A stretch of DNA of 35,085 bases from Alphaproteobacteria bacterium (GTDB lineage Bacteria; Pseudomonadota; Alphaproteobacteria; Micropepsales; Micropepsaceae), in the NCBI GenBank assembly GCA_013140995.1, contig JABFRX010000003.1, positions 1 to 35,085 of the forward strand. The letters are read 5' to 3'. Positions 1-35,085 of the stretch are shown here, piece after piece (position 1 is the stretch's first letter; each line of letters begins with the position of its first letter). Below the pieces are notes generated by a model. It did no database searches. It had not been told where the DNA came from and saw only the letters and a list, made by a program, of their open reading frames with translations. The translations under genes were made by a program, and so were the position numbers.

Positions 1-423
1 TTCCAGTGTTGCCGCGAGGAAGATGCGGCAGGTGGTGGCTTCTTGCGGCGTTGGTTTGTTTTCGGGCGGCACGCAGCGTACGGCGTTCGTGATGCGGCAG
101 TCGGCGAGTGTCAGGGTGTCGCCGGGGCGGGCTTCGTATTTGCCTTTCGCGAAACCGTATTTCAGCAGCGTGGCGTAGAGCAGGTCGCCCGCGTAGTCGC
201 CGGTGAACGGGCGGCCGGTGCGGTTTGCGCCGCTTACGCCGGGGGCGAGGCCCACAATGAGGAGGCGCGCGTCTGCTTTGCCGAAGCTTGGGACGGGCGC
301 GTTGAACCAGGTTGGTTCCTTCTTCGCGTTGGCCGCGCGGTAGGTGGCGAGGCGGGGACAGAGAGGGCAGTCGCGCGGCGGCTCTTCCATCGCACGCAGA
401 GCTGCACTTTGTACGCCGCGCAT
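1..423 (-). CDS. Family 5 (UdgB-type) uracil-DNA glycosylase, 5' part
   Basis: Base-excision repair enzyme that removes uracil and other deaminated bases from DNA. The reading frame runs off the left edge of the window, so only the first 141 codons are present; the family is usually a little over 200 residues. Visible features are an N-terminal CPLC cysteine pair (residues 19 and 22) expected to hold part of the 4Fe-4S cluster, the motif GLAPG (residues 58-62) that replaces the GEGPG of family 4, and the following GANRTGRPFTGDYAGDLLY stretch typical of family 5. The ATG at 423 has a GGAG nine bases upstream; a second in-frame ATG eleven codons later is the alternative start. The frame stays open further upstream without a convincing start. 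It is divergent from the VOC gene, with about 117 bases between them for both promoters. Confidence 0.9.
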   Translation of the reverse strand, partial: MRGVQSAALRAMEEPPRDCPLCPRLATYRAANAKKEPTWFNAPVPSFGKADARLLIVGLAPGVSGANRTGRPFTGDYAGDLLYATLLKYGFAKGKYEARPGDTLTLADCRITNAVRCVPPENKPTPQEATTCRIFLAATLE

Positions 424-540
424 CGGTCGCCGCTCCAAAATCTTGCGGCCGTCTAGTAGCGCATTGAGGAGCGCGCGCAAGAGGGATGATTTCGCCGTCG
501 CCTTGAGGCAAAGTGCATTTCCGGCATTGGAGAGACGTTC

Positions 541-927
541 ATGTTCAGTCACGTGACGCTTGGGACCAACGACTATGCGAAGGCAGAGAGGTTTTACGAC
601 GCTGTGATGGCGGCGCTGGGTCATCCCGTGATGTTCAAGACCAACGGTTGGGGCGCCTACGGCACCGAGACAGGGCCGAAGGTTTTCATCGTGCCGCCGT
701 TTGACGGAAAGCTTGCGCGCGCGGGCAACGGCGTGCATGTCGCGTTTCTGGCGCAGGACCGCGCGACGGTCGATGCGTTCCACACGGCCGCGCTCGCGAA
801 CGGCGGCAGCGACGAGGGCGCGCCGGGACTGCGGCCGCACTACCACAAGAACTACTACGGTGCGTATGTGCGCGACCCCGACGGGAACAAGCTTCAAGCG
901 GTGTGCCACCGTGCGTCGGTGCAGTAA
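541..927 (+). CDS. VOC family (glyoxalase/bleomycin-resistance fold) protein
   Basis: A 128-residue single-domain protein of the vicinal oxygen chelate superfamily, probably a cytosolic dimer. It opens with the characteristic FSHVTLGTNDYAKAERFYDAV beta-alpha start (the His is a usual metal ligand position) and closes with the YVRDPDGNKLQAVCH signature of the second beta-alpha-beta-beta-beta module. The length is normal for this group. GGAGAG lies seven bases before the ATG at 541. The family includes lyases, dioxygenases and drug-binding proteins, and nothing here settles the substrate. The stop codon at 925-927 touches the left arm of a long inverted repeat. Confidence 0.88.
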   Translation: MFSHVTLGTNDYAKAERFYDAVMAALGHPVMFKTNGWGAYGTETGPKVFIVPPFDGKLARAGNGVHVAFLAQDRATVDAFHTAALANGGSDEGAPGLRPHYHKNYYGAYVRDPDGNKLQAVCHRASVQ

Positions 928-1068
928 TTTTGAAACGCCAAGCACGCCAAGCTGCTCGTGTGCGCTCGTAGACGGCGGCGTTGTGGTGAGGTTGAAAAAA
1001 GAAGAGCAACACAAAGATCGCGTTTGGTGGCACGCACGAACGGCTTGGCGTGCTTGGCGTTTCAAAAT
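927..1068. repeat. Long perfect inverted repeat between convergent genes
   Basis: Arms of 26 bases at 927-952 and 1043-1068 are exact reverse complements, separated by 90 bases that include an A-rich tract (about 995-1005). Each arm contains the tandem motif CGCCAAGCACGCCAAG. The left arm starts on the last base of the VOC stop codon, and the right arm ends 22 bases before the end of the convergent dehydrogenase gene, so the element nearly fills the gap. The loop is too large for an ordinary terminator; a REP- or MITE-like dispersed element is more likely. Confidence 0.85.
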
Positions 1069-1090
1069 TCAGCTTCGCCGAACCTGTTGA

Positions 1091-1957
1091 CTACTTAGCC
1101 TTCATCCAGTCCGCTTGCCTTGCCCAAAATCCGGTGACGGTTCGCACCAGCCAGCGGGGGTTTACTTGGGCCCAGGCGGCTGCGACTTGGTTGGGGAGGC
1201 CGGGGACGAGGATTGTTTGGCCGGACATTGTTGCGCGGTAGGCTTGGGCTGCGACCTGTTTCGGGTCGGAGATTAGGAACGAGGGCATCGACTGCGCGGT
1301 TTCTGATGCGGCCTTCACTTCGGCCACCATGTTCGTGTCGGTGAGGCCGGGGCAGAGGGCGGTCACGCGCACGCCGGTGCCGCGCAGTTCTTCGGAGAGC
1401 GATTCCGTGAGCGAGAGGACGTAGGCTTTGCTGGCGGCATAGACCGCCATCGATGGGATCGGCTGGAACGCGGCCAGGGAGGCCACGTTCAGGATGCGGC
1501 CGAAGCGGCGCTCCAGCATGTGCGGCAGCAGGTAGGACGTGAACGCGGTCAGGGCCGCGATGTTCAGCGAGACCATCTGCTGAAACTTCTCGGCGTCCGT
1601 GTCGGCGAACGGGCCCACGTCGATGATGCCGGCGTTGTTCACCAGAATGTCGATTTCGACGCCGTGTTCCTGCAGCGTTTCGACGACGGATTTCGGGCCT
1701 TCGGGTAGGCTCAAGTCCGCCGCGATCACGAGCGCGTCGGTGTCGTGCGCGGCGTTCAATTCGCCGGCGAGCGCCATCAGCTTGTCTTCGCTGCGGGCGA
1801 CGAGAACCAAGTGGTGGCCGTGCTTTGCGAACTCGCGCGCGAGTTCGGCGCCGATGCCGGCCGAGGCACCGGTGACAAGCACACGGCCCAGCTGACGCTC
1901 ACCCATGAGCGTCGGCTTCTTCGCTTTCCGTTCGGGTTTCTTCTTGCCACGGGGCAT
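1091..1957 (-). CDS. Short-chain dehydrogenase/reductase (classical SDR)
   Basis: An NAD(P)-dependent oxidoreductase of 288 residues. The Rossmann cofactor motif TGASAGIG is at residues 29-36, NNAG at 107-110, the catalytic Ser at about 160, and YAASK (Tyr173, Lys177) completes the active site. A PG motif follows the active site as usual. The N-terminus has an extra Lys/Arg-rich tail of about 18 residues. I chose the ATG at 1957 because AAGGGG lies ten bases upstream; a TTG at 1966 is too close to that site, and an ATG at 1906 would start directly at the Rossmann fold. It is the last gene of the storage-lipid cluster and resembles SDRs that act on acyl or keto-lipid substrates, but the substrate is inference. 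It is separated from the phasin gene by a terminator-like hairpin, so its transcript level may be lower. Confidence 0.92.
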   Translation of the reverse strand: MPRGKKKPERKAKKPTLMGERQLGRVLVTGASAGIGAELAREFAKHGHHLVLVARSEDKLMALAGELNAAHDTDALVIAADLSLPEGPKSVVETLQEHGVEIDILVNNAGIIDVGPFADTDAEKFQQMVSLNIAALTAFTSYLLPHMLERRFGRILNVASLAAFQPIPSMAVYAASKAYVLSLTESLSEELRGTGVRVTALCPGLTDTNMVAEVKAASETAQSMPSFLISDPKQVAAQAYRATMSGQTILVPGLPNQVAAAWAQVNPRWLVRTVTGFWARQADWMKAK

Positions 1958-1985
1958 TCGACGCAATCCCCTTCAGGCGCCTCCG

Positions 1986-2022
1986 TAAAACTCCCCCGTG
2001 CGGTTGGCCCACACGAGGGAGT
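1986..2022 (-). terminator. Terminator-like hairpin after the phasin gene
   Basis: Read on the minus strand, an 11-bp stem (2012-2022 pairing with 1990-2000, one G-U pair) with an 11-base loop is followed by TTTT. A second outer pairing (ACGGAG at 2030-2035 with CTCCGT at 1981-1986) could enclose it. It begins about 12 bases after the phasin stop codon. It would end or stabilise the phasin mRNA and reduce read-through into the dehydrogenase gene. Confidence 0.6.
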
Positions 2023-2047
2023 GGCTTAGACGGAGCCCCTGTTCTCT

Positions 2048-2476
2048 TTAAGCCGCGCGGCGAACCGACGCGACGAACTGCGTGATCGGCTTCATGGTCT
2101 TCTGACCGCTTTCGCCCACGATCTCGCTGACTTCGCGGATCTGGCGGATCGAGCGGCGGAAGAGTTCCGTCACGGTTTGGCTCTGAATCTTCACCGCGTC
2201 GGCGAAGGTTTCGGCCTGGAGCGTGTCGCGCAGAGCTTCGAAGCTCCACACAACGTTGCTTTGCGCGTTGTCGACGAGCTTCAGCGCGACCTTGCGGCCT
2301 TCGTCGCCGAACGTCTCACCGGCTTCGCGGAACGCTTCGCCGGCGTCGCGCAGGCCGTCCTGCACGCGCGAAACGAAGTGCGTCGCTTGGGTGCGCATGC
2401 CGTTCACGTCGGCAAACGTTTCGAACTTCGGCTGGGCCTTCGTGCGGCCGGTCGCCTTTTTCTTTGCTTTCGCCAT
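2048..2476 (-). CDS. Phasin family protein
   Basis: A 142-residue amphipathic helical protein that coats the surface of storage granules (polyhydroxyalkanoate or neutral lipid) in the cytoplasm. The sequence is nearly all predicted helix with little Pro or Gly, starts with a Lys-rich tail (MAKAKKKATGRTKAQPKFE), and has the phasin pattern of long heptad-like stretches ending in TVTELFRRSIRQIREVSEIV. The length fits the family. An ACGGAGAC ribosome site precedes the ATG; it sits in the loop of a short TTTAAG/CTTAAG inverted repeat, so initiation could be structure-sensitive. It lies 36 bases after the hydrolase gene and near the wax ester synthase gene, which argues for a granule role. A strong hairpin follows the stop codon. 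Confidence 0.88.
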   Translation of the reverse strand: MAKAKKKATGRTKAQPKFETFADVNGMRTQATHFVSRVQDGLRDAGEAFREAGETFGDEGRKVALKLVDNAQSNVVWSFEALRDTLQAETFADAVKIQSQTVTELFRRSIRQIREVSEIVGESGQKTMKPITQFVASVRRAA

Positions 2477-2512
2477 TTTCTTAAGTCTCCGTCTTAAACC
2501 AGGGTTTTGAAA

Positions 2513-3421
2513 CTATGCCGCGAGTTTCGCGGCGGCTTTCTCAGCGGACTTAGCGTGATCGACGATCAGCGCGGTGATCCGCGGGAGAAACTTTTTCGGC
2601 AGGTCGTGCGCCATGCCATCGATGATTTCGAGCCGGGCGCCTTTGATGTTGCGCGCCGAGTCTTTGCCGCCTTCAAGCGGCGCCAAGGGGTCCTTCGAGC
2701 CGTGGATCACGAGCGTGGGTGCCGTAATCTTTCTCACGTGGGGACGAAGGTCGCCGGTTGCAATGATTGCGGCGAGTTGCCGCCGTATACCCGCCGGGTA
2801 GTACGAACGGTCGAATGCTATCTCGAGTTTCTTTTCGGTCTCGCTGATGTCGTCGCCTTCGGTCTTGATCAGGCTGAACATGGCGATCGAGCGCTTGATG
2901 ATTTCGTCGCGGGTGTTCGCTTTCGCGCGGTTCAAGAACAGGGGCACAGTGATGCGCGGGCTGGGGCCGCCGATGCGCGGGTTCAGCGTGCCGGACATGA
3001 TCGAGGTCAAGGACGCGACGCGGTTCGGGTGCGTGCCCGCCATCAACTGCGAGATCATGCCGCCCATCGACACGCCGACGAGGTGCGCCTTTTTGATTTT
3101 GAGCGCGTCCATGAGGCCGACGGTGTCGGCCACCATGTCGTGTAGCGTGTAGGGGGCGAGGCCTGAAAAGCCAATAAGGCGCGCCGCCGTCTGGACGATC
3201 GGGTTCGGCGCGCTCTTGCCGTGGAGCTTCGACGTCAGGCCTATGTCGCGGTTGTCGAAGCGGATGACGCGGAAGCCTGCATCCGTGAGCGTTTTCAACA
3301 TCGCGTCCGGCCAGAACGTCATTTGCGCCGCAAGTCCCATGATGAGCAGGAGCACGGGACCGTCTTTCGGCCCCATGTCCTCGTACTCGATCGTCAGGTT
3401 GTTGGCTTTGACTTGCAGCAT
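2513..3421 (-). CDS. Alpha/beta-fold hydrolase
   Basis: A soluble 302-residue serine hydrolase. The nucleophile elbow is GVSMGG with Ser118; the acid is probably the Asp in HGSKDPLAP and the His that in DGMAHDLP near the C-terminus. The sequence FDNRDIGLTSK after strand 4 is typical of the RdmC/aclacinomycin-methylesterase-like group. There is no signal peptide. It starts 12 bases downstream of the wax ester synthase stop with no clear ribosome site, suggesting translation coupled to that gene. Given the neighbours (acyltransferase upstream, phasin downstream), hydrolysis of a storage ester or acyl-thioester is a reasonable inference, but the substrate cannot be read from sequence. Confidence 0.88.
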   Translation of the reverse strand: MLQVKANNLTIEYEDMGPKDGPVLLLIMGLAAQMTFWPDAMLKTLTDAGFRVIRFDNRDIGLTSKLHGKSAPNPIVQTAARLIGFSGLAPYTLHDMVADTVGLMDALKIKKAHLVGVSMGGMISQLMAGTHPNRVASLTSIMSGTLNPRIGGPSPRITVPLFLNRAKANTRDEIIKRSIAMFSLIKTEGDDISETEKKLEIAFDRSYYPAGIRRQLAAIIATGDLRPHVRKITAPTLVIHGSKDPLAPLEGGKDSARNIKGARLEIIDGMAHDLPKKFLPRITALIVDHAKSAEKAAAKLAA

Positions 3422-3433
3422 CGGTTTGGTTCG

Positions 3434-4978
3434 TTACTCGGCAGCCGACACGATGGTCAGCTTCGGTTTCTTCTTGTGGGACTTCGCTTTCCTCTTCGCG
3501 GGCGCCGAACTTTCGGGAACGACGGCGACAGGAACGGGTTCGACCTTCGGTGCGGCGACCGGCTTCTTCATTGCAGCCGCCTTGAGTTCCTCAAACGATT
3601 CCTGCAGGCAATTCGCGTAGTTTTCCGGATCCGGCATGATCGCTCGATCGGACGTGAACGCCACCGAGATGCGGCCGCAGTAGCTGAAGACCGGGTGGAT
3701 GATGCCCATGCCTTCGAACACGGGGCCCATGCCGAACTGCGTCACGAGACGTGCGCCGTTCATGTAGAGCGGAACCGGCGGGCCCGGGATGTTCGTGATC
3801 ACCGTGTTGAACATCGGCGCGATGCGGTTCGCCATGCCGAGGCGCACGTAGAGCCGCGCGGCGAGGCCCGACAGCGTCGACGGCATCAGACGCGCGTACT
3901 CCGTCATCTGACGGGCGCCGGCGGCGTTCGTCAGCGCCTTCGAGTTTTCGGCTTCTTCGTGCACGTATTGCAGGCGGCCGAACGGATCGGCGATGTTGGT
4001 GCCGATCGGGATCGTCATTGCGGCCACTTGGTTGCCGAGCGCGCCGCGCTCGTCCTTCGCGCGGACGGAGATCGGGGCCATGGCCACCATTGATTCCGAC
4101 GGAAGCTCGCTCTTGCCCTTGAGATACTTGCGCATCGCGCCGCCGACGATGGCGACGACGACGTCGTTGACCGTTGCACCTTGCCAGCGCAGGCGGATGT
4201 CTTTGATCTCGTTCAGCGAGAAGTCGCGGCCGTCAATGACGCGGTTCTGCGTGACCGAGCCGTTGAAGCGCGTGCGCGGCACGCGGCCTATCGAGGTGCG
4301 GAAATTGCCGCGGATGAGGCCCATTGCCGACTTCAAGAGGCCGGGCGCAACGTCGCCCGCCATACGGGCGAGGCGCACGGGCGTCGCCAGCGTGTTGATC
4401 TGCGCGCGGGCGAGTAGTTCGACGGAGGTCGGCGTGCGTTCAGGGACCCACGCGCGGTCCGGCGCGCTTATCGCGCCCGTGTTGTCGAGGCTGTGCACGG
4501 CGTTCATGATGTCGACGCCGGAGACGCCGTCGATCGCGGCGTGGTGGATCTTCGAGACGATCGCGTAGGAGCCTTTCGGCACGCCCGGAACGTTGTTCAG
4601 GCCTTCGATGACGGTGAATTCCCAAAGCGGCTTCGTCAGGTCCATCGGGCGCGAATGAAGGCGCGCGGCTTGGATGCAGAGTTGGCGCCAGTCGCCCGGT
4701 TGGGGAAGCGCAATGTGGCGCACATGATATTCGAGGTCGAAGTCGGGATCGTCGATCCAATACGGATAATCGAGACTGAGCGGAACGTTTGCGAGCTTGC
4801 GGCGGAAGCTTTTTGCGAGGTGCAAACGTTCTTCAATGTGAGTCAGGATGTCTTTGAAGCGTACGAACGAATTCGGTGCGGTCGAGGGGTCGTAGATTGC
4901 GATTGAGCCGATATGCATCGGCGTGCGCGGCGTTTCTAGGTACAGAAACGCGGTGTCCATCGGTGAGAGTTGTTCCAT
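3434..4978 (-). CDS. Wax ester synthase/acyl-CoA:diacylglycerol acyltransferase (WS/DGAT)
   Basis: A 514-residue O-acyltransferase that joins acyl-CoA to fatty alcohols or diacylglycerol, making wax esters or triacylglycerol at the inner membrane surface. The catalytic motif HHAAIDG is intact at residues 145-151, and the N-terminus MEQLSPMDTAFLYLETPRTP is the usual WS/DGAT opening. The C-terminal condensation-like domain contains the conserved NTVITNIPGPPVPLYMNGA region. A Lys/Pro-rich tail of about 40 residues extends the C-terminus. I chose the ATG at 4978 because AGGCAGGA precedes it and the family starts here; the frame is open for another 29 codons upstream. It heads the minus-strand lipid cluster. 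Whether the product is wax ester or triacylglycerol cannot be told. Confidence 0.95.
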   Translation of the reverse strand: MEQLSPMDTAFLYLETPRTPMHIGSIAIYDPSTAPNSFVRFKDILTHIEERLHLAKSFRRKLANVPLSLDYPYWIDDPDFDLEYHVRHIALPQPGDWRQLCIQAARLHSRPMDLTKPLWEFTVIEGLNNVPGVPKGSYAIVSKIHHAAIDGVSGVDIMNAVHSLDNTGAISAPDRAWVPERTPTSVELLARAQINTLATPVRLARMAGDVAPGLLKSAMGLIRGNFRTSIGRVPRTRFNGSVTQNRVIDGRDFSLNEIKDIRLRWQGATVNDVVVAIVGGAMRKYLKGKSELPSESMVAMAPISVRAKDERGALGNQVAAMTIPIGTNIADPFGRLQYVHEEAENSKALTNAAGARQMTEYARLMPSTLSGLAARLYVRLGMANRIAPMFNTVITNIPGPPVPLYMNGARLVTQFGMGPVFEGMGIIHPVFSYCGRISVAFTSDRAIMPDPENYANCLQESFEELKAAAMKKPVAAPKVEPVPVAVVPESSAPAKRKAKSHKKKPKLTIVSAAE

Positions 4979-5108
4979 GTTTCCTGCCTTGTTTTGTTCG
5001 TTCAAGCTGTTGCCGAATTGACTCTCAGGTCCGAAGAAATTCTCACGCGATCGACGGGTTAACACCAGACGGAGCGGGCTGTTTCCCGTCCCAGTTACTT
5101 CGCAGGTG

Positions 5109-5148
5109 CATATAAGAAAATGGAGTTGCCTTCAATGGTGCATTGCAC
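5109..5148 (-). promoter_or_regulatory. Possible promoter/operator region of the WS/DGAT operon
   Basis: The 249-base gap (4979-5227) upstream of the acyltransferase gene is AT-richer than its surroundings. On the minus strand a TATATG-like -10 candidate lies at about 5108-5113. The symmetric sequence GTGCATTGCAC (5138-5148) is just upstream, and TGAC-N5-GTCA occurs further upstream at about 5161-5173. No good -35 at the standard spacing was found, so the promoter call is tentative. The 16-bp palindrome found before the TetR gene does not recur here. Confidence 0.25.
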
Positions 5149-5227
5149 AAAAGTAACCGATGACATTCCGTCACCGTTCAATTTGCGCCAAAAACGTTGA
5201 TTAATCCTGGACTTAAACTGACTAGAG

Positions 5228-5884
5228 TTATGGGCGCGACAGTCCGTCGCGCGCTCTGAGACCGTTCAGGAAGAGGTCCAAAGTCTGCCAATGCGCCTCG
5301 GCGGCGCGCTTCGTATCGCCCGTCCGGGCCCAGGTGATGGCCAGCGCATTCCAGGCGGCTACCAGCGCCAAAGCGGCCGTTTCCGGCTCAATTTTTGAGC
5401 TGAACTCGCCTGATTTTTGACCATCGCGCACGACCGTGCTGACGATGCCCAAAAGGCCCGACGAGACCTCATTGAAAGTCGCGCCGGACGCAGGTTGCGA
5501 GATGAGCTCCAGGACGATCTGGCGCATCAGGTGACGGTGCGTGCCCCATTCGGTTAGGTATATTTTCAGGAGCGCTTGCAGACGCTCGGACGCGTTCAAA
5601 CCGTCGCTCGCCAGCTGCTCTTCGACCTTCGCCGCGACATCTTCGTTGTAGGCGAGCGCAAGCGCCGCTTTGTTGCGAAAATGTAAGAAAAACGTAGCGT
5701 TTGCGACGTCGGCCTCGACGCAGATGTCTTCGATTTTGACCTGGCCGTACGGCTTGTCCGCCATCAATTTGAGCGCTGCATCCAGGATGCGGCGGCGGGT
5801 TTCGAGCTTCTTGCGTTCGCGTCTCGACATGCGGTTGTCCCAAGCCCCACGGCGCGGTTCGACGGTCTCATAGCTGCCAGGCAT
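5228..5884 (-). CDS. TetR family transcriptional regulator
   Basis: A 218-residue one-component repressor. The N-terminal helix-turn-helix spans about residues 20-70 (RRRILDAALKLMADKPYGQVKIEDICVEADVANATFFLHF, quoted here in two parts: RRRILDAALKLMADKPYG, then VKIEDICVEADVANATFF), with the usual LHFRNKAAL end of the DNA-binding domain. The helical C-terminal domain binds an unknown ligand. GAGGG lies nine bases before the ATG at 5884; an ATG at about 5830 (MSRRERKK) would also give a complete domain. A perfect 16-bp palindrome 38 bases upstream is a likely autoregulatory operator. Position between the WS/DGAT operon and the divergent hydrolase suggests it controls storage-lipid genes through a fatty acyl ligand, which is inference. 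Confidence 0.9.
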   Translation of the reverse strand: MPGSYETVEPRRGAWDNRMSRRERKKLETRRRILDAALKLMADKPYGQVKIEDICVEADVANATFFLHFRNKAALALAYNEDVAAKVEEQLASDGLNASERLQALLKIYLTEWGTHRHLMRQIVLELISQPASGATFNEVSSGLLGIVSTVVRDGQKSGEFSSKIEPETAALALVAAWNALAITWARTGDTKRAAEAHWQTLDLFLNGLRARDGLSRP

Positions 5885-5921
5885 CGAAACCATCCCTCGC
5901 AACCGCAATAGTTGCGCCCCA

Positions 5922-5937
5922 TCTCTAACGTTAGAGA
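5922..5937. promoter_or_regulatory. Perfect 16-bp palindrome, likely TetR operator
   Basis: TCTCTAACGTTAGAGA reads the same on both strands. It lies 38 bases before the TetR start codon and just downstream of a candidate minus-strand -10 box, where a bound repressor would block transcription. TetR regulators typically bind 14-20 bp palindromes in their own upstream region. It could also affect the divergent hydrolase at 6086. Confidence 0.65.
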
Positions 5938-5953
5938 CGACTCTAGGCTGGCG

Positions 5954-5959
5954 ATTGTA
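5954..5959 (-). promoter_or_regulatory. Candidate -10 box of the TetR gene
   Basis: TACAAT on the minus strand, about 70 bases before the TetR start codon and about 17 bases from the palindrome. The -35 region at 17-base spacing (ACCGAT) is weak, so this rests on the -10 match and its position relative to the operator. Confidence 0.35.
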
Positions 5960-6085
5960 CCCCATGCAACCCTTTGATCGGTCGCTCGTTATTTAGACAG
6001 GCGGGCTTGGCATGTGCCGGGTCTTGCACTTAGCGTTTAGGGTGTGTCGAGTGTGATGACTCGTACAAGTAGCGGGGGCATACAG

Positions 6086-6901
6086 ATGGCCGTAGTAGAC
6101 GCTGCGTCGCTTGGCGTTGAGAAGATCAGACCGCCATCTTTGGCGTTGGCCCTGACAGAGGCCGGACGGGCCGTCGGCGACTTCATAAGTTTGCAAGGCG
6201 CCTCGCCGCTTCTCACGTTCGCACCGAAGGGTGATGGACATCCGGTCATGGTGTTGCCCGGATTTTTGGCAGGCGGGGTGACGACAGCTCCCCTTCGCCG
6301 GTTCTTGACGTCCAAAGGATATGACACCCATTGCTGGGGCTTAGGCCGCAATCTGGGTCCGCATGCGATCGGGCCCGAGGGCGAGCTGCTCGGCCAGCGG
6401 CTTGAGTCGATTTACCGCAAGACCAAACGCAAGGTCAGCCTTGTCGGCTGGAGCCTCGGCGGAATCATGTCGCGCGAATTGGCCAAGCGGTATCCGAAAT
6501 ACGTGCGCCAAGTGATCACGCTGGGCTCGCCGTTCGGCGCGAACCCGCGCGCCAACCATGTGTGGCGTATCTATCAAGCGGTGACGGGGCAGGACCTCGA
6601 TCCCGTCGTGATGCAAGAGGTGTTCGACAACCTCGCCGAAGCGCCGAAGGGCATCCCCTCGACGGCGATCTACTCGCGCGGCGACGGCGTCGTCGCTTGG
6701 CAGATGTGCGTCGAGAAGAAGTCGAAGACGACGGACAACATCGAGGTCTATGCGTCGGTCAGCCATTGTGGGCTCGGCGTGAATCCGGCGGTGTTCTTCG
6801 CGGTCGGCGACCGGTTGGCGCTGCCCGAGAAGGAATGGGCGCCGTTCGACCGCTCGGTCTCTACGTGGCGGCGGTTCGCGTATCCGTCGAGCGGGCACTG
6901 A
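6086..6901 (+). CDS. Alpha/beta hydrolase (lipase/esterase-like)
   Basis: A 271-residue hydrolase with a lipase-like active site. PVMVLPGFLAGG supplies the oxyanion region, GWSLGG carries the nucleophile Ser123, the acid is likely the Asp in YSRGDGVV and the His that in SVSHCGLG. The TLGSPFGANPRANH stretch after the nucleophile helix is typical of lipase-like alpha/beta hydrolases. There is no signal peptide, so it is probably cytosolic. I chose the ATG at 6086, with GGGGG seven bases upstream; an in-frame ATG at 6056 and GTG at 6044 are possible. It is divergent from the TetR gene and may share its operator. A role in mobilising stored esters is plausible from context only. Confidence 0.87.
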   Translation: MAVVDAASLGVEKIRPPSLALALTEAGRAVGDFISLQGASPLLTFAPKGDGHPVMVLPGFLAGGVTTAPLRRFLTSKGYDTHCWGLGRNLGPHAIGPEGELLGQRLESIYRKTKRKVSLVGWSLGGIMSRELAKRYPKYVRQVITLGSPFGANPRANHVWRIYQAVTGQDLDPVVMQEVFDNLAEAPKGIPSTAIYSRGDGVVAWQMCVEKKSKTTDNIEVYASVSHCGLGVNPAVFFAVGDRLALPEKEWAPFDRSVSTWRRFAYPSSGH

Positions 6902-7272
6902 GAGCTACTCAACTATCGCTGAGTTTTTTGGCACTTGCGGCGGCCTCGCCGGCGAGCGCCGATGCGTCGTGGTGCAGCGGCGGCGAGCGCGCGGCGCTTC
7001 GCGGGCAGGCGCCGTCGATGTTCAATCCCTCAGAGTTCGTTTTGCCGAAGGAGCCTGCGGTCAAAGGCGTGGCGCAGGGTTCGGTCGATCTATTGGTTAC
7101 GCTCGATGCAGACGGCCGGGTTGTAACCGCGTGCGTCCTTGAGAGCGATCCTAAGGGCGTGTTCGAACAGGTAACGGTCGAGGCCGTGCGGCAGTGGCGC
7201 TATGCGGCCGCGGACGTGGCGACCCTCCCAGACCAGCGCATGAAGGTGCACGTCGGCTTTGCGATGAGGTGA
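6865..7272 (+). CDS. Small exported protein with TonB C-terminal-like domain
   Basis: About 135 residues in a frame that begins inside the preceding hydrolase gene. A hydrophobic stretch LSLSFLALAAASPASA followed by DAS looks like a signal peptide with an AxA cleavage site. The C-terminal part (SVDLLVTLDADGRVVTACVL, then a VTVEAVRQWRYAAAD pattern) matches the TonB C-terminal fold: beta strands, a helix and an xxAVRxWRY turn. There is no ATG; the GTG at 6865 is the best start and gives a 37-base overlap with the hydrolase gene, with no clear ribosome site. It lacks the transmembrane anchor plus Pro-rich linker of a true TonB, so it is probably a periplasmic protein of unknown partner. Confidence 0.65.
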   Translation: MAAVRVSVERALRATQLSLSFLALAAASPASADASWCSGGERAALRGQAPSMFNPSEFVLPKEPAVKGVAQGSVDLLVTLDADGRVVTACVLESDPKGVFEQVTVEAVRQWRYAAADVATLPDQRMKVHVGFAMR

Positions 7273-7289
7273 GGCGGTCCCAGGTTTTG

Positions 7290-8576
7290 CTAGTCTCGAT
7301 ACGCCGGTGGGTATGGTGTCCCCAGGGTGCGGTAGCGCCTGGCTAGTTCGTCGGCGCGGGAGTCCATCGGTTGTTGGACGCCTTTGATCAGGACCGCGAT
7401 GGGTTGCGTGCTGGGTTCCAGCGGATCGCCGGTCCAGACTACGATGTCGGCTTGCTTGCCGCGTTCGATCGAGCCGACCTTCGTTTCGCCGAAGATGCGC
7501 GCGGGGTTGATCGTGAGTGCGGCCAGCGCCGCGTTGTGCGGCAGTCCGTGGGCGACGGCGTTCCCGGCGTTGTAGCGGGCTTCTCTGAGGCGCGAGGCGC
7601 CGTCGCCGTTTGCGATGGCGATGGTCACCCCGGCGGTATGCAGCCTCGCTGCGTTTTCCATCGTGGAGCCGCGGGCTTCGAAGCTCGAGGGCAGGTTCGC
7701 GGTCGGGTTCAGCAGAACCGGTACGCGGGCGCGCGCGATTTCGTCCGCCATCATCCAGCCTTCTTCGGCGCCCGAGAGCACGATCTTCAGGCGGTATTCG
7801 CGGGCGATTTTCAGCACCTCGCGGATGTCGGCTGCGCGGTGGACGCCCACGATCAGTTTCGTGCGGCCTTGCACGACGGGGATGAGCGCGTCGAGGTCGG
7901 CTTTCGTGAAGCGCAGGTCGCGCGTGCCACCGGTGTTGTAGGCGCCGCGGCGGCGTGCATACCAGCGTACGTCGTCGAGGTCGGCGCGCAGTGCCGTGAT
8001 CGCCGAGCCGCGGGCGCCGCCGGCGCGGGCTGCTCCGCCCTCGCCGAGTTCGAGCACTTGGGCGACGCGCGAGCGTGTCACCGGATTTGCACCTTCGGCC
8101 AGCGTGATGACGGCGGCTTGGCCTGCGAACAGAAGCTCGCGGTCTTCGGCGTCCGCATAGGACGGGGTCACAAGTGCGCGGGTCACGCCGCCCAGCCTCG
8201 CGACCGGAATCGCCACCGCGCTGGCGTCGATGCCGTAGGCGATGTTGAAGGCGGCGCTGAGGCCAGAGTTCGTTGTTGCGGTGTCGTTCGTTTCCTTGAC
8301 GAGATCGACTTCCAGCGCGCCGAGGTTCGTTCCAACGATGAAGAAGCCTGGCGTCACCGCGCCGCCTTTGGCGTCGATGACGATGGCGTTCGCGGGTACG
8401 CGGACGCGTGGTCCGACTTGTGCCACCCAACCGTTGTGGATCAGCACGGTGCCTTCCACGTCACCGGCCTTGCCCATCGTGTGGATGCGGGCGTTCGTGA
8501 TGGCGACTGTATCGGCAGTTGCGATGTTTGCGAATAGCGTCGCAAACAGGGCGAGCAGGATGGCGAAGCGGGTCAT
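7290..8576 (-). CDS. Exported amidohydrolase-family protein lacking metal ligands
   Basis: 428 residues, with a Sec signal peptide (MTRFAILLALFATLFANIATA). The overall amidohydrolase layout is present: an N-terminal beta sandwich (VAITNARIHTM), a TIM-barrel middle, and the C-terminal ARIFG...GSIERGKQADIVVWTGDPLE signature. However, the metal-binding HxH that should follow TPGF is replaced (TPGFFIVGTNLG), and the later His strand reads IVLSGAEEGW where the neighbour has ISAFHHGSEA. One His (VGVHRAAD) and an Asp (ANGDGAS) remain. It is therefore likely inactive as a metal hydrolase or uses altered chemistry. Its ATG overlaps the stop of the upstream amidohydrolase gene (TAATG), so the two are translationally coupled and may form a heteromer. 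Confidence 0.85.
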   Translation of the reverse strand: MTRFAILLALFATLFANIATADTVAITNARIHTMGKAGDVEGTVLIHNGWVAQVGPRVRVPANAIVIDAKGGAVTPGFFIVGTNLGALEVDLVKETNDTATTNSGLSAAFNIAYGIDASAVAIPVARLGGVTRALVTPSYADAEDRELLFAGQAAVITLAEGANPVTRSRVAQVLELGEGGAARAGGARGSAITALRADLDDVRWYARRRGAYNTGGTRDLRFTKADLDALIPVVQGRTKLIVGVHRAADIREVLKIAREYRLKIVLSGAEEGWMMADEIARARVPVLLNPTANLPSSFEARGSTMENAARLHTAGVTIAIANGDGASRLREARYNAGNAVAHGLPHNAALAALTINPARIFGETKVGSIERGKQADIVVWTGDPLEPSTQPIAVLIKGVQQPMDSRADELARRYRTLGTPYPPAYRD

Positions 8577-9982
8577 TATTCGCCTCCCTTCGGTTGGCCG
8601 AGCATGAAGTCGGATTTCGGTTGGTAGTTTTTGTCGTTGCGGTCGTACATCAGGGCGCCGTCGACAAAGACTTTTTCGGTCTTGGCGTAGATCGAAAGCG
8701 GGTTTGCGTTCCAGAGCACGACGTCGGCCATCTTGCCCGCCTCAAGCGAGCCGGTCTTGTCCGCGATACCCATCATCTTCGCCGGGTTGGCGGTGATCCA
8801 CTTGATCGCCTCGGCGTCCGATATTTTCAGGCCCTGGCGCCGGCCTGCCGCGAGTGCCGCTGCCGCCTCTTGGTTCAGGCGCTGCGAAAGTATGGCGTCA
8901 TCGGAGTGGATGACGGCGCAGCCGCCGGCGGCGTGGACCAGCGCTGCGTTCGCTTCGATGCCGTCGATGGATTCCATCTTAAAGCCCCACCAGCCGGCCC
9001 AGGTGGCGACGCAAATGTCTTCTTTCGCAAGAAGGTCAGCGACTTTGTAGGCTTCGGAGCCGTGGTGGAAAGCCGAGATTTTGTAGCCGAACTCCTTTGC
9101 GATATCGATCATGATCGCCATTTCGTCGGCGCGGTAGCAGTGGTTTTGCACCAAGATCTCGCCGTTCAGGACGCCCGCCAACGTGTCGAGTTTCAGGTCG
9201 CGATCGGGTGCTTCGCCTTTGCTGTCGGCGGCGTAGTAGCCGTCCCATTTCATTGCGTACTTGGACGCTTCGAGCCAGGCTTTGCGATAGCCCGCGACGT
9301 TGCCCATCCGCGTTGCTGGCGGTTGGTTCTTCGTGCCGTAAACGCGTTTGGGGTTTTCGCCGCACGCCATTTTGAGGCCGTAAGGCGCGTCCGGAAATTT
9401 CATCGCCTGCATCGTTCTTGCAGGCACGTTCTTCAGCGTGACGGAGCGGCCCCCGAACAGGTTTGCGGAACCGGGCAAGATCAAGAGCGATGTCACGCCG
9501 CCGCGGCGCACGGCGTTGAACGCTTCGTCTTGCGGCCAAACGGAGTGTTCCGCCCAGACTTCGGCTGTGTTCGGGCTGACAGCTTCGTTGCCGTCGGAGA
9601 GCGCTTGACCGCCGGGTTGCGCATAGACACCGAGATGAGAGTGCGCGTCGATGATGCCGGGCGTTACGTACTTTCCCTTTGCATTGATTGTCGTGTAGCC
9701 GGCGGGCACCGCAACGTTGGCGCCGACGGCTTCGATTTTACCGTCTTTGATGAGCAGCGTGCCGTTCTCGATCTTGTCGCCGGTGCCGGTGAAGATCGTG
9801 GCGCCGACAAAGGCGGTGGGTGAGTTGGCAAACGGTTTGTAGGTCGAGGGGAACGGATTGGCGTCGGCTTTGGGATCGAGCTTCGGCCGTGTGATCTTCG
9901 GACCCTCGGCAGCCGTTGTGGCGCAACCGGTCACGAGCAAAGCGGCCGCCAGGCAGGCGGCTAGAATGCGTGCGTTGATCAA
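8576..9982 (-). CDS. Amidohydrolase-family lipoprotein
   Basis: About 468 residues, with a lipoprotein signal peptide ending in the lipobox LVTGC, so the mature protein is anchored by a lipidated Cys. The metal site is intact: DAHSHLG (HxH), a His in VQNHCYRADEM, a His pair in SAFHHGSEAYK, and the catalytic Asp in VIHSDDA. The C-terminal GSLEAGKMADVVLWNANPLS is the standard amidohydrolase ending. The enzyme probably cleaves an amide or imide bond, for example in a cyclic or N-acyl peptide; the substrate is unknown. I chose the TTG at 9982 because GGGGGA lies seven bases before it and it gives a normal 18-residue signal; a TTG at 9997 is the alternative. It is the first gene of a two-gene coupled unit. 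Confidence 0.88.
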   Translation of the reverse strand: MINARILAACLAAALLVTGCATTAAEGPKITRPKLDPKADANPFPSTYKPFANSPTAFVGATIFTGTGDKIENGTLLIKDGKIEAVGANVAVPAGYTTINAKGKYVTPGIIDAHSHLGVYAQPGGQALSDGNEAVSPNTAEVWAEHSVWPQDEAFNAVRRGGVTSLLILPGSANLFGGRSVTLKNVPARTMQAMKFPDAPYGLKMACGENPKRVYGTKNQPPATRMGNVAGYRKAWLEASKYAMKWDGYYAADSKGEAPDRDLKLDTLAGVLNGEILVQNHCYRADEMAIMIDIAKEFGYKISAFHHGSEAYKVADLLAKEDICVATWAGWWGFKMESIDGIEANAALVHAAGGCAVIHSDDAILSQRLNQEAAAALAAGRRQGLKISDAEAIKWITANPAKMMGIADKTGSLEAGKMADVVLWNANPLSIYAKTEKVFVDGALMYDRNDKNYQPKSDFMLGQPKGGE

Positions 9983-10147
9983 GTGTATGTCCCCCAAAGT
10001 CCCCTTGGGGCTTACTATTGCACTTTCGAATTGCCGTGAAAATCGCCCGATTTCGCAAACTATGGTGAACCCGGTCGTTGACGGCTCGACGACGGAGGCC
10101 TCATAAGCGCGGCTATGCCGGATTCTGCGGCGCTGGAGGGTTGGTCG

Positions 10148-10765
10148 ATGATCGGGTTGCTTCGCGTGGCGGTGGTGTTGGTCCTCGGGCTAAGCGTTTC
10201 TGCCTGTGCGCTCAGCGAAGACACGGTGAGTCTGCAGTACCAGCCGATGCAAAACGCGACTGAAATCCCGGGCGCGAAACAGACGGGTATCGTCGTGTCG
10301 GTCGTGGATGCGCGCGCGGAAAATCGCGATCGCGTTAGTGTGAAGAAAAACGGCTACGGCATGGAGATGGCCGCCATCCGATCGGATCGCGACGTGGCCG
10401 GATTTGTGAAAGAGGCGATCGAGAGCGAACTCAAAGCGCGCGGCTTTCGGGTTGGCGAAGGGCCTGCGCAAGCGAAGGCGGATTTGCTGAAGTTCTACAA
10501 CGACTTCAAGATCGGCTTTTTCAGCGGCGACGCGGTTGCGGAGGTTGCCTTCAACATTCAGGTTGCCGGCTCGAACGGCGCGATCCTTTACTCCAAGCCC
10601 ATCAGTTCAAGTGGAAAAGCGGCCGACATTCTGCTCGCGAGCGGCTCAAACGCGAAGGAGGCGCTGGAGAACGGTCTCAGGACTGCGATCGCAAACCTTA
10701 TGAACGACCCGGCGTTCATTGCGGCGGTGTTGAAGTCCGGTACCGGCGTAAAGCCGGTCAGCTAG
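10148..10765 (+). CDS. YajG-like lipoprotein
   Basis: 205 residues with a lipoprotein signal peptide and lipobox LSVSAC (MIGLLRVAVVLVLGLSVSAC). The mature part resembles the YajG family of uncharacterised envelope lipoproteins: an early GIVVSVVDARAENRD strand, a DVAGFVKEAIESELKARGF helix, a hydrophobic strand pair around VAEVAFNIQVAG, and a C-terminal helix with a terminal DPAFIAAVL. GGAGGG lies seven bases before the ATG at 10148, which settles the start against an upstream frame opening at 10115. It is divergent from the amidohydrolase pair. Function is unknown; assignment to YajG is by overall pattern. Confidence 0.75.
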   Translation: MIGLLRVAVVLVLGLSVSACALSEDTVSLQYQPMQNATEIPGAKQTGIVVSVVDARAENRDRVSVKKNGYGMEMAAIRSDRDVAGFVKEAIESELKARGFRVGEGPAQAKADLLKFYNDFKIGFFSGDAVAEVAFNIQVAGSNGAILYSKPISSSGKAADILLASGSNAKEALENGLRTAIANLMNDPAFIAAVLKSGTGVKPVS

Positions 10766-10784
10766 TCCGCTGCATAGAGGCGCC

Positions 10785-11276
10785 GTGATCTACATCGCCC
10801 TTGGCGCCAATGTGGCGTCCCCGGTTGGGCCCCCCGCAGTTACGCTTCGGCGCGCGCTCGAGGCGATGGCTAAGCACGGGATTTCGGTGATTGCGGTGTC
10901 GCCGCTTTACCGGTCGCAGGCTTGGCCGAATCCCGCCGATACGCCGTTCGTGAATGCGGTCGCCGAGGTTAAGACGCGGCTGCTGCCAGGGCAACTTTTG
11001 AAGGCGTTGTTGGCTGTCGAGAAGGCGTTCGGACGTGTGCGCAAATCGCGCAACGAACCGCGCACATTGGACCTCGACTTGATCGACTATGGCGGGCTCA
11101 TCAGTGACGCGGAGCAGCTGACGCTCCCGCATCCCAGAATGCTTGAGCGGGCGTTCGTGCTGCGGCCGCTTGCCGATATCGCGCCCCACTGGCGACATCC
11201 TGACACGGGGGAGAGCATCGTGAGGCTCCTTGGAAATGTTGGGGAGGCAGGGCTCGAACGGCTGACGGAGGCCTGA
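10785..11276 (+). CDS. folK: 2-amino-4-hydroxy-6-hydroxymethyldihydropteridine pyrophosphokinase
   Basis: Folate biosynthesis enzyme that transfers pyrophosphate from ATP to the hydroxymethyl-pterin. 163 residues, the family size. It begins IYIALGAN like other FolK proteins, has [18 protein letters not shown] in the pterin-binding region, and carries the signature [11 protein letters not shown] (two Asp for Mg2+) followed by [19 protein letters not shown]. It starts with GTG at 10785, with GAGG a few bases upstream, 19 bases after the YajG-like gene. folP and folB are not in the window. Confidence 0.96.
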
Positions 11277-11293
11277 AAACTGCGGTTTTGGCC

Positions 11294-11322
11294 TTGTTTT
11301 CGCGACCGCAGCAGACTACTTT
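11294..11322 (+). promoter_or_regulatory. Candidate promoter of rpoZ
   Basis: TTGTTT (11294-11299) and TACTTT (11317-11322) are separated by exactly 17 bases, placing a transcription start near 11330, about 30 bases before the rpoZ start codon. Found by eye; sigma-70-type matches of this quality occur by chance. Confidence 0.35.
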
Positions 11323-11358
11323 CGGCGCTCACCCTCATGCGAAGGATTCTCGCGCCCG

Positions 11359-11745
11359 ATGGCTCGCGTTACCGTTGAAGATTGCGTCGACAAGATCCCG
11401 AACCGTTTTGAGCTCGTTCTGCTCGCTGCGCATCGCGCGCGTTCGATCACGTCGGGCGCGTCGTTGCTCGTCGATCGCGACAACGACAAAAACCCGGTCG
11501 TGTCGCTGCGCGAGATCGCAGCATCGAAGGTGAAGCCGGACGGCTTGCGCGAAGAGTTTCTGCTCAGCCTGCAACGCCACATCGAAACCGACGAGCCGGA
11601 GGCTGAGAAGGCCGCGATGGCGGAAGCCGCCGACGTACCGGAATTCTCGAACGTTTCCGAGGCCGAGTACGCCCGTGCAATGCGCGCCGACTCCGACGTC
11701 AAGCGGCCAGAGGTGGTGGAAGAGGTTGACGAAGGGGACGCTTAA
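11359..11745 (+). CDS. rpoZ: DNA-directed RNA polymerase omega subunit
   Basis: The small subunit that helps assemble RNA polymerase and stabilises beta'. The N-terminal [20 protein letters not shown] and [11 protein letters not shown] followed by [10 protein letters not shown] are the conserved omega core. At 128 residues it has the long acidic C-terminal tail common in alphaproteobacteria. AAGGA lies about twelve bases before the ATG. The position directly upstream of rsh is conserved in many proteobacteria and links omega, which forms part of a ppGpp site on RNA polymerase, with the enzyme that makes ppGpp. Confidence 0.97.
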
Positions 11746-11757
11746 CCCAGCCGATCA

Positions 11758-11790
11758 GGCACTCTTCGTGCCGCCCATGGGGCGGCTTTC
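11758..11790 (+). terminator. Overlapping hairpins between rpoZ and rsh
   Basis: GCCGCCC (11770-11776) pairs with GGGCGGC (11780-11786) over a three-base ATG loop, followed by a T-rich tail TTTCTGTTCT: a short intrinsic terminator shape. A second hairpin, GGCAC (11758-11762) with GTGCC (11768-11772), shares three bases with it, so the two are mutually exclusive. The T-tract is interrupted, so termination may be partial. Confidence 0.5.
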
Positions 11791-11832
11791 TGTTCTCCAA
11801 GATAAGCGCCGCGTCATGAGGAGTTTCATCCC

Positions 11833-14001
11833 ATGATGCGGCAGTTCGAGCTCGTCGAGCGCGTCAAGGCCTACGATCCGGAGGCGGACGAGGACTTGCT
11901 GAACCGCGCCTATGTTTTCGGCGTGAAGGCGCACGGTAATCAGAAGCGCGATTCCGGCGATCCGTATTTCTCGCACCCCCTCGAGGTCGCGGGGATTTTG
12001 ACCGACCTCAATCTGGACGAGGCGACGATCGTGACGGCTCTGCTGCACGACACGATCGAAGACACCGACGCTTCCTACGACGAAATCCAAAGGCAGTTCG
12101 GCAAAGAGATCGCCGACTTGGTCAACGGCGTCACTAAGCTTTCGAAGCTTGAGTTGCAATCGGAAGAGACGAAGCAGGCGGAGAACTTCCGCAAATTCAT
12201 GCTTGCGATGAGCCACGACGTGCGTGTGCTGCTCGTCAAGCTTGCCGACCGGCTGCACAACATGCGTACGCTGAAGTCGATCGAGAAGGAAGACCGGCGC
12301 AAGCGCATCGCGGCGGAGACGATGGAGATCTATGCGCCGCTTGCGGGCCGCATGGGGATGCAGAATTTCCGCGACGAGCTCGAAGACCTAGCGTTCGAGG
12401 AAATCAATCCCGAGATGCGCACCTCGGTGATGAAGCGGCTTGCGGAGTTCCGCAAGAAGACCGGCGCGGTAACGGAGCGTTTGGCGCAGACGTTGAAGCG
12501 CAAGCTCTCCGAATACGGGATCGAGGCCGAGGTCAGCGGGCGGGAGAAGAAACCGTATTCAATTTGGCGCAAGATGGAGGAGAAGGGGCAGACCTTCGAC
12601 CAGCTGGCCGATATCTTTGCGCTGCGCGTGACCGTCGGTACGATCGAGGACTGCTACCGGGCGCTAGGCGTCATCCATAGCACGTGGCGGCACGTGCCCG
12701 GCCGTTTCAAGGACTACATCTCGCTGCCGAAGACGAACAACTACCGCTCGCTACACACGGAAATCTTCGGGCCGGAAAACCAGCGCATCGAGTTGCAAAT
12801 CCGAACGGAGGAGATGCACGAAATCTCCGAGCGTGGGATCGCGGCGCATTGGACTTACAAAGACAAGCTGAACGGCGGGCGGCCGCTTGCGAACATCGAC
12901 GCCTACGAGTCGCTGCGCTCGTTGATCGAGTCGCTGAAAGTAGGTGATACCCCGGAAGAGTTCTTCGAGAACACGCGGCTTGAGCTTTTTCAGGATCAGG
13001 TGTTTTGTTTCACGCCAAAGGGCCAATTGATCGCGCTGCCGCGCGGGGCGACGCCGATCGACTTTGCCTATGCCGTTCACACAGACGTCGGCGACACTTG
13101 CGTGGGTGCCAAGATCGACGGGCGGCACGTGCCGCTGTCGACGAAACTCAAGAACGGCAACAGCGTCGAGATTATCCGGTCGCCGAAGCAGGGCCCCTCC
13201 GCGATCTGGGAGAGCATGGTCGTGACCGGCAAGGCGCGCTCCGCGATCCGGCGCTACCTCAAGAACGTCGAGCGGTTTGAGCACCAGCGAATGGGACGCG
13301 CGATCCTGGAAAAAGCGTTCCGCGACGCGGGACAAGAGTTTTCGGAGAAGTCTTTGGCGGCGGCATTGAAAAAGTTGAAGCTCGCCAAAGCGGAGGACGT
13401 GTATTCGCATCTGGCCGAGGGGCTCGTGACGGCAGCAGATGTCGTGAAGGCCGTTTTCCCGGGGCTTAAGGAAGAGTCGCCGCTGACCAGTTGGACGAAC
13501 TGGATCACGCGTAAGCCGAAGCCAAATGCGATTCCGATCGAAGGCCTGTCGCCGGGGCTTGGCTATCATTTGGCTCCGTGCTGTCAGCCGTTGCTTGGCG
13601 ACCGCATCGTCGGCGTCATCAGGACGGGACAAGGCGTTGTCGTGCATACGATCGATTGCGATCGCCTTGTGGATCAGCAGGATCAATTGGATCGCTGGAT
13701 CGATCTGAAGTGGTCGCCGGACGCCGCGAACGAGGTGCAGGTCGGTCGGCTGAAAGTTGCGGTCAACAACGAGGCCGGTGCGCTTGCCAATATGTGCAAC
13801 TCGATAGCGCAGCACGGCGGGAATATCACGAACCTGAAGATCGTCGAGCGCGCGCCGCTCGTCTTCGGTATGCAGGTCGATATCGAGGTGCGTGACGCGA
13901 AGCACCTTGCAGACATCATCACGGGCCTGCGCGCGTCGCCGTCGATCAACGCCGTCGATCGTACACACGGGGAAAAGGAACTTGCTGCTCATGACGCCTG
14001 A
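11833..14001 (+). CDS. rsh: Bifunctional (p)ppGpp synthetase/hydrolase (RelA/SpoT homologue)
   Basis: Makes and degrades the stringent-response alarmone (p)ppGpp. 722 residues with the full long-RSH layout: HD hydrolase domain (His48, HDTIED with His72-Asp73, KLADRLHNMRT), synthetase domain (GREKKPYSIWRKM, RVPGRFKDYISLPK-like region with RFKD at 291-294, then NNYRSLHTE and GIAAHWTYK), TGS domain (FCFTPKGQLIALPRGATPIDFAY is its signature, seen from nt 13006), a zinc-finger-like segment with APCCQPLLGDRI, and a C-terminal ACT domain. Both catalytic sites look intact. The RxKD motif is the form found in bifunctional enzymes, not the ExDD of synthetase-only RelA. AGGAG lies nine bases before the first of two adjacent ATGs. 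The 3' end overlaps pyrE by 11 bases. Confidence 0.97.
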   Translation: MMRQFELVERVKAYDPEADEDLLNRAYVFGVKAHGNQKRDSGDPYFSHPLEVAGILTDLNLDEATIVTALLHDTIEDTDASYDEIQRQFGKEIADLVNGVTKLSKLELQSEETKQAENFRKFMLAMSHDVRVLLVKLADRLHNMRTLKSIEKEDRRKRIAAETMEIYAPLAGRMGMQNFRDELEDLAFEEINPEMRTSVMKRLAEFRKKTGAVTERLAQTLKRKLSEYGIEAEVSGREKKPYSIWRKMEEKGQTFDQLADIFALRVTVGTIEDCYRALGVIHSTWRHVPGRFKDYISLPKTNNYRSLHTEIFGPENQRIELQIRTEEMHEISERGIAAHWTYKDKLNGGRPLANIDAYESLRSLIESLKVGDTPEEFFENTRLELFQDQVFCFTPKGQLIALPRGATPIDFAYAVHTDVGDTCVGAKIDGRHVPLSTKLKNGNSVEIIRSPKQGPSAIWESMVVTGKARSAIRRYLKNVERFEHQRMGRAILEKAFRDAGQEFSEKSLAAALKKLKLAKAEDVYSHLAEGLVTAADVVKAVFPGLKEESPLTSWTNWITRKPKPNAIPIEGLSPGLGYHLAPCCQPLLGDRIVGVIRTGQGVVVHTIDCDRLVDQQDQLDRWIDLKWSPDAANEVQVGRLKVAVNNEAGALANMCNSIAQHGGNITNLKIVERAPLVFGMQVDIEVRDAKHLADIITGLRASPSINAVDRTHGEKELAAHDA

Positions 14002-14575
14002 ACAAGTGCTCGGTGAATTTCAAAAGGCGGGCGCTCTGCTCAAAGGACATTTCATTCTCTCGTCCGGCCGGCACTCCGACACGTTTTTGCAGAAAGCGCT
14101 GGTGTTTCAGTATCCGAAGCGGACGGCGAAGCTGTGCAAGGCGCTTGCGGGGCTGATCAAGACGAAGGTGAAGAAACGGGTCGATGCGATCGTGTCGCCT
14201 GCGGTTGGTGGGATCATTCCGGGGTATGAAACCGCGCGGCATTTGGGGTTGCCTGCGATGTTTGTCGAGCGGCAGGACGGGGCGTTTCAGTTGCGGCGTA
14301 ACTTTCATTTGGATGAGACGATGAACGTCGTGATCGTCGAGGATGTGGTGTCGACGGGCCTGTCGTCGCGCGAGTGTATCGAAGCGGTGAAGAAGATGGG
14401 CGCGAAGGTGTTGGCGTTGGCCGCGTTGATCGACCGCTCCGGCGGGGCGGCGAAGTTCGACGTGCCGTTCATTCCGCTCGCGCGCATCAAGGTCGCGTCG
14501 TGGGAGGCCGACAAACTGCCGAAGCATCTGGCGGGGACGCCCGCGGTGAAGCCTGGGAGCAGGGGGCTGAAATGA
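13991..14575 (+). CDS. pyrE: Orotate phosphoribosyltransferase
   Basis: Pyrimidine biosynthesis: joins orotate and PRPP to give orotidine monophosphate. 194 residues. The PRPP-binding loop motif [11 protein letters not shown] is at residues 113-123, with [10 protein letters not shown] near the N-terminus and [13 protein letters not shown] in the middle, as in the PyrE group with a C-terminal extension. The ATG at 13991 lies inside the end of rsh (11-base overlap in another frame), and the stop overlaps pdxJ by ATGA, so rsh, pyrE and pdxJ are almost certainly co-translated. Confidence 0.96.
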
Positions 14576-15336
14576 GCCGCTACTTGCGCCTTGGTGTGAA
14601 CATCGACCACGTCGCGACGATCCGGAATGCGCGCGGGGGCAAGCATCCTGATCCGGTGCGGGCGGCGCAGATGGCTGTTGCTGCCGGTGCTGACGGGATC
14701 ACGGCGCATTTGCGCGAGGACCGGCGGCATATCAGCGACGAGGACATTGAGCGGCTGGTGCGGGAGATCGACCGGCCGCTGAACCTTGAGATGGCGGCGA
14801 CCGAGGAGATGCTGACGATCGCGCTCCGGCATAAGCCGCATGCGGTGTGTCTCGTGCCGGAGCGGCGCGAGGAGCGCACGACGGAAGGCGGTCTCGACGT
14901 TGCGGGCCAGCACAATCATGTGGCGCCGTTCGTGCGCGAATTGGCGGCCACCAAGATCCGCGTTTCGCTTTTTATCGAGGCGAACGTCACGCAGATCGCT
15001 GTTGCAAGCAAGATCGGCGCACATGTTGTTGAGCTGCACACCGGTGCCTATTGCGAAGCGCATGTGCATGGCGACTTCGCGGAGCGCGACAGGATTTTGG
15101 CGCGGCTCAAGGCGGGTGCGAAGGAAGCGGCGCGGCTGGGGCTTGAAGTCCACGCCGGGCACGGGCTCAGTTTCGAGACGGTCGGGCCGGTTGCGGCGAT
15201 CCCGGAGGTCGTCGAACTCAACATCGGCCACTTCCTGGTCGGCGAGGCGATCTTCACCGGCTTCGACGCTTCGATCCGGCGGATGCGGCAGTTGATGGAC
15301 GAAGCGCGCGGTAACGCCGGCGCGCAGTTCGCGTGA
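14572..15336 (+). CDS. pdxJ: Pyridoxine 5'-phosphate synthase
   Basis: Last step of de novo vitamin B6 synthesis: condenses 1-deoxy-D-xylulose 5-phosphate with 3-amino-2-oxopropyl phosphate. 254 residues, a TIM barrel. Signature stretches: [17 protein letters not shown] at the N-terminus, [44 protein letters not shown] and a C-terminal [12 protein letters not shown] with [14 protein letters not shown]. Starts by an ATGA overlap with pyrE; acpS follows after seven bases, the conserved pdxJ-acpS pairing. Confidence 0.97.
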
Positions 15337-15343
15337 GGGCGGA

Positions 15344-15754
15344 ATGATCATCGGCATCGGCAGCGATTTGATCGACATCCGGCGGATCGAGGCCACGCTG
15401 GAGAAATTCGGCGACAGATTCGTGCAGCGGTTGTTCACCGACGTCGAGCAGCGCAAGTCCGAGGGGCGCAAGAACCGCGCGGCGTCTTATGCGAAGCGCT
15501 TTGCGGCGAAGGAGGCGTGTTCCAAGGCGCTGGGTACCGGATTTCGAAAAAGCGTGTATTGGCGCGATCTTGGCGTCGTGAATATGCGTTCAGGCAAGCC
15601 CACGATGGCGCTGACGGGCGGGGCGGCGGCGCGGCTTGCCGAGATTACGCCTCAGGGGATGCGTGCGCAGATCGACCTCTCCATTACGGATGACTTCCCG
15701 CTGGCCCAAGCGATCGTGATCATTTCGGCGGTACCGGCCGATTTGCCTCAGTAA
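15344..15754 (+). CDS. acpS: Holo-[acyl-carrier-protein] synthase
   Basis: Transfers 4'-phosphopantetheine from coenzyme A to acyl carrier protein, activating fatty acid synthesis. 136 residues. The N-terminal [15 protein letters not shown] carries the Mg2+-binding Asp8, and [16 protein letters not shown] contains the second conserved Glu and Lys. GAGGGCGGA directly precedes the ATG at 15344. Confidence 0.96.
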
Positions 15755-15810
15755 GGCCGTTTTCGGCGGATATTTTGTGGCCTTGTTAACGGCCTGTAAC
15801 ACCTGGCGAA

Positions 15811-15839
15811 TTGACAGTTTTGCGCCGAAACCTCATCTC
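15811..15839 (+). promoter_or_regulatory. Candidate promoter upstream of the signal peptidase genes
   Basis: The 117-base gap after acpS holds a consensus -35 TTGACA (15811-15816). A poor -10 candidate (CATCTC, 15834-15839) sits at 17-base spacing. Before it, AAGGCC and GGCCTT (about 15753-15783) could form a stem, possibly ending the rsh-acpS transcript. The -10 is weak, so the call rests on the -35 and on the operon break. Confidence 0.35.
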
Positions 15840-15871
15840 TTGAGGGTCCACAGTTTGCATTGGGAACGCGT

Positions 15872-16636
15872 ATGACGTCCGAGACTGAAAAGCCGTGGTG
15901 GCGCACGAACGCAGCGGTCGAGACCTATAAGACGCTGGGTATCGCCGCGTTCTTCTTTCTGTTCATGCCGACGCTGCTGTTCCAGCCGTTCCGCATTCCG
16001 TCGTCGTCGATGGAAGGAACGCTTGAGGTCGGCGACTATCTGTTCGTGTCGAAGTTCACCTACGGCTATTCGCAGTACTCGTTTCCATTCTTCACGCCGG
16101 TCGCGTTTGCTGGCCGCGTGATGGACAAGCCGGCCGAGCGCGGCGACGTCGTCGTGTTCCGCCTGCCGCAAGATCCGACACAGGATTACATCAAGCGCGT
16201 CGTCGGTGTTGCGGGCGACCGTGTGCAGATGATCGACGGCGTCTTGCACATCAACGGCCAGGCGGTGAAGCTTGAGAAGATCGAAGATCGCGTCGATATC
16301 GACGAGTACGGCAGCGAGCGACGTGTGGCGCGCTACTACGAAACGCTGCCCGGCGGCGTGAAGCATGTTGTGTTGGACAGTGACCCCGAATCCCGGTCAG
16401 ACAATACGGAAGAGTTTCTCGTGCCTGCGGGCCACTACTTCATGGTGGGCGACAATCGCGACAACTCGAACGACAGCCGTGTGCCGGGTTCGGGCGTGGG
16501 TTACGTGCCGGAACAGAACTTGGTTGGCCGTGCGGAAGTCGTGTTCTTTTCGCATGACGGTTCGGCGCAGCTTTGGGAAGTTTGGAAGTGGCCGTTTGCG
16601 ATCCGCTATAGCCGTCTCTTCGGCCTGATCGACTAG
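15872..16636 (+). CDS. lepB: Signal peptidase I, first tandem copy
   Basis: Membrane-bound protease that removes signal peptides from exported proteins. 254 residues with one N-terminal transmembrane segment (about 20-38) and a periplasmic catalytic domain. The nucleophile is Ser46 in IPSSSMEGTL, and the general base is Lys108 in DYIKRVVG. The substrate-binding and box E regions are present (GHYFMVGDNRDNSNDSR). The ATG at 15872 has GGGA upstream. Three bases separate it from a second, closely related copy. Confidence 0.95.
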   Translation: MTSETEKPWWRTNAAVETYKTLGIAAFFFLFMPTLLFQPFRIPSSSMEGTLEVGDYLFVSKFTYGYSQYSFPFFTPVAFAGRVMDKPAERGDVVVFRLPQDPTQDYIKRVVGVAGDRVQMIDGVLHINGQAVKLEKIEDRVDIDEYGSERRVARYYETLPGGVKHVVLDSDPESRSDNTEEFLVPAGHYFMVGDNRDNSNDSRVPGSGVGYVPEQNLVGRAEVVFFSHDGSAQLWEVWKWPFAIRYSRLFGLID

Positions 16637-16639
16637 CTC

Positions 16640-17389
16640 ATGGACGGCCAAAGCTGGCGGTCATCTTGGGTACTGGAGGCGCTGAAGACGGTCGTCTATG
16701 CGCTGCTGATCGCACTTGGTATCAAGACGTTTCTGTTTCAGCCGTTCAATATTCCCTCGAGCTCGATGGAAGACACGCTGCTGGTCGGCGACTATCTGTT
16801 CGTGTCGAAGTTCGCCTACGGCTATTCGAACTATTCGTTGCCGCTCGACGTCGATGCGATGAACGGCCGCGTGTGGTCGGCTGAGCCCGAGCGCGGGGAC
16901 GTCGTCGTGTTCCGCCTGCCGGCGCGGCCGTGGGAAGACTACATCAAACGTGTGGTTGGGTTGCCGGGCGACCGCATTCAAATGATCGATGGCGTGCTGC
17001 ACATCAACGGCGCGCCGTGCAAGCTCGAGCGCGTAGACGACTTCGTCGAGATGACGGCCTATGGCGAGCGGCGTTCCGCACGCTTTCGCGAGACGCTGCC
17101 GAACGGCGTTCAGCATTTCATCTTGGATACCGAACCGGACAAAGCCGGCGCCGACAACACGCAGGAATTCGTTGTTCCCAAAGATCATTACTTTATGATG
17201 GGCGACAATCGCGACAATTCGAACGACAGCCGCATCCCGGACAGCGGCGTTGGAATGGTTCCCGCTCGAAACCTCGTCGGCCGGGCCGACATCATCTTTT
17301 TCTCGACCGATGGCAGCGCACAAATCTGGGAAATCTGGAAGTGGCCGGGGGCGTTCCGCTACGGCCGCTTCTTCCACACTATCGGCTAG
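16640..17389 (+). CDS. lepB: Signal peptidase I, second tandem copy
   Basis: 249 residues, with the same layout as the first copy: N-terminal membrane helix (about 12-33), Ser42 in IPSSSMEDTL, Lys103 in DYIKRVVG and DHYFMMGDNRDNSNDSR. Both copies keep all catalytic residues and share long identical stretches, while the loops after GYS-YS differ (FPFFTPVAF versus LPLDVDAM), so this is a tandem duplication that has begun to diverge. It sits directly upstream of rnc, the usual lepB position, suggesting this copy holds the ancestral place. Whether substrates differ is unknown. Confidence 0.95.
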   Translation: MDGQSWRSSWVLEALKTVVYALLIALGIKTFLFQPFNIPSSSMEDTLLVGDYLFVSKFAYGYSNYSLPLDVDAMNGRVWSAEPERGDVVVFRLPARPWEDYIKRVVGLPGDRIQMIDGVLHINGAPCKLERVDDFVEMTAYGERRSARFRETLPNGVQHFILDTEPDKAGADNTQEFVVPKDHYFMMGDNRDNSNDSRIPDSGVGMVPARNLVGRADIIFFSTDGSAQIWEIWKWPGAFRYGRFFHTIG

Positions 17390-18059
17390 GGCGCGCAAGA
17401 GCGACGGCAAGCCGCGTGGCTTACGCTTCGGACACCGGTTCAAGGACGCGGCGTTGCTGACGCGCGCGCTGACGCATTCCAGTGCCGGCGGCCTCGACAA
17501 CGAGCGGTTGGAGTTTCTGGGCGACCGTGTGTTGGGGCTCATCATTTCCGAACTCTTGATCGAGCAGTTTCCCGCCGAAAACGAAGGATTGCTGGCGTTG
17601 AAGTTGAACGCGCTCGTTCGTATGGAAACCTGCGCGCGCGTGGCCGAGATCGCGGGCATCGACGCTGAGCTTATTTTGGCGCCGTCGGAGGACCGGTCCG
17701 GCGGGCGCAAGAAGGCGGCGATCTTGGGCGATGCGTGCGAAGCGGTGATCGGAGCGCTTTATCTCGACGGCGGGATCGAGGCGGCGCGCAAGTTCGTGAC
17801 GAAGTATTGGCAGCCGCTGATGAGCGAGGTTACGGGCGATCTGCGCGATCCGAAGAATGCGTTGCAGGAATGGGCGCAAGGGCGCAAGTTGGGGACGCCC
17901 ACCTATCGCGTGTCGCGGCGCGAGGGGCCGGATCATGCGCCGCGGTTCACGGTCGAAGTGTGGATCAAGGGGCATGACCCCGCGATAGGCGAGGGCTTGA
18001 GCCTTCGTTCGGCCGAGCAGGCGGCGGCGCGCGTGTTGATGAAAAGGATTACGGGGTGA
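17310..18059 (+). CDS. rnc: Ribonuclease III
   Basis: Double-strand-specific endoribonuclease for rRNA and mRNA processing. The catalytic domain has the signature NERLEFLGDRVLGL and DACEAVIGALYLDGG (acidic Mg2+ ligands), and the C-terminal dsRNA-binding domain runs from DPKNALQEWAQGR to SAEQAAARVLMKRI. The start is unclear. No ATG, GTG or TTG occurs in frame after the lepB stop; the closest ATG is 17310, giving 249 residues with a Ser/Arg-rich N-terminal extension and an 80-base overlap with lepB. That ATG has no visible ribosome site, so a non-standard start nearer the lepB stop is possible. era overlaps the 3' end by GTGA. Confidence 0.93.
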   Translation: MAAHKSGKSGSGRGRSATAASSTLSARARKSDGKPRGLRFGHRFKDAALLTRALTHSSAGGLDNERLEFLGDRVLGLIISELLIEQFPAENEGLLALKLNALVRMETCARVAEIAGIDAELILAPSEDRSGGRKKAAILGDACEAVIGALYLDGGIEAARKFVTKYWQPLMSEVTGDLRDPKNALQEWAQGRKLGTPTYRVSRREGPDHAPRFTVEVWIKGHDPAIGEGLSLRSAEQAAARVLMKRITG

Positions 18060-18982
18060 GCGAGCCTGAAACGCGCTGCGGCTTTGTTGCGATCATCGGT
18101 GCGCCGAATGCGGGCAAGTCGACGCTGGTCAACCGGCTTGTGGGCTCGAAGGTTTCGATCGTCAGCCGCAAGGTGCAAACGACGCGCATGCGTGTGCGCG
18201 GCATCGTGATCGAAGGGGCTTCGCAGATCGTGTTCGTGGATACGCCCGGCATCTTCGAGCCGAAGCGCAAGCTCGACCAAGCGATGGTCGCGGCTGCGTG
18301 GGCGGGCGCCACCGATGCGGACCTGATTTGCCTGATCGTGGACGCTCCGGAGCTTGTGCGCGATCCGAACGGCCATGCGGGGCGGGACACGGCGCGGATT
18401 GTGCAGGGTTTGAAGGACGCACGGCGTTCGGCAATTTTGATCGTGAACAAGGTCGATGCGATCAAGCGCGATTTGTTGTTGCCGCTGGTCGACCGGTTTC
18501 GTGCGGAGACCAAGTTCGACGAGGTGTTCATGATCTCGGCCGAGAAGGGCGACCGGACGGCGGACCTGGTGCGCTATCTGGCGGCCCAAGTGCCGCCGGG
18601 GCCGTGGGCTTATCCGGAGGATCAGGCGTCCGACATTCCACTTCGCCTGCTGGCCGCCGAGATTACGCGGGAGCGCATCTACGACCGGCTGCACCAAGAG
18701 CTTCCTTATGCGACGACGGTCGTGACCGAGCAGTGGCTGGAGATGAAGGACGGCTCCGCGCGCCTCGAGCAGACGATCTTTGTCGAGCGCGACGGGCAAA
18801 AGGCGATCGTGTTGGGCAAGGGGGGGACATTAATCAAGGAACTCGGCTCAACGGCGCGGACCGAGATGGAGGCCTTGTTCGGTCACAAGGTGCATCTCTT
18901 CTTGCACGTGAAGGTGCGCGAGAACTGGGCCGACGATCCCGCGCACTACCGTGAAATGGGGCTTGAGCGCCCTAAGAAGTAA
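18056..18982 (+). CDS. era: GTPase Era
   Basis: Essential GTPase for 16S rRNA maturation and 30S subunit assembly. 308 residues. G1 is GAPNAGKST (15-23), followed by the switch region with TTRMRVRGI, G3 DTPG, and G4 NKVD. The C-terminal KH RNA-binding domain includes KAIVLGKGGTLIKELG. It starts with GTG overlapping the rnc stop (GTGA), as in many proteobacteria. Confidence 0.97.
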   Translation: MSEPETRCGFVAIIGAPNAGKSTLVNRLVGSKVSIVSRKVQTTRMRVRGIVIEGASQIVFVDTPGIFEPKRKLDQAMVAAAWAGATDADLICLIVDAPELVRDPNGHAGRDTARIVQGLKDARRSAILIVNKVDAIKRDLLLPLVDRFRAETKFDEVFMISAEKGDRTADLVRYLAAQVPPGPWAYPEDQASDIPLRLLAAEITRERIYDRLHQELPYATTVVTEQWLEMKDGSARLEQTIFVERDGQKAIVLGKGGTLIKELGSTARTEMEALFGHKVHLFLHVKVRENWADDPAHYREMGLERPKK

Positions 18983-18985
18983 ACC

Positions 18986-19624
18986 CTAGCGGCGTAGATC
19001 GGTCTTGTAGTGCTTGGCCATCTTCTCGGTCGCTTCCGAGAGGTAGCGCGGCGATACTACGAGCGGCCTGAATCGGGTTGGGCCGTAGCTCGCGCGTTGG
19101 AACGGACCTGGCGCGCTTGCGATCAATTGCGACTCCAGGTCTTTCATCGTGGTGCGGAACGACTGAACAAACAGAGCGATCTCCATCGCAACGTTTTTCT
19201 TCGTTACGCCGCCGTCGACCAAAATCAAACGTCCGGCGCCGAACTTGGTTGGATCGTCCCTGTAGAGCGTCAGGAAGCCGAAATCCTTGTTCTGTTTGTT
19301 CAGGGTTTCGAGCGGATAGCCGCCCTTGCCGTTGTCGACGAGCACCAAGATCGATGCAATGAGACACTTGCCCGGCACGACTTTGCAGAACGTGAAGCCG
19401 ATGTTGTAGGGGACGTTGCCGTCCATGAACACAATGCCGGTGTAGTCGCCTTCGCGTTTGATCTCTACATTTTGGCCGCCGAGTTCGCGCACGATCTCCG
19501 CAAAGGTTTCGGGCGTGGCGTTGTCGATGATTTTCTGCGGATTGGTGATCGGCGGTTCGGCCGATTGCGCGGGAAGCGCGAAAGCGACTGCGGTTACGAC
19601 GAGAGCGGCAATAGAAAAGCGCAT
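18986..19624 (-). CDS. Exported protein, possible YbjN family
   Basis: 212 residues with a clear Sec signal peptide (MRFSIAALVVTAVAFALPAQSA). The mature region, with TPETFAEIVRELGGQNVEI, GDYTGIVFMDG and YNIGFTFC followed by LETLNKQNKDFGF, resembles the YbjN domain, a small fold of unknown function related to type III chaperones. A C-terminal part of about 70 residues is unassigned. GGGGGGA lies just before the ATG at 19624. It is antisense to the era-recO direction and ends three bases from era, so it is an insertion into a block that is otherwise contiguous in relatives. YbjN assignment is moderate. Confidence 0.7.
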   Translation of the reverse strand: MRFSIAALVVTAVAFALPAQSAEPPITNPQKIIDNATPETFAEIVRELGGQNVEIKREGDYTGIVFMDGNVPYNIGFTFCKVVPGKCLIASILVLVDNGKGGYPLETLNKQNKDFGFLTLYRDDPTKFGAGRLILVDGGVTKKNVAMEIALFVQSFRTTMKDLESQLIASAPGPFQRASYGPTRFRPLVVSPRYLSEATEKMAKHYKTDLRR

Positions 19625-19772
19625 GATCCCCCCAAGCCTTTGCGGCTGTGTCAGGTGGTTGAAGCAGGTCAAGGCTACCGGTATCGGCTGATCGCGACAA
19701 CGACACGCATAGGTCGCTTGCCCACGGTCTATTCCCTTGACACGCGCAGGGGGCGCGCATTGCTTGGGCTGC

Positions 19773-20510
19773 ATGGAGTGGACCGACGACGGCATCGTTT
19801 TGGGCTTGCGGCCGTTTGGGGAAAACGGCGCGATCCTTGAGGCTTTGACGCGCGAGCATGGGCGGCATTTGGGGCTTGTGCGCGGGGCGATGTCGAAGCG
19901 GCTCAAGGGTGCGTTGGAGCCCGGCAACGCTGTCAAGCTTCATTGGCGCGGGCGGCTGGATCAGCAGCTTGGCGGATATACGATCGAGCTCAGCGCCGCG
20001 CGGGCGGCGCAATTTTTCGACGATGCGCTGAAGCTTTCGGGGTTGAGTTCGTCGTGCGCAGTTTGCGCCGCGTTGCTGCCCGAGCGCGAGTTGCATGTGC
20101 GTGCGTTCGATGCGCTCGATGCGTTGCTTCAGTCGATTACGGGGCATGCTTCGCCGGCGTGGGTTGCGGACTATGTTCGCTTTGAGTTGATGCTGCTTGA
20201 GGATTTGGGGTTTGGGCTCGACCTCACGCAGTGCGCGGTGACGGGCGGCCAAGACGATCTTCGCTTTGTGTCGCCGAAAACCGGACGCGCCGTGAGCGCG
20301 GGAGCGGCGGCGCCGTATCGCGACCGTTTGCTGAAATTGCCTCGCTTCCTGACGCCAGAGGATGGCGCGGTTGCGGCCAACGATCTTGTGGACGGATTGG
20401 CACTGACCGGCTTTTTCTTGGAGCGGGTAGCGCAGGAACACTCCGCCACCCTGCCGCAAGCGCGGGCGCGGTTTCATGAGCGGCTTGCGGGCACGAGGGC
20501 GGGCCGGTAG
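19773..20510 (+). CDS. recO: DNA repair protein RecO
   Basis: Loads RecA with RecF/RecR at single-strand gaps. 245 residues: an N-terminal OB fold ([21 protein letters not shown], split here as [11 protein letters not shown] and [10 protein letters not shown]) with the typical [15 protein letters not shown] segment, then a helical domain with [16 protein letters not shown]. The position near era is conserved in proteobacteria. The zinc-binding Cys residues of some RecO proteins are reduced here. The frame is open a further 12 codons upstream, but alignment favours the ATG at 19773. Confidence 0.93.
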
Positions 20511-20544
20511 TCAATCGCCTTCCAGTAAAAGCGAGGGATTCGTG

Positions 20545-22764
20545 ATGGCGCTTGAGGACCTGATACGCGACGTCGACCTCAAGGACGCCCTTGGCGAACG
20601 CTACCTGGCGTATGCGCTATCGACGATCATGCAGCGCGCGCTGCCGGATGTGCGCGACGGGTTGAAACCCGTGCACCGGCGGCTGCTCTTTTCGATGCAA
20701 CGCCTCCGGTTGAATGCGGACTCGAGCTTCTCGAAGTCGGCGCGAGTCGTCGGCGACGTGATGGGTAAGTTTCACCCGCATGGCGACCAGTCGATCTACG
20801 ATGCGTTGGTACGCTTGGTGCAGACGTTTTCGCTGCGTTATCCGTTGATCGACGGGCAGGGCAACTTTGGCAATGTTGACGGCGACAACCCCGCCGCGAT
20901 GCGCTACACGGAAAGCCGATTGACCGTCATCGGCGAGTTGCTGCTGGACGGGCTGGACGACGACGGCACCGGCTACCGTCCAACCTACGACGGCCGCGAG
21001 AGCGAGCCGCTCGTCTTGCCGGGTGGGTTTCCCAATCTGCTCGCGAACGGTGCGGTCGGCATCGCCGTCGGCATGGCGACGAATATTCCGCCGCACAATT
21101 TGGACGAGATCGCGCAGGCCTTGATCCATCTCGTCGGGGCGCCGAACGCGCGCGACGATACGTTGTTGCAGTACATCAAGGGGCCCGACTTTCCGACCGG
21201 CGGGATTGTCGTCGAGCCGGCAGAGTCGATCGCGGAGGCCTATCGCACCGGCAAGGGCGGGTTCCGCCTTCGGGCAAAGTGGCACAAGGAAGAAGGCGCG
21301 CGCGGCACGTGGGTCGTGATCGTGACCGAGATTCCCTATCAGGTCGCGAAGGGTAAGCTGATCAAAGACGTCGCCGACATGATCGTCGACAAGAAGTTGC
21401 CGTTCCTCGACGACATTCGCGACGAGTCCGCTGAAGACATCCGCGTGGTGCTGGTTCCCAAGAGCCGCAATATCGAGCCCGACGTGATGATGGAGCAGTT
21501 GTTCCGCACGACGGCGCTGGAGACGCGGTTCTCGCTCAACATGACGGTGCTGGATGCGACGCAGACGCCCAAGGTGATGAGCCTGAAGCAGGTGCTGATC
21601 GCGTTCCTCGATCATCAGCGCGACGTGCTGATCCGACGCGCGAGCCACCGGTTGGCGAAGATTGCCGAGCGGCTGGAAATTCTCGAAGGCTTCCTGTCGG
21701 TGTTCTTGAACATCGACAAGGTGATCAAGATCATTCGCACGTCGGATGATCCGAAGGCGGAGTTGATCAAGGCGTTCACGCTGACCGATCTGCAGGCCGA
21801 GGCGATCCTCAATATGCGGTTGCGCAGCTTGCGCAAGCTCGAGGAGATCGAGATTCGCCAAGAGAATACGTCGTTGCAGGCGGAGCAGAAGGAGCTGAAG
21901 TCGCTGGTCAAGTCGGAGGAGAAGCAGAACGACCGCTTGAAGGCGAGCTTCCAAGAATTGCGTGCGAAGTTCGGCGCGAAGACGCTGCTCGGCAAACGCC
22001 GTTCGGTGTTGGCGGATGCGCCTGCGATCGAAGACGTGCCGATGGAGGCGCTTGTCGAGAAGGAGCCGATCACAGTCCTGTGCTCCGACAAGGGTTGGAT
22101 CCGCGCCATGCGGGGACATGTCGAACCGAATGACGACGTGAAGTTCAAAGAGGGCGACAAGGGCCGGTTCTGGGTGCAGGCGCAGACGACCGACAAGCTG
22201 GTGCTGTTTGCGACGAACGGGCGGTTCTTCACACTGGAATGTAAAGACCTGCCCGGTGGGCGCGGGCACGGCGAGCCGGTCCGGCTGATGTGCGATCTTG
22301 AGAACGATCAGGACATCGTCGCGTTGTTCGTGCACGAGCCGGGGCGCAAGCTCTTGATTGCTTCGAGCTCGGGCCGCGGGTTCGTGGTGCCGGAGGACGA
22401 AGTGATCGCGCAGAAGAAGGGCGGCAGGCAGGTGATGAACGTCGATCCGCTGGAGGAGGCAAAGGTCTGTACGCCGGCGTCTGGCGATCATGTCGCGTTC
22501 ATCGGCGAGAACCGGAAGATGGTGATCTTCAAGCTCGCCGATGTGCCGGAGATGGCGAAGGGCAAAGGCGTCGCCTTGCAGAAGTACAAAGACGGCGGGC
22601 TCGTCGACGCGACGGCTTTCGTCTATGCGGACGGCTTGCGCGACTACAACGGGCGGACGTGGGAGAAGAGCGAGCTTAGCGACTATCGCGGCGAGCGCGC
22701 GCAAGCGGGGCGTCTCGTGCCGAAGGGTTGGCCCAAGAACGGCAAGTTCGCGCCGGGGTTTTAG
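20545..22764 (+). CDS. parC: DNA topoisomerase IV subunit A
   Basis: Breakage-reunion subunit that decatenates replicated chromosomes. 739 residues. The catalytic Tyr121 lies in AAMRYTE and the [18 protein letters not shown] region forms the quinolone-interacting helix. The C-terminal domain is ParC-like, not GyrA-like ([41 protein letters not shown]), with degenerate beta-propeller blades. At the positions matching E. coli ParC Ser80 and Glu84 it has Gln82 and Asp86. GAGGGA lies six bases before the ATG at 20545. The gene ends directly before an inverted repeat. Confidence 0.95.
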
Positions 22765-22766
22765 TT

Positions 22767-22867
22767 CCTAGGACCGCGGGCGTCTTCGCCCGCTCTTGTT
22801 CACTTCGCCGCCATTGATGCGCGTGGAGCGTCCGTGGAGAGCGGGCGAGGACGCCCGCGGTCCCAGG
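22767..22867. repeat. GC-rich inverted repeat between parC and dodecin
   Basis: Arms of 29 bases (22767-22795 and 22839-22867) are reverse complements with two mismatches, around a 43-base centre. The arm core is GGACCGCGGGCGTC. It starts two bases after the parC stop and ends five bases before the dodecin stop, filling the convergent gap. It could act as a two-way terminator or mRNA stabiliser, but there is no T-tract, and it resembles dispersed REP-type elements. Confidence 0.85.
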
Positions 22868-22872
22868 TATTT

Positions 22873-23106
22873 CTATGGTGCGTATTTGAACGAGAGCGAG
22901 ACTCGGGCGCGGTAGGCGACGACTTTGCCTTTGTCGTCTAGGCGCATGTCGAGTTTCGTGACTTCGGCGATGCGCAGATCGCGCAACGAGTGGGACGCGA
23001 GTTCGACCGCGCTCTTGGCCGCATCTTCCCACGAGACGCGGCTCGTGCCGATGACTTCGGTGACGCGATAGACGCCGGTGTCGGCCGACGATGATTTCTT
23101 CGCCAT
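22873..23106 (-). CDS. Dodecin family flavin-binding protein
   Basis: 77 residues; dodecins form hollow 12-subunit shells that bind and store flavins. The pattern YRVTEVIGTSRVSWEDAAKS holds the conserved Trp (residue 26) that stacks on the isoalloxazine ring, followed by a long helix and two long strands ending VSLSFKYAP. AGGAGGA lies five bases before the ATG at 23106, an ideal ribosome site, so a longer upstream frame is not used. Confidence 0.93.
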   Translation of the reverse strand: MAKKSSSADTGVYRVTEVIGTSRVSWEDAAKSAVELASHSLRDLRIAEVTKLDMRLDDKGKVVAYRARVSLSFKYAP

Positions 23107-23186
23107 GAATTTCCTCCTGTTTTCGCGGGTGCAGGCCGTTGGGGTCAGCACGGCGCGATCATAGGCAGATTTTCACGGGAGGGACC

Positions 23187-23253
23187 ACCTCTGAGGTTTG
23201 TTCCCCCACCCGAAATTTCTTCGAAATTTCGACCGCCCCGCGGTGGGGGCGGT
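23187..23253. repeat. Composite palindromic element (three stems)
   Basis: Three successive symmetric units: ACCTC-T-GAGGT (23187-23197); CGAAATTTC/GAAATTTCG with a three-base loop (23211-23219/23223-23231); and ACCGCCCC/GGGGCGGT (23232-23239/23246-23253). CCCCACC at about 23204 can also pair with GGTGGGG near 23243. It lies 15 bases downstream of the stop of the membrane protein gene (minus strand). The CCCACCCG...CGACC form is the kind of palindromic unit found dispersed in alphaproteobacterial genomes. Confidence 0.75.
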
Positions 23254-23268
23254 ATCTTTTTCATTTCA

Positions 23269-23724
23269 TTAGCGCGTGAGGCCGCGGCTGGCTACGATTG
23301 TGATTGTGTAGCCTGCGATCACGTCGATCAGTTGCATCAAGGCGAGGAGGAAGAATGTCGAGACCGTGAAGGCCGGGAACGAGATGAACTCGACCACGTA
23401 GACGAGCAGCGTCATCACGGCGATACCGTGGTTCACGAGGCTGAGCATCGGCGAGCCGATCGACTTCAGCACTTCGATGAAGAGCAGACCCATGCCGGCC
23501 GCGACAATGACATCGGCTTGCGTCATCGACCAGACGGCGCCGGAGAACATCGTCAGCTTGAATGCCGAACTGGCGAGCCAGGTGTTCACTGCGGCCGTGT
23601 CCATGCCGTAGACGGCGATCGCCATGAAGTTGAAGTACAGCATCGGCAGAAGCAGGAGCGGGAAGACGTCGAACGTCGGCGACGACGACTTCAGCCGAAT
23701 TTTACGTTCGCGATAACGCGTCAT
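23269..23724 (-). CDS. Four-helix inner-membrane protein of unknown function
   Basis: 151 residues. A basic N-terminus (MTRYRERKIRLKSS) precedes four predicted membrane helices at about residues 20-40, 58-82, 98-115 and 117-142, so the N-terminus is probably cytoplasmic. No catalytic motif or recognised domain is visible. GAGGGGC lies five bases before the ATG at 23724. It is a monocistronic gene between dodecin and DUF1801 genes, and context gives no function. Confidence 0.75.
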   Translation of the reverse strand: MTRYRERKIRLKSSSPTFDVFPLLLLPMLYFNFMAIAVYGMDTAAVNTWLASSAFKLTMFSGAVWSMTQADVIVAAGMGLLFIEVLKSIGSPMLSLVNHGIAVMTLLVYVVEFISFPAFTVSTFFLLALMQLIDVIAGYTITIVASRGLTR

Positions 23725-23937
23725 GGAAAGCCCCTCACTGGCGCTGATGATTCGCCGATTATAGTGCGGATTTTGGCGGGCAAAGCCGGTTTGCAGGCGC
23801 GCGTTTTGCAGGCCGATCTAAGGTCGCGCGAAAGCTAGCAGCGCTAAAGCTCTGAAAGACAATGCTGTGCGCGGCTCGCGCCGAATTACGGGCCGCGGTG
23901 TCTTGTTGCGGCGCTGCTGCACCAGTGGCGCCGCGCT

Positions 23938-24360
23938 TTAGGCGGGCTTGTACTTCTTCTTCATGGCGGCAACCGAGAGCGTGACGAGCTTCTTGAGTGT
24001 GGCCATGTCGATGTCCGACAACCGCTTGATGTAGAGACACGACGCGCCGGTTGTGTGCTTGCCCAATCTCGTGAGCAGGTCCGTGTACTGATCGAAACCG
24101 GGCATGATGTAGAGCGTCAGGTTCGTCTTGCGCGGGCTTAAGCCCACGATCGGCCAATCGCCTTCACGGCCGGTTTCATATTTGTAACGGTAGCTGCCGA
24201 AGCCGATGATGCTGGCGCCCCACATGACAGGCTCGGCTTTTGTCGCGGCGCGCATGATTTCGATGACGGCGGCGGCATCTTCGCGTTTTTGTGCATCCGT
24301 CACACTTTTCAGGAACGCGGCAACGGATTGTTTTGTCGCTTTTGTCTTGAGTTCAGCCAC
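23938..24360 (-). CDS. DUF1801 domain protein
   Basis: About 140 residues of the DUF1801/YdhG-like fold, whose function is unknown. The pattern includes SVAAFLKSVTDAQKREDAAA, MWGASIIGFGSYRYKYETGREGDW, and KTNLTLYIMPGF with a C-terminal CLYIKRLSDIDMATLKKLV. I chose the GTG at 24360 because AGGAGG lies seven bases before it; the ATG two codons upstream (24366) is only one base from that site, too close for initiation. A Lys-rich end (MKKKYKPA) is usual. Confidence 0.87.
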   Translation of the reverse strand: MAELKTKATKQSVAAFLKSVTDAQKREDAAAVIEIMRAATKAEPVMWGASIIGFGSYRYKYETGREGDWPIVGLSPRKTNLTLYIMPGFDQYTDLLTRLGKHTTGASCLYIKRLSDIDMATLKKLVTLSVAAMKKKYKPA

Positions 24361-24367
24361 GGCCATG

Positions 24368-24373
24368 CCTCCT
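24368..24373 (-). promoter_or_regulatory. Ribosome binding site that selects a GTG start
   Basis: AGGAGG on the minus strand. Spacing to the GTG at 24360 is seven bases; to the ATG at 24366 it is one base. Standard spacing therefore favours the GTG as the start of the DUF1801 gene. Confidence 0.6.
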
Positions 24374-24467
24374 GGTGCGGCGATGTTGCCGTGCGCGGCA
24401 AATTGAGTGCTCTTGCATCTTCGGATACTCGAAGCAGTGGCGATCGCGCAATCGGGATGGCGACGAC

Positions 24468-24998
24468 GTGTCTGGCGAAATCACAATACCGCGAACAAAA
24501 CGTTCGACGCAGAGCCTGCGTTTCGAGCAGGCGTTGCGGCCGGCCGTTGCCGGCGTCATGCCGCATCTGTCGGATGTCGACTATAGTTCCATCGGTGATC
24601 TCGTGCCGTGGATTGCTGTCATCGACCCCGACAGGGCGTCATTGGCGCTAAAGTTCACGCGGGCGGGGGCGGGGATCGAAAAGCTGGTCGGGCATGAGGC
24701 GGTCGGGTCCGACTACCTCGAGCTTGTCGATCCGGCGATCAAGGGCGATGCCTTCGACAGCACATTCGTGATGCTGTCGCGGCCATGCGGCTTGTGGCAG
24801 ATCACACCGGGTCAAATGGCCGACGGTTCGCGGGTCAAGGTCGAATACACCGGGTTTCCGGTGTTCGACGAGCAACGCGGCCGCGGGCAAGTCATCTTCC
24901 TCATCGTGCATTCGATTGCGGATGTGGGAAAGGCGCCGGGCGTTCTTACCGTGCAACACTCGACCGAGTGGCACTGGATCGAACGGCGGCACGCTTAA
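24468..24998 (+). CDS. PAS_5-like domain protein
   Basis: A single PAS-type sensor domain, about 176 residues, resembling the PAS_5 group common in alphaproteobacteria. Visible parts: a leading helix with LPWIAVIDPD-like strand (DLVPWIAVIDPD), LALKFTRAGAGIEKLVGHEAVG (quoted in parts: LALKFTRAGAG, KLVGHEAVG), DYLELVDP and a final VKVEYTGFPVFDEQ...QVIFLIVHS sheet. There is no output domain. The GTG at 24468 is my choice; the frame is open to a GTG at 24375 with unlikely codon content. Its stop overlaps the convergent MFS gene by four bases. Confidence 0.75.
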   Translation: MSGEITIPRTKRSTQSLRFEQALRPAVAGVMPHLSDVDYSSIGDLVPWIAVIDPDRASLALKFTRAGAGIEKLVGHEAVGSDYLELVDPAIKGDAFDSTFVMLSRPCGLWQITPGQMADGSRVKVEYTGFPVFDEQRGRGQVIFLIVHSIADVGKAPGVLTVQHSTEWHWIERRHA

Positions 24999-26230
24999 CT
25001 CTGCTGCCGACGGGTTGCGAACAGCACAGCCAGCAGTGCACACATCAGAAGTGCTGCCGCGACGAAGAACGGCGCGCCGAGGATCGGCAGTCCCTCGCCC
25101 AGCGTCGCTTTGCCTTCGATCGCGAGCGCGAAGATGCCGGTGTAGAGCGGTGGGGAAATGATCGAAGCGATGCCCATCAAGGCTCCCAACGCGCCCTGCA
25201 GTTGGCCTTGTTGGCTTGGATCCACGCGCTGCGTCATGATTGTTTGCGCGGCAGGGGTGTAGAAGCCCCAGAGTGCCGCAATCGGGATCGCGATCCACAC
25301 CGAGATGTCGGTCGGGCCCACGGCGTAGATCAAGAAGCCAATGATGCCAAACGCGAGGCCCGCGATCATCGAGCGGCGCGGGCCCAGCGCCTTCACCACC
25401 GGACCGATGAGGCCCGCTTGCACCACTATGCTGGCGACGCCGGTTGCCGCAAGAGCGAGGCCGTTCTTCGCTTCAGACCATCCGTAGCGGTACATCGTGA
25501 ACCAGATGAAGACGGCCGGATAGACGTTGTGCGCGACGGCATAGAAGAAGTGCGCGGCGCCGAGTCCCGCAAGTTGCTTGTTCGAGCCCAGCAGGCGCAG
25601 CGATGCGATGAAGTTTGCGTTGGCGAGAACGAAGTGGGCGGTGCGCCGCTCCGGGGGCAGCGATTCCGGCAGCACGAAGAAGCCGTAGAGCGCATTCAGT
25701 AGCGTGAGGCCTGCCGCAACCCAGAACGGCAAGCGGGGGTCGTATACGCCGGCGATGCCGCCCAGCGCCGGGCCGATGACGAAGCCGATACCGAAGGCGG
25801 CGCCCATCAGGCCGAACGCTCGCGCGCGTTTCTCCGGCGGTGTGGTGTCTGCGATGTAGGCGTTCGCCGTGCTGAAGCTCGCCGCGGTTGCGCCTGAGAT
25901 CGCACGCGCGATAAAGAGCCAAAGGACGCTGGGGGCGAGCGCGGTCAGGATGTAGTCTAGGCCAAGGCCCGTCATCGATAGCAGCAAGACCGGGCGGCGG
26001 CCGAAGCGGTCGGACAGCGCGCCTTGGACCGGCGTCATCAGGAACTGCGCGATCGCCCAGGTGAGCGCGATCCAGCCACCCATGCGGACGGCGTCTGCCG
26101 GCGTCGCGTTCGATAGCTCCGCGATTAGCTTCGGAAGCACGGGAATGACGACGCCCATCGACAAAACGTCGAGCATCAAGGTGACGAAGATGAATGCCAC
26201 CGCCGCGCGGCCCGGCTTCGCCGCGGTCAT
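24995..26230 (-). CDS. MFS transporter, TCR/Tet (TetA-like) group
   Basis: 411 residues with twelve predicted membrane helices. The loop 2-3 motif A is [14 protein letters not shown], and motif C-like [12 protein letters not shown] lies in helix 5, marking a proton-coupled exporter of the drug:H+ antiporter-1 family closest to TetA. The N-terminal [18 protein letters not shown] is typical. Many environmental members of this group do not pump tetracycline, so resistance should not be assumed. It overlaps the NUDIX gene stop by ATGA and is co-transcribed with it. Confidence 0.9.
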
Positions 26231-26640
26231 TTGCGCCGCTCGCGCCGGAGAGCCACTGCATCGCTCACGATTTTGTTGTGGTCGAAGGCGAGCTGCTTCG
26301 AGCGCCAATCGGTTACGAATTCGGCGGCGGCTGCGTCGTCGCCCGCTTTTGCGGTTGCCTTCGTCAGTTCCATCAAGAAAGCGATCGAGACGACGTGGCC
26401 GCGCGGGTCGCGGCCGGGTGCGGAATAGATACCCACCAACTGCGGCTTCTTTGCCGTGACGCCGGTCTCTTCCATCAGTTCGCGGCAGGCGGCCTGTTCG
26501 ACCGTCTCACCCACTTCGACGAAACCGCCAGGTAGCGCGTAGTATCCTTTGAACGGCGCCGATTTGCGCTTGATGAGCAGCAGGCGGTCTTCTCCGTCGA
26601 AGACGACGGCGTCGACGGTCAGCTTCGGTTGCGCGTGCAT
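26227..26640 (-). CDS. NUDIX hydrolase
   Basis: 137 residues. A complete Nudix box, GGFVEVGETVEQAACRELMEETGV (the G-x5-E-x7-REUxEExGU pattern) lies at about residues 38-61, here with all Mg2+ ligands; read in parts as GGFVEVGETVEQ and ACRELMEETGV. The N-terminal VDAVVFDGEDRLLLIKRKSAPF and ALPGG are as in ADP-ribose pyrophosphatase-like enzymes, but the substrate is not fixed by the box. The ATG at 26640 has no clear ribosome site; a TTG at 26649 is the alternative. It is the first gene of a two-gene unit with the MFS exporter. Confidence 0.92.
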   Translation of the reverse strand: MHAQPKLTVDAVVFDGEDRLLLIKRKSAPFKGYYALPGGFVEVGETVEQAACRELMEETGVTAKKPQLVGIYSAPGRDPRGHVVSIAFLMELTKATAKAGDDAAAAEFVTDWRSKQLAFDHNKIVSDAVALRRERRK

Positions 26641-26810
26641 CGTGCCCAAAGTGCCAGGTGTAGAGTTAATTGCCTGTTTACCGTGGCGTAGCAGAGTTTA
26701 ACGATCGATTGCGAAATTGCGCGCGCTCTCTTTCTCCGCACACGGAACAACGCTATAGGGAAGGTTCTATCTCTTTGAATGGGCAAGTGAATTTCGCGCG
26801 TGAGGGGAAT

Positions 26811-28259
26811 ATGCTGGCGTATGAAGAGCTGAAGGGCGCGACCGGCCGGCAGATCTTTTTCCGTCCGAAGCGCTATGACGCGGCCGAACTTTTCTCCGGC
26901 GCGCCGCCGAAAGTGTTCGTGAAATCGGCGGCGTTTCGCCTCGGCGACATCAGCCTGACCGGCATCAGCGTCAGCGCCAACCAGACCGTCGAGGTTTCTG
27001 TCGAGGTCGGCGAGATCGTTCCGATTGCCGTGAAGCAAGCGGGCTTGTCGATCTTCGAAGGCAAAGCAAAAGTCGTGCGCACGGAGCGGTCGGTCTTCGG
27101 TCCGAAGATCGCGCTCAATCTAATCGACGATGTGGTCGATTTTCATTCGCTGCTCCGGCGCAACGCGCAGGCGCGGATTTCGCAGCAGCTGGCGACGCTG
27201 GACCCGCATATGAGCGGCGTGGTTGCGTCCGAATACCGTGCGCATTGCGCGGACGTGCTGCGCTTCTTGCGTGCCTATCGCTCGGTGGTCGAGACCAGCA
27301 CCAAACCGTTTCCGCATCAATCGACGGGCTTGAGCACGGACGAGGCCTACGAGATGTGCGCGGAGCGGATCATTCCGCAATGGCGGAGCCTGTGGCGCGC
27401 GGGCAATCAGCTTGTCGGCGGCATCATGTCCGACAAAAAGCGCCTTGAGGCGACGAAGGAATACACGGAACTCGTTCTAACGCCGGAGCTCAATCACGGC
27501 GCGGTTTGGTGGCGCAGCTACTTCAAGCCTGCGGGTTATCCCGGCGACTTCGAGATCATGAACTATGTCTACGACTGGCAGCGCGAGGGACGCGACGTCT
27601 ATTCGCAGCTGATGCATCGCGTGGGTCTGGACGTTGCCGAATGCATCGGCACGCGCATGCATGTCGTGCGCAAAACGATCGGCGACGTGGTCACGGCGCG
27701 AGCGAACGGTACGCCGGCGCGGATCATGAGCTTGGGTTGCGGTTCGGCGCGCGAGGTGGAGCTTTATCTGAAAGACCCATCAGCGCCGCAGGGCGCCGTC
27801 GACTTCACGCTGATCGATCAGGAGCAGGCCGCGCTATCTTACGCGTTCGATCATGCGCATCCGTTGACGCTGAAAACGAAACCCAACGCACGCGTGCGGC
27901 CGATCAACGTGTCGTTCAGCGACGTGTTGCGCGGCGGTTCGTGGCTCGACGATGCGGGGCCGCAGGACATGATCTATTCGGTCGGCCTGATCGACTATCT
28001 GATCGACCGGCGCGCGCGTGCGCTGAGCGCGCGGCTCTATGAGCGCCTTGCGCCCGGCGGCTTGCTGATTGTGGGTAACATGAACGAGACCGAACTCAGC
28101 AATCTGTGGCCGATGGAATTTATCTGCGATTGGCACCTGTTCTATCGCACCGAAAAGGACATGCTCGGCTGGACCGACGGCATGCCTGACGCGCACGCGT
28201 GGACGGAAACCGATCCGACGGGCCGCGTGCGGCTGTTGTTCGCGCGCAAGCCGGCTTAG
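26811..28259 (+). CDS. PilZ-like/SAM-methyltransferase fusion (3-OH-PAME synthase-like)
   Basis: 482 residues. The N-terminal 110 or so resemble a PilZ domain, with DISLTG (46-51) matching [DN]xSxxG; the upstream Arg motif is RPKR, not a full RxxxR, so c-di-GMP binding is doubtful. The middle has KPAGYPGDFEIMNYVY (from about 239), a hallmark of the PhcB-like group annotated as extracellular-factor 3-hydroxypalmitate methyl ester biosynthesis proteins. The C-terminal Rossmann methyltransferase has the SAM motif IMSLGCGSARE (about 304) and an acidic LIDQEQ. GAGG precedes the ATG at 26811. Whether it makes a fatty acid methyl ester signal is inference. A transglutaminase gene follows after 129 bases. 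Confidence 0.75.
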   Translation: MLAYEELKGATGRQIFFRPKRYDAAELFSGAPPKVFVKSAAFRLGDISLTGISVSANQTVEVSVEVGEIVPIAVKQAGLSIFEGKAKVVRTERSVFGPKIALNLIDDVVDFHSLLRRNAQARISQQLATLDPHMSGVVASEYRAHCADVLRFLRAYRSVVETSTKPFPHQSTGLSTDEAYEMCAERIIPQWRSLWRAGNQLVGGIMSDKKRLEATKEYTELVLTPELNHGAVWWRSYFKPAGYPGDFEIMNYVYDWQREGRDVYSQLMHRVGLDVAECIGTRMHVVRKTIGDVVTARANGTPARIMSLGCGSAREVELYLKDPSAPQGAVDFTLIDQEQAALSYAFDHAHPLTLKTKPNARVRPINVSFSDVLRGGSWLDDAGPQDMIYSVGLIDYLIDRRARALSARLYERLAPGGLLIVGNMNETELSNLWPMEFICDWHLFYRTEKDMLGWTDGMPDAHAWTETDPTGRVRLLFARKPA

Positions 28260-28388
28260 CTCTCCGCTAGAACTGCACAAACATTGAGCGGCGTTCGCAC
28301 GTTTTGAGGGCGCGCGCGGTTGCGTTCGACTATGGTCTCGTTGGCACCTGTCCGGCGTACGATGTCGCGCGCAGGGCAAAAGGACACG

Positions 28389-31300
28389 ATGTCGATTAAA
28401 GCCAGCCTCCATCATCTGACCCACTATCGCTACGGCCAGCCGGTCATTTTGGGCCCGCAGATCGTGCGGCTTCGGCCGGCGCCGCACAGCCGTACGCGGG
28501 TGATTTCGCATTCGCTGAAGGTGAGCCCGGGCGGGCACTTTGTGAACCACCAGCAGGATCCTTACGGCAATTGGCTGGCGCGGTTCGTGTTTCCGGAGCC
28601 CGTGCGGGAGCTCAAGATCGAGGTCGATCTCGTTGCCGACATGACGATCTATAACCCCTTCGATTTTTTCGTCGAGGAAGAGGCCGAGCACTGGCCGTTC
28701 GAGTACCCGGAGGACCTGCGGCCCGATCTCTCGATCTATCGGGGCACCGAGCCGGTGGGGCCGCGGTTCTCCACGTTCTTGGAATCGATCCCAAGAACAC
28801 GAACACGCACAGTCGACTTCGTCGTCGGACTGAACGCGCGGATCGCAAAAGAAATCGGCTACATCGTGCGCCTGGAGCCCGGCGTCCAGACGCCCGAGCA
28901 AACCTTCGAGCGGACGACGGCTTCGTGCCGGGACTCGAGCTGGCTTCTGGTGCAGACGTTGAGGCACTTGGGGTTCGCGGCGCGGTTCGTCTCCGGCTAT
29001 CTTATTCAGTTGAAGCCGGATTTGGTTTCGCTCGACGGGCCGCCTGGGACAGACCACGATTTCACCGACCTGCATGCGTGGGTCGAGGTTTACCTGCCGG
29101 GCGCGGGTTGGATCGGCGTCGATCCGACCTCGGGATTGCTCGCCGGCGAGAGCCACATACCGCTGGCCGCTACGCCGCACTATCGCAATGCTGCGCCGAT
29201 TGCAGGCGTGGCCAGCGCCGCTGCCGCCGACTTCAGCTTCGACATGCGCATCGCCCGCATCGCGGAGCATCCGCGGATCACGAAGCCGTTCTCGGAAGAA
29301 GCGTGGGCGGCGCTCGATGCGTTGGGGCGTAAGGTCGACGAGGCGCTGTTGGCTGACGATGTGCGGTTGACGATGGGGGGTGAGCCGACGTTCGTGTCGA
29401 TCGACGACTTCGAAGCGGATGAATGGAACACGAGTGCGGTCGGCCCCACGAAGCGCGGCCTTGCCGACGAACTGATCCGCCGCTTGCAGAAACGCTTCGC
29501 ACCGGGCGGGTTCCTGCATTACGGGCAGGGCAAGTGGTACCCGGGCGAGACGCTACCGCGCTGGACGTTCTCGCTCTACTGGCGCCGCGATGGGCGACCG
29601 ATCTGGAATGACGCGAAGCTGATCGCCAAGGAGTTCGTCGATACCGGCGTCGGGCCGAACGAGGCCGAGCGCCTTTTGCGAACGATCGCAGATTCGTTGG
29701 AGATCGAACCCCAGAATGTTCGCCCGGCCTTCGAAGACCCGGCGCAATGGATCATCAAAGAGGCAAGCCTGCCCGAGAACGTGACGCCTGAGAATTCGAA
29801 GCTGAAGGACCCCGAGGAACGCGAGCGCATCGCGCGCGTCTTCGGGCGCGGTCTCACCGTGCCGTCGGGCTATGTGCTGCCGGTCCAGCGCTGGCAGACG
29901 AAGAGCGGCACGGCGCGCTGGCGGTCGGAGCCTTGGCATTCGCGCCGCGGTCACCTCTATCTTGTCCCGGGCGACAGCCCCGTTGGCTACCGCTTGCCGC
30001 TTGGCGGTCTGCCTCATGTCCCGTCATCCGCTTATCCGCACGTTTACGCTGCCGATCCGACGGAGCCTAGGGGGCCGCTTCCCGACGCGAGCCCACGCGA
30101 ACAAACGCGTGCGCACTTCACCGCGTCGGAGGCGACGCAAACGCGCAGCGAGCAATCGTTCGTGAGCGACATTGACGGCGCGGTGCGCACGGCTATTGCG
30201 GTGGAACCGCGCGACGGACGCTTGTGCGTGTTCATGCCGCCGGTCGAGCGCCTGGAAGACTATCTCGATCTCATCAGCGCGGCAGAGGCCGCCGCGCGCG
30301 CGATTAACGTGCCGGTTCATATCGAAGGCTATCCGCCGCCGGCCGATCCGCGCATGAACGTGATCCGCGTTGCACCCGATCCGGGCGTGATCGAGGTGAA
30401 CATTCATCCGGCCGCCCGCTGGGAAGACTGCGTCGCGATCACGCAAACCGTTTATGAAGAAGCGCGGCAGTCGCGGCTGGGTGCCGACAAGTTCATGCTC
30501 GACGGCCGTCACACCGGCACCGGCGGCGGCAATCATGTGGTGGTCGGCGGCGCCACGCCAATGGACAGTCCGTTCCTGCGCCGCCCCGATCTGCTGCGCA
30601 GCATCATCTTGCATTGGCAGCGCCATCCGAGCCTGTCGTACTTGTTCTCGGGCCTCTTCATCGGCCCGACCAGCCAAGCGCCGCGCATCGACGAAGCGCG
30701 TCACGACAGTCTCTACGAACTTGAGATCGCGCTTTCGCAAATGCCACCGCCGGGGCAGGGGCTTGCACCGCCGCCGTGGCTGGTTGACCGCTTGCTGCGC
30801 AATCTTCTCATCGACGTCACAGGCAACACGCATCGCTCGGAAATCTGCATCGACAAACTCTATTCGCCCGACGGCGCCACCGGGCGGCTTGGTCTCGTCG
30901 AGTTCCGCGGCTTCGAAATGCCGCCCGATCCGCGGATGAGTCTCGCGCAACAAGCGTTGATTCGCGCGCTTATCGCGCGGATGTGGCACAATCCCGTCGT
31001 TGGCGAATTAACCAGGTGGGGCACGGTTCTCCACGACAGGTTCATGCTGCCGCACTTCGTTTGGGATGATTTCCTGGATGTGTTGCGGGACCTCGCGCAA
31101 AATGGTTTCGACTTCCGCCCCGAATGGTTCGAAGCTCAGGCCGAGTTTCGATTCCCGTTCTGCGGGGAAGTTGCGTACGAGGGCGTGCATTTGGAGCTGC
31201 GTCAGGCCTTGGAACCGTGGCACGTGCTCGGCGAAACCGGCGCGATCGGCGGCACTGTGCGGTACACGGACAGTTCCGTCGAACGCTTGCAGGTGAAGCT

Positions 31301-31700
31301 AACGGCAGGCGACACGTCGCGCTATGCGGTGACTTGCAACAAGCGGCGCGTGCCGTTCCAACCGAGGGCTAAGGGCGGCGTTGCCGTTGCCGGCGTGCGT
31401 TACAAGGCGTGGCAACCGGCGTCGTCTCTGCATCCCGTGTTGACCGTCAACGCGCCGCTGACGTTCGACATCTTCGACAATTGGACCGGACGCGCGCTTG
31501 GCGGCTGCGTCTATCACGTGGCGCATCCGGGCGGGCGCAACTACGAGACGTTTCCCGTCAACGGCAATGAGGCGGAGGCGCGGCGCCTCGCGCGGTTTGC
31601 GGCGCACGGCCATTCGCCGGGCGCCTACAATCCGCCGCAAGAGGCGCCGCACCCAGAGTTTCCGATGACGCTCGATCTGCGGCGTCCGGCGGGGCTCTAG
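28389..31700 (+). CDS. Transglutaminase-DUF2126 (putative amidoligase) fusion
   Basis: 1103 residues, a two-module cytosolic protein. Residues 1-90 form the bacterial transglutaminase N-terminal region ([18 protein letters not shown]); the papain-like transglutaminase core follows with an intact triad: Cys180 (TASCRDSS), His229 (LHAWVEVY) and Asp245 (GVDPTSG). From about residue 323 ([14 protein letters not shown]) to the end is the DUF2126 region, described by Pfam as a putative amidoligase. Such transglutaminases usually cleave or transfer peptide amides. AGGA lies four bases before the ATG at 28389. The stop is directly followed by the next gene's ATG, so the two are coupled. Confidence 0.92.
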
Positions 31701-34106
31701 ATGGTGTCCCCAAGTTACCGGCTGCAAGGCGACCCGATCGGGGAGCTGCTTGCCATGTACAAGCGCTTGCCCGGCGTGCCGGACGAGTTGCTGGACGCGG
31801 ACGGCTTCGTCCGTCCGGTGTGGCGGCAGTTCGTCGAGCATTTCTTGCAGCTGTCGCCCGACGACATCGTCGCGCGGTTTGCGCGCGGCGATCAGCATTT
31901 GCTCGATGCCGGTGTGTACTTCCGCCAATACGGCGACGGCGGTTCGACGGAACGCGATTGGCCGCTCAGCCACATTCCGGTGCTGATCCACGAGCGCGAG
32001 TGGAACCAGATCGCGGGCGGCTTGATTCAGCGCGCCGAACTTCTAGAAAGCGTCGCCGCCGATCTCTACGGCGAGAACCGCCTCGTCGCGGAAGGTCATC
32101 TGCCGGCCTCGTTGATTGGCGCCAGCAAGGAATGGCTGCGGCCGCTCGTCGGGATCAGGCCGCGCTCCGGCCACTTCCTCAGCTTCGTTGCGTTCGAGAT
32201 CGGTCGCGGACCCGACGGCGCGTGGTGGGTGTTGGGTGACAGGACACAGGCGCCATCGGGTGCGGGCTTTGCGCTCGAGACGCGGGTAGCCACGTCGCGC
32301 GTGTTCTCCGAATTGTACCCGTATGCGAACGTGCATCGGCTCGCCGGATTTTTTCAAACGTTCCGCGACGCGCTGCGTGGCTTGCGCAGCGACGGCGACA
32401 GCCAAGTCGCGATCCTGACGCCGGGCCTCTGGAACGACACGTATTTCGAGCACGCCTATATCGCGCGCTATCTGGGCTTCATGCTGCTTGAGGGTGAGGA
32501 TCTGACCGTCGAGCAAGGCCGCGTGATGGTGCGCACCGTTGCGGGCCTTGCGCCGGTCAGTGTGCTCTGGAGCCGTCTGGACGCGGCCTATGCCGATCCG
32601 TTGGAACTGGACGAGCGTTCGCGTTTGGGCACCCCCGGCGTCGTCGAAGCGGTCCGGCGCGGCAACCTTACGATGGTCAATGCGCTGGGCTCAGGCATTT
32701 TGGAGACGCGCGCTTTGTTGGCGTTCTTGCCAAAGGTCTGCCAGGCGTTGCGCGGGGAGCCGCTTCGGCTGCCCAACATCGCGACATGGTGGTGCGGTCA
32801 GGAGAGCGAGCGCGCGCATGTGCGTGCCAACATCGAACGTATGATGGTGGGCCCGGCGCTTTCCACGCGGCCGCCCTTCGAGGTGGACGACAAGACCGTG
32901 CTCGGCGGTCAGTTCCGGAGCGATACGCACGCTTCGATCGACGAGTTCTTCGCTGTCGAAGGCGCGCACCTTGTCGGCCAAGAAGCGGTGACACTGTCGA
33001 CGACGCCGGCCTTTGTCGACGGCAACCTCGTGCCGCGGCCGATGAGCATTCGCGTGTTCTTGGCCCGCACAGCGAACGGCTGGCAGGTGATGCCCGGCGG
33101 TTACGCGCGCATCGGGCGGACCGAAGACGCGACCGCGATCGCCATGCAGCGCGGCGGATCGGTTGCCGATGTTTGGGTGGTGAGCGATAAGACCGTCGAT
33201 ACGGTGACGATGCTCCATTCGCCGGCCGGGCCGTACCGCCGGTCGGAGCCTGGCGTGTTGCCGAGCCGGGCTGCCGACAATCTCTTTTGGCTTGGCCGCT
33301 ATGTGGAGCGCGCCGAAGGCATCATGCGGCTGCTGCGCGCGCATCATAAGCGTTTGGCGGAGACGGCGAATGCGGACACGCCGGTCTTGGCGTGCCTGAG
33401 GGAACATCTCGAAGATTACGACGTCGATCCGTCGGTGTGCGTGCCCAAGCCACTGCTGTCCACGCTGGCGTCGGCGATCAACAGTGCCGCGCAAGTGCGC
33501 GACCGCTTTTCGATCGACGGTTGGATGGCGCTGACCGACCTTGCCAAGACCGCGAACCGCATGGCGAAAACCGTTACCCCCGGCGACGACGCGGCGCGCG
33601 CGATGGGCGTATTGTTGCGCAAGATCACCGGCTTCTCCGGCCTCGTCCACGACAACATGTACCGCTCGACCGGTTGGCGGTTCCTGACGATCGGCCGCTC
33701 GCTTGAGCGCGCCGCATCGATGGCGTCGGCGCTCGCGCGGTTTGCCGATGGCGACGCACCGGACGGCGCGCTGGACCTTGCCGTCGAGCTTGGCGACAGC
33801 TCGATGACCCACCGCAGCCGTTACGCGGTTGCGACCAGCCGCAATACTGTCGTCGATCTCTTAGTGTTCGACGCCATGAACCCGCGGTCCGTCATCTATC
33901 ATCTGACCGAGATCCGCGAACAGGCGGAGCTTTTGTCGGGCACGACCCGCCAAGCACCGCTGTCGGCATTGTCGCGCGCGGTGCTTCAGGTCCACACCGA
34001 ACTCGCCGTCGGCACGCCAGAGATGTTCAACACGGCAGCGTTGCTGCGGGTGCGGGGCGAGATCGCCGCGCTCTCCGACGTGTTGTCGTCCGAATATTTG
34101 CGCTAG
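31701..34106 (+). CDS. Circularly permuted ATP-grasp plus Alpha-E domain fusion
   Basis: 801 residues, joining what are often two separate genes (COG2308 and COG2307). Residues 1 to about 500 are the circularly permuted ATP-grasp ligase: WWVLGDRTQAPSGAGFALE, then the late catalytic segment with GQEAVTLSTTP, PRPMSIRVFLA and VMPGGYARIG. From about residue 515 (LPSRAADNLFWLGRYVERAE) to the end is the all-helical Alpha-E domain. ATP-grasp enzymes form amide bonds using ATP, so this is the likely ligase of the set. The Alpha-E role is unknown. The ATG abuts the previous stop with no gap; four bases separate it from the next gene. Confidence 0.93.
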   Translation: MVSPSYRLQGDPIGELLAMYKRLPGVPDELLDADGFVRPVWRQFVEHFLQLSPDDIVARFARGDQHLLDAGVYFRQYGDGGSTERDWPLSHIPVLIHEREWNQIAGGLIQRAELLESVAADLYGENRLVAEGHLPASLIGASKEWLRPLVGIRPRSGHFLSFVAFEIGRGPDGAWWVLGDRTQAPSGAGFALETRVATSRVFSELYPYANVHRLAGFFQTFRDALRGLRSDGDSQVAILTPGLWNDTYFEHAYIARYLGFMLLEGEDLTVEQGRVMVRTVAGLAPVSVLWSRLDAAYADPLELDERSRLGTPGVVEAVRRGNLTMVNALGSGILETRALLAFLPKVCQALRGEPLRLPNIATWWCGQESERAHVRANIERMMVGPALSTRPPFEVDDKTVLGGQFRSDTHASIDEFFAVEGAHLVGQEAVTLSTTPAFVDGNLVPRPMSIRVFLARTANGWQVMPGGYARIGRTEDATAIAMQRGGSVADVWVVSDKTVDTVTMLHSPAGPYRRSEPGVLPSRAADNLFWLGRYVERAEGIMRLLRAHHKRLAETANADTPVLACLREHLEDYDVDPSVCVPKPLLSTLASAINSAAQVRDRFSIDGWMALTDLAKTANRMAKTVTPGDDAARAMGVLLRKITGFSGLVHDNMYRSTGWRFLTIGRSLERAASMASALARFADGDAPDGALDLAVELGDSSMTHRSRYAVATSRNTVVDLLVFDAMNPRSVIYHLTEIREQAELLSGTTRQAPLSALSRAVLQVHTELAVGTPEMFNTAALLRVRGEIAALSDVLSSEYLR

Positions 34107-34110
34107 GCCC

Positions 34111-34989
34111 ATGCTCTACGACATTGGTTTGCGCATCTCCTACGAATACGACCGCCCCGCCAATGCCGGACGGCATATGCTGCGGCTCGTGCCCGCGACG
34201 TTACCCGGCGAGCAGAAGGTAATCGCGAGCTACCTCGACATCCAGCCGATGGTGGAAGAGCGCATCGACCGCATGGACTTCTTCGGCAACGCGACTGTGG
34301 AGGCGGCATATCGTGCGCCGCATGAGAAGATTGAGTTCAAGCTCCATTGCCGGGTCGACCGGCACGTGCCGGAACGCGGGTTCGTGTCTTCGCCGGCACT
34401 GCAGCATTTGGCCTCGCAGGCCGCCGCATACAACACGCTCGATCCGGCCGCGCCACATCATTTCGCGGGACGCTCGCCGCGCGTGCGGCCTGCCGCCGCG
34501 ATGACTGCCTACGCCAGTGACCTCGTGCAGCCCGACATGCCTGTGTTCGAAGCCGTCCAGGCGATTACGACTGCGTTGCATCGCGACATTAGCTTCGACG
34601 CCGAGGCGACAACTGTCGACACAGCTCCCGAGGACGCGTTTGCTGGCAAGCGCGGCGTTTGCCAGGACTATTCGCATATCATGATCGCGTGCCTGCGCGG
34701 CATTGGAATTCCGGCGGGTTATGTCAGCGGCTTTTTGCGCACGATTCCACCCGCAGGCAAAGAGCGTCTGGCCGGTGCGGACGCGATGCACGCCTGGGTG
34801 CGTGCTTGGTGCGGCGCGCAAGCCGGTTGGGTGGAGTTCGATCCGACGAACAACTTGCTTGTTGCAAACGACCACATCGTAATCGCGCGCGGGCGCGACT
34901 ATTCCGATGTGGCGCCGGTCAAGGGTGTACTGCGGACGGCCGGCTCGCAGACGACGGAACAGTCAGTGGACGTGGTGCCGTTGGAGTAA
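34111..34989 (+). CDS. Transglutaminase-like cysteine peptidase family protein
   Basis: 292 residues: an N-terminal beta domain (LYDIGLRISYEYDRPANAGR) typical of the bacterial transglutaminase N region, then the core with Cys184 (GVCQDYSH), His227 (MHAWVRAW) and Asp244 (FDPTNN). No signal peptide. It is the third gene of the transglutaminase/ATP-grasp set, four bases after the ligase gene. Unlike the first transglutaminase it carries no amidoligase module, so the set holds one fused and one free transglutaminase. The last two codons and stop lie inside an inverted repeat. Confidence 0.93.
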   Translation: MLYDIGLRISYEYDRPANAGRHMLRLVPATLPGEQKVIASYLDIQPMVEERIDRMDFFGNATVEAAYRAPHEKIEFKLHCRVDRHVPERGFVSSPALQHLASQAAAYNTLDPAAPHHFAGRSPRVRPAAAMTAYASDLVQPDMPVFEAVQAITTALHRDISFDAEATTVDTAPEDAFAGKRGVCQDYSHIMIACLRGIGIPAGYVSGFLRTIPPAGKERLAGADAMHAWVRAWCGAQAGWVEFDPTNNLLVANDHIVIARGRDYSDVAPVKGVLRTAGSQTTEQSVDVVPLE

Positions 34990-35040
34990 TTTGGTGACCT
35001 TGCACCAATTAAAAATAGTGCACGGTCACCGAATTACTCC
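34983..35040. repeat. Inverted repeat spanning the transglutaminase stop codon
   Basis: Arms of 23 bases (34983-35005 and 35018-35040) are reverse complements with two mismatches around a 12-base AT-rich loop. The outer arm is GGAGTAATT, so the stop codon TAA (34987-34989) is part of the repeat. The left arm also contains TTGGTG...CACCAA, allowing an alternative smaller hairpin. No T-tract follows. The GGTGACC...GTGCAC form resembles intergenic repeats often seen near REP-associated transposases; no transposase is in the window. Confidence 0.8.
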
Positions 35041-35062
35041 GCCAGGTTTTCAGGGGTTAAAC

Positions 35063-35085
35063 ATGAGTACGGCGATGCTCAAGAC
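35063..35085 (+). CDS. Start of a gene cut by the window edge
   Basis: An ATG at 35063 with AGGGG six bases upstream opens a frame of seven codons (MSTAMLK) that reaches the end of the window. The ribosome site supports a real start, but too little is present to name the product. Confidence 0.45.

Follow-up and report, generated by a model that had tools for sequence, protein, structure and literature searches.

The window (the whole stretch of 35,085 nucleotides that was analysed) contains two adjacent amidohydrolase genes on its minus strand, here designated A and B. Gene A (8576-9982) runs from a TTG start codon at 9982, with an alternative in-frame TTG at 9997, to a TAA stop at 8578-8576 and encodes a lipoprotein-type amidohydrolase of 468 aa. 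Gene B (7290-8576) starts with the ATG at 8576, terminates at 7292-7290 and encodes a ligand-less paralogue of A with a length of 428 aa. The last base of the A stop codon is the first base of the B start codon, resulting in a TAATG overlap on the minus strand (8574-8578), and a Shine-Dalgarno-like AGGGAGG (8583-8589, minus strand) is located within the 3' end of A ahead of B. The junction sequence AAGGGAGGCGAATAATG is identical across the loci L009, L010, L011 and L013. In one annotated record the two genes are called only 'amidohydrolase' and 'amidohydrolase family protein'. The genes on both sides of the pair (5228-6901 and 10115-14001) are ordinary-looking by eye; we take them to represent a TetR-like regulator, a hydrolase-like ORF, a lipoprotein-like ORF and folK-like, rpoZ-like and RelA/SpoT-like genes. 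A comparison of neighbour clusters in 65 loci revealed no conserved neighbour that points to a pathway, and the recurrent clusters are explained by locally shared gene order, by frame artefacts or by membership of large families, such as the TonB-receptor-like genes recognized by eye in 15 of these 65 loci.

Both proteins match the families PF01979 (A, 55.1 bits; B, 50.2 bits; cut-off 25) and PF07969 (A, 65.3 bits; B, 40.7 bits; cut-off 29.7). The best fold match of their AlphaFold2 models (mean pLDDT 82.7 for A and 88.6 for B) is the structure 3ooq with Z scores of 47.9 for A and 46.5 for B, compared with Z scores of 24-26 for the next-best folds among the matches listed and of 22-26 for other amidohydrolases. 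The same entry is the best match by sequence (E 2.6e-67 for A; profile E 3.3e-56 for B), and A and B are 3ooq-type amidohydrolases with a clear top match by sequence and fold. 3ooq is a structural-genomics entry from Thermotoga maritima that is named only 'amidohydrolase'; its locus name is presumably TM0814. A substrate could not be assigned from curated families, with the NCBIfam matches of the pair lying far under their cut-offs. The literature also raised metal-dependent bile salt hydrolases, which are characterized by an additional domain at the C-terminus and by residues predicted to bind sulfonate (PMC13081902), but no tie to A or B was found, and a paper on Caenibius proved irrelevant to the pair.

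The predicted metal site distinguishes the two proteins. A harbors the HxH motif H114-S115-H116 (9635-9643; numbering of the 468-aa protein), the barrel histidines H281 of strand 5 (9140-9142; VQNHCYRADE) and H307 of strand 6 (9062-9064; AFHHGSE), and the strand-8 aspartate D361 (8900-8902; IHSDD), all encoded on the minus strand. We take these five positions to be metal ligands according to the canonical pattern of the superfamily, alongside their conservation in the present dataset. In B the HxH motif is replaced by G82-T83-N84 (8325-8333, minus strand), and the strand-5 and strand-6 ligand positions align with G244 and G269, respectively. The histidine H246 of B (GVHRAAD) lies two residues past the strand-5 ligand position and is out of register, and the position of the strand-8 aspartate, whose placement in the window protein is ambiguous, aligns with G324, directly adjacent to D325. 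In this alignment, B of the window possesses none of the five ligands.

Most of what the first-pass annotation had read from this locus was retained. The coordinates and frames of A and B proved correct on re-reading, in agreement with its description of a coupled pair with a TAATG overlap, and the upstream lipoprotein, to which it had ascribed HSH, both barrel histidines and the aspartate, contains all five predicted ligands. For B it had rightly named the GTN substitution and the lost second barrel histidine, but the extent of the loss was understated, because the first barrel histidine is also gone. The C-terminal motif of B (GDPLE) is kept as claimed, as is the fold, with an AlphaFold2 model that matches the amidohydrolase fold, and the proposed signal peptide of B is plausible as judged by eye.

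The distribution of ligands among relatives was determined for 328 modules, comprising 156 A, 147 B and 25 N modules, the labels of which were assigned from profile scores. N designates a ligand-poor, amidohydrolase-like N-terminal module that precedes an intact A in eight genomes with long frames. Modules matching fewer than 300 profile positions (from acidobacterial-type and other region readings) were dropped from the counts. All five ligands are present in 149 of the 156 A modules, and the other seven comprise three truncated copies and four representatives of a second pair type. The 147 B modules harbor no ligand in 103 cases, one in 32, two in seven and three in five, never four or five, and the N modules are comparably poor (none in 20, one in four, two in one). 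The removal of copies with 99% identity resulted in five of five ligands in 147 of 154 A and in none in 101 of 144 B, so that the pattern is not driven by near-identical copies; among the redundant entries, L015/L029 and L016/L103 are each a single set of genes listed under a pair of ids, and L060 and L065 are nearly identical. In a set of 30 further loci from a search of 398 genomes, in which the window and genome G047 are counted again, A has all five ligands in 30 of 30 cases, and 19 of the B lack every ligand and the other 11 retain one.

Among the 96 window-type B modules (loci L009-L108), no ligand is found in 84, one in 11 and two in a single module. The latter is L098, a window-type B from a metagenome-assembled genome of Oligoflexia that has HTH at the place of HxH, and neither a barrel histidine nor the aspartate. 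Both HxH histidines occur in three of all 147 B modules (L098, L229 and L260). The deep-branching modules of L229 and L260 have additionally kept the strand-6 histidine, and those of L231-L233 have kept H72, the strand-6 histidine and the aspartate. Among the window-type B, an aspartate is found at the aligned strand-8 column in only two of 96, the strand-6 position is occupied by Gly in 91 of 96, and at the other four former ligand positions the most frequent residue is in each case present in just 30-32 of 96. A metal site that was rebuilt with other residues was thus rejected, as no replacement besides the strand-6 Gly is fixed in these 96 modules. Some B may nevertheless not be fully inactive, as 12 of 147 modules retain two or three of the ligands and a single window-type B retains HxH. 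A divergent second pair was observed at L177, the second locus in genome G189, whose B keeps only the first histidine of HxH (HST).

The first-pass annotation had set beforehand as a test that ligand loss should be a trait of the orthologues in general, and this expectation was borne out, with only one of the 96 window-type B retaining HxH. Among the first 14 B sequences that were aligned (13 genomes, the window included), none has both HxH histidines, and a local mutation or an assembly error was rejected on this basis; the B of L022 keeps the second histidine of the motif. The same ligand-poor state recurs in records of several phyla and is therefore more than a matter of chance.

The loss of all five ligands in the window protein would also be expected of a decaying duplicate, i.e. 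a pseudogene of A. B is, however, under purifying selection, albeit constrained less than A, with dN/dS values of 0.15-0.24 for B and 0.07-0.12 for A in three species of the window's genus. Moreover, 57 of the 59 B matches in the 398 genomes lack an in-frame stop. The stop-flagged matches, two B (G360 and G420) and seven A, are all nine full-length open frames in which the flagged stop is the gene's own end. B is distributed over several phyla with its length and frame kept, and its split from A appears to predate the sampled lineages. Decay of B is accordingly unlikely on account of purifying selection, the co-occurrence with A and the open frames, and we rejected this explanation, whose probability is close to nil, on selection, distribution and frame.

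The two genes occur together. A search of 61 related genomes, in which B was accepted up to 1e-20 and A up to 1e-40, detected both genes in the same 13 genomes (own included) and neither of them in the other 48. The pair is patchily distributed: within the genus it is present in seven of 11 genomes, counting the window's own, and elsewhere in the family in four of 26, some of the genomes being incomplete. In 398 genomes of the window's phylum, presumably Pseudomonadota, that were searched at 1e-60, A was found in 62 and B in 59. Wherever A is a stand-alone gene, in 54 genomes, the listed coordinates place B directly downstream of it on the same strand. In the remaining eight of the 62 genomes, which belong to another class, A is part of a frame of 1006-1110 residues that is followed by B; three B of these eight genomes fell below the 1e-60 limit and were found by reading the loci. 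The 80 named loci contain 82 copies of B, of which 81 adjoin an A and the last one is cut by a contig end. At 71 of these 81 junctions, A and B share 1 or 4 nt when B is taken to start at the start codon nearest to the A stop, a choice that favors short overlaps. Apart from the contig-cut copy, no B without A was encountered in these sets of genomes and loci. Four A-like homologues from Actinomycetota and Bacillota plasmid records are devoid of a second module within about 4 kb. A complex of A and B is suggested, since relatives keep both genes together.

The acidobacterial-type genomes provide further architectures. A search with A in the phylum to which L073 belongs, presumably Acidobacteriota, covered 247 genomes and yielded A-like matches in 121, from which 40 regions, one per genome, were hand-picked, chiefly from the head of the match list and not at random. 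B is located beside A in 37 of these 40 regions, and the other three (L257-L259) pair an intact A-like copy with one that is poor in ligands. A and B are fused in a single frame in nine cases (L229, L230, L235, L243, L250, L252, L253, L256 and L260), with linkers of 11-68 aa in which no signal-peptide-like hydrophobic stretch was seen, and L251 exhibits a fusion in reverse order. These nine fusions, all of which stem from the phylum of L073 and none from a window-type pair, are the strongest hint of a contact between A and B. In the long N-A frames, B follows as a separate gene.

Some loci of this family are unusual in their own right. The second pair type, found in the acidobacterial-type loci L243 and L257-L259, consists of an A-like copy missing most ligands near an intact A-like copy, and it belongs to neither the A nor the B group of the tree described below. 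Locus L243 (G467:C4:10500-20500) harbors six tandem modules of the family over about 8 kb, with intact and ligand-poor modules mixed. On a plasmid of Hymenobacter volaticus (NZ_CP095062.1; L188, 4454-8463), a long gene of the N-A type is apparently split over three annotated CDSs that lie in different frames, and a B-type gene follows.

The pairing and the fusions also bear on the idea that B is an independent metal-free enzyme or binding protein, which is co-expressed with A in a pathway without forming a complex. LigI is a metal-independent member of the amidohydrolase superfamily and provides a precedent, and B does look exported and constrained in sequence. This explanation is nevertheless quite improbable, given that no replacement residue save Gly is fixed at the old site and that the A-B fusions and the constant pairing exceed what the sharing of a pathway would usually call for.

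The N-termini of the two proteins differ in a consistent manner. A contains a lipobox-like LVTGC, and the N-terminus of B resembles, by eye, a signal peptide without lipobox. According to a home-made lipobox rule, 63 of 75 A and none of 82 B score positive, the numbers differing because A sequences in which the STY/STF start motif could not be read were excluded. In at least two loci, L099 and L103, A is devoid of a lipobox and exhibits a membrane-anchor-like segment instead. A is thus probably tethered to the membrane, and the sequence pattern suggests that it is the membrane-anchored partner through which B reaches the membrane. The natural A-B fusions together with the presence of the lipobox on A only favor a heteromer.

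The phylogenetic analysis is based on 112 rows from which the ligand columns were removed; it is a quick tree in which 28 of 109 forks are open. One group (SH-aLRT 98) comprises 42 A rows; a second (SH-aLRT 96) is made up of 56 B and N rows, with the N rows nested inside B. Outside of both groups are 14 rows, namely four singletons that serve as outgroup, nine A-like rows from acidobacterial-type tandem loci, and L243_1_B. A and B share a common ancestry, and the topology fits a scenario of one old duplication that gave rise to A and B and a second duplication that gave rise to N, with an A/B split that is probably older than the sampled lineages. The order of lineages looks mirrored between the A and B groups by eye, and A-A and B-B pairwise identities are correlated with r 0.91 (140 A/B pairs); both the mirroring and the correlation partly reflect shared descent. 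The strand-6 histidine requires a minimum of four changes on the whole tree, and counts of ligand loss depend on the open forks. The loss of ligands seems to have proceeded stepwise and more than once, with some doubt left by these forks.

Active-type and ligand-less paralogous chains are encoded together at this locus, as would be expected of a heteromeric enzyme with a pseudoenzyme subunit. We consider it likely that A and B are the obligate partners in a single heteromeric enzyme of the cell envelope, in which B has replaced one copy of an ancestral homomer; this supports the regulatory or structural pseudo-subunit proposed by the first-pass annotation. The physical complex, the need of A for B in order to be active, the location in the envelope, the self-association of the ancestor and the stoichiometry are what we infer from the comparative data. 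B would trace back to the ancient duplication of a one-gene enzyme resembling 3ooq of Thermotoga, and its metal site would have been lost once B was fixed as a partner. In the contemporary enzyme, the lipid-anchored A would carry the metal site and hydrolyse an amide, peptide or related bond, whereas B would be exported as a soluble protein and retained at the membrane by A. Translational coupling may supply A and B in about equal amounts. B would occupy the second position of the oligomer, thereby stabilising A and shaping the access of the substrate, and we propose that it has been retained because it fills this position. A candidate docking element is the C-terminal helix of B (residues 407-416; 7329-7358, minus strand), which was delimited by the model and by conservation. 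Its residues R407, L411, R414 and Y415 are conserved at 0.98-0.99 in window-type B, and not in A or N.

Conserved residues of B could alternatively reflect a regulatory or sensory partner, whose empty barrel binds a small molecule (substrate, product or other) and either tunes A or delivers substrate to it. The model retains the whole barrel fold, and strongly conserved residues, some of them specific for B such as E89 and W274, would be in accordance with such a role. The former ligand positions vary widely, however, with the exception of the strand-6 Gly, and a shared binding site is not evident there, so we regard this role as unlikely. Under the heteromeric reading proposed above, the findings could be extended to a whole branch of the family. 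We see an even chance that the 3ooq-type branch passed from a single chain to an obligate heteromer in which a live barrel is held by a dead B or by N and B, with stepwise and parallel loss of ligands, origin of N by duplication of B, repeated fusions of live and dead modules, and a second pair type that arose likewise. The branch in question spans Pseudomonadota, acidobacterial-type genomes and others. If A needs B, assays on A alone would produce false negatives, and the function of a widespread family might thereby escape notice; in the window's phylum, A is present in 62 of the 398 genomes searched. The graded ligand loss in B moreover offers a natural series for the transition from an enzyme subunit to a pseudoenzyme.

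No description of a comparable pair of an active and a ligand-less amidohydrolase was found among the papers listed, with most subscription journals lying outside the reach of the search. The closest relative of known structure, 3ooq, resembles A in that its HxH motif and both barrel histidines align with those of A. It differs from the pair in having one active-type chain, present in ten copies in the entry, and no ligand-less partner listed. Among the fold matches of B are the CRMP or dihydropyrimidinase-related proteins. CRMPs are amidohydrolase-fold proteins retained for non-catalytic roles; they are eukaryotic and cytosolic and are not known to be encoded beside an active partner.

Closer functional parallels come from other systems. 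The M16B proteins represent another family with a fold different from that of the amidohydrolases. According to PMC12731061, the M16B heterodimers of the mitochondrial processing peptidase (MPP), SPH2681/SPH2682, TTHA1264/TTHA1265 and AlbF/AlbE combine an active metal chain with a homologous partner; the partner chain of MPP lacks a zinc motif and is yet essential, and TTHA1264 and TTHA1265 are encoded by neighbouring genes. This combination of a metal-binding active chain and a homologous partner is the one proposed for A and B, but the M16B complexes have solved structures, whereas contact between A and B is hinted at by fusions alone. The second parallel is the pDHO of the Pseudomonas aeruginosa ATCase, an inactive dihydroorotase homologue that is needed for the activity of its partner, and the related pDHO domain of CAD-like proteins is reported to lack zinc ligands (PMC7053772). 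The likeness consists of an inactive homologue of an enzyme that serves a partner; in contrast to the A/B pair, which also looks exported, the partner of pDHO is a transcarbamoylase and not an active paralogue. By analogy, the A/B pair most likely works like the M16B pairs and the ATCase-pDHO complex, while being a member of neither.
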